Assembly (NCBI GenBank): GCA_030432595.1
Contig: JAUIGU010000018.1
Location: 1-64,000, forward strand
DNA length: 64,000 nt
From: Phycisphaerae bacterium
GTDB lineage: Bacteria > Planctomycetota > Phycisphaerae > Phycisphaerales > Phycisphaeraceae
Reading direction: 5' to 3'
The position numbers and the translations under genes were made by a program. Within the stretch, counting starts at the first letter, position 1. Every line of letters begins with the position of its first letter. Positions 1-64,000 of the stretch are shown piece by piece. The notes beneath the pieces were generated by a model that saw only the letters and a program-made list of their open reading frames with translations, ran no database searches and was not told the origin of the DNA.

Positions 1-1381
1 TGCCGTCGATGAATTCATCGGTGGCGGGCTTGTAGCCGTCGGTGTCCCAGGGGACTTCTTCTTCGAGGATGTAGCCCTCGTCCACGAGCATGCGTGCCGC
101 TTCGAGGTAGATCGCGGGCTTGTAGACCTCCTTGGCCATCTCGTCGTACCACTCGGCGGGCTTGGCCTCGGTGATCTGGCCCCAGCGGCGCATCTGCGTG
201 AGGAACCACACGCCGTCGCTGTACCACGGGTACGTGCAGAAGTACTTGTAGAACACGTTGAAGTCCGGCATCTCACGCTTATCGGTGCGTTGGAAGTAGA
301 AGTACCCGGTCATCGAGTTCTTGATGACGTCGTAGTCGGCGCCGACGTAGTCGGAACGCGAGAGGATGCGTGCCGCCTCTTCGCGGTTGACCAGCGTGCC
401 GGCGTCGTCGGTCTCGTCGAGCCAGCGCCCGGCGCGGATGAGCGCCTTGGTGACCGCGAGCATGGTCTGCGGGTTCTCGTCCGCCCAGGCCTTGGTGACG
501 CCGAACACCTTCTCGGGGTTGTTCTTCCACACGTCGTAGTTGGTCGTGACCGGGACGCCGATGCCCTTGGCGACGGCCTGCTGGTTCCACGGCTCGCCGA
601 CGCAGTAGCCCTGGATGTTGCCGGCCTCGAGCGTCGCGGGCATCATCGGCGGCGGCGTGACGGACAGTTCGACCTGCGCATCGGTGCGCCCGCCGATGTC
701 GGTCTCGGTGTACATGCCCGGGTGGATGCCCGCGGCGGCGAGCCAGTAGCGGATCTCGTAATTGTGCGTGGACACGGGGAAGACCATGCCCATCTGGAGT
801 TTTTCGCCGTCGGCGATGCGCTCTTCAACGATCGGCTTGAGCGCCGCGGCGCTGATGGGGTGGTCGGACTGGGGCGTGTCGAGCGCGGAGTCGATCTCTT
901 GCATCTGGTCCCACACGGCATTGGACACGGTGATGCCGTTGCCGTTGAGGTCCATGGTGAAGGCGGTGATGATGTGAGCCTTGGTGCCGAACCCGATGGT
1001 CGCGGCGATGGGCTGCCCCGAGAGCATGTGCGCGCCGTCGAGCTCACCGGAGATCACGTTGTCCAGCAGCGTCTTCCAGTTCGGCTGGGCGATGACTTCG
1101 ACCGAGAGGCCTTCGTCGTCAAAAAAGCCCTTCTCTTTGGCAATGACGATCGGGGCGCAATCGGTGAGTTTGATGAAGCCGAACTTCAGTTCGTCCTTTT
1201 CGAGGTCGAGCATCTCCGTGTCGCCGCCGTCCACCGCGGGGACTTTGCCCGGCCCGAGCGCGGCCGCGGGCGAAACACTCGTCGCCAACGCACCCAACGC
1301 AAGCGACCACGTGAGCACGCGTCGGCCGATCCGATGAACATCAAACTTCGGGCGGTGATCCGGGCGGTCCTTGCATAACAT
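1..1381 (-). CDS. nrtA: Nitrate-type ABC transporter substrate-binding protein (3' end outside window)
   Basis: The reading frame runs leftward from an ATG at 1381 to the window edge (about 460 codons) and has no stop, so the C-terminus is missing. It reads as the NrtA/CmpA family of periplasmic binding proteins for nitrate/nitrite or bicarbonate. The mature part contains [20 protein letters not shown], then [18 protein letters not shown], and near the edge [20 protein letters not shown], all typical of this family. The N-terminus [17 protein letters not shown] with an AA cleavage zone looks like a Tat or Sec signal. A GGAG Shine-Dalgarno lies seven bases before the ATG. It is divergent from nirA and probably heads an nrt operon that continues to the left. 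Nitrate rather than bicarbonate is inferred from the adjacent nitrite reductase and the sigma-54 promoter. Confidence 0.86.
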
Positions 1382-1440
1382 CTTGGGGCTCCAATGAACG
1401 AAACAAACGTGTCAGGGGCAGGCAGCAAATAAACGACGCT

Positions 1441-1462
1441 CTCCCACGTGACTTTGTGGGAG
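1441..1462 (-). promoter_or_regulatory. Stem-loop in the nrtA leader
   Basis: On the minus strand CTCCCAC, an eight-base loop AAAGTCAC and GTGGGAG form a perfect 7-bp stem. A T-rich stretch (GTCGTTTATTTG) follows, about 60 bases before the nrtA start. The position fits an attenuator or a leader antitermination site. No protein binding is shown by the sequence. Confidence 0.45.
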
Positions 1463-1481
1463 GTGGACGCCGTTGTCCTTG

Positions 1482-1499
1482 GCCGACGAACGGGTCGGC
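1482..1499 (-). promoter_or_regulatory. Hexaloop hairpin in the nrtA leader
   Basis: GCCGAC-CCGTTC-GTCGGC (minus strand) is a perfect 6-bp stem with a six-base loop, just upstream of the 1441-1462 stem-loop. Tandem hairpins with hexaloops are the architecture used by ANTAR antiterminators in nitrate genes. However, this loop lacks the usual A1/G4 bases, so the comparison is architectural only. Confidence 0.35.
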
Positions 1500-1590
1500 G
1501 CAGCTTGGTTTTGTTGGTGTGTACCCGTCGGGGCGACCCGGTAGCAGCAGCCGTGGGCCGGACACGTGTTTCGCATCCGTGAGGCGATAG

Positions 1591-1606
1591 GCAAGCGGCG
1601 TGCCAA
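1591..1606 (-). promoter_or_regulatory. Sigma-54 promoter for nrtA
   Basis: Read leftward, this is TTGGCACGCCGCTTGC, an exact match to the TGGCAC-N5-TTGC sigma-54 consensus with the required ten bases between GG and GC. Transcription would start near 1580, giving a leader of roughly 200 bases. Sigma-54 control is well known for nitrogen assimilation genes. Confidence 0.7.
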
Positions 1607-1629
1607 ACGGCCCAAACCGTCTGAACGGA

Positions 1630-1652
1630 CCGGAACCCGTGTTTTCGGTTCC
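1630..1652. promoter_or_regulatory. Inverted repeat GGAACC-N9-GGTTCC, possible activator site
   Basis: GGAACC at 1632-1637 and GGTTCC at 1647-1652 form an inverted repeat between the divergent sigma-54 promoters. The longer box CCGGAACC (1630-1637) recurs directly at 1727-1734. Sigma-54 promoters need an enhancer-binding activator, so this is a plausible site. It does not match the classical NtrC box. Confidence 0.35.
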
Positions 1653-1675
1653 CCACTCTGCCGGGATTTTGATCA

Positions 1676-1691
1676 TTGGCACGCCGCGTGC
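1676..1691 (+). promoter_or_regulatory. Weaker second sigma-54-like element facing nirA
   Basis: TTGGCACGCCGCGTGC has GG-N10-GC spacing but GTGC instead of TTGC at -12. Its first 11 bases mirror those of the nrtA promoter (perfect inverted repeat with 1596-1606). It may be a second start, a decoy or a duplication remnant. Confidence 0.4.
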
Positions 1692-1779
1692 GCAGATGCG
1701 CGGCGCGCAACACGTCGGCAAACGACCCGGAACCTTCCCTATTACGCCCGAAGCCCGATTCATTTGTTTCCTTGCGGTT

Positions 1780-1794
1780 TGGCACCGCGATTGC
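1780..1794 (+). promoter_or_regulatory. Sigma-54 promoter for nirA
   Basis: TGGCACCGCGATTGC matches TGGCAC-N5-TTGC exactly, with ten bases between GG (1781-1782) and GC (1793-1794). The predicted start is near 1806, giving a leader of about 150 bases. The element lies inside an imperfect inverted repeat (CGGTTTGG 1775-1782, CCAAACCG 1813-1820). Confidence 0.65.
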
Positions 1795-1843
1795 GTAAGC
1801 CATGCGGATCGGCCAAACCGGGCCGGCGAAAACAAATCACGAC

Positions 1844-1866
1844 GCCGCGGTCTCCTCCTCCGCGGC
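1844..1866 (+). promoter_or_regulatory. Stem-loop 1 of the nirA leader
   Basis: GCCGCGG and CCGCGGC form a perfect 7-bp stem around the loop TCTCCTCCT. The loop is pyrimidine-only and resembles an anti-Shine-Dalgarno. It could be part of a termination or translation switch with the larger hairpin that follows. Confidence 0.45.
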
Positions 1867-1877
1867 ACCCTCGGACA

Positions 1878-1925
1878 ACGGCGTCCCATGCCTGCACCCG
1901 CGTGCAGTACGTGGGACGCCGTTTT
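1878..1925 (+). terminator. Nested hairpin with T-run in the nirA leader (attenuator candidate)
   Basis: Arms ACGGCGTCCCA (1878-1888) and TGGGACGCCGT (1912-1922) pair over 11 bp. Inside them CTGCAC-CCGC-GTGCAG forms a second perfect stem (1892-1907). A short T-run follows directly (four Ts counting the last stem base). Lying 33 bases before the nirA start, this is placed like a leader attenuator. The T-run is short, so termination strength is uncertain. Confidence 0.5.
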
Positions 1926-1958
1926 GGTAAGCCCGCTCCCCCTTCCGAGCCTTGCACG

Positions 1959-3713
1959 ATGTGCGGAAACAGCAGCGCTCAATTCGACGGATTCAACCCG
2001 GAGCAGCAGCGGTACCTCGCGGACCTGCTTGCCCAGCTTGACCTGCAGGCCCTCTTCGTCGCGCCCTCAACGGGCGACGCGCCGCAACAAGTCACGGTCC
2101 ACGGCACGCCTTACGAAGACCTCTGCAAGGAAGAAGTCGCCAAACATGAGACGCACCCTTGGGACCTTTGGCCCAAACTCCGCGCCCACGCGGAGGCCGG
2201 CCGCATGCCCGAGGGCACCGACGTGTTCATGTTCAAGCACCACGGCATGTTCAACGTCGCGCCGGCCCAGCCTGGGTTCATGTGCCGCCTGCGCATCCCC
2301 GCGTGCAAGATGCGCGGCGACCAGATGATCGGTCTGGCCGACCTGACCGAAACCAAGGCCGGCGGCTACGCCCACGTCACCACCCGTGGCAACCTCCAGG
2401 TCCGTGAGATCGCCCCGGAAAACATGGTGGATGTATTGCAAGGCCTCGCCGGCATCGGCCTGACCAGCAAGGGCAGCGGGGCCGACAGCGTCCGCAACAT
2501 CACCTGCTCGCCCTCGGCCGGGTTCGATCCGGAAGAACTCATCGACCTGTCCGACCACGCGATCACCCTCCACCACCACATCCTCAACACGCCCGACCTG
2601 CACGGCATCCCGCGCAAGTTCAACATCAGCTTCGACAACGGCGGCAAGCTCTCCTGCGTCAGCGACACCAACGACATCGCGCTGCTCGCCACGGAAGTCT
2701 TGGAAAACGATCAGGGCGTCGAGCCCGGCGTCTACTGCCGTGTGTTGCTCGGCGGGATCACCGGGCACCTCGACTTCGCCCGCGACACGGGCTTCCTCGT
2801 AAAACCCGAGCACACTGTGGACGCCTGCGTCGCCATGCTCCGCGTCTTCATCGAGCACGGCGACCGCACCAACCGCAAAAAGGCCCGGCTCAAATACGTC
2901 CTCGACGAGCACGGCTTCGACTGGTACATCCAGCAATCCCAGGCCGTGCTCGACACGATCAACCCGGACGCAATGTTCATCGCACTGCCCACCGACGCCT
3001 GCGCCCCACGCAAAGCAATCGACCGCCAGGGCCACATCGGCGTGCAGCCTCAAGCACAGGCCGGTTTCAACTGCGTCGGCCTGAACCTGCCCGTCGGCAA
3101 GCTCACGCCCGAGCAGATGCGCACGCTCGGCTGGCTCGCGATGAAGTACGGCCGCAACGACCTGCGCCTCACCGTCTGGCAGAACGTGCTCATCCCCTGG
3201 ATCGCGGATGAAGACGTCGATGCCTTTGTCGCGAAAATCCGCGAGATGGGGCTGACGATCGAAGCCTCCGCGTTCGCCGCCGGCGCGGTCGCCTGCACCG
3301 GGAAATTCGGCTGCAAGTACGCCTCGGCCCACACCAAGTCGCACGCCGCCATGCTCGTCGAACACCTAGAGCAGCGCTTCGAACTCGACACGCCCATCAA
3401 CCTGCACCTCACCGGCTGCCCGCACTCCTGCGCCCAGCATTACATCGGCGACATCGGCCTGCTCGGTGCGACCACCGAAGACGGCCGAGAGGCCTACCAG
3501 GTCTTTCTCGGCGGCGGCAGCGACCTCGAACAAGGTCTAGCCCGCCACCTCGTCGGACCGGTCCCCGCCGAGGAACTACCGGGTTTCCTCGAACACGTCG
3601 TGCAGACCTACCTCGACCGGCGTGAAACCGGCGAACGCTTTTTTGCCTTTACCCGCCGACACAGCGAAGACCAGCTCATCGAGTTGTTCCTGCCCGCCGC
3701 CGTGCCCGCCTGA
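1959..3713 (+). CDS. nirA: Ferredoxin-type nitrite/sulfite reductase hemoprotein
   Basis: 584 aa. It is a siroheme and 4Fe-4S assimilatory nitrite (or sulfite) reductase that takes nitrite to ammonium with six electrons in the cytoplasm. The four cluster ligands are visible as C446-x5-C452 (CTGKFGC) and C487-x3-C491 (CPHSC), and both ferredoxin-like repeats are present. The ATG at 1959 gives MCGNSSAQF; the frame stays open upstream but that part has no family resemblance. No clear Shine-Dalgarno is seen. The next gene, a diflavin reductase 63 bases on, is probably its electron donor. Nitrite is favoured over sulfite because nrtA is divergent and gltD follows. A sulfite reductase role cannot be excluded by reading alone. 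Confidence 0.87.
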   Translation: MCGNSSAQFDGFNPEQQRYLADLLAQLDLQALFVAPSTGDAPQQVTVHGTPYEDLCKEEVAKHETHPWDLWPKLRAHAEAGRMPEGTDVFMFKHHGMFNVAPAQPGFMCRLRIPACKMRGDQMIGLADLTETKAGGYAHVTTRGNLQVREIAPENMVDVLQGLAGIGLTSKGSGADSVRNITCSPSAGFDPEELIDLSDHAITLHHHILNTPDLHGIPRKFNISFDNGGKLSCVSDTNDIALLATEVLENDQGVEPGVYCRVLLGGITGHLDFARDTGFLVKPEHTVDACVAMLRVFIEHGDRTNRKKARLKYVLDEHGFDWYIQQSQAVLDTINPDAMFIALPTDACAPRKAIDRQGHIGVQPQAQAGFNCVGLNLPVGKLTPEQMRTLGWLAMKYGRNDLRLTVWQNVLIPWIADEDVDAFVAKIREMGLTIEASAFAAGAVACTGKFGCKYASAHTKSHAAMLVEHLEQRFELDTPINLHLTGCPHSCAQHYIGDIGLLGATTEDGREAYQVFLGGGSDLEQGLARHLVGPVPAEELPGFLEHVVQTYLDRRETGERFFAFTRRHSEDQLIELFLPAAVPA

Positions 3714-3776
3714 CCAAAGCCCGCATCACCCCGAACCCGACCGCGTGGCCGCCGCGCATCGCTCTGGACGCAGACC

Positions 3777-5573
3777 ATGACCGCCACCCTCAACGGACAT
3801 GCCAACGGCACCGCGCTTGCCGGCGACCGCCTGAACGGCGCGGTCGCGACGCTGACCGCGCCGAACCCGGCCACGCCGACCGTCCCCGATGACGCCCCCT
3901 TCACGCCCGGCCAACGCCAGTGGCTCAACGGACTGCTCACCGGGCTGACCGTGCTGTCCCGCGCCGCGCAAGGCGGCAGTGGGAACAGTCAACCCGAAGC
4001 GCCGGCCGTGCCGTTAACCATCCTCTACGGCTCGCAGTCCGGGAACTGCGAAGCGCTCTCCAAAGACCTCCGCAAACACGCGAAGGCTTCGGGGTTTGCG
4101 CCGGCCGTTCGCGAACTCAACGACGTCGCGCTGGATGAGCTGCCCGGGATGGGGCGTCTCGTCGTGGTGTGCAGCACGTTCGGCGAGGGCGACCCGCCCG
4201 ACAACGCTAAGTCGTTCTGCGACGCGATCCACGCCGATGACGCGCCGTCTCTGGCCGGGCTGGACTTCGCCGTCTGCGGCATGGGCGACTCGTCTTACAC
4301 GCACTTCAACAAGACCGGGCGCGACCTCGACGCGCGCCTCGCGGCGCTCGGTGCAAACCGGGTGGTTGATTTCGTCGCCTGCGACGTCGCCTACGACGAC
4401 GACTTCGCGCAGTGGAAGTCGGACGTGTTCGGCAGCGCCGCGTTCCAGGTGGAGGGCGCAACCCCCGCCGCCGCCGGTGACACCACAGGCGACGAACCCA
4501 AAGAACGCTTCACCAAGAGCGAGCCGTTCCCCGCGACGATCCTCGAGGTCCGCCGGCTCAGCGGGGACGGCTCGGCCAAGGAAGTGAACCACGTCGAGAT
4601 CTCGCTCGCCGGGTCGGGCCTGGACTACGCCGTCGGCGATGCGCTCGGGCTTTGGCCGACCAACTGCACAGAGCTTGTGCAGGAATTGTTGGCCATGTTC
4701 GGCTTCACGGGCCGCGAGGTCGTGCAAATCAAAGCCGACGTGATGTCGCTCCGCGCGGCGCTGCTCGACAAACTCGACATCTGCACGGTCACCGCCAAGA
4801 CCCTTGAAGCCCTGGGCGTCGATCCGGCGACCGAGGTGCCGGCCGGCACCCAGTTGCTCGACCTTTTGGAGGGCATTGTCGATCAGATCGAACCGCAACA
4901 GCTTGTCGATGCGCTGCGCCCACTCTCGCCGCGGCTCTACTCGATCGCGTCCAGCCGCGCCGCCCACCCCGGCGAGGTCCACCTCACCGTCGGCGCCGTG
5001 CGCTACGAGACCCACGGCAGACCGCGCAAGGGCGTCGCCTCCACGTTCCTCGCCGACCGTTGCGGCTGCGGCGCCCGCGTCGGCGTGTACCTGCAACGTT
5101 CGGCCCACTTCCACATCCCGGACGACGACACGCCGCTGATCATGATCGGCCCGGGCACCGGCATCGCGCCCTTCCGCGCTTTTCTCGAAGAGCGTTCCAC
5201 CCACGAAAACAAGGGCCGCAACTGGCTTTTTTTTGGCGACCAGCACGAGGCCGACGACTTTCTCTACCGCGAAGAAGTCGATGCCTGGCTTGCCGACGGC
5301 ACGCTAGAGAGCTTCACCGCGGCGTGGTCCCGTGACCAGGCGGAGAAGGTGTACGTCCAGCACCGCATGGCCGAGCACGGCGCCGAGCTTTGGGACTGGC
5401 TGCAGGCCGGCGGCGCGGTGTACGTCTGCGGCGACGCGTCACGGATGGCCAAGGATGTCGACGCCGCGCTGCACGCGTTGATCGCCGAGCACGGCACGAT
5501 GTCAGAGACAGACGCCGCCGCCTACGTCGAACAACTCAAGGCCGACCATCGCTACCAGCGCGACGTGTACTGA
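3777..5573 (+). CDS. CysJ-like NADPH diflavin reductase
   Basis: 598 aa, the normal length for the flavoprotein (alpha) subunit of NADPH-sulfite reductase. Order: a poorly conserved N-terminus of about 78 residues, an FMN-binding flavodoxin domain (LTILYGSQSGNCEALS and VVVCSTFGEGDPPDNA), a connecting/FAD domain with RLYSIASS, and an NADP domain with MIGPGTGIAPFRAFLEER and YVCGDASRMAKDVD. It ends RYQRDVY, the usual aromatic C-terminus of this family. It should pass electrons from NADPH to the siroheme enzyme encoded just upstream, making the pair a two-component NADPH-nitrite or sulfite reductase. Transcription is probably shared with nirA. Confidence 0.88.
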   Translation: MTATLNGHANGTALAGDRLNGAVATLTAPNPATPTVPDDAPFTPGQRQWLNGLLTGLTVLSRAAQGGSGNSQPEAPAVPLTILYGSQSGNCEALSKDLRKHAKASGFAPAVRELNDVALDELPGMGRLVVVCSTFGEGDPPDNAKSFCDAIHADDAPSLAGLDFAVCGMGDSSYTHFNKTGRDLDARLAALGANRVVDFVACDVAYDDDFAQWKSDVFGSAAFQVEGATPAAAGDTTGDEPKERFTKSEPFPATILEVRRLSGDGSAKEVNHVEISLAGSGLDYAVGDALGLWPTNCTELVQELLAMFGFTGREVVQIKADVMSLRAALLDKLDICTVTAKTLEALGVDPATEVPAGTQLLDLLEGIVDQIEPQQLVDALRPLSPRLYSIASSRAAHPGEVHLTVGAVRYETHGRPRKGVASTFLADRCGCGARVGVYLQRSAHFHIPDDDTPLIMIGPGTGIAPFRAFLEERSTHENKGRNWLFFGDQHEADDFLYREEVDAWLADGTLESFTAAWSRDQAEKVYVQHRMAEHGAELWDWLQAGGAVYVCGDASRMAKDVDAALHALIAEHGTMSETDAAAYVEQLKADHRYQRDVY

Positions 5574-5656
5574 ACACCGAACAGGGACAGGTGTCGGGTT
5601 AGTCTTCCGAGGTTCAATGCCGCGGCAACGGCGGCGTACCAACGTGTCCGAGGACC

Positions 5657-7132
5657 ATGGCGCTCACCGATCTCGCCAAACGCAATCCGCGGTCTGCGAC
5701 CGCGACGGCCGTGGAGACTGCCGAGCCGGTCGGCGCGATGCCGATGCGCAGCCCGTCGCTGCGTATCAACGACTATTACGAGGTTTATGCGAGCCCCGAC
5801 CCGCAGCGCGTCCAGGAGGAAGCGGCCCGATGCATGAACTGCGGTGCGGCTTTCTGCATGCCCGAAGGAGGCTACCGTGCCAACGACGGCAGTGCGGCGG
5901 GCTGCCCGATCTCCAACAGAATCCCTGAATGGAACCGCTTCGCCGAAGCCGGGCGATGGCGCGACGCCTACGAACGCCTGGCGCTGACCAACAACTTTCC
6001 GGAGTTCACCGCGCGCGTCTGTCCGGCCCCTTGTCAGGATTCCTGCATCGTTGGCATCCATGACCGTCCCGTCGGGATCAAGTCCATCGAACGCGCGATC
6101 ATCGACCGCGCTTTCGAGAGCGGCTGGGTTCGGCCACGGACGCCACAACGCCGCACCGGCAGGCGGATCGCCATTGTTGGTTCGGGGCCGGCCGGCCTTG
6201 CCGCGGCGGACGAGCTCAACGCAGCCGGGCACCATGTCACCGTCTTAGAGCGATCCGACACGCCGGGCGGTCTTTTGATCTACGGCATCCCGACGATGAA
6301 GCTCAACAAGGCCGTGGTGGCCCGACGCATCGCGTTGATGGAACAGTCCGGGATCAGTTTTGAGACCTCTTGTGACGTCGGCCACGACATTGCGGCGGCG
6401 GATCTGGCCGCGAAACACGACGCGACCCTCGTGGCTGTCGGTGCGCTCACCGGCCGTGACCTGTACCTCCCGGGACGAAATCTGAACGGCATCATCATGG
6501 CGATGCCATATCTCGAAGCGGCCACTCGTCGGAACCTGCACCGCACACCGCTCCCCGAAGGACTCGACGCCGCCGGACGGGATGTCGTCATTATCGGTGG
6601 TGGTGACACCGGGGCCGACTGCATTGCGACGGCGATTCGGCAAGGGGCCGCGTCGGTCACCAACATCACGCGACGCGTCCGCCCCCCGTCCTGCCGATCC
6701 GACGCGAGCCCATGGCCGGGTCCGCCCGCAACCTACACGTTGGACTACGCGCACGCGGAAGGCCTTGCCCAGCATGGTGAAGACCCCCGCCGCTTTGGTG
6801 TCTCGCCGATCGCGTTCGTGTCAGATGGGGAGGACTCGAACGTCAGCGCGATGCAGATCAAAAACATCACGCCCGTGGCGACCCACACCGAGTTGTTGCC
6901 GGCGCAACTTGTGATCCTTGCGATCGGTTTTACGGGTCACGATGCTCCGAAGCTCTTCGAACAATTGGGTCTCTCTTCTGAGGGTCATAGCCTGGCGAAT
7001 TGCAACCGCGGTGTCTTCCTGGCCGGCGACGCCTGCCGCGGCCCATCGCTGGTGGTTGAGGCCATTGCGGATGGCCGTCGCGCCGCCCGCCAGATCGACC
7101 ACCACTTGGCGAGTCGTCCACGGCGGGATTGA
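5657..7132 (+). CDS. gltD: Glutamate synthase small-subunit-like NADPH oxidoreductase
   Basis: 491 aa. It matches the GltD/beta-subunit fold: an N-terminal double 4Fe-4S domain (CMNCGAAFC, GCPISNRIPEW, CPAPCQDSC), an FAD Rossmann motif (AIVGSGPAGLAAADEL), an NADPH Rossmann motif (VVIIGGGDTGADC) and the C-terminal FLAGDACRGPSLVVEAI. It feeds electrons to the large GltB subunit, which makes glutamate from glutamine and 2-oxoglutarate. The gene lies 83 bases after the diflavin reductase and is likely the last gene of the nitrogen-assimilation operon, using the ammonium made by NirA. No gltB is in the window. GltD-like proteins also serve other enzymes, so the partner is inferred. Confidence 0.84.
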   Translation: MALTDLAKRNPRSATATAVETAEPVGAMPMRSPSLRINDYYEVYASPDPQRVQEEAARCMNCGAAFCMPEGGYRANDGSAAGCPISNRIPEWNRFAEAGRWRDAYERLALTNNFPEFTARVCPAPCQDSCIVGIHDRPVGIKSIERAIIDRAFESGWVRPRTPQRRTGRRIAIVGSGPAGLAAADELNAAGHHVTVLERSDTPGGLLIYGIPTMKLNKAVVARRIALMEQSGISFETSCDVGHDIAAADLAAKHDATLVAVGALTGRDLYLPGRNLNGIIMAMPYLEAATRRNLHRTPLPEGLDAAGRDVVIIGGGDTGADCIATAIRQGAASVTNITRRVRPPSCRSDASPWPGPPATYTLDYAHAEGLAQHGEDPRRFGVSPIAFVSDGEDSNVSAMQIKNITPVATHTELLPAQLVILAIGFTGHDAPKLFEQLGLSSEGHSLANCNRGVFLAGDACRGPSLVVEAIADGRRAARQIDHHLASRPRRD

Positions 7133-7238
7133 CGGGCTGTTTTCGCCCGGCCCTTATGCGTCAGAACGCGTTTAACAGCATTTCAGGGCGTAGCTAAGAG
7201 GATGGGCCACGATCAAACCGCTCCGCGCAGGTGCTGTC

Positions 7239-8024
7239 TCAATACACGCAGATCGGGTGATGGATACCCGGCCGTGTGATTATCTCGGTTTGCACGCCGA
7301 ATACCAGACGCAGCGTCGTGGGGTGCAATAGTTCGGTCATGCGGCCTTTTGCGATGATTCGATGGTCTTTGAGTCCGACCAGTGAGGTGAAGCAGCGTGC
7401 CGCAAGGTTAATGTCATGCAAAACGGTGACGATGGTCGTGCCGTGCTCGCGGTTGAGGTCTTCGAGCAGGCCGAGCACCTCGAGCTGGTGCCCGATGTCC
7501 AGGGCGGAGACCGGCTCGTCGAGCAGCAGGACGTCGGCTTCCTGCGCGACGGTCATGGCGAGCCAGGCGCGCTGGCGTTCGCCGCCGGAGAGTGACTCGA
7601 CTTCGCGGTGCTGCAGCGCGGTCAGGTCGCAGAGGTCGAGCGAGCGGTCGATGGCGGTGCGGTCCTGCGGTCCAAAGCGGCGCGACCAGGCGATGTGGGG
7701 CGAGCGGCCGTAGCCGACGAGTTCGCGCACGGTGACGCCAGGCGGGCAGCCCGGGGACTGGGGCATGAAGGCGACCTTGCGTGCAAGTTCGCGGCGGTTG
7801 AAGCGGGCGATGGGTTGGTCGTCCAGGTGTACCCGGCCGGCGACGGGCTTGAGCAGGCGTGCCATGACGCGCAGCAGGGTGGATTTTCCCGAGCCGTTGG
7901 GCCCGATGAGCGCGACGCGGTCGCGGCGTTGGATGTCCAGCGTGGCGTCGATGAGCACGGGGTCGCCGCCGTAGCCAGCGGTGGCGTTCTCAACGCGGAG
8001 GATCGGGGGTTGGGTTTCGGTCAC
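7239..8024 (-). CDS. Iron(III)/siderophore-type ABC transporter ATP-binding protein
   Basis: 261 aa. A complete ABC ATPase: Walker A GPNGSGKST (41-49), signature LSGGERQR (145-152) and Walker B VLLLDEP (165-171) followed by SALD. The overall sequence is of the FecE/FhuC/BtuD/HmuV class, which powers uptake of iron-siderophore, heme or cobalamin. It is the last gene of a leftward unit, 11 bases after the permease gene, and is convergent with gltD. The iron assignment rests on the Fur-like box that heads the unit. Confidence 0.88.
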   Translation of the reverse strand: MTETQPPILRVENATAGYGGDPVLIDATLDIQRRDRVALIGPNGSGKSTLLRVMARLLKPVAGRVHLDDQPIARFNRRELARKVAFMPQSPGCPPGVTVRELVGYGRSPHIAWSRRFGPQDRTAIDRSLDLCDLTALQHREVESLSGGERQRAWLAMTVAQEADVLLLDEPVSALDIGHQLEVLGLLEDLNREHGTTIVTVLHDINLAARCFTSLVGLKDHRIIAKGRMTELLHPTTLRLVFGVQTEIITRPGIHHPICVY

Positions 8025-8035
8025 GACAAACGTTT

Positions 8036-9106
8036 TCAGATGAGCTTCTTGCGGTACAGCAGGAACACGAAGTACGGCCCGCCGATGAGCGCGGTGAGGA
8101 TGCCGACGGGCATCTCGGACAGTTGCCGGGCGAGCACGTCAGACCAGACGACCAGCGCCGCGCCGCCCAGCGCGGCGGCGGGAATGAGCGCGGCGTGGTT
8201 GCGGGTGACGGCGGTGCGGATGATGTGCGGGACGACCAGGCCCACGAAGCCGATGACGCCGGCGACGCACACGGCCGAGGCGGTCAGGAGCGCCGCGGCG
8301 ACGATCGCCCAGACACGGACGCGTTGCACGTTCGTGCCCAGCGACGCGGCCGAGTCTTCGCCCAGTTGCAGCAGGTTCAGCGGCCGGGCGATCAGCGCCG
8401 CGATCGACAGCCCAAGCACCGTGAACGGCCAGATCATCGGCAGGTGGTTCCAACTCCGCGCGTTGAGGCTGCCCGACAGCCAGAGCACGACGCCCTGAAT
8501 TCGGTCGGCGAAGTACACGGCCAGGAAGCTCTGCGCTGCGCCGAGCATCGCGGTCACGGCGACGCCCGCGAGGATCATCCGCGTCGGCGAGGTGCCGATG
8601 CCCGGCTGCCACGACATGATGTAGACGAGCAGCGTTGCCAGCAGCGCGCCGACGAACGCGAGCAGCGGCAACGACAGCGTGCTGAGCCACGCCCAACCGA
8701 GCTGTTCGGGCACGCCGAGGATCGCGAGGCTGGCGAACAACGCCGCGCCGACGGTGACGCCGATGATGCCCGGCGAGGCGAGCGGGTTGCGCATGATGCC
8801 CTGCAGCAACACGCCGGCGACGGCGAGGTTCGTGCCCACCAGCAGCGCGAGCAGGATGCGCGGCACGCGGACATTCCACACGATGATGTCGGTCGGGCTC
8901 GCGTCGGGCGTGTCGAGCCGGGCGTAGTGCCCGAGCGACGCGACGACGTCGCCGAGCGCCTGGCCGCTGCTGCCGGTCGCCGCGCCGACGAGCACCCCGG
9001 CCACGATCAGGCCGGCGAGCACGAGGAACGACACCACGCCGTGGGTGAGTCTCGACGCCGGTCGCGCGGCCGGCTGGTGAGCGACGCCATCAGAATCGGA
9101 AGTCAT
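8036..9106 (-). CDS. FecCD/BtuC-family ABC transporter permease
   Basis: 356 aa from the ATG at 9106. Many hydrophobic segments and FecCD-family signatures are present: VPRILLALLVGTNLAVAGVL, GIMRNPLASPGIIGVTVGAA, VAGVIGFVGLVVPHIIR and LIGGPYFVFLLYR at the C-terminus. It forms the inner-membrane channel of an iron-siderophore, heme or cobalamin importer, presumably as a homodimer because only one permease gene is present. The frame stays open about 970 bases upstream, but that stretch is antisense-free shadow of the binding-protein gene. The gene starts 23 bases after the binding-protein stop. Confidence 0.87.
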   Translation of the reverse strand: MTSDSDGVAHQPAARPASRLTHGVVSFLVLAGLIVAGVLVGAATGSSGQALGDVVASLGHYARLDTPDASPTDIIVWNVRVPRILLALLVGTNLAVAGVLLQGIMRNPLASPGIIGVTVGAALFASLAILGVPEQLGWAWLSTLSLPLLAFVGALLATLLVYIMSWQPGIGTSPTRMILAGVAVTAMLGAAQSFLAVYFADRIQGVVLWLSGSLNARSWNHLPMIWPFTVLGLSIAALIARPLNLLQLGEDSAASLGTNVQRVRVWAIVAAALLTASAVCVAGVIGFVGLVVPHIIRTAVTRNHAALIPAAALGGAALVVWSDVLARQLSEMPVGILTALIGGPYFVFLLYRKKLI

Positions 9107-9129
9107 GTCGGTCGTGTCGGGGCCTGTGG

Positions 9130-10131
9130 TTAAGGCGTCGAGACCGCGGCGCTGGGCGGCTGCGGCTGGTCGGGGTAAAGCAGGCCGTAGAGCGTGCGCA
9201 ACGCGACACCGGCGCGGGGCCCGGCGTGGGATGTGTAGATCGGGCCTTCCAGCAGGTGGGCGCGGCCGGTTCGCACCGCCCGCAACGAACGGAACGCAGG
9301 GTGGGCCATAAAGTCTTTGATCACTTGCGGGTCGGCGTCGTTGTAGGGGATGACGAAGATGACGTCGGGGTCTTGCGCGATGACGCGCTCCAGGTCGATC
9401 GGCGCCAGCGAGCGCAGTCGCTCGTGGGCCTCGGCCTCCGCGGCGATGTTGTCCACGCCGAGCACGTCGAGCAGGTCGCCCATGAAGGCGTTGCGGCGGT
9501 GGGCGTACCACGCGTCGTTGGTGCCGAAGAGGCTCAGCACGCGAGGCTTGTCCCCACGCACAGGGCGTTGCTGGATCCATTCGACGGTGGCGTCCACATC
9601 GTCGAGGAGTTGTTGCGCTCGTTCTGTCTTGCCGGTAAGTCGGCCGAGCATCTCGATGTATTGACGCACCTGCTCCAGCGACTTGACCTGGTGCAGGATC
9701 ACGGGCACGCCGACGGTCTGCTGCACGGAGTCGGCAAACTCGCCGAACACGTTGTGCAGAAGGATCGCGTCGGGCTGCATCGCGATGAGCTTCTCCACGT
9801 CCGGGCCCGTGCTGTGCGAGCGATCGACCACGGGGATGGACTCGGCCTGTTCCGGGAACACCGGCGGCACGTCGATCCGGACCACCGGCTCCACGCCCAG
9901 GGCCATCAGCGTTTCGAGCGCGAACGAGGAACACGCCGCAAAACGTGTTGGTGTCTTCGTGAACGTGAGGACTCGGCCGCGCTCGTCGGTGACGGTCACG
10001 CCGGTTGCTTCGCGCGCCAGCGACGGGGCTTGGGCAACGGCCCTGCGCGGTGTCGCCGTGGTCCAAGCGGTCCACACTCCGAACGCGAGGGTGCCAACGA
10101 CAACAATGAGGGTCGCAATAGGTCGGAACAT
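9130..10131 (-). CDS. Iron-siderophore/heme/cobalamin-type periplasmic binding protein
   Basis: 333 aa. N-terminal hydrophobic segment (FRPIATLIVVVGTLAFGVW), then the FecB/BtuF-type binding fold: RFAACSSFALETLMALGVEP, EKLIAMQPDAILLHN, VILHQVKSLEQVRQYIEMLG, and ERVIAQDPDVIFVIPYND. The start MFRPI at 10131 is preferred over upstream codons because AAAGG lies at a good distance before it. No lipobox cysteine is seen, so it is probably a soluble or membrane-anchored periplasmic protein. It is followed by the permease and ATPase genes and preceded, 40 bases away, by a PEP-CTERM gene on the same strand. Confidence 0.85.
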   Translation of the reverse strand: MFRPIATLIVVVGTLAFGVWTAWTTATPRRAVAQAPSLAREATGVTVTDERGRVLTFTKTPTRFAACSSFALETLMALGVEPVVRIDVPPVFPEQAESIPVVDRSHSTGPDVEKLIAMQPDAILLHNVFGEFADSVQQTVGVPVILHQVKSLEQVRQYIEMLGRLTGKTERAQQLLDDVDATVEWIQQRPVRGDKPRVLSLFGTNDAWYAHRRNAFMGDLLDVLGVDNIAAEAEAHERLRSLAPIDLERVIAQDPDVIFVIPYNDADPQVIKDFMAHPAFRSLRAVRTGRAHLLEGPIYTSHAGPRAGVALRTLYGLLYPDQPQPPSAAVSTP

Positions 10132-10171
10132 AAATGGGCCTTTCATGTCAGGCAGCGGGCATCCGGCCAGG

Positions 10172-11524
10172 TCAATCCACAAAGCGAGCAACGGTGTGCC
10201 ACCGGTTCGGGTTTACACGGCGGGTGAGGCAAACGCATCCAAGCACGATCAGGCTCGCCGTCGGCTCGGGCACGGCGGCGGCGGCAAAGTCCGGCGATGC
10301 GCTGCTGCCCCAGTTCTGGAGCACGCCGTCGAGTTCGGTCTGCTCGATCAAGCCTTCGGGCAGGTCGTTGACCCAGCCGGCCGGGGGCCCCGCCGTGGCG
10401 TCCACGCCCCAGTTCTGCAGGACCAGGTCCAGGTCGCCTTGCTCGACTTGCCCGCTGCCGTTGTAGTCGCCCGCCAACTCTGCCACGGCGAACTCGAGGG
10501 TGAGCATCGGAAGGTAGTTCTCAAGGACTTCATCGGTGTTGGGGTCGAGAACAACGCTGTCGATGCTGCCAAGCGTGAAGTCACCGTCGTCGGACGAGCC
10601 GAGCACGAGCCCCGCGAACGCTTCCTGCGAGCCGATCAGCGCGGCGACCTCGGCGGTGACGTCGAAGTCGAACTGCATACGGGGCAGGCCCTCGAGGATA
10701 CTCGCCCGCGCGAGCATGAAGTCGGTGATGCGTTGCAGGCCCAGGGCGGGATCGTCGTAGAGCAGGTCCACGGTGGCGTCGGCGGTGCCGGGGTTCGACA
10801 GATCGAACTTGGTCTGCACGGCGTCGTAGTCGGTGAGGTTGCCGTCGCCGGCGTAGGTGTTGACAAACGCGGCCGAGGGCAGCCGGCCGTCGGTGCTGAC
10901 CAGGTCCATGTTGGTCACGTCATCGATGAAGAACGTGAAGGTCGCGCTCACGAGGTCGCCGGCATCGAAGCCGGCGTCGTATACTCCCTGCAGCGCATAC
11001 TCGGAGAGCACGGTGTACTGCCGGTTCGCGGTTTGGCCGGCCGGGATGCCGTTGTTGCCGATGGAGAGCGTGGACGCGAACTGGTCGCCGTCGAGGTAGT
11101 AGCGCTTCTCGTGACCGGTGCCGACCGCGGCGGCATCGTCGGCGTAGAAGACGTACTCGGCGTTGGCTGGGTCCCAGTACACGACCTGCCCCGCGGCGTT
11201 GACGACCTGCGGGCCTTGTTGGGCGGGGGCGTGTTCGCCGGCGTCCCAGTAGCTCCAGTCCACGACGCCATCGGCGGCGGGCCAGGACGCGGTGGGGTTG
11301 GGGTTGTGGTCACCCGCCCAGTCGGAGGCGACGGTGTAGATGCCGGTCTCGCTGCCGCTGTCGGTGAAGAAGTTAGCGGCGCGGCCGGCGTGTTGGTCGT
11401 CAAAGCCTTCGATGGCGTCGGCGGAGCCTTGGAGCACGAGGGTTTCCGCCGACGCGCTCGGTGCGCCTTGAAACAAAGCCGTCGTGATCATGACGCCAAG
11501 GATCGAAGTGGATACGGGTTTCAT
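10172..11524 (-). CDS. PEP-CTERM protein with EF-hand/dockerin-like cassette
   Basis: 450 aa. A Sec signal (MKPVSTSILGVMITTALFQG...SASA) is followed by a beta-rich region of unknown function. It ends in a stretch resembling DNRLRE-type domains (DVTAEVAALIGSQEAFAGLV). The dockerin-like cassette AGDYNGSGQVEQGDLD and a sorting tail VPEPTASLIVLGCVCLTRR come next. PEP-CTERM tails are known to be processed by exosortase; none is in this window. The start at 11524 has GAGG nine bases upstream. It is leftward between another PEP-CTERM gene and the iron-type binding protein, so a surface role in iron capture is possible but only inferred. A strong hairpin lies in its upstream gap. Confidence 0.8.
   Translation of the reverse strand: MKPVSTSILGVMITTALFQGAPSASAETLVLQGSADAIEGFDDQHAGRAANFFTDSGSETGIYTVASDWAGDHNPNPTASWPAADGVVDWSYWDAGEHAPAQQGPQVVNAAGQVVYWDPANAEYVFYADDAAAVGTGHEKRYYLDGDQFASTLSIGNNGIPAGQTANRQYTVLSEYALQGVYDAGFDAGDLVSATFTFFIDDVTNMDLVSTDGRLPSAAFVNTYAGDGNLTDYDAVQTKFDLSNPGTADATVDLLYDDPALGLQRITDFMLARASILEGLPRMQFDFDVTAEVAALIGSQEAFAGLVLGSSDDGDFTLGSIDSVVLDPNTDEVLENYLPMLTLEFAVAELAGDYNGSGQVEQGDLDLVLQNWGVDATAGPPAGWVNDLPEGLIEQTELDGVLQNWGSSASPDFAAAAVPEPTASLIVLGCVCLTRRVNPNRWHTVARFVD
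10297..10471 (-). repeat. EF-hand/dockerin-like cassette copy 1
   Basis: Encodes the segment from AGDYNGSGQVEQGDLD to LIEQTELDGVLQNWGSSASPD. The first loop has the D-x-N-x-S spacing of a calcium loop; the second loop is degenerate. Four related copies occur in other genes of this window. Confidence 0.6.
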
Positions 11525-11578
11525 AAAGCAGGGCCTCGGTACCAAAAACAATGACAATTAGAACTGCGGTCAAAATGC

Positions 11579-11606
11579 GGGGCGGGCGCTGTTGGACGTC
11601 CGCCCC
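11579..11606 (-). terminator. Strong hairpin between two PEP-CTERM genes
   Basis: GGGGCGG and CCGCCCC pair, extended by three more pairs including one G-T, to give a 10-bp stem with an eight-base loop. On the minus strand GCATTTTG follows, a weak T-run. It may cause partial termination between the 11678-12604 gene and the genes downstream, or stabilise one transcript end. Confidence 0.4.
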
Positions 11607-11677
11607 ACGCTGGGCTGAGGTTGTCGCCGCCGTCAGCGGGACAACGGGTCTCTCTTCCCCTCGGTCGATCTTCGCGG

Positions 11678-12604
11678 TTAGGCTTGCGGCCGACGACGGG
11701 CGCGGGTGGCCAGACCCAGCCCGGCCAGACCCAACACCGCCATCGAGGTCGGCTCGGGGACCAAGCTCACGGTCAGGGACGGCTCGAAGCCGGCACGGTC
11801 CAGGCTGGTGTACGGCGTGTCGTCCACGGTGGTGTACAGGCGGAAGCCGAGGTGGCTGACGCCGCCGTCGCCGATCACGGCCTTGATCGTGTCGGTCACG
11901 TCGATCTCGAAGCCCAAGAAGCCGCGGCTGTCGAAGTCGGCGTCGGAGTAGTTGCTGATGTAGTCGAGGGTGTCGCCTTCGCTGCCGGTGTAGACGATCG
12001 CCGGGGCGAGGGTTTCGGCGTAGTCGCCGTTGAGCCAGCCGGCGTCGATCGCGGGTTTGCTGGCTGCGTCGGTGACCACGCCGTTGAAGTTGATCGTGGC
12101 GATGGCGCCGCCGTCGTAGTCGGAGTTGGGGCCGACCGAGTCGGGCAGCGACGTGATATCGCCGTCGCCGGTGTCGGTGTAGAGCTCGAGCACGAAGCTG
12201 TCGATGATGCGGTCGCCGCGGTCGGCGGCGAAGACCGCGTCGTCGATGTAGAAGCTGAAGACCGCGTCGGTCACGTCGGCGGGGTCGGTCGAGACGCTGC
12301 GCACGTTGGCCAAGTCGACTTCGACAATCGATCGGCGGACGTGGCCGTACTGCGGGTTGCTCACGTCGTTGTGGAGGAGGAACCCGCCGGTGAAGTCGGA
12401 CGTGAACCCGACTGGCACCTCCGGGCCATTGGACAGCCCACCGATGTAGCCCGGGCCGGTGCCGAACGGCGGCGGAGCACCGAAACCGCCGGCGGGGGTG
12501 GTCTGCTCGTAGACCACGGTGGTCTGAGCGTCGGCCAAACCGGCGGGCATGGTGGTCAGTGCACCGAGCGCCAAACCGGTCAAAAACGTCTCTCGCAAAC
12601 TCAT
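11678..12604 (-). CDS. PEP-CTERM exported protein, unknown function
   Basis: 308 aa. Signal MSLRETFLTGLALGALTTMPAG...ADAQ, an acidic beta-rich body, and a tail VPEPTSMAVLGLAGLGLATRARRR that fits PEP-CTERM sorting. The start at 12604 has an excellent AGGAGGT six bases upstream. The body includes DAVFSFYIDDAVF, which resembles ATFTFFIDDVTN in the neighbouring 10172-11524 protein, so the two may share a domain. It has no EF-hand cassette. It lies 101 bases downstream of the Fur-box-linked pseudopilin gene and is probably cotranscribed with it. The function is not recognisable. Confidence 0.78.
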   Translation of the reverse strand: MSLRETFLTGLALGALTTMPAGLADAQTTVVYEQTTPAGGFGAPPPFGTGPGYIGGLSNGPEVPVGFTSDFTGGFLLHNDVSNPQYGHVRRSIVEVDLANVRSVSTDPADVTDAVFSFYIDDAVFAADRGDRIIDSFVLELYTDTGDGDITSLPDSVGPNSDYDGGAIATINFNGVVTDAASKPAIDAGWLNGDYAETLAPAIVYTGSEGDTLDYISNYSDADFDSRGFLGFEIDVTDTIKAVIGDGGVSHLGFRLYTTVDDTPYTSLDRAGFEPSLTVSLVPEPTSMAVLGLAGLGLATRARRRPQA

Positions 12605-12705
12605 CGTCAAACCTCCTGTAAAGGGGGGCCGGACAGCATGCCGGCGGGTGGGCTGCGGCTCGCGGAACGTCGGGCGAGCCTTCGATATAGCGTCGGGATG
12701 CCTGA

Positions 12706-13590
12706 TCAATCCGTGTCCACGTCGGTGTAGACCTCGCCCCAGAACACCGGGTCGTCTTCCGCGCTGGGCATCGCGTGTTTAGTCCGCGCAACGTGGCCGT
12801 CGGCGAACAGGTGGTTCATCGTGCCGTGGTGCCGGTACGCGTGGTCGGGGTCCATGACCTGAGCGTGCGCGGCCTTGTGCGCGGCGGCGCTGATCGGTGC
12901 CGGCGCGGTGTAGTGGGAGCGCGGGTCGCCGGTGCCGATGATGAACTCGCCGTCCAGCACGGGGTAGTTGATGAGGAAGACGATGTCGGTGAGGTAGCGC
13001 AGGTACGCCACGTCGGCGTGGTGCATCGTGTCAGAAGGTTGCGCGAGATCGTCGGCCGCGTTGCCACCCACACCGCTGTAGGTCCGCCGGCCGCTCGACA
13101 GCGTGATCGGCCCGGAGTTGAGCGCGTACGAAAGCCAGCCGTCGGACGTGCCGACGTGGTCCGCGCCGACGGCCTGGCCGTACAGCGTCGGGAACGGGTG
13201 CTCGTCCTCGGGGCAGCGCAGCACGCGCCCGCCGCCGACGGCTTCGTTGAACGTGTCGCCTTCGAGTTGCCGCGCGAAATAACCGGCCAGCAATTCGGTC
13301 CATTGCGCCGCGTGGCCGCCGTCGGCGTCGCCGTACGGAACAAACACGCCGCCGTGGTCCACTGCGTATCCGGCGTTGGCGATCCCGAGTTGGCGGAGGT
13401 TGCTGCCGCACGCCACCGCGCGGCCCTCGGCCCGGGCCGAACCGAGCACCGGCAGCAGCAGGCCCATGAGCACCGCGATGATCGCGAGGACCACAAGCAA
13501 CTCGATCAGCGTGAACGCACTCGGAGGGCGTCCGACCGAGTTTCGAAGGTTGGCCAGAGGCAGGCCGTGAATGTTGAGAATGATTCTCAC
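12706..13590 (-). CDS. Prepilin-type protein with H-X9-DG C-terminal motif
   Basis: 294 aa from a GTG at 13590. A type IV pilin-like N-terminal segment ([19 protein letters not shown]) is preceded by a 25-residue leader. The C-terminal [13 protein letters not shown] gives the H-X9-DG signature of the processing-associated family that is expanded in Planctomycetota. No Shine-Dalgarno precedes the GTG, and the predicted transcription start falls on the GTG itself, so translation may be leaderless. A Fur-like palindrome covers the start codon. It is the first gene of the leftward unit that leads to the iron-type ABC transporter. The precise role is unknown; a cell-surface or secretion pseudopilin is likely. 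Confidence 0.78.
13575..13589. promoter_or_regulatory. Fur-box palindrome
   Basis: TGAGAATGATTCTCA is a perfect 7-1-7 palindrome and differs from the Fur consensus TGATAATNATTATCA at one position per arm. It overlaps the GTG start and the predicted transcription start of the pseudopilin gene, so iron-loaded Fur would block it. A related half-site, TGAGAAT, lies at 13632-13638 between the divergent promoters. Confidence 0.65.
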
Positions 13591-13596
13591 AGAGGC

Positions 13597-13625
13597 AAGC
13601 TAACCAACACCATCTATTGTGTCAA
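13597..13625 (-). promoter_or_regulatory. Leftward promoter of the iron-linked unit
   Basis: Minus strand: TTGACA (13625-13620), 17 bases, then TAGCTT (13602-13597). The -35 is perfect and the -10 is weak. The start would be near 13590, which coincides with the GTG start codon. Confidence 0.5.
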
Positions 13626-13652
13626 ACGAATTGAGAATCAATCGCATTTAAT

Positions 13653-13681
13653 TTGACACGGCCCATGCAGGGCCTTAAAAC
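13653..13681 (+). promoter_or_regulatory. Rightward promoter of the DUF6607-like gene
   Basis: TTGACA (13653-13658), 17 bases, then TAAAAC (13676-13681). Its -35 is the mirror image of the leftward one: GTGTCAAA (13619-13626) and TTTGACAC (13652-13659) form a perfect 8-bp inverted repeat. Confidence 0.5.
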
Positions 13682-13797
13682 ACCGGCGTCGAATGGTTTC
13701 GGCGTGTTTCGGCTGCCCCCGGATTGTCGGAATCCGCTGTTTGCCGCAGTTCATCCCGGTCGGACGCCGGCCGGCCTCGTTTTGAGAAGGAACCCCC

Positions 13798-14781
13798 ATG
13801 CCACGCACCGTTGCCCCCATCGTCGCCCTCTGGATCGGGCTTACCGCGCTCGCCGGACCCGCCACCCACGCCCAGACCGAGCCGATCAGCGACTTTGACC
13901 GCGACCGGGCCGCCATCCTCGCCATGGCCGGGGAGTTCGCGGTGGACTTCACGTTCCGGGAGACCGTGGCCGTCGAGCCGGGCTACGAGTTGCGCGAGCC
14001 GTACCAGGCCGACGCGTCGGAGTTTGTCGAGGTCGTCGAGGACACCGGTAACCGCATCGTGCTCCAGCACATCCTCGTCGCCACCGACGACGACGGCGCG
14101 CAGCACGTCATCAAGCACTGGCGGCAGGACTGGACCTACGAAGACACCCGCCTGACCCTGTTCCGCGGCGACCGCATCTTCGAGAACGTGGACCTCTCCG
14201 CCGATCAGGTGGCGGGCAAATGGTCGCAGCACGTTTCGCAGGTCGATGACTCGCCGCGCTACGAGGCGCTGGGCAAGTGGGTCCACGAGGCCGGGCGTTC
14301 AAGCTGGGCGTCGGACGAGACCTGGCGTCCGCTGCCGCGCCGCGAGTACAGCAAGCGCAGCGACTACGACGTGCTGGTGGCCAAGAACCGCCACACCATC
14401 ACCCCCGCCGGCTGGGTGCACGAGCAGGACAACTACAAGCTCGCGCTCAACGGGGCGGGCGACCCCAAGTATGTTCTGGCCCACGAGGTCGGCGTCAACA
14501 CCTACACGCGCGTGGAAGACGCCGACTTCAGCGACGGCCGGTCGTACTGGCGGGACACCCAGGCCTATTGGAAAGACGTGCGGGACATGTGGTCGGCGGC
14601 GTTGTCCGAGCCCGGCCGGCGCCAGGTGGCGACCCAGGTTGAGAACAAGGCCGTCTACGCCCACCTCTTTGGCGTTGCCACGGACATCCGTGAGCAAGGC
14701 AGCTACGAGGCCGAGCACCGCGAAAAGGCCGAGCAGGTGATCCGCGCCTCGGTCTCCGCCGTGACCAAGGCGGACTCCTGA
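13798..14781 (+). CDS. Secreted DUF6607-like protein
   Basis: 327 aa. An N-terminal signal (VAPIVALWIGLTALAGPATHAQ) is followed by an acidic, tryptophan-rich mature protein with IKHWRQDWTYEDTRLTLFRG and GKWSQHVSQVDDSPRYEALG. These features recall the DUF6607 family; the name is from memory and was not searched. The start has AAGGA six bases upstream. It is divergent from the pseudopilin/PEP-CTERM/ABC unit, with the Fur-like palindrome in the shared promoter region, so it is a candidate iron-responsive exported protein. No catalytic motif is recognised. Confidence 0.72.
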   Translation: MPRTVAPIVALWIGLTALAGPATHAQTEPISDFDRDRAAILAMAGEFAVDFTFRETVAVEPGYELREPYQADASEFVEVVEDTGNRIVLQHILVATDDDGAQHVIKHWRQDWTYEDTRLTLFRGDRIFENVDLSADQVAGKWSQHVSQVDDSPRYEALGKWVHEAGRSSWASDETWRPLPRREYSKRSDYDVLVAKNRHTITPAGWVHEQDNYKLALNGAGDPKYVLAHEVGVNTYTRVEDADFSDGRSYWRDTQAYWKDVRDMWSAALSEPGRRQVATQVENKAVYAHLFGVATDIREQGSYEAEHREKAEQVIRASVSAVTKADS

Positions 14782-14899
14782 ACGCAGCGTTTCGGTGCCC
14801 GTACTTCCCCGGTTCTTTTGCGGATAGGTGGTTTTCGATCTACCGGCGTAAACCGCCGAGGACACGCTCGCGTGAGTGACCCGCGGCGACCCTGACCGC

Positions 14900-15796
14900 C
14901 TATTTCGCGGGCTTGGTGATCCAGGTCAGCTTGTACTGCCGCTTGTCGTAGTCGGTGGAGGTCTGGTTCAGGAAGTCGGCGTCGTCAAACGGGTTGCCGG
15001 CCGGCCTGTCGATCGCGCCCGACGGCAGTTCGTCTTCGACAACGGATTCAACGTGACCATCCGCGACGGCAAAGTTGGCGACGGTTTGCCCGCTGTGGAA
15101 CAGGCGGATGTTGTGAGGTCCGCCGTGCGTGTATTGAAACCCGTCACCGATGAGTGCCAGTGTTGAAACATTATGAAACTGATCAACGGTCGGCGGTCGG
15201 AATTTGGCACCGAAAGGGTTGGCCGTGTTGAGGTACGCGGCGTTCATGTAGGTCATTGGAAACCAGTTGCCGGTCGGCTCGAACTGCTCTCCCCAAGGTG
15301 CCTGTACGAGCCAGGACGCATTTGCCAGATAAGATGTCTGGTATTCACCGACAACGCCCAACTTTGGCGAGGGGCCGTAAAAGAAGGCGTCTTTGTGGAC
15401 GGGGTCCTTCCAATGCGTCGGCGATGGATCAACGCCCAGCGTGAACTCTTGCGGGTCGGTCTCCGGGCACAGGTAGACGTTATTGCCTTCTTTCTGAGAA
15501 GCGATTTCGGCAATCGGTCCCCCGCAGTACCCGTACTCCGCGAGGAAGCCTTGCCACTTGGAATACTGCTGCCATTGGCCGTTGGGAGAGAAGTATTCTA
15601 GCGGCGGCAAGTAGCCCTGAAAGTCCGTCGCGTACGCCGCCAGCCCGATGTTGATCTGGCGGAGGTTGGACAGGCACGCGGCCTGTCGGGCGGTGGACCG
15701 GGCCGCGCCCAGCGCCGGCAGGAGGATGCCGATTAAGAGCGCGATGATGGAGATCACCACCAGCAGTTCGATGAGGGTGAAGGCGTGACGCCGCAT
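14900..15796 (-). CDS. Prepilin-type N-terminal methylation domain protein
   Basis: 298 aa. A very short leader (MRRHA) precedes [33 protein letters not shown], the classic prepilin cleavage and hydrophobic helix. The middle includes [11 protein letters not shown] and the C-terminal region has [12 protein letters not shown], close to the H-X9-DG motif but with longer spacing. A GAGGTGA Shine-Dalgarno precedes the ATG. It lies 97 bases downstream of the PEP-CTERM gene 15894-16904 on the same strand, the pairing seen four times in this window. Its role is unknown. Confidence 0.82.
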
Positions 15797-15893
15797 GGCT
15801 CACCTCGTGAAGACAGTCGCGGAAGAAGAAGCCCGAGATCGAAAAACCGCGGCGCGGCCGGTCGGGCCGCACCCCGGGAAGGAGGATTCGTGG

Positions 15894-16904
15894 TCAGCGG
15901 CGGCGCCGGGCCAGCAGGCCGCCAAGCCCGACCAGCGCCAGCGACGCGGGCTCGGGCACGGCGGAGCCGGAAAAGTCCGGGGCGCTGGTGCTGCCCCAGT
16001 TGAGCAGGACGCCGTCGAGTTCATTCTGATCGACCAGACCGTCGAACGCGTTGCCGCCGGGGTAGTTGATCCAGGCGGTGACGTCGGAGACGTCGGTGTC
16101 GCCCCAGTTGGAGAGGACGAAGTCCAGGTCGGTCTGTTCGACCTGTCCGCCGTCGTCGTAGTCGCCCTCGACGGTGCCGGACGCGAAGGACTCGTAGAGT
16201 TGGTAGTTGTCGATGTGGTACCCGTTGCCGGTGTCGAAGCCCCAGTTGTTGCCGCCGTCGAGCAGTTCGATCTGGAAGAGGAACTCGGCGGGGCTGGCGG
16301 GCAGGGTAGACATGTCGCCGGCCTCGATGGTCGCGTCGGAGAACGCGCCGCCGACCGTGACCCACTGCGGGTTTCCGTCGTTGGCGATGGTGCCGGTCCA
16401 GCGCAGCTGGATGTCGTTGGCCCCGCCGGCGACCGAGCGGATGAACAGGTCAAAGGTGTAGGGCAGGTCGCTGAGCGCGGGGTCCAGGCCGACGGGCATG
16501 AGGTCGACGGTGGAGAAGATCTCGTCGAAGTTGGTGGTCGAGAAGCTGTCGTCGAAGCCGTCGCCCGGGTCGGTGGGGAAGGGGTGCCCGAAGCCGCCGC
16601 CCCAGAAGGACGACCCGCCCTGGTCGAAGGCGGCGAAGGTGCTGTCGTAGGTGAGCGTCGCGCCGCGGCTGCCATCGACGCCGTTCTGGGTGACCTCGAA
16701 CTGCTCGGGGAAGACCTCGGCGTCGATGTAGCGGAAGTTGTAGAAACCTGAGCCGTCGAGTGTCAGGTCGGTTCCAAGGGGGAAGTTGTCGCCGTCGAAC
16801 GTCTGTTCGTAGAGCGTGTTCTGGGCGAGCGCGGCGGTTGCCGGCGTGGCGGCAAGGACGGCGGCGGCAAACCAGAGGGATGCTTTCATCGGGGTCGGGG
16901 CCAT
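15894..16904 (-). CDS. PEP-CTERM protein with EF-hand/dockerin-like cassette
   Basis: 336 aa. Signal MKASLWFAAAVLAATPATAALAQ preceded by MAPTP. The start at 16904 is supported by GGAGG five bases upstream. The body (LYEQTFDGDNFPLGTDLT ... FIRSVAGGANDIQLRWTGT) looks like a jelly-roll or carbohydrate-binding type beta domain. It is followed by the cassette EGDYDDGGQVEQTDLD and the sorting tail VPEPASLALVGLGGLLARRRR. A perfect LacI-type palindrome lies 77 bases upstream. The neighbours are the clan GH-A hydrolase upstream and a pseudopilin downstream, so a role in binding or presenting polysaccharide at the surface is possible. Confidence 0.8.
   Translation of the reverse strand: MAPTPMKASLWFAAAVLAATPATAALAQNTLYEQTFDGDNFPLGTDLTLDGSGFYNFRYIDAEVFPEQFEVTQNGVDGSRGATLTYDSTFAAFDQGGSSFWGGGFGHPFPTDPGDGFDDSFSTTNFDEIFSTVDLMPVGLDPALSDLPYTFDLFIRSVAGGANDIQLRWTGTIANDGNPQWVTVGGAFSDATIEAGDMSTLPASPAEFLFQIELLDGGNNWGFDTGNGYHIDNYQLYESFASGTVEGDYDDGGQVEQTDLDFVLSNWGDTDVSDVTAWINYPGGNAFDGLVDQNELDGVLLNWGSTSAPDFSGSAVPEPASLALVGLGGLLARRRR
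15972..16166 (-). repeat. EF-hand/dockerin-like cassette copy 2
   Basis: Encodes EGDYDDGGQVEQTDLD through LVDQNELDGVLLNWGSTSAPD. The segment between the two loops (GDTDVSDVTAWINYPGG) resembles copies 4 and 5. Confidence 0.6.
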
Positions 16905-16980
16905 AGGTTCCTCCAGATTTAGACGAGTCAGAGCACGAGAGGGGAGAGAAAACGAGCCAGAAACAGCGTTGCGGGGCTAC

Positions 16981-16992
16981 GCAAGCGCTTGC
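16981..16992. promoter_or_regulatory. LacI-family operator-like palindrome
   Basis: GCAAGCGCTTGC is a perfect 12-bp palindrome with a central CG, the usual form of LacI/GalR-family operators. It lies between the GH-A gene stop and the PEP-CTERM start, so the PEP-CTERM/pseudopilin pair may have its own sugar-responsive control. It differs from the operator next to the LacI gene at 21637. Confidence 0.45.
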
Positions 16993-16999
16993 TGACATT

Positions 17000-18892
17000 C
17001 TACGAGGTCCGGGGTATCAAATCAATGCTTTTCGTCCGGAGTGTGCGCCGGGACGCCACGATCACGGCACCGGCGACCATCCACACAGCGCCCGGCTCGG
17101 GGATTGCCCGAAGGTTCGGGGTGGCGGCGCTTCCCCAGTGCTGCAGCACCCCGTCGAGTTCCGCTTGATCGACGAGGCCTTGCGGCAGGTCCTGGAGCCA
17201 GCCCGTCGGCACCCCGTTGGCGGCGGTGTCGAAGCCCCAGTTCTGGAGCACCAGGTCCAGGTCGCCCTGCTCGACCTGCCCGTTGCCGTTGTAGTCGCCG
17301 GCCAGGAACGCCGCGGCCTCGAAGATGAGCGCGACCATCGACACGTCGGGCACGGTGACGTCCAGCGTGTCGCCTACGCCGGTCAGCGACGAGACCTGGA
17401 TCGGGTCGTCGTCGGCGACCTCGTTCCAGCCGTACTCGTAGCGCACGGCGTTGCCGGTCAGGTTCAGGCCGGCCAGGTCGAGCGTGATCTCCGCGTCGTT
17501 GACGACGTCACCGGGCTCGACGTTGATGAACAGCAGCGCAACCGTGCCGTCGTCCTTCTTGACGCCGTGCACGCGGAGCGTGTCCACGCTGGACGTGACC
17601 TCGAAGAAGGTGTCGCCCGGGTCGGTGATCAAGTCAACCAGTTGGATCGCGTAGTACGCCTCGCCGGGGTCGGGCGTGCCGTCGCCGACGAAGCCGTCTT
17701 TGTTCATCTCGAGGAAGTGGACGCTCTGCACGCCCTCGCGCATCGCGGACATGTACACGTCGGCGTCGAAGAACGCGGCGTAACTGTCCTGCGGGACCGA
17801 CCCGAAGAACCCGAACTCGGTCATGTGGATCGGGATGCCGGCCGCGCCCGCAGTGGTGAACGTGTCCAATCGGTCGCGTAAGAGCTGGAACTCGCCGGGC
17901 AGGCTGTCCACGCCTTCGTAAAGCGGCGTCGGGCTGCTGCCGTTGTCGACGTAATAGTGGTAGATGCCGAAGTCGATGGCCTCGTCGGCGGCGAGCAGGA
18001 CGTTGCGGTCCCAGTTGTGGGCGGGGTTGCTGTCGTTGCCGTAGCCCGAGCCCACGAGCACCGCGCCGATCTGGATGGTCGGGTCAACGGCCTTCATCGC
18101 GTCGGCAAAGGCGACGAAGTTGTTGCCGTACGCCGTGGGCGACAGCGCCGGGTTGCGGTAGCGGTTGCCGTCGTAGGGGGCGTGGACGTCGTACTCCCAG
18201 CCGTCGCCGAAGTTGTCGTAGTAGCCGTTGCCGTTGAGTTCGTTGCCGATCTCCCAGTAAGTGATGCCGACGGGCGCGTCGTGGTTGATGGCAAGGAATT
18301 CGTGGTCCGCGTCATAGACGCCCTGCGCCATCGACCAGGAGCGGTACTCGTTGCGGGTCGAAGTGCGCAGGCGTGCCCAGTAGTCGACATCGCGCCAGTT
18401 GTTGCCTTCGAGGTCGGTGCCGATGACGTGGTTGTTGCCGACGCTGCCGTTGGCGTAGGCGACCCAGGCGGCGGCTTCCTCGGGCTGGCCGCCCATGGTG
18501 CCCTGGTGGCTGGAGCCGTAGTTGACGGTGACCATGCCGGCGGTGTTCGAGGCGTCGAGCAGCTCGACGAAGACACCGAAGTCCGAGCCGTTTGGCGTGT
18601 AGATGCCTTGCTCGCCGGAGTGGGTGGACCAGTGGTAGAGGTCGGAGTAGCTGCCGCCGGGGTAGCGGAGCATCTGCGTGCCCGAGTCGGCGATGACGCC
18701 GGCGAGCGCGGGGTGGCTGTAGTTGTTGCTGTAGACGGAGGTGTGCAGCGCGAGGCCGTAGTCCGGCACGGGGGAACCGATAGTGTTGGCCGGGTCGAGC
18801 GACACGTTGACGCTGACCTGCGCGAACGAAGACGCGGCGGAGACCCACAGGGCCGGCGTGAGCATGCCGAGGCAACGCAAGACGTGGGTCAT
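17000..18892 (-). CDS. Clan GH-A glycoside hydrolase (arabinofuranosidase-like) with EF-hand cassette and PEP-CTERM tail
   Basis: 630 aa. Signal MTHVLRCLGMLTPALWVSAASSFAQ, then a TIM-barrel hydrolase. MLRYPGGSYSDLYHW recalls GH51-type arabinofuranosidases, YWEIGNELNGNGYY holds the likely acid/base glutamate, and HMTEFGFFG holds the likely nucleophile. A beta-sandwich region follows, then AGDYNGNGQVEQGDLD and a tail IPEPGAVWMVAGAVIVASRR. The start at 18892 is chosen because GGAG lies eight bases upstream. It is 61 bases downstream of the GH31 gene and probably in the same operon. The exact family and substrate are uncertain; arabinose- or xylose-containing hemicellulose fits the GH31 neighbour. 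Confidence 0.78.
   Translation of the reverse strand: MTHVLRCLGMLTPALWVSAASSFAQVSVNVSLDPANTIGSPVPDYGLALHTSVYSNNYSHPALAGVIADSGTQMLRYPGGSYSDLYHWSTHSGEQGIYTPNGSDFGVFVELLDASNTAGMVTVNYGSSHQGTMGGQPEEAAAWVAYANGSVGNNHVIGTDLEGNNWRDVDYWARLRTSTRNEYRSWSMAQGVYDADHEFLAINHDAPVGITYWEIGNELNGNGYYDNFGDGWEYDVHAPYDGNRYRNPALSPTAYGNNFVAFADAMKAVDPTIQIGAVLVGSGYGNDSNPAHNWDRNVLLAADEAIDFGIYHYYVDNGSSPTPLYEGVDSLPGEFQLLRDRLDTFTTAGAAGIPIHMTEFGFFGSVPQDSYAAFFDADVYMSAMREGVQSVHFLEMNKDGFVGDGTPDPGEAYYAIQLVDLITDPGDTFFEVTSSVDTLRVHGVKKDDGTVALLFINVEPGDVVNDAEITLDLAGLNLTGNAVRYEYGWNEVADDDPIQVSSLTGVGDTLDVTVPDVSMVALIFEAAAFLAGDYNGNGQVEQGDLDLVLQNWGFDTAANGVPTGWLQDLPQGLVDQAELDGVLQHWGSAATPNLRAIPEPGAVWMVAGAVIVASRRTLRTKSIDLIPRTS
17111..17299 (-). 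repeat. EF-hand/dockerin-like cassette copy 3
   Basis: Encodes AGDYNGNGQVEQGDLD through LVDQAELDGVLQHWGSAATP at the C-terminal end of a glycoside hydrolase. It is closest to copy 1 in wording (LPQGLVDQAELDGVLQ against LPEGLIEQTELDGVLQ). Confidence 0.6.
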
Positions 18893-18953
18893 CGATCGTT
18901 CTCCGTTCAACATGAAGCCGCGGGCGGACGACGCGCCGCGGCGGCCCGGCGGG

Positions 18954-21368
18954 TCAGGCGTTGGTCTTCGAGCGGCGGCGCGGCGAGGCCGCGACGGGTT
19001 TGACCACCGCTTCCAACGGCGGGGCAGACTCGGACGCGGCGGGCAGGGCCGAGACCGACAGCGGCCGGGACGTGTCGCTCCACCGCACACACAGCCCCAG
19101 CGGCGACGCGGCGTCGGCCTCGCCGTTGACGATATCCACCTCGCCGGAAACGCCGCGCAGCAGCACCGCGACGGAATCGGCCTGCCCGTCACTCTCGAAC
19201 TCGAACCGGCGGCCCGCACGCGTCGCGGTGAAGGTCGAACCCACGCCCGGCACTTCGGTGGCGGCGCGGGCGGTGACTTGTTCGCTATCACGCAGCGCGA
19301 ACGCGTGCAGCGTCAGCGGCTCGTCCAGACTCCAACTCGGGCGTTCCGAAGCGTCGGCCATCGGCAGCAGCGAGTTCTCCGGTACCCAGATCGGCACCGA
19401 CAGAAACCCGTGCCGCTCGCGGACGAACCGCCCGCCGGGTTCTTCGCCGGCGCGTTCGAGCGCGGTCCATACGCCGTGCGGCAGGTAGTACTCGGCCAAG
19501 TGCTCGTGGTTGAAGATGGGCGCGACCATCAACGAACGTCCAAGCAGATACTGCCGGTCCAGGTGCAGGCACGCCGGGTCGTTCGGGTACGCGAGCACCA
19601 TCGCCCGCATCATCGGCCGGCCGGTCTCGTGCGCTTCCTGCGCCGCCGCGAAGAGGTACGGGAACAGGCGGTTCTTCAGGCGTGTGAAGTGTCGCGCGAC
19701 GTCCACCGCTTCGTCATCGTAAAGCCAGGGCACGCGGTAGGACTCCGATCCGTGCAGCCGGCTGTGCGTGGAGAGCAGACCGAACGCGAGCCAGCGTTTG
19801 AACACCGCGGGGTCGGCCTTGCCCGCGAAGCCGCCGATGTCGTGGCTCCAGAACGCGTTGCCCGACATGCAGAAGCTCAGGCCGCCGCGCAGGTCTTGGG
19901 CCATCGACTCGAACGTCGCTTCGCAGTCGCCGCCCCAGTGCACGGGAAACTTCTGGCAACCCGCCGTCGCGGCGCGGGCGAACACAACGGCATCGTTCTT
20001 GCCGTGGTGCTTCTCGAGCAGGCCGAACACCGCCTGGTTGTAGAGGTACGCGTAGTAGTTGTGCATCCGCCCCGGGTCGGCACCGTTGTGGTACACGACG
20101 TCCGTCGGGATGCGCTCGCCGAAGTCGGTCTTGAACGCATCGACGCCCATGTCCAAGAGCGTCTGCAGCTTGCCGAGGTACCACGCGGTGGCGTCGGGGT
20201 TCGTGAAGTCGACGATCGCCATGCCCGGCTGCCACTGATCGACCTGATACACGCTTCCGTCGGCGTGCTTGAGGAAGTACCCGCCCGCGACGCCCTCCTC
20301 GAACAATTCGGACATCGAGCTGATGTACGGGTTGATCCAGACGCAGGTCTTGAGCCCGCGTTCCTTGAGTCGCTTGAGCATCCCCTCGGGGTCGGGGAAC
20401 GCGTCGCGGTCCCAGAGGAAGTTGCACCAGTGACGCTGCTTCATCCAGAAGCAGTCGAAGTGGAACACGCTCAGCGGGATGCCGCGCTGCTCCATCCCGT
20501 CGACGAATTCCATGACGGTCTGCTCGTTGTAGTCCGTCGTGAACGAGGTCGACAGCCAAAGCCCGAACGACCACGCCGGCGGCAGCGCGGGCTTGCCCGT
20601 GAGGTCGGTGTATTTTTCCAGCACGCCCATCGGGTCCGGGCCGTTGAACAAGACGTAGTCCATCACCTCGCCCGGCACGGCGAACTGCACTTTGCTCACG
20701 CGCTCCGTGGCGACCTCGAACTCGACCTTGCCGGGGTGGTTGACCAGCAGCCCGTACCCGCGGTTGGAAACGTAGAACGGCACGTTCTTGTAGGCCTGCT
20801 CGGAGATGGTGCCGCCGTCGCGTTGCCAGATGTCGACGGTCTGGCCGTTCTTGACGAGCGGCCCAAAGCGTTCGCCCAGGCCGTAAATACACTCGCCGAT
20901 TGCGAGGTCGAGCTGCTGGGTCAGGTAGCCGCCGCGCCCGTCCACCGCCATGTGCGCCAGGCTGCCCGGGCCGCCGGCCGTGATCAGTTCGCGCCCCCGC
21001 TCAAAACGGATCGACCAGTCGGCCCGGGCGATGCGCAGCGACGTCTGCCCGGTCGTGAAGACCAACTCGTCGTCAGATTCTTCAATGCTTACCGGCGTGT
21101 CGGCGCGGGGCGGTGCGAGGTCGAACCCGAAGTGTTGGGCATCATCGACATGGAAATGCCCGACCCGCACGCGGATGATGTCCGGCCCTGGCGAGGTGAC
21201 CGCGACGCGCAGCACCAGCCCCTCGAACTTGTCCACGCCCCAGCGGATGTGCCGGTCCAGCGCGAAGCACGTCAGCGTGTCGCCGGCGACCCGGTGCTCG
21301 GTGACGCAGCGGGCGAAGGTGGGCGTCACGCCCTGTGCCCACTTCCAGGCGCCGTCGGAAAACTTCAT
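18954..21368 (-). CDS. yicI: GH31 alpha-xylosidase (YicI type)
   Basis: 804 aa, close to the usual length of YicI-type enzymes. It retains family landmarks: IYGLGERFGPLVKNGQ near the N-terminal beta-domain, FHFDCFWMKQRHWCNFLWD, the nucleophile motif FKTDFGERIPTDV, the acid/base region HWGGDCEATFESMAQDLRGG, and FWSHDIGGFAG. These enzymes release alpha-linked xylose, for example from xyloglucan oligosaccharides. There is no signal peptide, so it acts in the cytoplasm. A promoter and a palindromic operator lie directly upstream, facing the LacI gene. The last 30 or so residues (PRRRSKTNA) are an unusual basic extension. Confidence 0.88.
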   Translation of the reverse strand: MKFSDGAWKWAQGVTPTFARCVTEHRVAGDTLTCFALDRHIRWGVDKFEGLVLRVAVTSPGPDIIRVRVGHFHVDDAQHFGFDLAPPRADTPVSIEESDDELVFTTGQTSLRIARADWSIRFERGRELITAGGPGSLAHMAVDGRGGYLTQQLDLAIGECIYGLGERFGPLVKNGQTVDIWQRDGGTISEQAYKNVPFYVSNRGYGLLVNHPGKVEFEVATERVSKVQFAVPGEVMDYVLFNGPDPMGVLEKYTDLTGKPALPPAWSFGLWLSTSFTTDYNEQTVMEFVDGMEQRGIPLSVFHFDCFWMKQRHWCNFLWDRDAFPDPEGMLKRLKERGLKTCVWINPYISSMSELFEEGVAGGYFLKHADGSVYQVDQWQPGMAIVDFTNPDATAWYLGKLQTLLDMGVDAFKTDFGERIPTDVVYHNGADPGRMHNYYAYLYNQAVFGLLEKHHGKNDAVVFARAATAGCQKFPVHWGGDCEATFESMAQDLRGGLSFCMSGNAFWSHDIGGFAGKADPAVFKRWLAFGLLSTHSRLHGSESYRVPWLYDDEAVDVARHFTRLKNRLFPYLFAAAQEAHETGRPMMRAMVLAYPNDPACLHLDRQYLLGRSLMVAPIFNHEHLAEYYLPHGVWTALERAGEEPGGRFVRERHGFLSVPIWVPENSLLPMADASERPSWSLDEPLTLHAFALRDSEQVTARAATEVPGVGSTFTATRAGRRFEFESDGQADSVAVLLRGVSGEVDIVNGEADAASPLGLCVRWSDTSRPLSVSALPAASESAPPLEAVVKPVAASPRRRSKTNA

Positions 21369-21468
21369 GGTGCTTGGAACCTGCTGCCGCCGGTGGGATT
21401 CAGGCCACGGCCGACGGCGGTGAGATGGATGGAACGCTGGATGGTTGTCGGATCAGCCGAATAGATGG

Positions 21469-21488
21469 GTCAGAAAGCGTTTTCTGAC
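21469..21488. promoter_or_regulatory. LacI-family operator of the GH31 operon
   Basis: GTCAGAAAGCGTTTTCTGAC has perfect 8-bp arms around a GCGT centre. It sits just downstream of the predicted leftward transcription start, where repressor binding would block the GH31 promoter. The divergent LacI gene is the obvious candidate regulator. Confidence 0.65.
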
Positions 21489-21498
21489 TGGAATATGA

Positions 21499-21526
21499 AG
21501 TATAATCTGCGTTGAACGCTTGTCAA
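21499..21526 (-). promoter_or_regulatory. GH31 operon promoter overlapping a rightward -10
   Basis: Minus strand: TTGACA (21526-21521), 16 bases, TATACT (21504-21499). On the plus strand a perfect TATAAT occupies 21501-21506, so the -10 elements of the two divergent genes overlap. The spacer contains a second small palindrome, GCGTTGAACGC. Confidence 0.6.
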
Positions 21527-21636
21527 TGTATTCTTCACTTTCCTCCGATGGGATAAGGGGCATGATTCTTCTACAAAACTGCGATTCGAATGGCCGGTAG
21601 CCGCGCTCCTCGTTCAGATTCACGTACCACATCCTG

Positions 21637-22671
21637 ATGGCAAAAACCACCGTCACCCTTGTTGAAGTGGCCCGATTGGCCGGAGTCAGCCAATCGACGG
21701 TCAGCCGCATCCTCAACAACTCGACCAAGGGCCGGTTCTCGGCGTCGGAAGAGGTCCGTCAACGCGTCTTCGAAGCCGCCCGGCAACTCAACTACCGGCC
21801 AAGCTTCGCGGCCCGCAACCTTGCCGCCACCCGGACCCGGCTGGTCTCGGTGATCGGACGCGTCGGGTTCTGGTCCGACCGCGTTGGCCCTGGCGAGGAA
21901 GCGGTCGCGGCGCTGACGTCCTCTTTGGACGCACAGGGCTACGAGATCTGTCTCCAGTTCCTGAGCGAACGCCACAGCCCCTTCGATCCGCCCCCATTGA
22001 AGGTGGACGGCGTGGTGGCGGTCGGCGCACCCAGCGTTGAGGACCTCGGTGCCCTCGAGGAGGCGGGGCTTCCCTATGTCAGCCTCAATGGCATGGCCGG
22101 GCCGAACGGCTCGCTCGTCTGCCCCGACGACGCGGGCGGCACGTTGATCGCACTCAAACACTTCCACGCGTTGGGGCACCGCACCGTCGCGTACCTCGAC
22201 CACGCGTCCGTGGACGCCGTCCACCCCAGCGTCACCGAGCGGCGCGACGCCTTTTTCGCCGGCATCGATGAACTCGGTCTCGAGTCGCCCGACCTCAACC
22301 TGCCGCTGCTGGGGCGTGATCAGCCCTGGGATTCCTATTACGAGCCTTTTCTGCGGCGCGCGGTGATGCAGGGAGGAGCGACCGCGGTGCTGACTTACTC
22401 CCACCAGGGCGCGCTGTCGCTGTTGCGGGTGGCGCACGAGTTGGGGCTTGTGGTTCCCCGTGATTTCAGCCTCGCCTGCTTCAACAACGCGCCGGTGACC
22501 CGGTTGTTCGTCCCGTCGATCACCGCCATCGACGTCCCGTCGGTACAGATGGGGCAGGTCGCGGCCGACCTCCTGGTCAAACGTATGGTGTCGGAAAACC
22601 CACCGCCGCCCGAGCGAACAAGAATCGACGAGTCGCTCGTGGTCCGCGAATCCTCGGCACCACCAAGTTGA
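21637..22671 (+). CDS. LacI-family transcriptional repressor
   Basis: 344 aa. The N-terminal helix-turn-helix and hinge are classic: TLVEVARLAGVSQSTVSRILNN and RPSFAARNLAATRTRLVSVI. A periplasmic-binding-like sugar domain follows, with GHRTVAYLDHASVDAVHPSVTERRDAF and the C-terminal VPSVQMGQVAADLLVKRM. It is divergent from the GH31 gene with a 20-base palindrome between them, so it most likely represses the leftward hydrolase operon until an inducer sugar binds. The Shine-Dalgarno is weak. Confidence 0.88.
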   Translation: MAKTTVTLVEVARLAGVSQSTVSRILNNSTKGRFSASEEVRQRVFEAARQLNYRPSFAARNLAATRTRLVSVIGRVGFWSDRVGPGEEAVAALTSSLDAQGYEICLQFLSERHSPFDPPPLKVDGVVAVGAPSVEDLGALEEAGLPYVSLNGMAGPNGSLVCPDDAGGTLIALKHFHALGHRTVAYLDHASVDAVHPSVTERRDAFFAGIDELGLESPDLNLPLLGRDQPWDSYYEPFLRRAVMQGGATAVLTYSHQGALSLLRVAHELGLVVPRDFSLACFNNAPVTRLFVPSITAIDVPSVQMGQVAADLLVKRMVSENPPPPERTRIDESLVVRESSAPPS

Positions 22672-22925
22672 TGCCCATTTTCGCGGTGTTTTTAACTGGT
22701 CTTCGTCATTTCGGATCAGGGTTCGTGTGTCGCATCAATCTTGGCTTTCACCGCGCGACAGCTCGGCGATCATCCGGAAAAATGCAATCCACGGAGATTG
22801 TGACAAGCCTTTAAGGATGGCCAAGCTGTTCGGGTACGAGTATGTGCAGGAGCTGGGGAAGCCACCTCTCTACGACTCACGCGATGCGCTCCGTCCTTGA
22901 CGGAAAAGGCCTCGGTGTTGTTCGA

Positions 22926-23999
22926 TTAACGCGGCCATCGGCGACGCAGCCCGAACATGCCGGCAACCAGAAGGCTTGCGGCCGCGGGTTCGGGCACAGC
23001 CGAGCCGGTGAAGTTCGGGGCCGAGGTGTCGCCCCAGTTCGAGAGCACGAGGTCCAGTTCGGTCTGCTCGACCTGGCCGTCGATGCCGCCGCCGGGCAGG
23101 CCCGCGAAGTTTGTCCAGCCCGGGACATCGGAGATATCGGTGTCGCCCCAGTTCTGCAGGACAAAATCCAGGTCGCCCTGTTCGACCTGCCCCGATTCGT
23201 TGTAGTCGCCGACGATCACGCTGGAGACGCCTTCAATGACATCGATCTCCCAGACGATGGGCGAGGTGTTGGGGATCGTCAATTGATCATCGACGCCGGT
23301 AAACGGATTCACGCCGTCAAACGGATCGCGGTACTCGCCCTGTGAGTTGTCGACGCCGTAGAAGTGAAACTGGATATTGGTGACGCCGGCAGCGATCACG
23401 CCGCCCGCATCATCGAACACCTCGACGAAGGTGGATCGCCAGTCGGGGTCGGGGAGCGAATCGGTGGGGCCGTTGACGGTGCCGAGCGGGTCGGACTCGA
23501 AGTAGCCGTCGGTGTTGATGCCGTTGCTGGCGGTGAACCCACCGATCGGGTCAAAGTTCGAGCCGTTGTCCGTCGAGACCAGCACGCGGAAGGTGGAGAA
23601 CGCGCGGCCGTCCGAGTCGTTCTGGTTGCCCGTGAGGATGTTGATGCCGCCGATGTCGGTCGGTGCCGCCAGGTCGTACTGGACAAGTTTGGTCGGCTGG
23701 CCGGAAGGGGGGAAGTCGTTGAGCAGCCCGCTGACGCCGCCGTTGTTGATGCCGTCGGTGAAGACCGGCAGGCCGTCCTGATCCGCCGACCCGAAGATCG
23801 ACGCGGGGTTGGCGGGGTGCCAGCCGGTGTCCCCGTCCAGCTCGGTGCCGAGTTGACCGGCGATCAGGTCGGTGTTGCTGAGTTGCGAAGCGAAGAAGTC
23901 GTGCGCGACGGAGTGGGTGGTGGTCGCGGTGACCACCGCGAGCGCTGGTGCCGGCGTCAAGCCCGCAACACACAGACCAAAAAGAAACTTGCCGTGCAT
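22926..23999 (-). CDS. PEP-CTERM protein with EF-hand/dockerin-like cassette (paralogue of 36865-37704)
   Basis: 357 aa. Signal MHGKFLFGLCVAGLTPAPALA, then a domain sharing long stretches with the protein at 36865-37704 (DTGWHPANPA, STFRVLVSTDNG, DGYFESDPLG, YRDPFDGVN). It continues with VGDYNESGQVEQGDLD and the tail VPEPAAASLLVAGMFGLRRR. The start at 23999 has GGAG ten bases upstream. The gene stands alone between the LacI gene (254-base gap with no recognisable feature) and the divergent phosphoesterase. The function is unknown. The shared domain may bind carbohydrate, since its paralogue heads a glycan-degradation operon. Confidence 0.8.
   Translation of the reverse strand: MHGKFLFGLCVAGLTPAPALAVVTATTTHSVAHDFFASQLSNTDLIAGQLGTELDGDTGWHPANPASIFGSADQDGLPVFTDGINNGGVSGLLNDFPPSGQPTKLVQYDLAAPTDIGGINILTGNQNDSDGRAFSTFRVLVSTDNGSNFDPIGGFTASNGINTDGYFESDPLGTVNGPTDSLPDPDWRSTFVEVFDDAGGVIAAGVTNIQFHFYGVDNSQGEYRDPFDGVNPFTGVDDQLTIPNTSPIVWEIDVIEGVSSVIVGDYNESGQVEQGDLDFVLQNWGDTDISDVPGWTNFAGLPGGGIDGQVEQTELDLVLSNWGDTSAPNFTGSAVPEPAAASLLVAGMFGLRRRWPR
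23011..23210 (-). repeat. EF-hand/dockerin-like cassette copy 4
   Basis: Encodes VGDYNESGQVEQGDLD through GQVEQTELDLVLSNWGDTSAPN. It is nearly identical to copy 5 at 58918-59116 over long stretches of both protein and DNA, which suggests recent duplication or gene conversion. Confidence 0.65.
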
Positions 24000-24283
24000 A
24001 TCGTTCCGTCTCCTGCAGTAATCGTCCGGGATGATCTGGCACCCAGACTGAAATCTTCGACGTGTCCCGTGAAGTCCGAGTTCAAAAAGCGGTCGTGCCG
24101 GGTTACACTTGCGACGCCCCAATTTTAACAGGCAACACTTGTTTGGCCATCGGAAAATGAGGCGAATACACCGAGAAACTCTGTACTTTTTGAATTGTTC
24201 ATGGTTTGGCGACTTGGATGGGTTTTAACCAGGTTCCGTTCACGTTGGACACGCGCTTTAAGCTTTTACTCCGAGGCAAGACC

Positions 24284-26506
24284 ATGGCTTCCCCAGACTC
24301 ACAGGACCGTTGGACTCGCCGAGCGGTGCTGAAGTTTTTAAGCGCGTTGCCCGCCACCGCGTTGCTGGGCCCGCTCACGCGAAAGGCTTCGGCGGCGACC
24401 GCGCAGGTGGAATTCACCTTCATCCATCTGTCGGACACGCACCTGGACCCCCGGCCGCGAGACACCGCATACAACCCCAACGGTCGGAGCGTCGGGACCC
24501 TCCGCTGGTTGTGCGAGCAATCGAAGAGCCCGCTGAACCAGCCCGTCTACGGCGTTGAAGCCGGCAAGGCCGAGTTCGCGATCCACACCGGCGATGTGTT
24601 CGAGTACAGCGTGATCGATCAGACGTGGTCGGATTTCGACCGCGCGTTTTCCGATCTCGCCTGCCCGCTGTATTACGTCCCGGGCAACCACGACAACACC
24701 TGGAGCTCCATCAACGCCCGTATGCGCGAACGCTTCGGCGGGGACTCGCACAGCTTTGATGCGCACGGGTGCCACTTCGTCTGCCTCAACTCTGCGGGGC
24801 TGCTCGACCCGTTGCCATGCATGGACCGGCGGACGGTGGAATGGCTGCGGCAGAACCTTTCCGACGTTCATCCGGACACGCCTGTCTTTCTCGGCCTGCA
24901 CCACCCGCTGTCGGAGAATGCGGGGTACGCCAGCCTGTACGACAAGCTGCGGGTCTGGGATGTGCTCCGCGACCACCACATCGTGCTCATGATGGACGGC
25001 CACTGGCACCAGGTCCACGCCCGGCGTTGGCAGGGTTTCGATCGTGTCAACGGCGGCGAGACGTTTCGCAAGTTTCCCGGATTCAGCACCGTAACCGTGC
25101 GGGACGGCCGGCTGCGGGTGATGTACCGATTTGAAAAGCCCGACCCGGAGCGTAACGAACAGCGGATGGAAGTTCCCTTGATCGACAAGCCGATGGATCA
25201 ACGCCGTCGGTCGCCGATCCGGCGGTGGGAGATCGCGGGGGGCCCGGTGTTCGACGCGGGGGTGACGTTGGAGGTCGGCGTCCGCACGCGGGGGCGGGTT
25301 GCCGGGGTCGAGGCCTGGATCGAGGGCGACGAATCACGCAAGGTCCAGCTCGCACCGGGCGACAGCCAGCAGTTTCGCGGCACGCTTCAATCTGACGGGC
25401 TTGCGGCGGGCCGTCACGCGCTGATCGTTCGCGCGACACGCCGAGACGACGGTCCGGAGTTTTTCGAGGGCGGGGAGGTCGAGCTTCGGCCGCCGGGCGA
25501 TTCGGCGCTTGCGTTGAAGCGCCGGGCGTTCAAGGCGGGTTTTCGTGCGACGCCCGAGTTCGACAAACAGACCGGGCTGTTGTTGGTGGCTGACACGGCG
25601 GGCCGGGTCAGCGCGCTCGACGCGGACCTGGAAACCCGCTGGGAGTACGACGCGGGCACGGAGATCGTCAACGGGTTGACGCTGGCGGGTGAACTCCTGG
25701 TCGTGGCTGACGCCGACGGCGGCGTCACGGCCTTGGAACCGGACACCGGGACGCCGCGCTGGCAAGCCGCTTTGCCGAACTGCATCTACGGCACGGCCGC
25801 GGTCCACGGCACTACGGCGATCATCGGCGACGCCGGCGGACACGTTCAGGCATTGTCTTTGGAGAATGGCGACACCGTCTGGCGCGAGCGGCACGCGGAC
25901 TACGGCTTCGAGGCGGCCGGGTGTGTCGAAGGCGACACATGGTACGGCTCGGCGTGGGACGCCTTTCTTTATGCGGTCGATGTTACGAACGGCCGGTTGC
26001 GTTGGAAGTCCCGCGTGCCTTCAGGTTTTGCCCGTTCGGAGAGTCGGTATTTCGGCGGCGCTGACACGACGCCGGCGGTGGTGGGCGACCGGGTTTTTGC
26101 GACGGACCGCGGTTACACGTTCGGGGTTTATGACCGTGCATCTGGCGAATACCGCAACACGCTCGCAGACCAGGTGGCGGCGTTCCGGGTGACCTCTGAC
26201 GGCACGGGGCTGCTGACGCGGCGGCTCGACGACCGGCTGACCCTGTTCAATCTTGACGGCGACGTGCGTTGGGAGGCCGGCGTTGATGCGGGACGCGCGC
26301 CGGCGCGGCCGTGTCTGTTGAAAAATGAAATCGTGTTGGTGTCTGACCGAGGGATGGTGTCGCGCATCGGTCACGACGGTGTGGTACGGACCCGGTATCA
26401 AGTCAGCCCTCGTTTGTTTGTTCTGGCCGAGCCCGTGGTTGCGTGGGAAGACTGCGTGGTGACGGCAGACATGGACGGGGTCGTGACCACGCTGGCTTTC
26501 GGTTGA
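24284..26506 (+). CDS. Tat-exported metallophosphoesterase fused to PQQ-like beta-propeller
   Basis: 740 aa. N-terminal RWTRRAVLKFLSALPATALLG is a Tat-type signal. A calcineurin-like phosphoesterase follows with all metal motifs: HLSDTHLDP, HTGDVF, GNHD, LGLHHP and DGHWHQVHAR. A short immunoglobulin-like segment comes next. The C-terminal third is a PQQ-repeat propeller (GLLLVADTAGRVSALDADLE, GGVTALEPDTGTPRW, GHVQALSLENGDTVW). The start at 24284 has GAGG eight bases upstream. A hydrolase for a phosphodiester or phosphomonoester in the periplasm, positioned by the propeller, is likely; the substrate is unknown. It is convergent with the isomerase gene, 19 bases away. Confidence 0.8.
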   Translation: MASPDSQDRWTRRAVLKFLSALPATALLGPLTRKASAATAQVEFTFIHLSDTHLDPRPRDTAYNPNGRSVGTLRWLCEQSKSPLNQPVYGVEAGKAEFAIHTGDVFEYSVIDQTWSDFDRAFSDLACPLYYVPGNHDNTWSSINARMRERFGGDSHSFDAHGCHFVCLNSAGLLDPLPCMDRRTVEWLRQNLSDVHPDTPVFLGLHHPLSENAGYASLYDKLRVWDVLRDHHIVLMMDGHWHQVHARRWQGFDRVNGGETFRKFPGFSTVTVRDGRLRVMYRFEKPDPERNEQRMEVPLIDKPMDQRRRSPIRRWEIAGGPVFDAGVTLEVGVRTRGRVAGVEAWIEGDESRKVQLAPGDSQQFRGTLQSDGLAAGRHALIVRATRRDDGPEFFEGGEVELRPPGDSALALKRRAFKAGFRATPEFDKQTGLLLVADTAGRVSALDADLETRWEYDAGTEIVNGLTLAGELLVVADADGGVTALEPDTGTPRWQAALPNCIYGTAAVHGTTAIIGDAGGHVQALSLENGDTVWRERHADYGFEAAGCVEGDTWYGSAWDAFLYAVDVTNGRLRWKSRVPSGFARSESRYFGGADTTPAVVGDRVFATDRGYTFGVYDRASGEYRNTLADQVAAFRVTSDGTGLLTRRLDDRLTLFNLDGDVRWEAGVDAGRAPARPCLLKNEIVLVSDRGMVSRIGHDGVVRTRYQVSPRLFVLAEPVVAWEDCVVTADMDGVVTTLAFG

Positions 26507-26525
26507 CGCACGACGCGCCAGACGA

Positions 26526-27098
26526 TTACGCGACGTCTTCCTCGATCTCGGGGATGCGTTTGATCCGCGGGTCGGTGAAGATGTCGGCTTCGTCACGGCT
26601 GGTCGTGCTGAACTCGCTGACGATCGCGCCGTCGTCGCCGGACTGAAACCAGTGCCACGTGCCCGGCTCGATGGTGTACTGCTCGCCGGGCTTGAGCACG
26701 ACCTCGTTCCATACCTGGTAGTAGGCCTCGCTGCCCTCCGGGGCTGTTGCTTTTGGGTTTTTGACGGTGTCGCCGTCCACGTAGAGATACACCTCGCCTT
26801 GTCGGCAGCGGAACGTCTCACGTTTGCCGGGATCGATCACTTCGCCCGCGTCGTTCTTGATCGGCGGGTGCAGGTGTTCCGGGCACGTCTGCCGGGGGAA
26901 CAGCATCAACTCCTTAGCGCAGTAGCGGTTGTTGTTCTCGTAGACGACCAGCCCGAGCCCGGTCTTCTCGACCTCGTTGAGACCGAACTCGGCGACCTCG
27001 ACTTGGCCGCGCTCCTCGGGAGACAGCGCGATGCCCGCGTTGTCGAGCATCTTGACGTAACGCGCCTGGTATGCGCGGACTTCGCTACGCTTGATCAT
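26526..27098 (-). CDS. D-lyxose/D-mannose ketol-isomerase family protein
   Basis: 190 aa. A cupin-type sugar isomerase similar to D-lyxose isomerases, which interconvert D-lyxose/D-xylulose and D-mannose/D-fructose. Metal-binding features are HLHPPIKNDAG and FRCRQGEVYLYVDGD, then GTWHWFQSGDDGAIVSEFSTT. The start at 27098 has GGAG upstream and overlaps the kinase stop by four bases (ATGA), showing translational coupling. In this operon it would convert mannose freed by the alpha-mannosidase to fructose. Confidence 0.8.
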   Translation of the reverse strand: MIKRSEVRAYQARYVKMLDNAGIALSPEERGQVEVAEFGLNEVEKTGLGLVVYENNNRYCAKELMLFPRQTCPEHLHPPIKNDAGEVIDPGKRETFRCRQGEVYLYVDGDTVKNPKATAPEGSEAYYQVWNEVVLKPGEQYTIEPGTWHWFQSGDDGAIVSEFSTTSRDEADIFTDPRIKRIPEIEEDVA

Positions 27099-28105
27099 GG
27101 GGTTCTCCGGTGCGGCTTGTTGGCGATGAATGCTCGAAGGGTATCGAGCGTATCGATTCCGCTGGTCGCGTCGGCGGATTGAACACACTGCGCGCCGGCG
27201 GCGCACGCGAGGTCGGCCGCATCTTCGAGCGTTGCGCCGCGAACCAGGCCGGCGAGGAAGCCCGCGATCGTCGTATCACCCGCGCCAGTGGTGCCGACGA
27301 CCTCAACATCAAACGTTGTCGCTTTCAACACGCGGTTCCCCCATTTTGGTCCGAATCGTTCAGCGTCTTGGGAGGTATGAATGCGCAACCCGTTCTCGCC
27401 GTCCTTAATGACCAGCACGTCGCAACCCAACGCGAGCAGGGCGGCCGGGTCCGGCGTAGTCATCGCGGCCAATTCATCCAGACTCGGTAAAAACACATCG
27501 ACGTGCGGCAGCACGTTCCTCAGCAGCGCCGGCCAATCGACGCGGCCTGCCCACCCGTGCGGGTCGACACCACACATGTCCAACGACGTGGTCAGCCCGG
27601 CATTCTGAGCCCGCTCGAACAAACGCCGCAGCGGTTTTCCCTGATCCGTGCATATTGCTTTCATCGCAGGCGGGTAGCCGAAGTGCATGTGCTTCGCACC
27701 GGCGAGCGCGTTGTCGCCGATGTCGGCGTCGGTCAGGGTCGCGTTGACGCCGGGGCAGTGGAGGAACCGGCGGTCACTGCCGGGCGGACTGACCACCACG
27801 GTGTAGCTGGTGGGCTGGTCGGTCACGACCTGGACGCCTGCGGAAAGGCCCGGGCCGTGTGCCTCGAAGCGTTGCCGGACGGCTTGGCCGAACATGTCAT
27901 CGCCCACGGCACCGACGAGCCGGGTCTTGATGCCCATCTTGTGCAGCGCGAGGCCGGTGTTGCTCACACTGCCGCCGGTGGCAAGGTCGGCGGGCCCGAC
28001 CTCCGCGAGCCCGCCGGGCGGGGGTAGGTCGCTGCCGGTCATCCGCGGGATGACGTCGAGGCAGATGTGCCCGCAGCAGACGATCTCGGCGTCGGTTTGC
28101 GTCAT
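27095..28105 (-). CDS. PfkB-family sugar kinase
   Basis: 336 aa. Ribokinase-family features are clear: VCCGHICLDVIP and ATGGSVSNTGLALHKMG near the N-terminus, GAVGDDMFGQ, and the C-terminal ATP/catalytic motif VEVVGTTGAGDTTIAGFLAGL with the catalytic aspartate in GAGD. Coupling to the isomerase gene suggests it phosphorylates fructose or xylulose from that step, but the family is broad. The start at 28105 leaves a 55-base gap after the phytanoyl-CoA dioxygenase-like gene. Confidence 0.83.
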   Translation of the reverse strand: MTQTDAEIVCCGHICLDVIPRMTGSDLPPPGGLAEVGPADLATGGSVSNTGLALHKMGIKTRLVGAVGDDMFGQAVRQRFEAHGPGLSAGVQVVTDQPTSYTVVVSPPGSDRRFLHCPGVNATLTDADIGDNALAGAKHMHFGYPPAMKAICTDQGKPLRRLFERAQNAGLTTSLDMCGVDPHGWAGRVDWPALLRNVLPHVDVFLPSLDELAAMTTPDPAALLALGCDVLVIKDGENGLRIHTSQDAERFGPKWGNRVLKATTFDVEVVGTTGAGDTTIAGFLAGLVRGATLEDAADLACAAGAQCVQSADATSGIDTLDTLRAFIANKPHRRTP

Positions 28106-28160
28106 GGCGTCAGCGGGAACGGTCGCATGTCGGGTTTGCACTCGGCCGTATGTGTAGCGC

Positions 28161-28970
28161 TTAGGCGCTGCCGTGGATCACGGGACATAGCTCATGGTCG
28201 TCAACATACTGCGTCAGCACGCGGTTGGCGTCGGGTTTGATCGTGGCGTTCTCGGTGCGCAGGTGGATCGCGAAACTCATGCGCGGCGCGGCGCTGCGGT
28301 TGGCGGAGCTGCCGTGCAGCAGGAAGCGGTCGTGGAAGCTGACGCCCCCGGGTTTCATCACGGCATCGACCTCTTCCCAGGGCACGCCTTCCGGCAATTG
28401 GATCGACTTCTCCTGAGCGTCGAGTTCGTCGCTGAAAAAGTCCGTGCCACCAAGCAGCCCGTGCTTGTGTGTGCGCGGGATGAATTTCATCGGGCCCGCC
28501 TGCGCGGTGACATCACTGACCGCGACCCACGCGGTGAACAACTCGCTGCCGTCTTCCCACTCGGGCCAGTACTGGAAGTCCTGGTGCCAGCCGATGCTCG
28601 GGCCCTTGGTCGCGTCGGGGTCGGCCGGCGGTTTGTGCAGCAGCTGAACCCACCAGACCTGCACCATCTTCGCACCGCTCACCCGCGCCGCAGCTTCGCC
28701 CAAAGCAGGGTGGCTGACGAGTTCGCGGATCGCGGAGTCGGCGAGTTGTGGCATCTCGATTTTGCACAGCTTCTTCGGATCGTCCCCGGGTTTCCACGGC
28801 GACTCGAAGGGCGGGTTGCCGGTGTCGTATCGCCCCTCACGCACGGCGGTCATGCCGTCTCGCGCGGCCTCGACGATGTCGGCGGGGATCACCGGCTGAT
28901 CAAAAACGAAGTAGCCCTGATCGGCAAAGAACTGCTGCTCGGTCGCGGCGGACACGGTGTCGGAAGGCAT
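28161..28970 (-). CDS. Phytanoyl-CoA dioxygenase (PhyH) family protein
   Basis: 269 aa. An Fe(II)/2-oxoglutarate dioxygenase fold is indicated by SIGWHQDFQYWPEW (HxD iron ligands) and, further on, SFHDRFLLHGSSANRS with the distal histidine and RMSFAIHLR for 2-oxoglutarate. A good AGGAG precedes the ATG at 28970. PhyH-like genes are frequent in planctomycete sugar loci with unknown substrates. Here it lies between a GH172-type gene and a sugar kinase, so oxidation of a sugar derivative or removal of an O-alkyl group is possible. Confidence 0.8.
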   Translation of the reverse strand: MPSDTVSAATEQQFFADQGYFVFDQPVIPADIVEAARDGMTAVREGRYDTGNPPFESPWKPGDDPKKLCKIEMPQLADSAIRELVSHPALGEAAARVSGAKMVQVWWVQLLHKPPADPDATKGPSIGWHQDFQYWPEWEDGSELFTAWVAVSDVTAQAGPMKFIPRTHKHGLLGGTDFFSDELDAQEKSIQLPEGVPWEEVDAVMKPGGVSFHDRFLLHGSSANRSAAPRMSFAIHLRTENATIKPDANRVLTQYVDDHELCPVIHGSA

Positions 28971-29013
28971 AGCCAAACTCCTAAGCAAAAAAAAGCGGCA
29001 GTCACTCGAGACC

Positions 29014-30153
29014 TCAGTTGATCTCGAGATGATTACGACGCGGGTATTCGGGGAACGGTACGGTCGGCAAAGTCTGGTACCAGAACGCGACGCTGGACAA
29101 GTCGTCCTGCAGCGGCAGGTAGCGAAGCGGCGGCTGGATGCGCCAGCCGAGCGCCTGGATCGTCACTGCGAGGTCTTCTTGGAAACGCACCGGGTCCGTG
29201 ACGTGCCAGCGGTACAGGCCGAAGCGTTGCTGCGATTGGTAAGCCCCGTCGGCTTCGAGGACTTGCAGGCCGGCGTACGGCGTGCTGAACGGCTGGTAAC
29301 GCCCCTCGCCCTTGCCGGCGGGGATGCTCGGATCGAAGTTGTAGGAGCCACAGAAGTAGTCTTCGGTGCCGGTGCCGCAGATGGTCGGGTAGCGATCGCC
29401 GCCGTGTTCCGCGACCTGGTCCTTGACGTGGGTATCGCCGAGGTCGCCGTCCATGTAGAACTTGATCTCGCCCTCGCCCCACCAGTTCGCGTTGTTGACG
29501 CCCCAGCCCATGTAGGTGCCGACGTAGTGGCCTTTGCCTTGCACGTTGTCGAGGATGGTGTAGACCTTGCCGTATGGCTGGGGGTTGACACGCCGGAACT
29601 GGGCGTGGAAGTACGCGGCGTCTTCAGCGACATCGTCGAGCGCGTAATTGACCTGGTAATAGAGCACGACCTTTTCGGCGCTGAGGTTCTCCACGGTGAT
29701 GCGGCAGCGATTCCGGAAGGGCATCGGCCAGTAGCAGTTCAGCGCCGACCCGGGGTTCACGCACACCGGCAGCGACGACAACTGCCAGAAACGTTGCCAG
29801 CCGCACGCGAAGAAGTCGCCGATGGGGCACTCGACGCTGGGGTGTTCCTGGTCATCCCAGTAGATGCGGAGGGTGAGCAAGCGCCAGTGTCCGCCGGGCG
29901 TACACCAGATCTGTTGGATCGCGCCGGGGCCTTCGATGTCCGCCATGGTGAACGTCGTGCCCGGCTCGATCGCGACCGCGGGGTTGACCTTCCAGCCGCG
30001 CCCGAGTTCCGCGGCGCTCTTGATGCTGATGCCGTCTTCCGATCGGCCGCCGCCGCCTTTCTCGCCGGTGGGGTTCTCGGCGCTGATCGAGCGTGACTTG
30101 GCCGAAGAGAGCCGGTGCAGGTTCGACATGTCGGGAAACAATCCGTGGCTCAC
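29014..30153 (-). CDS. GH172/DUF2961 family protein
   Basis: 379 aa from a GTG at 30153 (371 aa if the internal ATG at 30129 is used). The GTG is favoured because it overlaps the upstream stop as GTGA and has AAGG seven bases before it. Family features include MADIEGPGAIQQIWCTP, RIYWDDQEHPSVECPIGDFF, YYQVNYAL and GTGTEDYFCGSYNF. Characterised members of GH172 act on alpha-fructofuranosides or D-arabinofuranosides. There is no signal peptide in this start choice. The substrate here is unknown; the operon suggests a plant or algal glycan fragment. Confidence 0.78.
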   Translation of the reverse strand: MSHGLFPDMSNLHRLSSAKSRSISAENPTGEKGGGGRSEDGISIKSAAELGRGWKVNPAVAIEPGTTFTMADIEGPGAIQQIWCTPGGHWRLLTLRIYWDDQEHPSVECPIGDFFACGWQRFWQLSSLPVCVNPGSALNCYWPMPFRNRCRITVENLSAEKVVLYYQVNYALDDVAEDAAYFHAQFRRVNPQPYGKVYTILDNVQGKGHYVGTYMGWGVNNANWWGEGEIKFYMDGDLGDTHVKDQVAEHGGDRYPTICGTGTEDYFCGSYNFDPSIPAGKGEGRYQPFSTPYAGLQVLEADGAYQSQQRFGLYRWHVTDPVRFQEDLAVTIQALGWRIQPPLRYLPLQDDLSSVAFWYQTLPTVPFPEYPRRNHLEIN

Positions 30154-31286
30154 GGGCCGGCCTTTCGTTGCGGGCGCAGGGAGGCCGCGGCCACGCTCAA
30201 CAGAAGCGCAGACACGGCGGGCTCGGGGATGATGAGTTGGCGGCTGCCGCGGATACCCGCGGGGTACTGGCTGGCGTTCATCAAGGCGGTCCACATATCA
30301 CCGAGTTGGCCTTCCGGTACGCCCTGACTCCGCCACCATTCGAGGGAGAAGTCCTGCCAGCCGCCATAGTCCTGGTTGTAGACAAACCACGATGTCCCGA
30401 CGATGTTGTGGTGGTAGCCCTGGTTCCATTCGTGCAGGTCGGCCAGGGCCTGGGTGATAAACGCGGCGGTGACGGCTTCGTTGGCGGCGAGGTCGCCGGT
30501 CGTCGAGGTCGTCCGGGCCCACTCGGTGATGTAGACCGGCGCGTCCTGGTGGCCGCGGCCGTCGATCACCGCGAGTTGCGATGCGTAGCTTGCCTGGAAC
30601 TGCGCGGCCGCGACGTCCGCGCCGGCGAAGGGGTTGCCGTACGCGTGGATCGCGAACCCGTCGATGTCGCCGCCGAGGTTGTGGACTGCGTCGATCGTCT
30701 GCCCGAGCCACTGGTTGCCGCTCATCCACCGCGGCCCCGCCACGCCGCCGGGGCTGGGCGCGGCGAGCAACACGTCGTCGTTCGGGCGGACCGCTTTGAT
30801 CGCATCACGCACTTCCTTGTAGACCGCGGCGTACCCGTCCGGCGTGACGCGGTTGTTCGCCCAGCCGTTGCCCTCGGACGTGACGTTCGGCTCGTTGCCG
30901 ATGATCCATGTGTTGCTGTAAGCGCCCAGTGTCTGCGCGGTCTGCACCACGCTCTGTGACCAGTTCGCCGCGTCCGGGTTGGTGGGCGATGGGACGGTCT
31001 CGCCCCAGTTGTAGTCGATACGGGTGATGATCCCCGCGCCGTCCTGGTCGTGTACCTGCTGGAACAGCGGCGCGAAGTACGGCGCCTGCCACCACGGCGC
31101 GCTGTGGGTGACGATCGTCTCGGTGGTCCACCCGCCGATCGGACCCTGCCCGGCATTGTTGCCGTCGTAGTCCCACCAGTGCACACCAAAGAGCTTCTCG
31201 CCGTTGGCGAAAGCCGACACAGAGCACAGCGTCACCAGCCCAATCAGGCCCAGACCGCTCACGAATTGGCCGACTAAACGAGTCAA
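30150..31286 (-). CDS. Clan GH-A type glycoside hydrolase with PEP-CTERM tail
   Basis: 378 aa from a TTG at 31286. The signal is LVGQFVSGLGLIGLVTLCSVSAFA. The body is a TIM-barrel with WIIGNEPNVTSEG (likely acid/base glutamate) and VYITEWARTTS (likely nucleophile), separated as in retaining clan A enzymes. The tail IPEPAVSALLLSVAAASLRPQRK is a PEP-CTERM type signal. No Shine-Dalgarno is visible before the TTG. The stop overlaps the next gene by four bases. The CAZy family cannot be named from reading. It should act at the cell surface, upstream of the cytoplasmic GH38. Confidence 0.72.
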   Translation of the reverse strand: MTRLVGQFVSGLGLIGLVTLCSVSAFANGEKLFGVHWWDYDGNNAGQGPIGGWTTETIVTHSAPWWQAPYFAPLFQQVHDQDGAGIITRIDYNWGETVPSPTNPDAANWSQSVVQTAQTLGAYSNTWIIGNEPNVTSEGNGWANNRVTPDGYAAVYKEVRDAIKAVRPNDDVLLAAPSPGGVAGPRWMSGNQWLGQTIDAVHNLGGDIDGFAIHAYGNPFAGADVAAAQFQASYASQLAVIDGRGHQDAPVYITEWARTTSTTGDLAANEAVTAAFITQALADLHEWNQGYHHNIVGTSWFVYNQDYGGWQDFSLEWWRSQGVPEGQLGDMWTALMNASQYPAGIRGSRQLIIPEPAVSALLLSVAAASLRPQRKAGP

Positions 31287-31304
31287 AGGAGAAATCTCAG
31301 AGGC

Positions 31305-34076
31305 TTACGACATGCGAATCAGCACGGTGGTGATTTGCTTAGGTGTCATATCAAGTTGGAGGCAACCGGCGTCTACGGTTGCGGACGATCCGGCGGGGTC
31401 GCCCGCGAGATCGAGCAAGACCCACGACAGGCTTTGGCTGTTGAAAAGTGCTTGATCGAGGTGCAGTGTCGCGTGGATCGGTGAAGCCGTCGGGTTGAAT
31501 ACCCGTACCTCGACCCCATCCGCGTGGCCGAGCAGGGCGGTGAGAACAGCGTCGCCTTCGACGGTCACGGCCGACACGTTTTCGGAGATGCGCGGCCCGA
31601 TCCTTTCGAGCTGCCGGGCTTGGTCGTTCGGGTAGACGTGGGCGAGGTGGAGGCCGGCGCTGAGGTCCGTCGAAACATCGAACAGCCGCGCGGAAGGCAG
31701 CTCGCCCTTGAGCGGCAAGATGCGGTAACGAAACGTCATCGGCCCAAGCACCTGGCCATCCGGCTCGCCATCGGTGAAGACGGTGCGCTGGGTGCCTCGG
31801 AACAGCGTCAATGCAACCGGGCGGTCGGTCAGGTCGCGCACCGTGGCTTCGATCAGGCCGTCGGCGACCACGGCCAGCCCGCCCTCTGCGTCATGCACCG
31901 CCGTCCACGACTGCTGCGGCCGGGTCTCGATCTCCAGCTCGCGGTAGGTGTGGTTGTCGTCACGCAGGACGATGCCGCGCTCAACGACGTCGAATGCGCT
32001 GTCGGAGAAGCACGTCTGTGCCTCCGAGCATCCGGACGGGAAGAGCACCCGCAAGCGATGGTCTTTAGCGGAGTTGTTGACCGTGGTTTCAACGTCCAGT
32101 TCGTCGCGGTCGGCGAGCAAACGGACGGTCGTGTCGATCACGAGCGGGACCCGCTCCTCGGAACGCTGCCGCCGCTCCGCGTCGAACCCGGACGGGACAT
32201 TCATCTTCGTGCGCAGCCGCATCGCCGCCATCATCGGGCCGTCCGCGACGATGGTCACGTCGCATGCGCTCGCCGAACTTGTGATGGCCTGCTCGTTGAC
32301 GGTCTGTCCGTGGTACCACCCGTCGCCGATGTCGGCTGTGTCCTCGAACGTCAGTAGGTCTTCGTAGATACGGCCGGTGCGGCGATCAGTCAGCTTGAGC
32401 GTCCCACCGTGTGTCACCTCGACGCGGAGCGTTTCGGATTCAAGCGTTCGCGGATCGCGCACCAGCCCGGGCTTGACGGGATGCCGGGTCGGCTTTCCTT
32501 CCTCGCCGCGCTCGATGCGCAGTGTGGTGAACCCGGTGGCGGGGAGGTCAAGATCGGCGACAACCTCGACGCGGTGTACACGGCGGTCTACGGGGAAGCG
32601 GTACGGCTCGATCCGCTTGACGCGGCGGCCCGGCGTGATACCGACGAGTTGGTACGGAACCTCTTCGCCTCCCGGCGTTCGCAGTCTGAAGGCCGGCTTG
32701 GGTTCGAACCCGAAGAACTCGTTGTAGCTCGGCCATTCTGCCGGAATCTCAAGAACCAGTCGTTGTAGACCTTGCACTCGGCGCGGCCGCGGATTGAACA
32801 CGCCGACACGGACCTCGTTCTCCGGCACGTCGCCCTCGACGCTCGCCGTCAGTTTGCCCGCCAACTCGGATGAAAGCTGTTCGGTGATCTGCTCGCACTG
32901 GCTGAATCGGAACTTCATGTCTTCGTGGACGCGATCAACGCTGCACCCGCCGATCGAGTCGTGCGGGTGGTTTTTGAGCAGCCACGTCCACGCCGTGTCG
33001 AGATACCCCTGCGCGATTTCCACGCCAAGTAGCTGCTTTGCCAGTACCGACAACGGCTCGAGCCAGCGTGTCAGCATCGTCTGGCAGTGCGCGTTTCGTT
33101 GCTTGATCCAGACCCGGCTGGACGCGACGCCGGGGATCACCCACTGCTCGTCGACCGCCCACGTCTCCTTGCCGGGCTCGCGCAACTCACCGACGACCTC
33201 CTCGGTGATGCGGTCGGCCTGCGGCAACATCTCGTCGAGATATGCGTCGAGCGAGCTGTGAAGGACTTCGAACGGGCTGTCGGCTTTGTCCATCGCGTCG
33301 CTGACGACGCGGTACGCATGCTGTTCCCATTCCTGGTGGTCGCCGCCGTCGAAGGCGAGGATCGGATCAACGATAGTCAGACCCGTTTCCCGTTCCAGCC
33401 AGGAGTCGAGGTTCTTCTTCACTTCCTCAACATCGGGGCGCTCGTCGAACTTCATCGCACCGCGGACGTCGCTGGCGTAGTCGCAGTAGCCGCGCCGGCC
33501 GAAGTGGTACGCGGGCAGCGTCGTCCCGTCTGCGCCACGCCAGCGGAGGTTGCGCGTCCCGCGCGGGTTGATGCCGCGCCACAGGAACACGCCGCGCACG
33601 CCAAACCCCGCGAGGATCTGCGGCAACTGCGAAACATGCCCGAACAGGTCGCACACGAAGCCCGCCGTCGAACACTCCGCCCCGAACGCCCGCGCCACCG
33701 CCCGGCCCTTACGAAAGTTCCGCACGATCGACTCGCCGGACACGAGAAACTCGTCGGGCAGCACATACCAGGGCCCAACAATGAACTTGCCGGACCGAAC
33801 CAGCGACTCGACTTCCCCGCGTCGCTCGGGGCGGATCTCCAGGTAGTCTTCGAGCAGGATCGTCTGGCCGTCCATCTGGAACGGTCCGCGAAACTCGCCG
33901 CTGTTGATGCCCTCGATCACCCGGTCGATCAATTGCACCAGCCGGATGCGGTAGTGCTGGAACGGCTGGTACCACTCGCGGTCCCAGTGCGTGCTGAAGA
34001 CGTAATGCACCGTGCGGAGGGCCGTGGCCGGATCGGGTCGGGGCTGCGCGGGGCGGGGGGTGGAAGCGGTGCTCAC
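31305..34076 (-). CDS. GH38 alpha-mannosidase
   Basis: 923 aa from a GTG at 34076. The catalytic N-terminal domain has FSTHWDREWYQPFQHYR (zinc-binding H and D), FVCDLFGHVSQLPQIL (nucleophile aspartate) and ILAFDGGDHQEW. The mid domain has DTAWTWLLKNHPHDSIGGCS with the HPHDSIGG metal motif, and long beta domains follow. These enzymes remove alpha-linked mannose. No signal peptide is seen. It starts eight bases after the GH39-like gene and precedes the clan A hydrolase by 18 bases, in a tight operon that also encodes a mannose-type isomerase. Confidence 0.86.
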   Translation of the reverse strand: MSTASTPRPAQPRPDPATALRTVHYVFSTHWDREWYQPFQHYRIRLVQLIDRVIEGINSGEFRGPFQMDGQTILLEDYLEIRPERRGEVESLVRSGKFIVGPWYVLPDEFLVSGESIVRNFRKGRAVARAFGAECSTAGFVCDLFGHVSQLPQILAGFGVRGVFLWRGINPRGTRNLRWRGADGTTLPAYHFGRRGYCDYASDVRGAMKFDERPDVEEVKKNLDSWLERETGLTIVDPILAFDGGDHQEWEQHAYRVVSDAMDKADSPFEVLHSSLDAYLDEMLPQADRITEEVVGELREPGKETWAVDEQWVIPGVASSRVWIKQRNAHCQTMLTRWLEPLSVLAKQLLGVEIAQGYLDTAWTWLLKNHPHDSIGGCSVDRVHEDMKFRFSQCEQITEQLSSELAGKLTASVEGDVPENEVRVGVFNPRPRRVQGLQRLVLEIPAEWPSYNEFFGFEPKPAFRLRTPGGEEVPYQLVGITPGRRVKRIEPYRFPVDRRVHRVEVVADLDLPATGFTTLRIERGEEGKPTRHPVKPGLVRDPRTLESETLRVEVTHGGTLKLTDRRTGRIYEDLLTFEDTADIGDGWYHGQTVNEQAITSSASACDVTIVADGPMMAAMRLRTKMNVPSGFDAERRQRSEERVPLVIDTTVRLLADRDELDVETTVNNSAKDHRLRVLFPSGCSEAQTCFSDSAFDVVERGIVLRDDNHTYRELEIETRPQQSWTAVHDAEGGLAVVADGLIEATVRDLTDRPVALTLFRGTQRTVFTDGEPDGQVLGPMTFRYRILPLKGELPSARLFDVSTDLSAGLHLAHVYPNDQARQLERIGPRISENVSAVTVEGDAVLTALLGHADGVEVRVFNPTASPIHATLHLDQALFNSQSLSWVLLDLAGDPAGSSATVDAGCLQLDMTPKQITTVLIRMS

Positions 34077-34084
34077 GCGTCAAC

Positions 34085-35905
34085 TCACTCCGGTTGGGGG
34101 TGATCGTCGGGTTCGTCCTTAACGTAAGCCAGATCGACGGGCAGCGACACCGCGTCGCGGCCGTCCGCGTCTACCCACACCGCGACCGGCGCGACCGCGT
34201 GGTTGAGGTGGCCCAGTTCGGCGTGCCCAGTCACGGCCATGCGGTTCATCGGCGGCGGGTCGGCGTCGGCCCGAAGAGTCACGTTCATCTCATAGCGCTG
34301 CCAGGGCTGCAGTTCGACCTGCGGCGGGTGTTGTTTGAGCGCATCCACGCCCCATCCCGCGGGGAGGTCCTGTATTTCAATGTGGCCGCGCACCGCCACG
34401 TTGAGGGTGTTGGTGACAACGGCCTTCATGCGGACCTCGCCGCCGGGCGTGACCTCGAGGGCATCGGCGGTCAGTTGCACCGCCGGCGCTTCCTGGTCGT
34501 TGAGGTCGCTGAACGCGAAGTGCCGTTCGCCCGGGCTGAGCAGCGTCAACGCAACCGCCTGACCGGCCGGCAGTTCGAACCGAAGGCGCTTCAAGTGTTT
34601 GGTTGGCAGCACCTCGACCTCAACCCCGTTCGGCGTCAGGCGATCAACGCGCAGGACGAACGCGTCAAGATTGCTTTCGGGGAGTTGCCCCGACAGTTCG
34701 ATCGGTTGGGTCTGGTCCGACGCGTTCCAGACGAGGGCGGCGAACAGGTCGGCCCGGTGGTCGTTGCGGTGGTGAGTCGCCACCACTTTGATGGCGTCCG
34801 AAGCGCTCCGCGACTGCACCATCTCTCCCGCGAGGTTGCGGGTCATCCAGATCGGCCAGTACGTGTCGGCCAGCGGAGCGCCCGGCTCGGTCATCACGCC
34901 GAACACATACTTTCCGCTTTCGTTGTAGGCCAGCGTAGTGAAGTGCATCACCGCGAGGATGCAGTCCTGGATGTCCAGGAAGGCGAAGTGCCGGCCGAGC
35001 AGGTACTGCGTCTTGCCCCAACCGTTGAACCACGCGTCGGTCTCGGTGAGCGCGAGTTTGCCGTTCTCTTTACCGGGCAACGCACGGAACATATCGGTTT
35101 TGGCGACGACCTCGGCGGCGACATCCTTCGGGGTGACGTCTGCGCCGTGGTAGATGTGGTGCGTCACGAAGTCAGCGTGCTCTCCGACCTGCTCGATGAA
35201 GTCGCGATACCACTCCTCGGGCTCGGCCCAGTGGGCCGGGGTCAGCGCCGGCCCACCGACCTGGACACCCGGGTAGTCGCGGTGGTAGCGCTCGGCCGTC
35301 TTGCGGAAGATCTCGAAGTAGGACGCGCGCGAGCCGCCGTAAAACATCGGCATGTTCGGCTCGTTCCACACCTCGACGTATTGGACCTGCGGTGCCTCCG
35401 GCTCAAGAACATTCCAGGCGTGCGTCACGCCGGCGGCGAACTCCACCCACTCGTCTTTGTCGCCGACCGGATCCGTCTCGTCGCCCGACTCGAGCCACTC
35501 GGTGTTGTAGCAGACCAGCGGCATCAACTCGGCGTCGATACTCACGAGGAAGTCGGCGAACGCGTCACGGTCCTCGATAAAGCGCGTCATCCGCTCGGGA
35601 TGCAGACGCGACCAATCGAAAGTGCCGGGATCATCGTTGTCGTTCTCGGGCTCAAAAAATCCGATCCACGTCTCGGCCCGCGCGACCTGGCCGGACGGGT
35701 TGAGCCTTAGAAACGTCTCCATCAGCCGTGGGTTGCGTTGCGCTACCGCGAAGACCTTCGGAAACCCCTCGATCCCGAACACGGCGCGGTTGATTGCGCC
35801 GGTGGGTTGGGTCCAGTCGATGTGGAGTCGTCCGTCAGCCGCAGCCCGGGCGGCGCTGAAGACCGCCAGACACAGGAAAACGACGGAGATGCTTAATCGG
35901 TACAC
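34085..35905 (-). CDS. GH39-like glycoside hydrolase, secreted
   Basis: 606 aa from a GTG at 35905. The signal is LSISVVFLCLAVFSAARAAA. A clan GH-A barrel follows with YVEVWNEPNMPMFYGG (acid/base glutamate) and LALTETDAWFNGWGK (nucleophile), the arrangement of GH39 beta-xylosidases and related enzymes. The C-terminal part is beta-sandwich (EVTPGGEVRMKAVVTNTLNV). It lacks a PEP-CTERM tail, so it should be periplasmic or released. It lies 54 bases downstream of the pseudopilin gene. Xylosidase, iduronidase and mannan-related activities are all possible in this family. Confidence 0.76.
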   Translation of the reverse strand: MYRLSISVVFLCLAVFSAARAAADGRLHIDWTQPTGAINRAVFGIEGFPKVFAVAQRNPRLMETFLRLNPSGQVARAETWIGFFEPENDNDDPGTFDWSRLHPERMTRFIEDRDAFADFLVSIDAELMPLVCYNTEWLESGDETDPVGDKDEWVEFAAGVTHAWNVLEPEAPQVQYVEVWNEPNMPMFYGGSRASYFEIFRKTAERYHRDYPGVQVGGPALTPAHWAEPEEWYRDFIEQVGEHADFVTHHIYHGADVTPKDVAAEVVAKTDMFRALPGKENGKLALTETDAWFNGWGKTQYLLGRHFAFLDIQDCILAVMHFTTLAYNESGKYVFGVMTEPGAPLADTYWPIWMTRNLAGEMVQSRSASDAIKVVATHHRNDHRADLFAALVWNASDQTQPIELSGQLPESNLDAFVLRVDRLTPNGVEVEVLPTKHLKRLRFELPAGQAVALTLLSPGERHFAFSDLNDQEAPAVQLTADALEVTPGGEVRMKAVVTNTLNVAVRGHIEIQDLPAGWGVDALKQHPPQVELQPWQRYEMNVTLRADADPPPMNRMAVTGHAELGHLNHAVAPVAVWVDADGRDAVSLPVDLAYVKDEPDDHPQPE

Positions 35906-35959
35906 GGGGCCTACTCGACGAGAGGTCGGGGATCGGTCCAGGCAGAAACCAAGTGAGAC

Positions 35960-36748
35960 TCAACGCCGGAAGTAGCTCATCCACCAGTCTTCGTTGTCGT
36001 AGGGTTTCCAGAGCGCTTCATTGTTGCCCTGATTCCAGAGCACGTCGGCGTTATTCGCGCCGGCGTGCCCGTCGAAGTAGAGCGTGTTTGCCGTGTCGCC
36101 TGAATGTCGGTACGCCATGACGCCGCCGGAGGTGACGGCGGGGAAGATCGCGTCTTCGCGGAGATCATTCCACGCCCACTCGGGATCGGCCTTGGATTGT
36201 GACCCGTTGATCTGCCAGTCCAGGCCGTCGGCCATCGAGACCACGGAGGACGGGTCGGACATGTAAGGCTGGTAGTGGCCGCGGATGTTGTTGTCGCTGC
36301 CCGTCGCGGTCAGGAACAGGCCGAAAGGCATGACGTCGGTGTCGTTCATGCCGTAGGCATAGAACAGCGCGCCGTCTTCGAGCGCGAGCGTGGCCTCGGG
36401 GCAGATGAAGCCGTCCTTCCAGCCGAAGGTGGCACCGACCAGTTCGTCTTGACCGGTGTAGGTGACCCAGATGCGGTTGCGGTACCACTGCAACTTGTCA
36501 ACACTGCCGGCATCGGGGTCCTGGTCAACCTCCAGCGGGACGTACCAACCTTCGAAGTCGACGACGTAGAGCTCGTTGGCCACGCCGAACTGACGGATCA
36601 TGCTCAGGCAGCGCAGCCCGCGGGCGGTGCGTCGCGCTGCGCCCAGCGCCGGAAGCAGGATGCCGATCAGCAGCGCGATGATGGAGATCACGACCAGCAG
36701 TTCGATCAGCGTAAAGCCGGGGCGTCGCATGGATGGGGCGGCAGGCAT
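35960..36748 (-). CDS. Prepilin-type N-terminal methylation domain protein
   Basis: 262 aa. Leader MPAAPSMRRPG, then [33 protein letters not shown], and AYRHSGDTANTLYFDGHAG near the C-terminus, a near H-X9-DG motif. The ATG at 36748 is preferred to one seven codons upstream because GGAG lies seven bases before it. The gene is 116 bases downstream of the PEP-CTERM gene and upstream of the GH39-like gene. Its place inside a glycan operon suggests a role in surface binding or secretion linked to polysaccharide use, but this is inference. Confidence 0.8.
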   Translation of the reverse strand: MPAAPSMRRPGFTLIELLVVISIIALLIGILLPALGAARRTARGLRCLSMIRQFGVANELYVVDFEGWYVPLEVDQDPDAGSVDKLQWYRNRIWVTYTGQDELVGATFGWKDGFICPEATLALEDGALFYAYGMNDTDVMPFGLFLTATGSDNNIRGHYQPYMSDPSSVVSMADGLDWQINGSQSKADPEWAWNDLREDAIFPAVTSGGVMAYRHSGDTANTLYFDGHAGANNADVLWNQGNNEALWKPYDNEDWWMSYFRR

Positions 36749-36864
36749 GGCGGGCTCCGTGCGGAACATCTGCGGAGATTCAGTGGCGTGGTGTCCGGAC
36801 GCCGAAACGCGGGCCGGAAAGGTCCGCGTCGCCTCTCGACGACGCGGACCGAGGAGGTCGTGGC

Positions 36865-37704
36865 TCAGGCTGAACGGCGACGCGCCAGCATCGCGCCCAG
36901 GCCGCCGAGCAGCAGCGCGGCACTGCCGGGCTCGGGCACCTCGATCACGTCGATCTCCCAGAGCAGCGGCGAGGTGATGGCCGCGGTCAGACCGTCGTCA
37001 ACACCGGTGAAAGCGTTCACGCCGTCGAACGGGTCGCGGTATTGACGCTGCGAGTTGTCCACCGCGTAGAAGTAGAACTGGACGTTGGTGACGCCCGTGG
37101 CGATGGGCGCGCCGCCGTCGTCGAAGACTTCGACGAACGTTGAGCCCGCCGGCCCGGGCAGGTTGGGGTCCTGGCCGTTGTTGACGATGCCCAGCGGGTC
37201 AGACTCGAAATAGCCTTCCGTGTTGACGCCGGTGCCGGGCGTGAACCCGCCGATGGGGTTGAAGTTGGCACCGTTGTCGGTGGAAACAAGGACACGGAAC
37301 GTCGAGAAGATGCGGCCGTCAAGCCCCTCGTTGCCGGTCAGGACATTGATGCCCTGGATGTCCGACGGGCCGGCCAGATCGTACTGAATGGCCTTGGTCG
37401 GGGTACCCGCGGCGGGGAAGTCGTTGAGCAGGCCGGCCAGACCGGTGTTGCTGACGCCGTCGGTGAAGGCGGGCAACCCATTGGGATCGCCGGACCCGTT
37501 GGTGGCCGCGGGGTTGGCCGGGTGCCAGCCGGTGTCCGCGGGCAATTCGGTCGCGCTGAGGTTGTGGATGAGGTCCGAACTGCTGAGTGCTCCGGCAAAA
37601 CCGGTGGGGGATACGTCGTGTGACGTCGTTGCCACCGTGGTCGCCGACACCGCCGTGGGCAGCGCCGCCGCGAGGGCCAAACCAGTGAGAATCTTCCAAG
37701 TCAT
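36865..37704 (-). CDS. PEP-CTERM exported protein (paralogue of 22926-23999 without cassette)
   Basis: 279 aa. Signal MTWKILTGLALAAALPTAVSA, then the same domain as in the 22926-23999 protein. It joins directly to the tail VPEPGSAALLLGGLGAMLARRR, with no EF-hand cassette in between. AGGAGGT precedes the ATG. It is the first structural gene downstream of the GntR/LacI-type regulator, 84 bases away, with a hairpin in the gap. The function is unknown; a surface sugar-binding role is a reasonable guess from the operon. Confidence 0.8.
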   Translation of the reverse strand: MTWKILTGLALAAALPTAVSATTVATTSHDVSPTGFAGALSSSDLIHNLSATELPADTGWHPANPAATNGSGDPNGLPAFTDGVSNTGLAGLLNDFPAAGTPTKAIQYDLAGPSDIQGINVLTGNEGLDGRIFSTFRVLVSTDNGANFNPIGGFTPGTGVNTEGYFESDPLGIVNNGQDPNLPGPAGSTFVEVFDDGGAPIATGVTNVQFYFYAVDNSQRQYRDPFDGVNAFTGVDDGLTAAITSPLLWEIDVIEVPEPGSAALLLGGLGAMLARRRSA

Positions 37705-37756
37705 GCTTCATACCTCCTGTGAGACGGGAAAAACACGAGAAACGGACGCTACATCC

Positions 37757-37779
37757 GGACGCCCGAACGCCGGGCGTCC
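37757..37779. terminator. Hairpin between regulator and glycan operon
   Basis: GGACGCCCG and CGGGCGTCC form a perfect 9-bp stem around AACGC. T-rich sequence follows on the plus strand only (TTGATTTCTTT). On the minus strand it would separate the regulator message from the PEP-CTERM gene or mark a processing site, but without a T-run. Confidence 0.45.
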
Positions 37780-37788
37780 TTGATTTCT

Positions 37789-38895
37789 TTAAGCCGTGTC
37801 CTGGCGCGGGGCGCTGCTTTGTCGCGAAACTAATTCCGGCGCTTCCATCAAGCAGCGGAACGGCGCGTCGGGCTGGTTCCATCGGCGTTCGATAGTGGCA
37901 ACCAGTCGCGCCGCGATCTGCTCAGACGTGTGCCCGACCATCGTCATCGGCACCATCGACACCGCGCCCAGGTCCGGGTTGTCCAGCACGACCAGGCTCA
38001 GGTCGCCCGGTACGGACACGCCGGCGTCATGAAGCGCCTCGAACGCACCAATCGCGCTGGCGTAGCTGTTGACGATCAAGGCGGTGCAGGGCAACGCCTC
38101 TCGATGCTCGCGCAGCCAAGGCTCGAGCGCTTCACGCATGCCCGCCGCCGACGATTGACCGGGGCGGGTGGCGCTGGTCAAGACCGGGCCGAACCCGTCC
38201 GCCTCGCCGGACCACCGCCCGATGCGGTCGAAGTGGTCGATCAGCGCTTGCCACATCTCCAGCGGCTCGCCGCTGGCCATGCCGATGCGTGTGTGGCCCA
38301 GGGACCGAAGGTGCATAACCGCGGTTTCGAGCCCCAGGCGCCAGTCGGTGTCGACCGAATCGACGTCGATCCCCGCGACCTGCCCATCAACCACCACGGC
38401 CGGCGTCAGACGCTTGAGAAACTCAAGCAGCCTCAGCGGCAACTGCGGGTCCATCGGCTGGAGCACATACGCGTCGGACGGCGGGGCGGCGCGCAGCAGG
38501 TCGATCGCCGCCTCCATACTCGGGTAGGTGATGATGAACGACTGGTGCTTGTCTTCACGCAGCGTTCGGTTCAGGTGGGAGGAGATCTCCTGGCCGCGCC
38601 GGCTGGGGTAGTCGCTGTGCAGAACGGTAACGGTGCGTACGGCGGCGTGGCCGTCGCGCGCCACAAACGTGCCCTTGCCCACCTTGCGGACTATCAAACC
38701 ATCGGTTTCGAGTTCGGCCATCGCCTGCTGAACCGCCAGCTGGCCGACCCCGAAACGCCGCATCAGATTCCGCACGGACGGCAGCCGGCTCCCACGCGTC
38801 ATGACCGCGGCCCGGCTACGCAACTCCTCCGCGATCGCCGCCACAGTGGCGGTGTCTTCCGAGGTCAACAGCGGGCGGGGGTTGGCACGGCTCAT
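37789..38895 (-). CDS. GntR-type HTH with LacI-type sugar-binding domain regulator
   Basis: 368 aa. The N-terminal winged helix of the GntR type is seen in GSRLPSVRNLMRRFGVGQLAVQQAMAELETDGLI and VRKVGKGTFVARDG. The C-terminal ligand domain is LacI-like (HLRSLGHTRIGMASGEPLEMWQAL, VPGDLSLVVLDNP, HTSEQIAARLVATIERRW). This arrangement is known from AraR-type sugar regulators. It precedes the leftward glycan operon and is divergent from the GxGYxYP gene. Four AGTGTAT/ATACACT boxes in the divergent region are its likely operators. Confidence 0.85.
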   Translation of the reverse strand: MSRANPRPLLTSEDTATVAAIAEELRSRAAVMTRGSRLPSVRNLMRRFGVGQLAVQQAMAELETDGLIVRKVGKGTFVARDGHAAVRTVTVLHSDYPSRRGQEISSHLNRTLREDKHQSFIITYPSMEAAIDLLRAAPPSDAYVLQPMDPQLPLRLLEFLKRLTPAVVVDGQVAGIDVDSVDTDWRLGLETAVMHLRSLGHTRIGMASGEPLEMWQALIDHFDRIGRWSGEADGFGPVLTSATRPGQSSAAGMREALEPWLREHREALPCTALIVNSYASAIGAFEALHDAGVSVPGDLSLVVLDNPDLGAVSMVPMTMVGHTSEQIAARLVATIERRWNQPDAPFRCLMEAPELVSRQSSAPRQDTA

Positions 38896-39194
38896 GAATT
38901 GATCACCGCAGGGAGAAACTATCCAGATTCAAACAGATTCAAGACAGGCATCGACTCAGAACCGACGAAATACACTCGACCCCGACATTGTCGTGATTTA
39001 CAGAGTCGCGTCAAGTGTATTTTGCGGTATTTGCGAAAAAACACTTTCATTTCAGGGCGAATTCGCTATTGTGATACACTTTTGGATGAGTGTATTTTCA
39101 GATTTGAGGTCCCCGCGTGCTGCGCCGGCACGGGACTTGGGGCCGCGCCACTTTTCTTGCATCCGTGTTTCTTCGAGTCGATCCTTGAGCCGTT
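38896..39194. promoter_or_regulatory. Divergent operator region with four AGTGTAT boxes
   Basis: ATACACT occurs at 38970-38976 and 39074-39080; its complement AGTGTAT occurs at 39014-39020 and 39089-39095. The last two form an inverted repeat with an eight-base spacer (TTTGGATG). A direct repeat CAGATTCAA lies at 38924-38932 and 38934-38942 next to the regulator start. No gene is seen in these 299 bases, which are clearly AT-richer than their surroundings. Confidence 0.6.
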
Positions 39195-41057
39195 ATGACG
39201 GAAGCCAACCCGACAACTCGATCGACGTTGGCCCAGGGCGCGATCGTCCGGCTCGACCTCAGCCACCTGCAACACGTCGCCCTCGAAGACGCCCGACAGG
39301 CGAGGCGGGCGTGGGACACGCTGCACGCGGCTTCGGCGTTGCAGGGAATTGTCAACCGCGAACGACCGCGGCTGTGGCTTCGGTTTGAGCCGAACGTCGA
39401 TGACTTCTGGTGGGATGCGCTGCGCCGACCCGGCGAGTGGCTCGAAGGTGTCGAAGTTCACGACTCCGCAGGGCTCGAAGAGGCGCTCCGCGTGTTCCGG
39501 GCCGACTGGCGCGGCGTGGTGCTTTACCCGGAACGGCCGTGGGCGGGCAGCAACGTCGCGAGTACCATCGCCGGCGTCGAGGACCGCGTGCCGCTGCGCT
39601 TCGACCCGTCCGCGGATTCGCTGTACACGGCACTAAAGAAATGTGAACTCTGGGATGACGCCGAGGTGTTCCGGCTGTGCGATGACGTGGGACGACCGGT
39701 TTGGAACGAAGCCGACGGACCGACCGAGAAAACCCGGGCTCACCGTTGGCTGCTTGATCACTACATCCGCAACGGCCGCGTCAACGCCGACATCCTGGCT
39801 TACTACATCGACGCCTACTGGTTGACCCAGCCCGGCCTGGATTCGCTGCCGAACTGCACGCTCACCAACCACGACTACTTCATCAGCCGCCGCGCTGCGT
39901 TTGTGGACCTGCATGTTTGGGAAGAAGAGACGCCGGTCGATGACCCCGAGCAGCCTCCCGGTTACGACCTGTCCCTGTTTCGCGAGACCCTTAAGGCGTT
40001 ACAACAGCGCGCGGCCGGGATGATCCACGTCGGCGGCTTCACCCCCTGGCGCTGGAAGTACAGCAACGAGCCGGGCGCGGGTTCGCGTCACCACGGCGTA
40101 CAGACCGAATGGAAAATGGTCAAAGAAGTCTCGGCGTACAACGGCTACCTCGACGCCGACGCCATCTCCTACGCGGGCATGACCAACGCGTCGTTTTACC
40201 AACACTTCCCGCGGCGCGAACGATACCCGCAGACCCATGCACGAAAACCCAAAGCAACCTTCGGCCGTGAATCACCCGCCCGTCCAGAAGCGGATAGCGA
40301 CGTCATCCACGTCATGCTTTACACGGGCGACTACGACTCGGCCGCCTGGCTGAATCGGCTGATCCCACAGTGGTGGACCGACCCCGCGCGCGGGACCATC
40401 CCGCTGAACTGGGCGTTCAACCCCAACCTCGACCGCCGGGCTCCGCATGTGCTCGATTTCGTCCGGCGGAACGCCACACTGAACGACATTTTTATTTCCG
40501 GCAACTGCGGCGCGGGATACCTGAACCCCGCCGAGTTGTCCGACCCGCGGCGCGATCCCGATGTTCCCGATGGTTGGGATATGTGGGTGTCGCATTGTCG
40601 ATCGTTCTACCGCCGCTACGACCTGACGATTACCGGCTTCATCATCGAAGGTTTGAGCGAAGGGCTCGACGGCGAAGGCCTCGCGCGATACGGGGCGGTC
40701 TCGCCTGACGGTTTGATCGCCCACCGCAAGCTCCCGGGCCCGGGTGTGCATGACTCGGGAATGCCGTACCTGAATATGGCGGCCGACCTGGGCGGCACGC
40801 CGCAGGAGGCGGCGGATGCGCTGCTCGCGGGACTCGATGGTGACAAGGTGCCATTCTACGCGTTTCGTACGGTGGTGCAGTCGCCGAGTTGGCACGCCGA
40901 ACTGATGCGCTGTGTGTCGGAACGGCACGCGACGGTGCGATTCTGCGACGCCTACACGTTCTTCGGAGCGCTCAAGACGTCGCTGCTTGGGGAGTCTGAA
41001 CAACCCACGCTCACGCCGGTAATCAAGCGGCCACGCGTTGCGTCTCCCCGTGGGTAG
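39195..41057 (+). CDS. GxGYxYP-family putative glycoside hydrolase
   Basis: 620 aa. The region ISGNCGAGYLNPAEL matches the GxGYxYP signature that names the family. Around it lie HVMLYTGDYDSAAWLNRLIPQWW and IPLNWAFNPNLDRRAPHVLD. The N-terminal 200 residues match the style of the family's N-terminal domain (HAASALQGIVNRERPRLWL). There is no signal peptide. The family is predicted, not proven, to be hydrolytic. It is divergent from the sugar regulator and shares the AGTGTAT operator region, so it should be induced with the leftward operon. Confidence 0.75.
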   Translation: MTEANPTTRSTLAQGAIVRLDLSHLQHVALEDARQARRAWDTLHAASALQGIVNRERPRLWLRFEPNVDDFWWDALRRPGEWLEGVEVHDSAGLEEALRVFRADWRGVVLYPERPWAGSNVASTIAGVEDRVPLRFDPSADSLYTALKKCELWDDAEVFRLCDDVGRPVWNEADGPTEKTRAHRWLLDHYIRNGRVNADILAYYIDAYWLTQPGLDSLPNCTLTNHDYFISRRAAFVDLHVWEEETPVDDPEQPPGYDLSLFRETLKALQQRAAGMIHVGGFTPWRWKYSNEPGAGSRHHGVQTEWKMVKEVSAYNGYLDADAISYAGMTNASFYQHFPRRERYPQTHARKPKATFGRESPARPEADSDVIHVMLYTGDYDSAAWLNRLIPQWWTDPARGTIPLNWAFNPNLDRRAPHVLDFVRRNATLNDIFISGNCGAGYLNPAELSDPRRDPDVPDGWDMWVSHCRSFYRRYDLTITGFIIEGLSEGLDGEGLARYGAVSPDGLIAHRKLPGPGVHDSGMPYLNMAADLGGTPQEAADALLAGLDGDKVPFYAFRTVVQSPSWHAELMRCVSERHATVRFCDAYTFFGALKTSLLGESEQPTLTPVIKRPRVASPRG

Positions 41058-41108
41058 CTTCGCGCGTCCAAGTAGACGTGCTTGAAAAACGTCATCGGGG
41101 CGCTGTCG

Positions 41109-43739
41109 TCAATAACCTTCGACCAGGTTCGTGGTCTCGGCGTGGACCGTCTTGTCGCGGCGCAGCAGCACCGTCTCTAATCCGTGAGCGGGTATTTGAT
41201 CCCGCCAGACCGCGACGCCGTCGAGTTCCAGCGAAGCTGTGACGGATCGGCCGCGCTGATTGAGCAGCCGAACCACCAACGCGTCTCCCGATTCGGACCG
41301 TTTGACCGCGACCACGCGGGTCGTGCTAGGCGTGATGCCCAAACGCGGCCAGGGCTTACTGTCCGCTTCCACAGCTCCGTCGCCGTACAGCACTTGCCAC
41401 ACCGGCGGCATCTGAAGTTCGTCGGACCGACGGTTCAGGTCGGAAGTGTCGTGGCGGTCGCCCCAGCAGACCTCGAACCGAAAGTCGTGTCCGCCCTGAT
41501 CCTGCCGCGCCCGCGCGGACCGCCCGTGGTACGGATCGTCCGGCTTGATGCCGAAGGACGCGTAAGGCGGGCTGCGCAGCAGGTTGACGTAGAGCGCACC
41601 CCGCGTCAGCGCGTGGCCGTGGCTGCCGTCGTTGACCACGGACACGTGCCGGCCGTCCGGGTCCACCGCGGAGACCCAGCGCTGGTTGGGCTGGTCTTCG
41701 ACGCGTGGTGTCGGCGTGCGCTCGGCCACACTGAACAGCGACTCCGACACGCCGCGCGCAGCGTTAAAGCCCAACGGGATCTCGAGCTTGAGCATGCGGT
41801 CGGCGTGTCGAAAGTGCACATGGTCATGCAGAAACAAGCGGCCGTACCGAAGATCGAAAACGTATTTGCGGAGTAATGACGATCGTTCGTTGACGAACAC
41901 GGCTTCGATGACACGGCGCAACGGGCCGTCCTCGACCACGCGGATCGGTGGGCTGGTGTTGGCACGGCCACGTTTGCGGTCCGTCGCGCGCGGCGCGAGT
42001 TGGTACGCCTCGGCAGTGGAGGCGAGCCGGAACCTTGCGGTGGGCTTCTTCCACGGCCGGCCACAGAAGCCGACGTGTGACTTTTGCGCCGCGTCGGGGT
42101 GTTCGCGCACCCACGCGGCGTCGCCGCAACTCCACGAGTGGTCGAAATCCTCGAACAGCACGGGTCGAAACGCGCCGGGCCCCACATGATTGACGTGGTG
42201 TTTGTCTTCCAACGCGTCGATCAGGCCCGTACGCGGGTTGATCGTGACCCTCCCGCAGGCCAAGTCAACGGTCCAGGTGGAGGGGCGATCCACGACGGCG
42301 GTCGGTGACGTGTTCCGCGGGCGGACGACCGACGCTTCGAGCTTCTGGATTTCGAACGGCTGAAGGTCCAGCGCGACCAGGATGCGCGGCGTCCAGAGCG
42401 TGTCGAGGTTGTTCGCCGAGGCGACACGTTGATGCGGGACGCGCTTGCTTCCCTGGAGGATGCGGACATCTCCATCCTCGACCCAGCTGTGTGCGACGGT
42501 GTAATCGAGTTCCACAAGTCCGCGGAAGCGGTGGCCGTGCGGGTTGAACACATGGATCGGCACGGACGCGTTGTCGCCCCGTGTCTTGGTTTGTCGAAAG
42601 CTTGTGAACACCCCGAGCGTGGCCTCGCGCAGGGCGAGTTCGGCTCGCCCCAACCGAATCAACGCTTCGTGCTCAACCGCCGGCGTCCCCGTCCCCGTCA
42701 ATACGTCGTGGAACTGGCAGAACAACACGTCACGCCAGGCGGCGTCGATCTTTTGCGTCGGGTAGTGGCAATGCCCACTCCACCACGCCAGCGCCGCGAG
42801 GCGCTCGGTGCATGCAAGCAGCCCTTCGAGTCGGCGGTGAGCGCGCTTGACCCGGCTCATCGAGGTGTAGCAGCCCGGGAAGCTGTGCTGGATTTCGCCG
42901 GTGACGCTTGGTTGCTTCGCGTCGTCCTTTGTTTCCGCGAAGAACGCCTCGGGCGTCGAGTGAATCAAGCGGAGGTTTGGGCGGTCGTCCGCCAGTTCCC
43001 GCAGTTGGTCGTATTCGTGTCTCGACATGCCGCCGCCGTGGTTGCCCACGCCCCAGCACAGGATGCTGGCCGGCTCGCCTCGGTAGTGCTCAAACGCCCA
43101 AGGACCCTTCACGCCCAGATCGAGCCGCTCGTCGCCGGGGTGCGATACGTACGCCTCGTCCGCGCGGCGGGCGACGACCGAAGCGCCGCTGCGGTCCTTC
43201 CAAGTGAAGTTGCCAGTGGGCAGGTCGTGCGTTCCGAAGTCGGGCCGGGTGAACAGGTACGCCTCGAAGCCGCAGCCCGCGAGTACCTGTGGCAGGCCCT
43301 CGGGGTGCCCGAAGCTGTCGAGGTTGTAAGCCACGCGCGGGCGCTTCCCGAAGCGTTCGACGAAATACCGCAGACCGACGAGGAACTGCCGGATGTGGCT
43401 CTCGCCGCCCGGCCCGTTGAGGTCGGGCTGGAGGTACGCCCCGCCCGCGACGTGCCAGCGTCCGGCCGCGACCAGCTTCTCGATGCGCGCGAACAACGCT
43501 GGGTCGTGCGCCTCGACCCACGCGTAAAGCAGGCTCTCGTTCTGGTTGAACACGAAGCCTTCGTGCGTTTCGCAGAAGTCCGCCGCGACGCGAATAGTCG
43601 AGAGCGTCTCGGCCAGGCCGTCCTCCCACGACCACAGCCACACGGGGTCCAGATGGGCGTGGCAGAGCAGGTGGATGTTTCGTGGCAACGGCGTGGTCCG
43701 TGGGTACGGCTTCAACTCCCCGAAAACAGAACGTAGCAC
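41109..43739 (-). CDS. GH38 alpha-mannosidase, second copy
   Basis: About 876 aa if the GTG at 43739 is used; a TTG at 43715 that overlaps the transporter stop is an alternative. The frame stays open upstream to 44363, but that part lies inside the transporter gene and is meaningless. Motifs: LLCHAHLDPVWLWSWEDG (zinc site), YNLDSFGHPEGLPQVL (nucleophile aspartate) and FCQFHDVLTGTGTPAVE. It is clearly divergent from the 31305-34076 GH38 (DSFGHP against DLFGHV), so it may prefer another linkage. It is convergent with the GxGYxYP gene and coupled to the DASS transporter. Confidence 0.8.
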   Translation of the reverse strand: MLRSVFGELKPYPRTTPLPRNIHLLCHAHLDPVWLWSWEDGLAETLSTIRVAADFCETHEGFVFNQNESLLYAWVEAHDPALFARIEKLVAAGRWHVAGGAYLQPDLNGPGGESHIRQFLVGLRYFVERFGKRPRVAYNLDSFGHPEGLPQVLAGCGFEAYLFTRPDFGTHDLPTGNFTWKDRSGASVVARRADEAYVSHPGDERLDLGVKGPWAFEHYRGEPASILCWGVGNHGGGMSRHEYDQLRELADDRPNLRLIHSTPEAFFAETKDDAKQPSVTGEIQHSFPGCYTSMSRVKRAHRRLEGLLACTERLAALAWWSGHCHYPTQKIDAAWRDVLFCQFHDVLTGTGTPAVEHEALIRLGRAELALREATLGVFTSFRQTKTRGDNASVPIHVFNPHGHRFRGLVELDYTVAHSWVEDGDVRILQGSKRVPHQRVASANNLDTLWTPRILVALDLQPFEIQKLEASVVRPRNTSPTAVVDRPSTWTVDLACGRVTINPRTGLIDALEDKHHVNHVGPGAFRPVLFEDFDHSWSCGDAAWVREHPDAAQKSHVGFCGRPWKKPTARFRLASTAEAYQLAPRATDRKRGRANTSPPIRVVEDGPLRRVIEAVFVNERSSLLRKYVFDLRYGRLFLHDHVHFRHADRMLKLEIPLGFNAARGVSESLFSVAERTPTPRVEDQPNQRWVSAVDPDGRHVSVVNDGSHGHALTRGALYVNLLRSPPYASFGIKPDDPYHGRSARARQDQGGHDFRFEVCWGDRHDTSDLNRRSDELQMPPVWQVLYGDGAVEADSKPWPRLGITPSTTRVVAVKRSESGDALVVRLLNQRGRSVTASLELDGVAVWRDQIPAHGLETVLLRRDKTVHAETTNLVEGY

Positions 43740-45085
43740 AAGGCCGTCACCACCAGCGCGCCGATCAGGTTCAGCGCCAAGCCCTCCCGGGCCATCTTCG
43801 CCACGGTCAGGTCGCCCGTGCTGAACACGATGGCGTTGGGCGGGGTGGCGACCGGGAGCATGAACGCGAAGCTGCAACTGATCGTTGCGGGCACCATGAT
43901 CAGGCGCGGCTCGATCGCGCCGGCCACCGCCATAGCGACCAGTACCGGCATCAAGACGTTCGCCGTCGCGGTGTTGCTCGTGACCTCCGTCAGGAACGTG
44001 ACCCCCAGACACAGAAGCCCCATCATGACCAGGATGTGCAGCGCGGTCACGCCCTGCAACGATTGGCCGAGCATTTCGCTCAGCCCGGAACTGCTGAACG
44101 CCCGCGCGATCGCGATACCCGCCGCGTACAGCAGGAGGATGCCCCAGGGGATCTTGACCGCGGTCTGCCAGTCCAAAAGGCGCTCGCCCTTGCCGTTGGG
44201 GATGATGAACATCGCGATCACCGACAACAGCGCGACGCTGCTGTCGTGCATGCCCGTCAACCCCGTCAACGCGGACCACCCACCGAACGGCTCCGCCCGC
44301 GTCACCCACAGCAGCGCGGTCACGGCAAAGACGGCGAGCGTCCGCACTTCTTCGGTTCGCCAAGACCCCACTTCGGGCAGCTCAACGACGTCCCCCGATT
44401 TGAGTCCACGCGTCAACCAGAGCCAGGCGATCGGCAGCATGATCAGGACGATCGGAAGCGCCCACGTCATCCACCGCAGGAACGTGGGCTGCTCGCCGAT
44501 CAACTTGCCGTACTGGTCCATGAACACCAGGTTGGGCGGGGTGCCGATGGGTGTGCCGATGCCGCCGATGCTCGCGGCGTAGGCGACGCCCAGCAGCAGC
44601 GCGGTCTTGAGACGTGCGTCGCCGACGTTGCTGACCACCGCCAGCACGATGGGCAGAAGCATGAGTGTCGTGGCGGTGTTCGAGATCCACATGCTCAGCA
44701 CCGCCGACGCGGCCATGAACCCGAACACCAGGCGCCTGGGGCTGCCGCCGCCGATGAGACGCACGGTCGTCAGCGCGATCCGCCGGTGCGCGCCGCTACG
44801 CTCCATCGCGGTGGACAGGATGAACCCGCCGAGCATCAAGAGGATGAGCTTATCGCCGTACGCCGCGCCGACCTGTGTGTAATCCAGCACGCCCACGGAC
44901 GGCAAGACCGCCAGCGGGATCAGCGACGTCGCGGGGATCGGGATCGGCTCGAAGATCCACCACGTCGCCGTCAGCAGCGTCACCCCCGCCGTCCACGCGA
45001 TCTCCGGCGAGTGCCCGGCCTGGAACAGACCCAGGCCCAGCATGAGCGAAAGCATCGGTCCGATGAACAGCAGCAGGGTCTTCAT
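43712..45085 (-). CDS. DASS/SLC13-family sodium-anion symporter
   Basis: 457 aa with about a dozen hydrophobic segments. Family motifs are WISNTATTLMLLPI in the first repeat, EVTSNTATANVLMPV in the second, and LPVATPPNAIVFSTG, the sodium:sulfate/dicarboxylate symporter signature. It imports dicarboxylates, sulfate or similar anions with sodium. Its 3' end overlaps the GH38 gene, so the two are probably coupled. Uptake of an acidic sugar product or sulfate released from a sulfated glycan would fit, but no sulfatase is in the window. Confidence 0.85.
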   Translation of the reverse strand: MKTLLLFIGPMLSLMLGLGLFQAGHSPEIAWTAGVTLLTATWWIFEPIPIPATSLIPLAVLPSVGVLDYTQVGAAYGDKLILLMLGGFILSTAMERSGAHRRIALTTVRLIGGGSPRRLVFGFMAASAVLSMWISNTATTLMLLPIVLAVVSNVGDARLKTALLLGVAYAASIGGIGTPIGTPPNLVFMDQYGKLIGEQPTFLRWMTWALPIVLIMLPIAWLWLTRGLKSGDVVELPEVGSWRTEEVRTLAVFAVTALLWVTRAEPFGGWSALTGLTGMHDSSVALLSVIAMFIIPNGKGERLLDWQTAVKIPWGILLLYAAGIAIARAFSSSGLSEMLGQSLQGVTALHILVMMGLLCLGVTFLTEVTSNTATANVLMPVLVAMAVAGAIEPRLIMVPATISCSFAFMLPVATPPNAIVFSTGDLTVAKMAREGLALNLIGALVVTALCYVLFSGS

Positions 45086-45356
45086 GAATCCGACGTGTCC
45101 GTGCGAGAAGCCATGAACTCAACCCCGGTGCAGAGCGGGGCCGGCGCGAAGTGACGCGGATCAAGATAGCGGCAGCGCCAAGGTCACGCGGATGTCGCGG
45201 TCCATCGCGGATCAGGCCATCCACCGCGGCAGGGGTGGTGGCAGTGATGTGGTGGTCCACATGATGTACGAGCAGAACATTTCGGGCCAGTCGGAGCTTT
45301 TCATTCAGCCGTGGATGTATGCCTAGGACACACGGCTGGAACCGAGAAAGACCCGT
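45086..45356. other. Intergenic stretch with one short open frame
   Basis: Contains upstream sequence for the DASS gene and the region downstream of mobA. One short plus-strand frame (45193-45327, 44 codons, MSRSIADQAIHRGRGGG... ending FIQPWMYA) has AAGG eight bases before its ATG. It is not recognised, so it is not called a gene. Confidence 0.3.
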
Positions 45357-46016
45357 TCAGCATTGATCCGTCACATCAGCGATATCGCTTGGCCGGTCCG
45401 CGTCCGAGGTTGCGCTCGGTCCCGCCGGTTCGGTGGATGAAAAAACGCCGTCGCCAAGGATGCGCAAGAAGTGTTGCATCGACCGGTCCCGGCCGTTCAA
45501 CAACGCTTCAATCTGTGAGAGTAGTTTGACCCGGTACAGCCCGGGGAACGGCTCGAACCAGCCTTGCTCGTTTTGATAAACAACGGCCACGTGCCGGTCG
45601 GGTTCGACGCGTGACGCGAGATGAACAACCGAAGACGCGTGTGGATGAACGAGGTCGCACGAAGCCAGCAGTACCCAGTCATGGTTTTGTGCTTCGGCGT
45701 GCCGCAGCGCGGTGGCGAGGCCGCCGAGCGGTCCCAGCCCGGGGGTTGCGTCGCCGATGGTCGTGAGCATCAGGTCCTGGTAGGCGTCGTCACGGCCGGC
45801 CACCACGACGGTCGCGTTCGTGATCGGCGCGAACGCTTCGCAGACACGCGCCAGCAGAGCTGTGCCGTTCATCATCGCCCGGGCCTTGTCCGAACCGAAT
45901 CGGCTGCTCTTGCCGCCGGCCAGCACGTACAGCGGCCACGGCGGACCGAAAGCAAGCGCACGGTCATCGCCTCCGCCGCCCGCGTGCTCCGAACCGTTCG
46001 GGTGGGAGGAGGTCAC
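45357..46016 (-). CDS. mobA: Molybdenum cofactor guanylyltransferase
   Basis: 219 aa from the GTG at 46016. The start overlaps the moeA stop as GTGA and has GGAG nine bases upstream; a TTG at 46040 is less likely. The nucleotide-binding signature YVLAGGKSSRFGSDKA lies at 30-45, followed by ATPGLGPLGGLATALRHAE and WVLLASCDLVHPHAS. MobA attaches GMP to Mo-molybdopterin to form the guanine dinucleotide cofactor used by DMSO-reductase-family enzymes such as assimilatory nitrate reductase. It is last in the moaE-moeA-mobA operon. Confidence 0.87.
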   Translation of the reverse strand: MTSSHPNGSEHAGGGGDDRALAFGPPWPLYVLAGGKSSRFGSDKARAMMNGTALLARVCEAFAPITNATVVVAGRDDAYQDLMLTTIGDATPGLGPLGGLATALRHAEAQNHDWVLLASCDLVHPHASSVVHLASRVEPDRHVAVVYQNEQGWFEPFPGLYRVKLLSQIEALLNGRDRSMQHFLRILGDGVFSSTEPAGPSATSDADRPSDIADVTDQC

Positions 46017-47281
46017 CGGGCAAGACTCCAGGGAAACCAACGGCGGGCCTCCGGTTCATCCGCGGCGGCGTGGGCGGGCAACTCGAAGCAGCCGTCGGAT
46101 CGCCCGATCGCCGCGACGTCTCCCGAGCCGCGGTGTTCGACCGGGCGTAGGGAGCCGGGTTCGGTCAAAGCCGCGGGCACGTAATGCCAGAACTCGGCCG
46201 GGCGTCGCGCGACAGGCCCGGGCGCGACGGCGTGGCGTGGGCGCGTGTCAATGTGCTCGATCCCCGCAAGCTTACGCAACACATCCCCGGCCAGAACCAC
46301 AGCGCCAACCAGCGCCGACACCGGGTTGCCCGGCAGCGCGATCACCGGCAGCTCGCCCGGGAGCACCGCCCCGAGATTCGGTTTGCCCGGGCGCATCGCC
46401 AAGTGGTGATAGATGACCTCGGCACCCAACGCAAGAAGCGCATCGGGTACGTAGTCGTGATCGCCCATTGAAATCCCCCCGGTCGTGACCACGGCGTCGC
46501 ACTTTTCCGACAGCCGCTTCAGTGTCGAGTCGGTCGCTTCCAGGCGGTCCGGGACATTGACGACGTCCACGACCTCGCACCACGGGGCTGTGGACAGAAG
46601 CGCTCGCAGGGACGGGCCGTTGCTGTCGCGCACCTGTGCTTCGCTCTGCGCCGATGTTGATGCGGAAGCGAGCTCGTTCCCGGTGACGGCGATTCCGACA
46701 CGCACGCGTCGGAACACTTGCACTGACGAGCACGCGTTAGATGCCAGCGTCGTGACCACGGCGGGGTTGATGACACGCCCGGGTTCAGACAACAAGTCGC
46801 CGGCTCGAGCGTTCTCACCGCGACGTCGGATGTTGGCCCCGGTGAGAACATCCTGCACCGCATTTTTTCGAAACCGGATCACGCCGCCGGCTTCATCCAC
46901 CCATTCGCGTTTGATCACAGACGTGCTGCCGACCGGCACCAGCCCACCCGTAAAGACCCGGGCGACCTGTCCGGGCAATAGTGGTGGCGGGGTCGTGCCC
47001 GTCACCACCTCGAACGCCACGTTCATCTCAGGCAGCGCAGACTCGCGACCGCGCAGGGCTTCGAGGGCTTCGGCGTGCAGGGCGTATCCATCGACGGCGG
47101 AATGGTCCGCGGCCGGGCTGTCGCGGTCGGCATGGATTGCTTCGGCAAGCACACGCCCGGCGGCCTGTTCCAGCGGTACGGACTCCACGCCGACCGCGGC
47201 GACTCGGGCCGTCATCGCCGCCGCGGCCGTAACCGGGTCGACCATCGGCGGCAGCACGGCCTCGACGCGCTTACCGGGCAT
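46013..47281 (-). CDS. moeA: Molybdopterin molybdenumtransferase
   Basis: 422 aa from the ATG at 47281; an ATG at 47299 is also possible. Motifs: DRDSPAADHSAVDGYALHA, VARVFTGGLVPVGSTSVIKRE, RVGIAVTGNEL, CDAVVTTGGISMGDHDYVPDAL, and RPGKPNLGAVLPGELPVIALPGNPVSAL. It inserts molybdate into adenylylated molybdopterin. The start overlaps the moaE stop by 11 bases. Confidence 0.9.
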   Translation of the reverse strand: MPGKRVEAVLPPMVDPVTAAAAMTARVAAVGVESVPLEQAAGRVLAEAIHADRDSPAADHSAVDGYALHAEALEALRGRESALPEMNVAFEVVTGTTPPPLLPGQVARVFTGGLVPVGSTSVIKREWVDEAGGVIRFRKNAVQDVLTGANIRRRGENARAGDLLSEPGRVINPAVVTTLASNACSSVQVFRRVRVGIAVTGNELASASTSAQSEAQVRDSNGPSLRALLSTAPWCEVVDVVNVPDRLEATDSTLKRLSEKCDAVVTTGGISMGDHDYVPDALLALGAEVIYHHLAMRPGKPNLGAVLPGELPVIALPGNPVSALVGAVVLAGDVLRKLAGIEHIDTRPRHAVAPGPVARRPAEFWHYVPAALTEPGSLRPVEHRGSGDVAAIGRSDGCFELPAHAAADEPEARRWFPWSLAR

Positions 47282-47711
47282 CCGCGTGCCCCGAATCATC
47301 ACGATCGCCGGCAAACACCGGCGTCTTCCACAGCGCCACGTCTCGCTTCATCCGATCGATAAACGCGTCCAGGGCGGCGATGCCCTCTTTGCGGTGGGTC
47401 GAAAAAACCGTCAACCGAAACGACACCGCACCGACCGGCACCCGCCCGACGCTGTGCGCAACATGCACCGCGTTGACGCCGTACTCGGCAACGATGGCGT
47501 CGGCGAGTACGCGCAGTTGCCTGCTCGTCATCGGTTCGTACGCCTCATAGTCCAAGGACGTGATCAGTCGTCCGGCTTCGTGCGGTCGAACCACCCCCTC
47601 AAACACGAGGGTCGCGCCCGCACCCGGGCAGGTCATGACCGCCGAGATTGGGAGCGGGCCGTCGCGTAACTCAACGGTCACCACAGGGCTTGTCGCGTTG
47701 GTGGCGGGCAT
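47271..47711 (-). CDS. moaE: Molybdopterin synthase catalytic subunit
   Basis: 146 aa, the normal size. FEGVVRPHEAGRLITSLDYEAYEPM, VHVAHSVGRVPVGAVSF and HRKEGIAALDAFIDRMKRDVALWK are the MoaE signatures, including the conserved lysines near the active site. It transfers sulfur from MoaD thiocarboxylate to precursor Z. No moaD is in the window. The gene lies 97 bases downstream of the CarH-like regulator on the same strand, so partial cotranscription is possible. Confidence 0.9.
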   Translation of the reverse strand: MPATNATSPVVTVELRDGPLPISAVMTCPGAGATLVFEGVVRPHEAGRLITSLDYEAYEPMTSRQLRVLADAIVAEYGVNAVHVAHSVGRVPVGAVSFRLTVFSTHRKEGIAALDAFIDRMKRDVALWKTPVFAGDRDDSGHADAR

Positions 47712-47808
47712 GGTGGGGTGATTGACAATGCGGTGGATGGCAATGTTACCCCGCCGGCTTCAATCGCCGTTCGGATGTCAACGAGCAGGCCTGATCAGAC
47801 CGTGCGAA

Positions 47809-48762
47809 TCAGGTCGGTGCTTTCGGGTGGTTGTGGCATCCTCGGGCAAACGCCGCCAACTCGCCCATGGTCTTCAGGGCGGACACGCACCCGTCGCGCG
47901 GGCTCCACGACTCGGGCACGGTCTGCCCGCCGATCACGAGTTTGGCACCAAGTCGTTCCACCCGACCTGCCAGCGCGTGAACGTTGTGGGCGAAGTCTTC
48001 GTCGGGGTCTCGCCGGCTGACGGACAGCCAGACCAGTCGGGCTTCGCGTTCTTCCGCGGCGAGCGCGAGCGTGTCGCAAGGCGTGTCCGGCCCCAGGTCC
48101 GTCGCGCGCCAGCCCAGCTCCGTCAGGGTCGTCCGTGCCATCAGCGAGGGAAGGATGAACGGGTCGCCCGGCACGGCGCTGCCCACGGCGCACGGCGCAT
48201 CGGGGTCGGGGGTGGGCAGCAGCCGGCGGAGCTGATGAATCGCCGCGACACAGATCGCCGTGGCGCGGTGCTCGATCAGGACGGCCCGCGGGTTGTCGGG
48301 CCAAAGGTCACCGATCCGCCACATCGCCGGCGCGATCAGCCCGTCAAACAATTCGGCCGTCGATCGACCCTGGAGGTAGAGGCGAACGAGCCGCTGCGTG
48401 AAGACGTCTTCCTGCCCCTCCATCAATAGACCGGTCAGGGCGTCCAGCGCCAGCGCCGCGTCCCCGGTCGGCGGCGCTTCGGCCTCGGTCAGCCCCAGCA
48501 CGCCGAGGTCACGGATCGTCAGATCTGACGAACGGACGAACCGGATCGCTTCGGCCAAAGGAATCCGCCGATGCCCGCCCACCGTGCGGTCGGCCCGGAT
48601 CACCCCGCGATCGACCCACCGCTGAACCGTCGAACGGCCCACACCGACCGCCTCGGCCAACTCTTTGGGCGAGATGTCGGTCAGATTTGGAGTTTTTTCG
48701 GTACTTTTGAGGATTATTTGAGCCTCGACGGATTGACGGTTTCTTTCAAATGATATCCCCAA
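47809..48762 (-). CDS. CarH/LitR-like MerR regulator with degenerate B12-binding domain
   Basis: 317 aa from a TTG at 48762; no other good start codon is available near the HTH. The MerR-type HTH (residues 29-75) has ISPKELAEAVGVGRSTVQRW and TVGGHRRIP. The C-terminus follows the CarH B12 domain: W154-x9-E164-H165 (WPDNPRAVLIEH), ATDLGPDTPCDTLALA and AKLVIGGQTVPESW. In Thermus CarH the residue after the tryptophan is the upper cobalt ligand His132, and the lower ligand His177 lies in an E/DxH motif. Here these are P155 and F202 (GDPFILP), so both cobalt ligands are absent. It is divergent from a sigma factor and close to carotenoid genes, which suggests control of pigment synthesis. Confidence 0.8.
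   Translation of the reverse strand: MGISFERNRQSVEAQIILKSTEKTPNLTDISPKELAEAVGVGRSTVQRWVDRGVIRADRTVGGHRRIPLAEAIRFVRSSDLTIRDLGVLGLTEAEAPPTGDAALALDALTGLLMEGQEDVFTQRLVRLYLQGRSTAELFDGLIAPAMWRIGDLWPDNPRAVLIEHRATAICVAAIHQLRRLLPTPDPDAPCAVGSAVPGDPFILPSLMARTTLTELGWRATDLGPDTPCDTLALAAEEREARLVWLSVSRRDPDEDFAHNVHALAGRVERLGAKLVIGGQTVPESWSPRDGCVSALKTMGELAAFARGCHNHPKAPT
48702..48715 (+). repeat. TACTTTTGRGNATT direct repeat, copy 1
   Basis: TACTTTTGAGGATT lies inside the 5' part of the CarH-like gene. A second copy at 48829-48842 (TACTTTTGGGTATT) overlaps the sigma gene promoter. The pair could be operator sites for the CarH-like protein. Confidence 0.35.
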
Positions 48763-48815
48763 TCGCTTGATTTCACCAGTTTTTGTGAACTCCGCCTGTT
48801 TTGGCGATCAACCAA

Positions 48816-48844
48816 TTGACACATTTGATACTTTTGGGTATTTT
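48816..48844 (+). promoter_or_regulatory. Sigma-factor gene promoter with embedded repeat
   Basis: TTGACA (48816-48821), 17 bases, TATTTT (48839-48844). The second TACTTTTGGGTATT repeat (48829-48842) overlaps the spacer and -10, an ideal place for a repressor. Confidence 0.55.
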
Positions 48845-48885
48845 GCGTTCGCGTAGTTCGATCAGGTCAATCAGGAGCTAAACCC

Positions 48886-49869
48886 ATGGTGAGCAACGCC
48901 CTTTCTAAGCCTGCGTCTGAGACGGTTCGATTTCGTTTTGCGCCCGGGTTGACTCCGTCTGAGCGGAAAACGCTGGCGGGTCTGGTGGGTGAGCCGTACG
49001 AGTTCATGCCGGACGAGCTTTTCGAGCGGGCCGATGCAGAACCGCGGGTGTTTGAGGCGGATGTGGTCATCGAGCGGCCATCGACGCAGTGGTACGCGAA
49101 ACTGGATCGCAAGCCAGGCGCGCAGGAGCCACGTCACGGCGATGAGTTGCCGCTGCTGAGCAAAGAACAGGAGCACGCCGCGTTTCTGCGGTTCAATTAC
49201 TGCCGGTTCCGCGCGGAGGCGGCCCGTCGTTCGCTGTCGCTGCCGCACGTCGCAGCGGGGAAGGGCCGCGAGTTGCTGCGTTGGCACCGTCGGGCGCAGC
49301 ACTGGCGGGAGTTGATCGCCGAGTACAACCTCGCGCTGGTGCTGGCGATGTCGCGTCGCCTGCCCAGCGATCGGGTCGATCATTCGGAGATGATCGCCGA
49401 GGGCAACATGGCCCTGCTGCGGGCGATCGACAAGTTCCGTTGCGACCGCGGGTTCAAGTTTTCAACGTACGCCTGCCGGGCGATCCTCAAGGCGTTCAGC
49501 CGGGCGGGCGTGAAGGAGGCGAAGTACCGGTCCCGCAACCCGGCGCACTTCGACCCGGGCTTCGAGCGCACGAACTGGGCGGAGCTGGAACACGAGCGTC
49601 GCGAGCGCGAGTGTGCCGAGGAATTGAGGCGGATCATCCGTGAGAACACGGCCGAGTTAACGTCCACCGAGTTACGGGTCGTCCGTTCGCGTTTCAACCT
49701 TGACGGCAACGACGAAGCCCGCCGTCCGAGTCTCGTCCAGGTCGGCCGACAGGTCGGCCTGGCCAAGGAGCGTGTCCGTCAGATCCAGATCTCGGCGATG
49801 GCCAAACTCAAAAAGACGCTCGAACGGGAGTTCCTCGACGGGACGGCGACGCCCATCGGCTCTAGTTGA
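48886..49869 (+). CDS. Sigma-70 family RNA polymerase sigma factor
   Basis: 327 aa. Region 2 is clear in LIAEYNLALVLAMSRRLPS, SEMIAEGNMALLRAIDKF and GFKFSTYACRAILKAFSRA. Region 4 is clear in STELRVVRSRFNLDG and VGRQVGLAKERVRQIQISAM. There is no region 1.1 and the N-terminal 130 residues are not typical, so it is an alternative factor rather than the housekeeping one. AGGAG lies eight bases before the ATG. It is divergent from the CarH-like regulator and overlaps the squalene/phytoene synthase stop by eight bases. A light- or stress-induced factor for the carotenoid cluster is inferred. Confidence 0.86.
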   Translation: MVSNALSKPASETVRFRFAPGLTPSERKTLAGLVGEPYEFMPDELFERADAEPRVFEADVVIERPSTQWYAKLDRKPGAQEPRHGDELPLLSKEQEHAAFLRFNYCRFRAEAARRSLSLPHVAAGKGRELLRWHRRAQHWRELIAEYNLALVLAMSRRLPSDRVDHSEMIAEGNMALLRAIDKFRCDRGFKFSTYACRAILKAFSRAGVKEAKYRSRNPAHFDPGFERTNWAELEHERRERECAEELRRIIRENTAELTSTELRVVRSRFNLDGNDEARRPSLVQVGRQVGLAKERVRQIQISAMAKLKKTLEREFLDGTATPIGSS

Positions 49870-50764
49870 CGGGGCTGATTGTGGCGCTTTTGATGCCACC
49901 GGCCAATTTCGGCGCTCGCGCTTCTGTGATGACGGCGTGAACCACATCCCGCGAGAGTTTCACGCCGGGACCTTGTCGCCGAATCAGAGGCAATGTTGCC
50001 TCCGCCAACGCGAGGTTGACGCGGTTGAATCGAATGATCCCTTCCGATGCCCCGGCCTCTTCCAGTCGACCGATGTAGGCTCGCGCGACCTGGACGCTCG
50101 CTGCGGCACGATCAAACAACGCTTCGTAGACCGTGCCACATGCAATCAGGTCTCGGCCGCAGTCGATGTCGGCGCGGTGATCGCGGAGCAGGTTCACGAG
50201 TTGAAGTGCCTCGCCGAACCGGGCGGCGTTTTGCATCAACGCGTCCGAGGCTTTCGCGAGTTGCGGGTCGTGCAGCACGAACAGCTCGGTGCAGAGCTCG
50301 CCCACAATGCCCGCGACGTGGTAGCAGTAGCGGCAGACCGCTTCGACGGTTTCGAGCGGCGGCGCGGCTTCGAGGCGCTCGATCATGCCCACGCCCGTGC
50401 GGACGAAGTGGCGGCAGATCGCGTCGCGCGGGCCGGCCGGCAGGGCGTCGAGTTGTGCGGCGACCCAGCCCGATTCCGTGAGCAGTTCCGCGTACCCGGG
50501 ATCGTCCGGCGGGGCGGTCTCGGACCATTCGTGCAGGAAGTGGGGAAGGTCGGAGAACCAACGGTGGCCGTCTTCGTTGATGATGGACCGGATGCAATGC
50601 ACACGCTGGGAGTTGCTGGCGCGGCCTTCATCCTCGACCGTGTCCAGCAGTCGAAACAGCAGGTAGCTGATCCCGACCTCGTATCGCAGCGGTTCGGGCA
50701 GTTCCGGGATCGACAGCGCAAACGTGCGGCTGGTCCGTTGAAGCAGGTGGTCGAGCTTATCCAA
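49862..50764 (-). CDS. Squalene/phytoene synthase family enzyme
   Basis: 300 aa from a TTG at 50764, which has GAGGGTG close upstream; a TTG at 50797 would add 11 residues. Both Asp-rich prenyl-diphosphate sites are present: YLLFRLLDTVEDE and ALQLVNLLRDHRADIDCGRD. It also has the N-terminal RTSRTFALSI and TGVGMIERL. It joins two prenyl diphosphates head to head. With two CrtN-like genes, aldehyde dehydrogenase and acyl/glycosyl transferases nearby, a C30 (dehydro)squalene product is more likely than C40 phytoene, but sequence alone does not decide. It overlaps the desaturase stop by eight bases. Confidence 0.82.
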   Translation of the reverse strand: MDKLDHLLQRTSRTFALSIPELPEPLRYEVGISYLLFRLLDTVEDEGRASNSQRVHCIRSIINEDGHRWFSDLPHFLHEWSETAPPDDPGYAELLTESGWVAAQLDALPAGPRDAICRHFVRTGVGMIERLEAAPPLETVEAVCRYCYHVAGIVGELCTELFVLHDPQLAKASDALMQNAARFGEALQLVNLLRDHRADIDCGRDLIACGTVYEALFDRAAASVQVARAYIGRLEEAGASEGIIRFNRVNLALAEATLPLIRRQGPGVKLSRDVVHAVITEARAPKLAGGIKSATISPVN

Positions 50765-52334
50765 CGGGCACCCTCGCAGTGGCGTCGGGACGCTCAAAGT
50801 TTTGTGACGCCTGGATGCGTCGGAGGATCAGGTCTGTGGTGATCTGTGCGGAGAGGAAGATGACGGGCAGGCCCGAGCCAGGGTGCGTGCCGCCGCCGAC
50901 CAGCCACGCCCCGCGGGCGTAGGGCACCTCGTGATGCGGCCGTCGGTGCAGCATCTGGTCGAGGCTGTGCGCGAGGTTGAACGTGGCGCCGTGGTTGATG
51001 TTCAGACCTGCCCAGTCGTCGGGCGTAAATACGACCTCTTCGCGGATGCGCCCGGCCAAGTCGATCTTCAGCACATCGCGCATATGGCTTAGCAGCCGGG
51101 CACGGAGCATCGGAGTTTCGGCGTGCCAGTCGATCCCGCTGGTGGTGTTGGGGGTGGGCAGCAGGACGTAGAGCGCGCTGTGCCCGTCTGGCGCGAGGCC
51201 GGGGTCGGTCACGGAGGGGTTGCAGACGTAGAAGCTGGGGTCGTCGGTGAGCGTGCCGGAATGCCCGTGGTTCCGGCCGATGTCTTCGAGGTTCTGCCGG
51301 TAATTCGGCGCGATGCGGATGGTGTGGTGAGGCAGATCGACCTTGCCTTCGACGCCTAGATAGAGCATGAAGGTGGAGCACGAATACTTGCGGGCGTCGA
51401 TGCGGGCATCGGAGTCGGCTCCGCGTCGAGACGCGGGAAAGAACTTCTTGAGCGCCCAGGTCGCGTCGGCATTGATGACGGCGTGGTCACACGGCTCGAC
51501 GCGTCCGGCCCCGCGACCGGGAAGTTCCACGCCGGTGACACGGTCCTGCTCAAACGTCAAACGCTCTACAGGCGTTTCGGTTTGGATCTCCCCGCCGAGT
51601 TCGAGGAAGACGTCCGCGAGCGCCTGCATCAGGGCGTGACATCCGCCGCGCGGGTGCCAGACGCCGTACTCGTACTCGATGAACGGGAGGATCGTGAACA
51701 GGCTCGGGCAGTCGTACGGGCTCATGCCCAGGTACTTGCTCTGGAAGCCGACGGCCAGTTGCACCGCGGGGTGTTGGAAGTAGCGCTGGTTGAGTGCCTG
51801 GACGGTGCGGGTCGGCTGGATGTGCCGGGCCGCTTTGAGCGCGTCGAGGCGCACGAGGTCCCACGGCGAACGGATCGAGCGGCGGAGGATCGGCTCGGAG
51901 GCGAGCAGCTTCCGGCGGTTGTCGTCGATGAAGCGCCCGAACGCCTCGCCGTCCGCCGGGCAGATCGCAGCGATGCGGCGCTGCATCTCGGCCAGGTCCT
52001 GGGTCGTGTCGAGGGTGAGGTCTTCGCCGTCGTCTTGGCCGATCACGAGGCGGTACATCGGGTCCAGCCGGGTGAGTTCGACGAAATCTGCAAGGTTGCG
52101 GCCGGCGGCGGCGAAGACTTCCTGCAGAACGTGCGGCATCAGAAAGAACGTCGGACCCAGGTCGAAGCGAAATCCGCCCGCGCGGACCTGCGAGGTCCTC
52201 CCGCCGATGGTTGGCTGAGCTTCGTAGATCGTCACCGGCAACCCCCGCGCCGCCAGCAACACCCCGGCCGCAAGGCCGCCCGGCCCGGCGCCGATCACCG
52301 CGATGCGGGGTCTATCATGGGCGTTTGCGATCAT
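50757..52334 (-). CDS. CrtI/CrtN-type carotenoid desaturase/oxidase 1
   Basis: 525 aa. An N-terminal FAD motif AVIGAGPGGLAAGVLLAARG with GGRTSQVRAGGFRFDLGPTFFLMP, the central SLFTILPFIEYEYGVWHPRGG, and the C-terminal FAD signature WLVGGGTHPGSGLPVIFLSAQ place it in the CrtI/CrtN/CrtP family. Such enzymes dehydrogenate or oxidise acyclic C30 or C40 chains at the membrane. The start ATG at 52334 faces the aldehyde dehydrogenase gene across an 89-base divergent promoter region. Whether it is the desaturase or the terminal oxidase of the pair is not settled by reading. Confidence 0.86.
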   Translation of the reverse strand: MIANAHDRPRIAVIGAGPGGLAAGVLLAARGLPVTIYEAQPTIGGRTSQVRAGGFRFDLGPTFFLMPHVLQEVFAAAGRNLADFVELTRLDPMYRLVIGQDDGEDLTLDTTQDLAEMQRRIAAICPADGEAFGRFIDDNRRKLLASEPILRRSIRSPWDLVRLDALKAARHIQPTRTVQALNQRYFQHPAVQLAVGFQSKYLGMSPYDCPSLFTILPFIEYEYGVWHPRGGCHALMQALADVFLELGGEIQTETPVERLTFEQDRVTGVELPGRGAGRVEPCDHAVINADATWALKKFFPASRRGADSDARIDARKYSCSTFMLYLGVEGKVDLPHHTIRIAPNYRQNLEDIGRNHGHSGTLTDDPSFYVCNPSVTDPGLAPDGHSALYVLLPTPNTTSGIDWHAETPMLRARLLSHMRDVLKIDLAGRIREEVVFTPDDWAGLNINHGATFNLAHSLDQMLHRRPHHEVPYARGAWLVGGGTHPGSGLPVIFLSAQITTDLILRRIQASQNFERPDATARVPVG

Positions 52335-52423
52335 GGCGGTCCCAGTTTCGATCCGGCGATGCTAGCGCCCACCCGGGCGAACGGCCGCTGCGTGGCGACG
52401 CATTCCGCAGCTGGGTTTTTTGA

Positions 52424-53740
52424 ATGAGGGACTCGATCCGCCGAGACCTGCGTTGGGTGCGTGCGTTCCGCCGCGCGGTGATCGCGGACCTGACGACGCT
52501 GTCCGGGCTCGTGACGGAAGAGCTCGGCAAGCTGGCGTTCGAGGTGCTCACCAGCGAGGTGCTCCCGCTGGTCCAGGCGTGCCGCTGGCACGAACGCCAC
52601 GCGGCGGGGGTCCTGCGTCCGCGTCGGTTGCGGGGCGGGTCGGTGTTTCAACTCGGGCAGCGGCATGTCCTTCGGCGCGTCCCGTTGGGCGAGGTGGCGA
52701 TCGTGGCGACGTGGAACTACCCGCTGCAATTGCTGGGCGTCCAGTTGGTGCAGGCGGTGGTGACGGGGAACCGTGTGGTGGTCAAACCCAGCGAGCGGGC
52801 GCCGCGCTCGCAGACACGCCTGCTGGAGCTGGCTCGCGAAGCGGGGTTGGACGAAAGGCGCTTGCGTTGGACGGCCGGCGAACGCGAGGCGGGAGAAAGG
52901 CTCTTGGCAGAAGAGCGTTTTGATCACGTCGTGTTCACCGGCTCGAGCGAAGTCGGCCGACAGATTGCACGCACCCTCGCCGAAACCCTGACGCCCTCGA
53001 CGCTCGAGCTTTCCGGCCACGACTCCGCGTTGGTGTTGTCCGACGCCGACCCGGATTTGGCGGCACGGTCGATCTGGTTTGCCGTTCAGCTCAACGGCGG
53101 CGCAACGTGCATGGCCCCACGCCGGGTGATCGCGGACTCCGCGATACGGCACGCATTCCTGGAAGCCTTTCGACGTTGCGCCCAAGCCAAGGTTGACGTT
53201 ACGGGGTACCGCGAAGCAGAACACGCCCGCGCGTTCGCCCTGGCCAAAGACGCGGTCGAGCGCGGCGGCACATGGTTACTGGCGGACATGGCGAACCCGG
53301 GCTGGCCGGGCGTGCGCGTGGTGGTGGACGCGCCGGAAGAATCGCAACTGTCGCAAGGATCGCACTTCGGTCCGGCGTTGGCGTTCATGTCGGCGAAACA
53401 TGCCGAGGACGTGCTGAGTCTGTACCGCCGGTTCGATCAACGCCTGGCGACCGCGGTGTTCACTTCGTCACCCGCGCGTTCCCGGGAATGGTCCGACGAT
53501 CTGGATTGCAGTGCGGTGACGTTCAACGATTGTGTGCTGCCGACCGCACACCCCGCGGCACACCTGGGCGGTCGTGGCCCGAGCGGCTGGGGGGTCAGCC
53601 AGGGTCGGCTGGGCCTCGAAGCGATGACGCGGCCCGTGGTCGTGAGCCGGACCTCGCGTTGGCTCCGGCCACCGACCGATCCGCCCGGCGACGTGGTGCA
53701 ACGCCGTTTTGCGCGGTTTGTCCGTTGGTGGTACGGGTAG
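52424..53740 (+). CDS. Aldehyde dehydrogenase family protein, carotenoid-type
   Basis: 438 aa, shorter than the usual 480-500 but normal for class 3 and carotenoid-aldehyde dehydrogenases. Motifs: LGEVAIVATWNYPLQL, NRVVVKPSERAP, FTGSSEVGRQIA, catalytic E195 in LELSGHD, and catalytic C229 in NGGATCMAPRR. In this cluster it should oxidise a diapocarotenal to the acid before glycosylation. It is followed 44 bases on by the second desaturase gene. Confidence 0.82.
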   Translation: MRDSIRRDLRWVRAFRRAVIADLTTLSGLVTEELGKLAFEVLTSEVLPLVQACRWHERHAAGVLRPRRLRGGSVFQLGQRHVLRRVPLGEVAIVATWNYPLQLLGVQLVQAVVTGNRVVVKPSERAPRSQTRLLELAREAGLDERRLRWTAGEREAGERLLAEERFDHVVFTGSSEVGRQIARTLAETLTPSTLELSGHDSALVLSDADPDLAARSIWFAVQLNGGATCMAPRRVIADSAIRHAFLEAFRRCAQAKVDVTGYREAEHARAFALAKDAVERGGTWLLADMANPGWPGVRVVVDAPEESQLSQGSHFGPALAFMSAKHAEDVLSLYRRFDQRLATAVFTSSPARSREWSDDLDCSAVTFNDCVLPTAHPAAHLGGRGPSGWGVSQGRLGLEAMTRPVVVSRTSRWLRPPTDPPGDVVQRRFARFVRWWYG

Positions 53741-53784
53741 GACGGGGTGGCCACGCCCGAGGAACGGGTCCTAAGCTGCTGACG

Positions 53785-55389
53785 ATGGCAAACGGAAGAC
53801 CGAACGTGGTCGTGGTCGGCGGCGGCCTGGCGGGGATGGCCGCGGCGATCGAGTTGGCGCACCGGGGCGCGTCGGTCGTGCTCGTCGAGGCCAACGCGCA
53901 CCTGGGCGGCAAGATGAACGTTTATGAGGAGGCCGGCTTCCGCTTCGACATGGGGCCGACCGTGCTGACGCTGCCCGAGGTGCTCAGCGGGATCATCCGT
54001 CGGGCCGGCGGGGCGGTGAAAGACTACATCGATCTGGTTCGGCTGGACCCGCAGTGGCGCTGTTTCTTCGACGACGGGGAGCAGATCGACATCCGCGACA
54101 GCGTTGAGCGGACTGTCGCCGACCTCAATGCGTGGAAGCCCGGCGCCGGCGACGACTACGGCCAATTCATCGAATACAGCCGACGCATGAACCGGCTCAG
54201 CCGACGGGTGTTCTTCTACCGCGACCTCGGCGGCGTGCCGGACATCATGAAGGGCACGCCGATGGGCGACCTCGACCTGCTCAAAGACGTGCTGGCGATG
54301 CGGATGCACGCGACCGCGGCGCAGACGATCCACAAATACATTCATGATCCGCACGTCCGGCACGTCGTTCAGCACTTCGTGCAGTACGTCGGGTCCAGCC
54401 CGTTCCTCGCGCCGTCGATCCTGACCATGATCGCCTCGGCGCAGACGGACCAGGGCTGCTGGTACGCGATGGGCGGGACGCGCACCGTGGCCGATGCGCT
54501 GGAAAGGTTGTTGCTGGAGGCGGGCGTGGAGGTCCGCCGCCGGACGTGTGTCCAACAGATCATCGAGAAGGGCGGGGGCGCGGCCGGCGTCGTGCTCGAG
54601 GGAGGCGAGACCATCGACGCCGACGCCGTCGTGTCCAACTGCGATGTCCAACGCACGTTCGGTTCGCTGCTGGATTCGTCCTCAGCCCGGGCGAAAGCCT
54701 CGTCTTTGCAGAACCAGTACCGTCCGGCGTCGAGTGGGATCGTGCTCTACTTCGGGTTGTCGCGGCAATACGAAGCGTTGGCCCACCACAACTTCTTCTT
54801 CAGCCACGACAGCCGGGTCGAGTTCGAAGAGATGTACCGGCAGGGCGTGCCGCCCAAGGACCCGACGCTCTACATCGCCGCGCCGTCGCGCACCGATCCG
54901 AGCCAGGCGCCGCCCGGCGGCGAAGCGCTCTACATCCTGGTCCATATGCCCTACCTCCGCGACGGCTCGCTCCAGGCCGACACCGAAAGGTTTGTGCGGC
55001 AATACCGCAAGGTCGTCCTGGACAAACTCGGCCGCGCGGGGTTCGACGACCTCGAATCGCACATCCAGGTCGAGCGTACGCTCACGCCCAAGGGCATCGA
55101 GGCAATGTACAACGCTGAGGGCGGCGCGATCTACGGCCTCGCCTCGCACGGACGCCTCAAGGGCGGCTTCAAACCCAGGAACACCTCGGCCACCCTCAAG
55201 AATCTGTACCTCTGCGGCGGCAGCGCCAACCCCGGCCCCGGCGTGCCGATGGTGCTGATGAGCGGCGTCACCGCCGCCGACGCCGTCGCGCGCGACTTCG
55301 GCCTCGACCGTCCCGACCTCGAAGCCACCAGCGGCGAACCCGAATCCTTTCGGCGTTCGGCGGAGCTCGCGGAAGCGACGCCGGCATGA
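53785..55389 (+). CDS. CrtI/CrtN-type carotenoid desaturase/oxidase 2
   Basis: 534 aa. VVVVGGGLAGMAAAIELAHRG is the FAD-binding start, followed by GGKMNVYEEAGFRFDMGPTV, FVQYVGSSPFLAPSIL and the C-terminal NLYLCGGSANPGPGVPMVLM. It is distinct from the 50757-52334 paralogue. A pair of such enzymes usually splits into a CrtN desaturase and a CrtP oxidase that makes the terminal aldehyde. The frame stays open upstream in the aldehyde dehydrogenase gene, but MANGRPNVVVVGGG at 53785 is the natural start. The stop overlaps the acyltransferase ATG as ATGA. Confidence 0.86.
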   Translation: MANGRPNVVVVGGGLAGMAAAIELAHRGASVVLVEANAHLGGKMNVYEEAGFRFDMGPTVLTLPEVLSGIIRRAGGAVKDYIDLVRLDPQWRCFFDDGEQIDIRDSVERTVADLNAWKPGAGDDYGQFIEYSRRMNRLSRRVFFYRDLGGVPDIMKGTPMGDLDLLKDVLAMRMHATAAQTIHKYIHDPHVRHVVQHFVQYVGSSPFLAPSILTMIASAQTDQGCWYAMGGTRTVADALERLLLEAGVEVRRRTCVQQIIEKGGGAAGVVLEGGETIDADAVVSNCDVQRTFGSLLDSSSARAKASSLQNQYRPASSGIVLYFGLSRQYEALAHHNFFFSHDSRVEFEEMYRQGVPPKDPTLYIAAPSRTDPSQAPPGGEALYILVHMPYLRDGSLQADTERFVRQYRKVVLDKLGRAGFDDLESHIQVERTLTPKGIEAMYNAEGGAIYGLASHGRLKGGFKPRNTSATLKNLYLCGGSANPGPGVPMVLMSGVTAADAVARDFGLDRPDLEATSGEPESFRRSAELAEATPA

Positions 55390-56204
55390 GCGACGTACTC
55401 GCCCCGGCGTCGCCCAGCCCGCGGTTCCGCCGCTGGTTCGCCCGGCACACGCGGCGGATGATGGACCGCGCCTTTGCCCACGTCCGGCTGACCCGCGAAG
55501 CCGACGTCTTGTTCAAATCACTCGATGGGCACGATGGCCCACTGCTGTTCGCGTCCAATCACGCCTCGTGGTGGGACCCGTTGATCGCACTTCGTCTAGC
55601 CGAACGCTACTTCCCCCAGCGACCACTGACCGGCCCCGTCGAACTGGAGCAGTTCCGCCGCTTCGGGGTTTTGGGGAAAGTCGGGCTTTTTGGCTTGGAC
55701 CCAGCGCACCCCGCGGCGCAATCGGCGATGGTCGAACACCTCGCGCGGCAGGTTGCCGAGCAGCCCCGCGCGTTGATCTGCATCACGCCCCACGGCGCCT
55801 TTGCAGACGTGCGAGACCCCGTGCGCGTTCGCCCGGGCGTGGCGGCGGTGGCCGCGGCGTTGCCGATCGTGAAGGTCGCCGTGTTCTGTGCGGAGTACGC
55901 GTTCTGGCTGGACCGCCGGCCGGAGGTGTTCGCGCACGCCGCGGTTTGCGAACCTCCCGAAGACCAAAAGACTACCGCGTGGGTACGGACGATCCGCGAC
56001 CGGATGCAGGACACGGCCGACGTTCTGGCGTCTTACGTACGCGCGCGGCAGGCAGCGCCCTTCGTGGAACTGCGGCCTTCCCGTGGCGCGCGTTGCTCCA
56101 TCAACCCGGCGTACGACCTGTGGCTGCGGCTGCGCGGCGTGGGCACGACGATTCAACCACGAAGGGCCGAAACACCCCGAGAACCGATGGAACACGCGAC
56201 ATGA
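55386..56204 (+). CDS. PlsC-like acyltransferase, carotenoid cluster
   Basis: 272 aa. The HX4D catalytic motif is in FASNHASWWDPL; the FPEG-like substrate loop appears as TPHGAFAD. The length and fold fit 1-acyl-glycerol-3-phosphate acyltransferase-like proteins. Between a carotenoid oxidase and a glycosyltransferase it probably acylates the sugar of a glycosylated carotenoid acid, as the acyltransferase of staphyloxanthin synthesis does. ATGA overlaps on both sides show tight translational coupling. Confidence 0.78.
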   Translation: MSDVLAPASPSPRFRRWFARHTRRMMDRAFAHVRLTREADVLFKSLDGHDGPLLFASNHASWWDPLIALRLAERYFPQRPLTGPVELEQFRRFGVLGKVGLFGLDPAHPAAQSAMVEHLARQVAEQPRALICITPHGAFADVRDPVRVRPGVAAVAAALPIVKVAVFCAEYAFWLDRRPEVFAHAAVCEPPEDQKTTAWVRTIRDRMQDTADVLASYVRARQAAPFVELRPSRGARCSINPAYDLWLRLRGVGTTIQPRRAETPREPMEHAT

Positions 56205-57880
56205 TGGTGCTGATTCTGTCCGCGATCGCGAGTGTCGGGGCCGGCGTCATCCTGGCGGTTTGTGTGTGCAACCTGCTTCAGTATCGGGCCCCGTCGCCCG
56301 ACGCGACGGTGGACGGCACGCCGTTGGTTTCCGTCTGCATCCCGGCGCGCAACGAGGCAGACAACCTCGAACCCTGTGTGCGATCGCTCCTGAGCAGCGA
56401 CTATGGGCACATCCAAGTCCTGGTTTACGACGATGAGAGCACCGACGGGACCAACTTGATAGTGCATCGCTTATGCGATGCGGACCCACGCGTCCTGGCC
56501 GCACCGACGTTTCCGCTGCCGCGCGGATGGAACGGCAAGCAGCACGCCTGCGCCCAGATGGGTTTCTCGGCAAGGGGCGACTGGTTGTTGTTCACCGACG
56601 CCGACGTACGGTTCAAGCCCGACACGATCCGGCGTGCGCTTGCGTACGCGCAACAACGCGACATTGCCCTGGCCTCCACCTTTCCGCGGCAGGTCACGGA
56701 AACGCTCGGCGAGCGGCTGCTCGTGCCGATGATCCACTTTCTTTTGTTCAGCTACCTGCCGTTCTCGCGGATGCGGCGGACGACTCAGCCCGCGGCGTCG
56801 GCCGGTTGCGGGCAGTTCCTGCTGGTCCGAGCGGACGCGTACCGGCAGACCGGCGGTCACGCCGCGTTCCCCGCGTCCATGCACGATGGCATCATGCTTC
56901 CGCGGCTGTTCCGTGCCAACGGGTTAACGACCGACCTGTTCGACGGCACGACCCTGGCGGACGTGCGGATGTATCACGGTTTGATAGCCGCGTGGCGCGG
57001 CTTTGCGAAGAACGCGTACGAAGGTCTGGGGTCGCTCGGGTTGTTGTGTTTACTGACGGCACTTCATCTGCTCGTCTATGTGCTGCCGTGGGTCTGGTTG
57101 GTTTGGGGCATTGTCGGAGGTCGAGGTGTGGTGATCGCGCTGGCGGCGTTAGCGATCGTGCTCGCGTGGACAGAGCGTTTCCTGTTGGCTGTACGTTTCG
57201 GGCAAGTGTGGTGGGTGCCGCTGCTGCACCCCGTGTCGGTGCTGCTCATGCTGGGGATTCAGTGGCACAGCTTCGTGCTGCATCTCACCGGACGACGCGG
57301 TTGGCGCGGACGCACCGATCCCTGCCAACTCACCGAAGATGTCGTACTCGTGGACGACGAGGATCGCCCCGTGGGCGTGTCCGAAAAGGTCTTGGCCCAC
57401 CGCGGCGACGGCCTACAGCATCGCGCGTTCTCCGTGCTGCTCGTCGATCCGCGCGGCCGGGTGTTGCTGCAAAAGCGCGCGGCGTCCAAATACCACTTCC
57501 CCGGGCGCTGGGCCAACACCTGCTGCGGCCACCCCCGGCCCGGCGAAGGCACGGCCGCCGCTGCGCAGCGCCGGCTTCTGGAGGAACTGGGAGTTACCGC
57601 CGACCTGAAACCCGTCGCGACGTTCCGGTACACCGCCCGCGATGCCAACTCGGGTTTGATCGAGCGTGAGGTCGATCACGTCTTTACCGGCACGTTCGAT
57701 GGTGAACCAAAGCTTAACCCGCTGGAGGTCAGCGAAGCGGCATGGCGAACTCCTGAAGACATCGACCACGAATTGCTAACAACGCCCAGCCTGTTCGCGC
57801 CGTGGTTCGCGCACGTCTGGCGCGAAGCGCGTCAACACGTCGTCCGTGGTATTGAATTGGGTGCGGCCGTGAGTCGTTGA
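56201..57880 (+). CDS. Glycosyltransferase family 2 fused to type 1 IPP isomerase
   Basis: 559 aa. Residues 1-370 are a membrane GT2 of the CrtQ/carotenoid-acid type: an N-terminal helix, SVCIPARNEADNLEPCVRSLL, VLVYDDESTDGT, LLFTDADVRFKPDT and three or so C-terminal helices. Residues 379-559 are a full-length type 1 isopentenyl-diphosphate isomerase (Nudix fold; Escherichia coli Idi is 182 aa). It keeps AHRGDGLQH, the catalytic C442 in NTCCGHP, the ELGV Nudix helix, the E488/E490 pair in IEREVDHVF and FAPWF. The frame is continuous with no internal start near the joint. It would couple IPP/DMAPP balance to carotenoid glycosylation at the membrane. The ATG at 56201 overlaps the acyltransferase stop. 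Confidence 0.84.
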   Translation: MMVLILSAIASVGAGVILAVCVCNLLQYRAPSPDATVDGTPLVSVCIPARNEADNLEPCVRSLLSSDYGHIQVLVYDDESTDGTNLIVHRLCDADPRVLAAPTFPLPRGWNGKQHACAQMGFSARGDWLLFTDADVRFKPDTIRRALAYAQQRDIALASTFPRQVTETLGERLLVPMIHFLLFSYLPFSRMRRTTQPAASAGCGQFLLVRADAYRQTGGHAAFPASMHDGIMLPRLFRANGLTTDLFDGTTLADVRMYHGLIAAWRGFAKNAYEGLGSLGLLCLLTALHLLVYVLPWVWLVWGIVGGRGVVIALAALAIVLAWTERFLLAVRFGQVWWVPLLHPVSVLLMLGIQWHSFVLHLTGRRGWRGRTDPCQLTEDVVLVDDEDRPVGVSEKVLAHRGDGLQHRAFSVLLVDPRGRVLLQKRAASKYHFPGRWANTCCGHPRPGEGTAAAAQRRLLEELGVTADLKPVATFRYTARDANSGLIEREVDHVFTGTFDGEPKLNPLEVSEAAWRTPEDIDHELLTTPSLFAPWFAHVWREARQHVVRGIELGAAVSR

Positions 57881-57904
57881 TTCATCTGGACGGGCAAGCA
57901 CAAC

Positions 57905-58726
57905 CTACGAGCCGTCTTCGATGCTCTCATCGGAATCGGTCCAGAGCGTGTCGTAGGTGCTTTTCCCGGTGGATTCGTCGACGAGTTCCTTGGGCCGTTG
58001 ACTCGCGACATGACCATCCGCATAGGAGATGTTGACCTGGCCGTCGAGCTCTTCGTTGTCGGTGCTGTCGTGCAGGCTGTAGCGGATCAGGCTTTTCACG
58101 TTGCCGTACTTCTGTGTCAGGCCCGCCTTGGCCGGGTTGGTGCTGCCGTCCAGGCCGAACCACACCGAAGGGTCGAACGGCCGCGGGTAGCCGCCGAGTT
58201 CGGAGTCGGCGAAGGTCGAGCCGCCGGCGTCAGTGTTGTAGGACCAGCTCTCGGAGAACATCATCAGGGCGGTGGTGTTTCGGGCGTTGTTGAGATCGAA
58301 GTCCAGGTCGGGGTCGTCCTCGCCGGTGAAGATGTTGATGGCGTAAGTCCGCGCGGCCTCCGGGTCGTCTGACGGGCACGCCAGGACGCCGCCGCCGATC
58401 GAACCGGTGCCGGCTTCTTCGACGCCGGGCAGATAGTCGCCGATGCGGTCGTCGTCGTACCAGAAGCTGGTGACCAGGCCCTCGCCCGGCACGAAGCCGA
58501 TGACCTTGTTGGTCGGGAAGTCGCCGCCGTAGTCCTCGGCGTAGGTGAGCATCGCGAAATTGAGCTGGCGCAGGCGCGAACTGCACTGCACCCGCTTGGC
58601 GGACTTGCGAGCTGCGCCCAGCGCCGGCAGGAGGATGCCCACGAGCAGCGCGATGATCGATATCACGACGAGCAGTTCGATCAGCGTGAAGGCGTGACGG
58701 GCGTTGCCGGGCGTGGTTGTTCGCAT
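57905..58726 (-). CDS. Prepilin-type N-terminal methylation domain protein
   Basis: 273 aa. Leader [12 protein letters not shown], then [33 protein letters not shown], with a C-terminal [13 protein letters not shown]. It is 108 bases downstream of a PEP-CTERM gene on the same strand and convergent with the carotenoid operon 24 bases away. It is the fourth pseudopilin in the window; its role is unknown. Confidence 0.82.
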
Positions 58727-58834
58727 GGGAGTGGGTTTGGCGGGGGCAGTGGAACCGGGTGCCTGTGCGCTTGCCCAAGGCCGCGTCGTCTTTCGTCCTC
58801 GTTGGATGCGCGGCCGGTCGGGTCGGGGCCGCGT

Positions 58835-60109
58835 TCAGTGGCTCCGGCGTCGGGCGGCGGCGACGCCCAGGGTCAGCAGGCCCAGGGCGGCGGGTTCGGG
58901 GACCGCGCTGCCAACAAAGTCCGGGGCGCTCGTGTCGCCCCAGTTGGAGAGCACCAGATCGAGTTCGGTCTGCTCGACCTGGCCGTCGATGTCGCCGCCG
59001 GGCAGACCCGCGAAGTTGACCCAGCCGGTGACATCGGAGATGTCCGTGTCACCCCAGTTCTGCAGCACGAAGTCCAGGTCGCCCTGTTCGACTTGACCGG
59101 AGTTGTCGTAGTCGCCCTCGACACCATCGGCGGTGATGCCCAGCAGGTCTTCGAAGGTGGACGCCAGCCGGAGTTCATCGACGCTCATCGAGCCGTTCCA
59201 GTTCAGCGTTGAGATCACCGCCCGGTTGAAGTCGAGGTCCAGCGCGTTCCAGTTGTCGGCATCGCTGTTGAACCCGAAGCTGGCCAAGGTGCCGGTCGCG
59301 TCGTTGACGGCGTCGAAGCCGGCTTCGTCGGTCGCGGTGGGGTCGGGGTTGACCCAGTACGTGATGGAGTCGGGCCCGCCGGCGACGGCGTCGATCTTTA
59401 GAAACACGGCCTGGCTGGCCTGGTCGGCGACGCCGTCGATCAGCACGTTGCTCGCGGGCTTGACGTCGCCCCCTCCGGTGTCCTGCCGGTGACGCAGCAC
59501 CAGGTCCAGCTCATTGTTGGCGTCGTCGCGCTCGAAGCCGACCACGGTGCCGAAGAGGTTGCCGATGTTGCCGGGGTCTTCGGCCGGATCGCGGTACAGC
59601 CGGCCGTCGGTCAGGTCGTTGGTGAACCCGGCGTACACGTAGCCGCTGCGGGCACCGCCGGCATCGCCGCCGGGGTTCACGATTGCCGACATGTACCAGG
59701 TCGACGTGGGCGTGATCGAAGCCGTATCCAGCTCCCGTTGAACAAAACGGTAGATGCCGTCTTCAGAGGTATTGAGGTAGTTCACCGAGCCCGGTTGTTC
59801 AAAGCCGTAGCCCAGGTCGAGGCCGGATGCGCGTGTGAGGACGTTGCCGGTCGAGAACCACCCGATCGCGGTGTTGCTCGTGCCGCCCCAGGGGCCGACG
59901 AATCCATCGATGGTCGGGTCCTGGTTGCGGATCGACGACCCGAGGCCGCCGAAGCCGCTGGTGTCGTATTGTCCGGCCGCGGTGTCGGGCGCGTTGCCGC
60001 CGTCGAGGAAACTGTCGGCGGCGACGAGTTCGCCCGCGGCGTGGCCCGCGGTCAGCGTGGCGGCGGCCAACACGGCCGCGAACGTTCTGGTGCGAGTCAG
60101 AAATGGCAT
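58835..60109 (-). CDS. PEP-CTERM protein with EF-hand/dockerin-like cassette (paralogue of 60265-61194)
   Basis: 424 aa. Signal MPFLTRTRTFAAVLAAATLTAGHAA, then a LamG-like or concanavalin-type beta domain (DLVLRHRQDTGGG, ITYWVNPDPTATDEAG, STLNWNGSMSVDELRLAS). The cassette EGDYDNSGQVEQGDLD and the tail VPEPAALGLLTLGVAAARRR follow. The body is related to the next PEP-CTERM protein (ITYWVNPDPT against IRYWLNPTDF), which has no cassette. The ATG at 60109 is chosen over a GTG just before it because GGAG lies eight bases upstream. The LamG-like reading is tentative. There is no link to an enzyme nearby. Confidence 0.78.
   Translation of the reverse strand: MPFLTRTRTFAAVLAAATLTAGHAAGELVAADSFLDGGNAPDTAAGQYDTSGFGGLGSSIRNQDPTIDGFVGPWGGTSNTAIGWFSTGNVLTRASGLDLGYGFEQPGSVNYLNTSEDGIYRFVQRELDTASITPTSTWYMSAIVNPGGDAGGARSGYVYAGFTNDLTDGRLYRDPAEDPGNIGNLFGTVVGFERDDANNELDLVLRHRQDTGGGDVKPASNVLIDGVADQASQAVFLKIDAVAGGPDSITYWVNPDPTATDEAGFDAVNDATGTLASFGFNSDADNWNALDLDFNRAVISTLNWNGSMSVDELRLASTFEDLLGITADGVEGDYDNSGQVEQGDLDFVLQNWGDTDISDVTGWVNFAGLPGGDIDGQVEQTELDLVLSNWGDTSAPDFVGSAVPEPAALGLLTLGVAAARRRSH
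58918..59116 (-). repeat. EF-hand/dockerin-like cassette copy 5
   Basis: Encodes EGDYDNSGQVEQGDLD through GQVEQTELDLVLSNWGDTSAPD. It is almost the same as copy 4 in protein and closely similar in DNA, although the two host proteins are otherwise unrelated. Confidence 0.65.
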
Positions 60110-60264
60110 CACGGTTTCTCCCGAAGCTTGAAGTCGGTGTGGTGTGAAAAGCGGGCGGTCAACGGGCGGCCACCAAAGCGTGCATGGGTTCGAATCTCAA
60201 ATCCAGGCGATCCAAGCCGACCCGTGGCGGTCGGGCCACGAGGCGGGTGGGTTTTGGGTTGCGA

Positions 60265-61194
60265 TCAGGCGCGGCGGCGACGCATCGCCACGGCACCCAG
60301 GGCGAGCAGCCCCAGTGACGCCGGTTCGGGCAGGTCCGCCACCTCGGTCGCCAGGATCGAGTTGTCCCAGAAGAACGAGTGATCGAAGCCGAACGTCTCC
60401 ACGTTCAGGCGGTCCATGTCGCTCACAGCACCCAACTGGAAGCCGGCGATGCTGCCCGACGCGGCGGAGGAGGCCGTCAGGCCCGCTTCGCCGTTGCTGA
60501 AGTCGGTCGGGTTCAGCCAGTAGCGGATCGTGTCGCCGGGGTTGTTGTACTCCAGGGCCATGACGACCTGGAAGGTGTTGTTGGCGGCGTCGGCGACGAG
60601 GACTTCGTCGGTGACGGCGCCGGGCACGGTCGGGCCGGTCCGCGAGCGGATGACCAGGTCCACGGCCCCGGGCGCGGCCGCGCTGGGCACGAACCCGGTG
60701 AAGGCACCCAGGAGGAAGTTGGTTTCGTCACGCAGCCGACCGCCATCGACGAAGCTGCCGAAACCGACCATCGCGTAGCCGTTCGCTTCGTCCTCGCCCT
60801 GAGGCGCGAGGCCGCCGGCGTTCACGAGGTGGCTCATGTAGAAGGTGTTGCCCGGCGGGTCGGCCAGCGGCGTGCCGGCCAGCAGACGCTCGGCGCTGCG
60901 GTCGAAGTCGGAGAACGCGGTCGAGGCCGTGAACTTGCCCTTGCCGGTGCCCTCGCCGTCCAGCGAGATCGTGTCGGCGCCCAAGTTCGCGGAACTCACC
61001 GCCCAGGTGCCCGCAAAGCCGACCTCCGCGGCACCGCTCTGGCCGTTCAGGCCGCCGGTCGTGTAGTTGCCGGGGCCGACTTCGTAAGTGTCTTTCGCGA
61101 TGACGACCCCGTGGGCGTCCGACGCACACCAGCCGGCGACCAGCGACAGGCCCATGATCGCAAATAGACGTTGCATTCCTGTTCTCGACATCAT
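60265..61194 (-). CDS. PEP-CTERM exported protein (no cassette)
   Basis: 309 aa. A signal with GMQRLFAIMGLSLVAGW...SDAHG, a beta-rich body (TFYMSHLVNAGGLAPQGEDE, DTIRYWLNPTDFSNGEAG, FFWDNSILATEVADL) and a tail LPEPASLGLLALGAVAMRRRR. The start at 61194 has GGAG six bases upstream. A good promoter and a palindromic operator lie upstream, just after a GntR/LacI-type regulator gene on the same strand, so it is probably sugar regulated. The body is related to the 58835-60109 protein. Confidence 0.78.
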   Translation of the reverse strand: MMSRTGMQRLFAIMGLSLVAGWCASDAHGVVIAKDTYEVGPGNYTTGGLNGQSGAAEVGFAGTWAVSSANLGADTISLDGEGTGKGKFTASTAFSDFDRSAERLLAGTPLADPPGNTFYMSHLVNAGGLAPQGEDEANGYAMVGFGSFVDGGRLRDETNFLLGAFTGFVPSAAAPGAVDLVIRSRTGPTVPGAVTDEVLVADAANNTFQVVMALEYNNPGDTIRYWLNPTDFSNGEAGLTASSAASGSIAGFQLGAVSDMDRLNVETFGFDHSFFWDNSILATEVADLPEPASLGLLALGAVAMRRRRA

Positions 61195-61280
61195 CAATCT
61201 CTCCAAGGGTGAAATGGGTTGAGCGAGATTCATAACCCTGTCCGATCAAGCGTCAACGCTGACAGGTACAACACCGATTC

Positions 61281-61309
61281 AATATAAATGAGGCCAAAGA
61301 TTGATGCAA
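61281..61309 (-). promoter_or_regulatory. Promoter of the 60265-61194 gene
   Basis: Minus strand: TTGCAT (61309-61304), 17 bases, TATATT (61286-61281). Good matches at both boxes and ideal spacing. The -35 overlaps an AAGATAT half-site (61308-61314). Confidence 0.6.
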
Positions 61310-61329
61310 GATATTTTTGTTTATTCACG

Positions 61330-61347
61330 ATATCTTATACAAGATAT
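61330..61347. promoter_or_regulatory. Palindromic operator ATATCTT-ATAC-AAGATAT
   Basis: Perfect 7-bp arms around ATAC, just upstream of the promoter at 61281-61309. A third AAGATAT copy overlaps the -35. Likely the binding site of the adjacent GntR/LacI-type regulator. Confidence 0.6.
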
Positions 61348-61407
61348 ATATTTGAGTCAGACTTCAACAATGACCATTCGAAACGCACGGCAAAGCGTGT
61401 TTCACGA

Positions 61408-62493
61408 TCACCGGCGTGGGGTGCCCGATGACCGCCGGATGAGCAGCTCCGCCTGCATGGATTCGCTGGGGATGGGGTCGTCGGGGTGCTGGTGAGCACG
61501 GCGGATCGCGGCGATCGCGGCGAAGCCCATATGCAGCAGCGGCTGGCGGAACGTGGTCAGCGGCGGGTGCAGGCGCGACGCGCTCGACGGGTCGTCGACG
61601 CCGACCACGGTGAGGCCGTCGGGCACTTCGAGGCCGACGGTCGATGCCGCTTCGTAGACGTCCAGCGCGAGGTAGTACCCGCCGGCGAAAACGGCCGTGA
61701 CGTCGTGGGTTTTGAGCATCTGCGTGAGCTTGATCTTCTCGTCGCTAGTCAGCCGGTAGCCGGGCACATCGAGCACCGGACATTGTCGTCGCGTCATGTT
61801 CAGCGCATCGCACGCCGAGACAAACCCCGACAGCCGATCCCGGCTGTCGCCCAGCTGTGCCCCGCCGCCGACAAACCCGATCCGCCGGTGCCCGAGCTTG
61901 TAGAGGTGGTCGATGGCAGCGGCCGCGAGCGCACGGTTGTCCGTGCTGATGGCCGGCACATCATCGCGGTGCGGGTGCGCGCCGACGACCACGAGCGGCG
62001 TACCGTCGGCCATGTTTGCGACCACGTCGTCCAACTCGCTGGCCACGGGGTTGATCAGAACGTACCCCGCGGCGTCGGACAGCGACATCTCGCGGTAGTC
62101 GATCAACACGAGGTTCACGCGGTGCTCGAACGCCGCCTGCCGCATGCCGTCGAGGATGCGCCCGTGGTAGTGGTCGCCCATCGACGACTCCGCGTGCGAC
62201 AGCACGCCGACCATCAGGTGCGGCCGCTTGGCCTCGTGGTTCTCGACCACGAACGTGCCTTTGCCGCGGATCCGTTCGAGCACGCCCTCGGTGACCAGGT
62301 TGTGCAGCGCCCGATGCGTGGTCACCAGCGACACCGACAACGCCCGGCTGACTTGCTCGGTCGTGGGCATCCGCTCGCCGGGCACATACACGCCGTCTTC
62401 GACAGCCCGCAGGATCGTGCGGCTGACCGTTTCGTACAACGCCTCGCCCGGGCGCGCGGTTTCCAGTTCGATCTTGGTGGGGGCTGGGGGCAT
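61408..62493 (-). CDS. GntR-type HTH with LacI-type sugar-binding domain regulator
   Basis: 361 aa. The winged helix has ERMPTTEQVSRALSVSLVTTHRALHNLVTEGVLERI and RGKGTFVVEN; the ligand domain has YKLGHRRIGFVGGGAQLGDSRDRLSG and VPDGLTVVGVDDPSSASRLHPPLTT. AraR-like architecture, similar to the regulator at 37789. GGGA lies about eight bases before the ATG. It follows two sugar ABC permease genes by 73 bases on the same strand and probably controls both them and the PEP-CTERM gene downstream. Confidence 0.85.
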   Translation of the reverse strand: MPPAPTKIELETARPGEALYETVSRTILRAVEDGVYVPGERMPTTEQVSRALSVSLVTTHRALHNLVTEGVLERIRGKGTFVVENHEAKRPHLMVGVLSHAESSMGDHYHGRILDGMRQAAFEHRVNLVLIDYREMSLSDAAGYVLINPVASELDDVVANMADGTPLVVVGAHPHRDDVPAISTDNRALAAAAIDHLYKLGHRRIGFVGGGAQLGDSRDRLSGFVSACDALNMTRRQCPVLDVPGYRLTSDEKIKLTQMLKTHDVTAVFAGGYYLALDVYEAASTVGLEVPDGLTVVGVDDPSSASRLHPPLTTFRQPLLHMGFAAIAAIRRAHQHPDDPIPSESMQAELLIRRSSGTPRR

Positions 62494-62566
62494 GGCTTCT
62501 TTCCCTTGAATACTTCAAAGTTTCTATTGATATCACGGTCATTCGAGCCGCTCGGCGTGGCTTGCA

Positions 62567-63391
62567 TCAACCCTTCACGGCACCGCTCATCAACCCGCGG
62601 ATCAGCCAGCGCTGCGCCAGCAGGTAGAACGCCAGCACCGGGATGACCGCCAGCACCGAGCCGGCGTACGCGTAGCGCACGTTCGTCGCGAACACGCTGA
62701 GCAACTGGTTGACCGCGACCGGAAGCGTGAACTTGTCCTGCTCCTGCAAGACGATCAGCGGCCACAAGAGCGCCGACCACGCGCCGATCACGCTGAACAC
62801 CGCCAGCGTCGCCAGCGCCGGCCGGGCCAGCGGCAGCATCACGTGCCACCAGATCCGCAGCGACCCGGCGCCGTCGATCCGCGCCGCTTCTTCCAGCGAC
62901 AGCGGGATCGCCAGGAACGCCTGCCGACAGAGGAAGATGCCGAACGCGGTCACCGAGAACGGCAGCACCACCGCGATCAGCGTGTCGTACAGGCCCAGCC
63001 CCACGATCGTGCGGAACAGCGGCACCACGATCACCTGCTCGGGGATCATCATCGTCGAGAGGATCAGCACGAAGATGAGCGACCGCCCGCGGAACCGCAT
63101 CCGCGCCAGCGGGTACGCCGCCAGCGCCGCGAGCAACACGTTCAGCAGCGCCTGTGCCACCGTCACAATCACCGAGTTGAGCAACGCCTTGCCCATCCCC
63201 GCCTCCGACCACACGCCGCGGAAGTTGTCAAGCGTCAGTTCGTCCGGGCCGGGCAGCCGGCTGAGCGGCACCTCGGTCGACGACAGCGCCACCGCCAGCA
63301 GCCACACGCACGGCCCGACCGCCAGCAACGCCAACAGCAGCGCGGCGGCATACATCGATACCGTCAGCCAGGCGGGGCGGCGATCGATCAT
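62567..63391 (-). CDS. Sugar ABC transporter permease (MalG type)
   Basis: 274 aa with six hydrophobic segments and the EAA loop IPLSLEEAARIDGAGSLRIWWHVMLPLARPAL that contacts the ATPase. MalG-type features include MMIPEQVIVVPLF and the C-terminal RWLIRGLMSGAVKG. It is half of a carbohydrate importer (CUT1 family). ATGA overlap with the upstream permease gene. Binding protein and ATPase are not in the window. Confidence 0.88.
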   Translation of the reverse strand: MIDRRPAWLTVSMYAAALLLALLAVGPCVWLLAVALSSTEVPLSRLPGPDELTLDNFRGVWSEAGMGKALLNSVIVTVAQALLNVLLAALAAYPLARMRFRGRSLIFVLILSTMMIPEQVIVVPLFRTIVGLGLYDTLIAVVLPFSVTAFGIFLCRQAFLAIPLSLEEAARIDGAGSLRIWWHVMLPLARPALATLAVFSVIGAWSALLWPLIVLQEQDKFTLPVAVNQLLSVFATNVRYAYAGSVLAVIPVLAFYLLAQRWLIRGLMSGAVKG

Positions 63392-64000
63392 GCGTCACGC
63401 TCCGCGAGTCGGAGTTGCAGGAGGCTGAACGCCAGCACGACGACGAAGAGCGTCACCCCGATCGCGCTGGCATAGCCGTAGTCCCCGCGCTCGAACGCGG
63501 TGTCGTAGATCAGCGGCACGACCGTCTGGTGCGAGACCGGCGCGCCGCGCACCGTCACGTAGAGCTCGTCGAACACCTTGAGCGCCGAGATCGACGAGAT
63601 CACCGCCACCAGCACGATCAGCGGCCGCAGCGCGGGCAGTGTGACGTGCCGCAGGATGTCGATACGCCCGGCCCCGTCGATCGTCGCCGCCTCCTCCAGC
63701 TCGCGCGGCACCGCCGCCAACCCCGCCAAAAAGATCATCATGTAGTACCCGAAGCCGCGCCACAGCGTCACCAGCATCGCGCTGATGAGCGTCCACGGCC
63801 GATCGCTCAGCCAGTACACCGGGCCCGCGCCCAACAACCCCAACGCGCTGTTGAGCAGGCCCGCGTCCTCGTTGAGCAGCAGCCGCCACGCGATCGCCGC
63901 CACGATCGCCGGCGTCACCACCGGCAGGAACAACCACACCCGCAGCCCCCGCGCCCAACGCAAGCCCGCGTGCACCAGCAGCGCCGCCTGCAGGCTCAGC
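63388..64000 (-). CDS. Sugar ABC transporter permease (MalF type), 5' end outside window
   Basis: The frame is open to the window edge (204 codons visible). The visible part has VWLFLPVVTPAIVAAIAWRLLL, LLNSALGLLGAGPVYWLSD and the EAA loop VPRELEEAATIDGAGRIDILRHVTLPALRPL. Translation before the internal GTG at 63975 (LSLQAALLVHAGLRWARG) continues the family pattern, so the gene is cut rather than starting there. It pairs with the MalG-type gene downstream. Confidence 0.86.
   Translation of the reverse strand, partial: LSLQAALLVHAGLRWARGLRVWLFLPVVTPAIVAAIAWRLLLNEDAGLLNSALGLLGAGPVYWLSDRPWTLISAMLVTLWRGFGYYMMIFLAGLAAVPRELEEAATIDGAGRIDILRHVTLPALRPLIVLVAVISSISALKVFDELYVTVRGAPVSHQTVVPLIYDTAFERGDYGYASAIGVTLFVVVLAFSLLQLRLAERDA

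Follow-up and report, generated by a model that had tools for sequence, protein, structure and literature searches.

In Klebsiella oxytoca, nasF is controlled by NtrC and sigma-54 together with NasR antitermination, as described in the accessible parts of two reports (PMC5424462, PMC7496416). At nalA of Pseudomonas aeruginosa, a sigma-54 promoter of the -24/-12 type, a leader and a terminator lie before the nitrite reductase genes, according to the available portion of the report (PMC3973561). The nasTS-nasABGHC genes of Paracoccus denitrificans have NasS-NasT, the leader hairpins HI and HII and an NtrC box of the published motif, YGCMNNNNTTNNTRGCA, and NasS-NasT senses nitrate through nitrate-driven dissociation (excerpts of PMC3795266 and PMC5424462). 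The available text of a further report describes nitrate-transport sigma-54 promoters for Pseudomonadota and a limited occurrence of NtrBC in Planctomycetota (PMC12316311).

The stretch of DNA analysed here, 64 kb in length and referred to as the window, belongs to a MAG of the Planctomycetota. Its nrtA and nirA genes lie back to back and diverge from an intergenic gap of 577 bp (1382-1958). In all likelihood this gap controls nitrate assimilation in both directions, through two successive gates per side. At the first gate, sigma-54 RNA polymerase would wait at two divergent promoters, and an NtrC-type enhancer-binding protein on a shared site would fire both under nitrogen limitation. At the second gate, each leader would form a terminator-like hairpin by default. 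In the presence of nitrate, NasS would let go of the ANTAR protein NasT, which would hold a GGAC-AACGGC-GUCC hairpin and let the polymerase read through into nrtABCD-gaf-narB-nasT-nasS on the minus side and nirA-cysJ-gltD on the plus side. With one enhancer, two sigma-54 promoters and two NasS/NasT attenuators, nitrogen shortage and nitrate would thus both be required.

The predicted arrangement resembles the nasF system, as far as the accessible descriptions go, in joining general Ntr control with a nitrate-responsive ANTAR antitermination in the leader. However, it has two divergent units, NasS/NasT where nasF uses the one-piece NasR, and P1 loops that lack the A1/G4 signature. With nalA as partially described, it shares the promoter/leader/terminator layout and a nirA leader that aligns over its full length to the Rfam model P11, but the P11 score is below gathering, nirA has a CysJ-like partner and there is a divergent twin. 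NasS-NasT, leader hairpins and an NtrC box recur in the excerpted account of Paracoccus denitrificans, in which the box lies before nasT, whereas here tandem boxes 30 bp apart would serve two promoters. For Azotobacter vinelandii nasAB with NasS/NasT, NasT reportedly mediates antitermination of the assimilatory nitrate reductase; the likeness to that system is one of description. By analogy, the locus would be a Klebsiella/Azotobacter/Pseudomonas-like case, in Planctomycetota, of a two-signal scheme known from proteobacteria. What sets it apart is that the units are doubled and divergent, with a single tandem enhancer between them and, probably, a GAF-type activator. A literature search found no published description of this doubled divergent arrangement, nor any published account of the ANTAR domain in planctomycetes. 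Under this reading, Planctomycetota too would have the two-signal control of nitrate assimilation by a sigma-54/NtrC box and a NasT leader, and the layout of one enhancer, two promoters and two attenuators is testable.

The nrtA-nirA locus and its probable promoters

The nrtA gene (2-1381, minus strand; PF13379) encodes the binding protein of a nitrate ABC transporter and is truncated at its 3' end by the contig end. On the plus strand, nirA (1959-3713; NF007126, 718 bits, cut-off 523) encodes an assimilatory nitrite reductase. It is followed on the same predicted transcript by a gene for a CysJ-like flavoprotein (3777-5573; TIGR01931, 586.5 bits, below the cut-off of 668), which adjoins nirA in relatives too and is likely the partner of the nitrite reductase. 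The third gene (5657-7132) encodes a GltD-like glutamate synthase small subunit (TIGR01317, 506.5 bits, cut-off 447.7). A minus-strand ABC transporter of the iron-siderophore/cobalamin type (7239-10191; the ATPase was identified by family search, the permease and the binding protein were read by eye) heads toward the gltD-like gene.

NirA was found in 21 of the 151 genomes searched, own genome counted. Nine of these, again with the own genome, have a close NirA, and eight of the nine have a complete nrtA-nirA gap. In the other 12 NirA is 48-53% identical; seven of them were retrieved, and G016, G024, G047, G075 and G084 were covered by the upstream scan only. The contigs of L102-L105 and L107 are identical to those of L021-L025, and each was counted once; L106 represents G037, L108 G004 and L109/L133 G010. 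G044 and G040, near copies of G031, were excluded from the motif training.

Two exact TGGCAC-N5-TTGC elements face outward from the gap, at 1591-1605 on the minus strand before nrtA and at 1780-1794 on the plus strand before nirA. An earlier note on this DNA had read them as divergent sigma-54 promoters, with ends off by one base. The usual sigma-54 geometry predicts starts at ~1579 for nrtA and ~1806 for nirA, with leaders of ~198 nt and ~153 nt, respectively. Because the exact consensus is at background genome-wide (8 matches vs. 10 for the reversed control pattern), a single match carries little weight, the match count was rejected as proof and conservation was taken as the evidence. Elements with at most one mismatch are present on both sides in 8/8 comparable gaps, own included, and on the nirA side in all nine genomes. 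At the genome background, two exact matches within one 577-bp gap have a P of ~7e-7. The searches for rpoN and an activator that the earlier note had proposed returned one PF04552 match (E 2.9e-60) and several GAFTGA-bearing activators. The two divergent sigma-54 promoters are thus very likely real, as the note had it, and from these elements we infer sigma-54 dependence and activation under nitrogen limitation.

Elsewhere in the genome, two of the other six exact matches directly precede ORFs that by eye resemble flagellar genes (C55:8590-8604 and C35:32950-32964 of G000), and a REC-type activator with an FlbD-like DNA-binding end lies near the C55:8590 element on the same contig. A search upstream of amt and glnA turned up no convincing sigma-54 site: the best before amt has one mismatch and lies 587 bases ahead of the match, and before glnA two-mismatch matches lie beyond 950 bases. 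Exact sigma-54 elements also precede the nirA genes of some gammaproteobacteria (L030, L038).

A predicted tandem enhancer between the promoters

A de novo palindrome search of 14 promoter-upstream regions gave a 17-bp dyad of the form TGC-N11-GCA with an A/T centre. Its log-likelihood is 50.0, compared with 33.1 +/- 3.3 (maximum 39.7) for 24 dinucleotide shuffles. A 15-bp dyad did not outscore its shuffles, and a 13-bp dyad was compared with four mononucleotide shuffles only. A 30-bp spacing was first noticed in the second-best sites and tested afterwards. In a scan of offsets 18-60 only 30 bp stands out, with six of the 14 regions scoring above 4, a level reached by 0/200 shuffles over that whole range of offsets. 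A two-box model was built on 13 regions, with L106 dropped as too short and the region of G031 extended to 300 bases. Its score at 30 bp is 86.5; the 11 other spacings give 26.3-51.5, and 24 shuffles do not exceed 36.5.

In the window, the predicted enhancer (1659-1705) consists of two such dyads exactly 30 bp apart between the promoters, the upstream box TGCCGGGATTTTGATCA at 1659-1675 and the downstream box TGCGCAGATGCGCGGCG at 1689-1705. In a held-out test on 12 loci (G031 and L106 dropped), each locus was removed from training together with its nearest kin. The predicted site ranked first in the whole locus in 10/12 loci, the window included, where 1659-1705 ranks 1 of 63,954 positions; in the two failures, L022 and G010, it ranked 34 and 4. 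Weak versions of the enhancer occur in L022, L108 and G010, and a second box 30 bp away was not found in G031 or L106. One enhancer is predicted to be shared by both promoters.

The tandem dyads resemble NtrC boxes. The best two positions for YGCMNNNNTTNNTRGCA in the gap, the motif being taken from the accessible part of its report, are the two dyads, which agree with it at 9/11 and 8/11 positions, respectively. Much of this match is due to the dyad ends, which the motifs have in common, and the inner positions show only a slight gain (2.67 vs. 2.32 +/- 0.18 for shuffled cores). Upstream of amt the two-box model scores 9.4 and upstream of glnA at most 1.4; these two scans demonstrated no wider nitrogen regulon. 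With the cross-validated de novo motif, the nitrogen regulon could be predicted for these bacteria, most of which have not been cultured.

The earlier note had proposed a weaker third sigma-54 copy and a shared activator bound to CCGGAACC boxes. The third copy is present at 1677-1691 (plus strand), with one mismatch, GTGC for TTGC. It has no counterpart in the same-genus L021, and it overlaps the conserved enhancer; L022 has a one-mismatch copy elsewhere in its gap, unrelated to this one. Thus, the third copy was rejected as a promoter, which it probably is not. The CCGGAACC boxes are exact at 1630-1637 and 1727-1734 (both plus strand), inside 14-nt repeats that are 86% alike, with two further exact copies in the 64 kb at 42027 and 51269. 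However, a comparison with relatives, as the note had suggested, found CCGGAACC between the promoters in none of the other seven gaps, L021 included; the one copy in L023 lies inside the nirA leader. The boxes were therefore discarded as an activator site, being without conservation even within the genus. A reading with three promoters and an activator on these boxes accounts for the presence of both elements and for the alikeness of the repeats, but with the third copy and the boxes missing from L021, the mismatch and the overlap with the enhancer it is highly improbable. What stands of the proposal is a shared activator with a conserved site between the promoters, and that site would be the pair of dyads. 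The 11-bp inverted repeat 1596-1606/1676-1686, which the note had explained by the promoters, extends to 16 nt (1591-1606/1676-1691, 94% complementary) and is probably incidental, since the third copy overlaps the conserved enhancer.

Candidate activators

The genome encodes five strong PF00158 proteins. Their scores with the NtrC model TIGR01818 are 450.4 bits for the protein on contig C55, 413.1 for C70, 378.7 for C38, 293.0 for C22 and 250.8 for C30, and none of the genome's proteins reaches the NCBIfam cut-off of 558.6. No protein of the genome qualifies as a standard NtrC by this measure. Among the four proteins read by eye, the GAFTGA loop is present in those of C38, C55 and C70. It is missing in the C30 protein (L145:2845-4383), an NtrC-family member that for this reason is probably not a sigma-54 activator.

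The preferred candidate is the C38 protein, a GAF-AAA-HTH regulator with an NtrC/Fis-like DNA-binding end. Compared with NtrC, this end scores 42.6 bits, against 22.9 for C70, 18.4 for C55 and 14.3 for C22, although Fis models score slightly higher on it (51.0 and 44.9). Orthologues of C38 occur in 55/151 genomes, in families f1 and f6 only; NirA is likewise confined to these families, and C38 is present in all 21 NirA genomes, a co-occurrence confounded by descent. The promoters and leaders could be as described and the activator instead be the order-wide REC-AAA-HTH regulator on C70, which has the NtrC domain order, is present in 146/151 relatives and matches the NtrC model across its whole length (413 bits). 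This is somewhat unlikely, given the lower score of its DNA-binding end and its occurrence in genomes without nirA, which suggests another role. Co-occurrence as an arbiter between the two was not decisive (55/151 vs. 146/151).

On the preference for C38, we tentatively suggest that this GAF-sensor regulator may fill the role of NtrC at the nitrate genes, with the GAF domain replacing the phosphorylated receiver domain. The GAF domain of NifA binds 2-oxoglutarate. Should that of C38 likewise bind a metabolite, 2-oxoglutarate for example, the regulator would sense nitrogen status directly and need no NtrB kinase, and at the one shared enhancer this direct reading would act together with two NasT attenuators.

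Leader hairpins and the NasS/NasT pair

Downstream of both promoters the leaders carry hairpins that the earlier note had overlooked. A P2 hairpin, GGAC-AACGGC-GUCC, is present in the nrtA leader at 1465-1478 (minus strand) and in the nirA leader at 1873-1886 (plus strand), each a predicted ANTAR target. P2, with A1/G4 in the hexaloop and a closing C:G pair, is present in 17/17 leaders of the nine genomes and matches the NasR SELEX consensus of a terminal C:G pair, A at position 1 and G at position 4, as given in the accessible part of PMC7496416. Stems also fold at the P1 position of both window leaders, at 1482-1499 (minus strand, nrtA; hexaloop CCGUUC) and 1844-1866 (plus strand, nirA; 9-nt loop UCUCCUCCU), but neither loop has A1/G4. 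The signature occurs directly 5' of P2 in only two of the 17 leaders, those of nrtA in L021 and L022. The window leaders have the P2 signature of the ANTAR two-hairpin motif yet lack that of its P1.

A terminator-like hairpin overlaps P2 in the nrtA leader (1432-1474, minus strand), and one with a 14-bp stem and a short U-run excludes P2 in the nirA leader (1877-1923, plus strand). The folding z-scores of the two leaders are -4.53 and -4.15. P2 pairs with downstream sequence in the lowest-energy fold of 20/26 leaders, a count made without a shuffled control, and in a 75-nt context of the nrtA leader P2 is favoured. A stem plus U-run was detected in 12/26 leaders vs. 250/2600 shuffled controls, a partial result, and a strict terminator scan of 1300-2100 found none. 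NasT-controlled termination in the leaders is predicted from the conserved RNA elements and the genes.

An alternative is that the sigma-54 promoters alone are real and the hairpins are ordinary terminators or chance, with no nitrate-specific RNA control. The short, weak U-runs would fit it, as would the GGACAANGNCGTCC pattern, which by itself is at background (three matches vs. six for the control in the own genome) and occurs somewhere in 102/151 relatives. However, this alternative is improbable in view of the fixed position and orientation of the hairpins behind both promoters in all 17 leaders, the nasT-nasS genes inside the operon, and matched changes across the stem. These changes (AACGGC with GCCGUU, AAAGGC with GCCUUU) keep AAC with GUU and AAA with UUU, so that the terminator arm stays complementary to P2. 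Also against it, the sigma-54 site lies 5' of the ANTAR box in six further genomes of the family or order, near their own ANTAR genes. Among the seven retrieved genomes, six (G031, G040, G044, G059, G063 and G071) have a sigma-54 site with an ANTAR box, and the seventh, G023 (L160), has a variant hairpin.

The nearest Rfam model to the leader is P11 (RF00625), which we presume is probably the NalA nitrate leader of Pseudomonas aeruginosa. It aligns to the nirA leader at 1768-1920, promoter and P2 included, with 23.5 bits (E 0.0044), far short of the gathering score of 70. In 56 kb of seven relatives there are three P11 matches in all (E up to 5), each on a nitrate leader: L024, L025 and L023 score 30.3, 21.5 and 20.0 bits, also below 70, and the E-values of the three are 0.0081, 1.4 and 3.3.

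The only ANTAR protein in the genome is NasT, a REC-ANTAR protein (PF00072 and PF03861) encoded on contig C22, separate from the window. It is directly followed by the NrtA-like NasS (PF13379), so that the genome has the REC-ANTAR NasT adjoining an NrtA-like NasS that characterizes NasS-NasT systems. The gene order on C22 is nrtA(end)-nrtB-nrtC-nrtD-gaf-narB-nasT-nasS. Relatives L139, L140 and L142 have the same order unbroken from nrtA, with nasT after narB in all three, and one contig of the same-genus G001 carries both an ANTAR box and an ANTAR gene, separated by 8.5 kb. Because of this order and linkage, the nasT-nasS pair is very probably part of the nrtA operon in the own genome too, even though the nrtA pieces of C22 and the window are not fully identical, and NasT would then govern its own supply. 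The 3' end of nrtA is found on two contigs, window 1-661 and L125 (G000:C22) 2-662, with 95.3% DNA identity, which reflects either strain variation breaking the assembly or two nrtA copies. The GAF-domain protein between nrtD and narB (L125:4376-5254) is kept in L139, L140 and L142 with 39-48% identity.

In G037, a third unit of sigma-54 element and ANTAR box (L211:12172-12283, G037:C87) has a good tandem enhancer and lies downstream of that genome's ANTAR (nasT) domain, at a distance of ~1.2 kb. In gammaproteobacterial nirA genes (L038 3860; L045 3648-3770), two hairpins with A1/G4 hexaloops come after a sigma-54 element, and the leaders are of the standard two-hairpin form.
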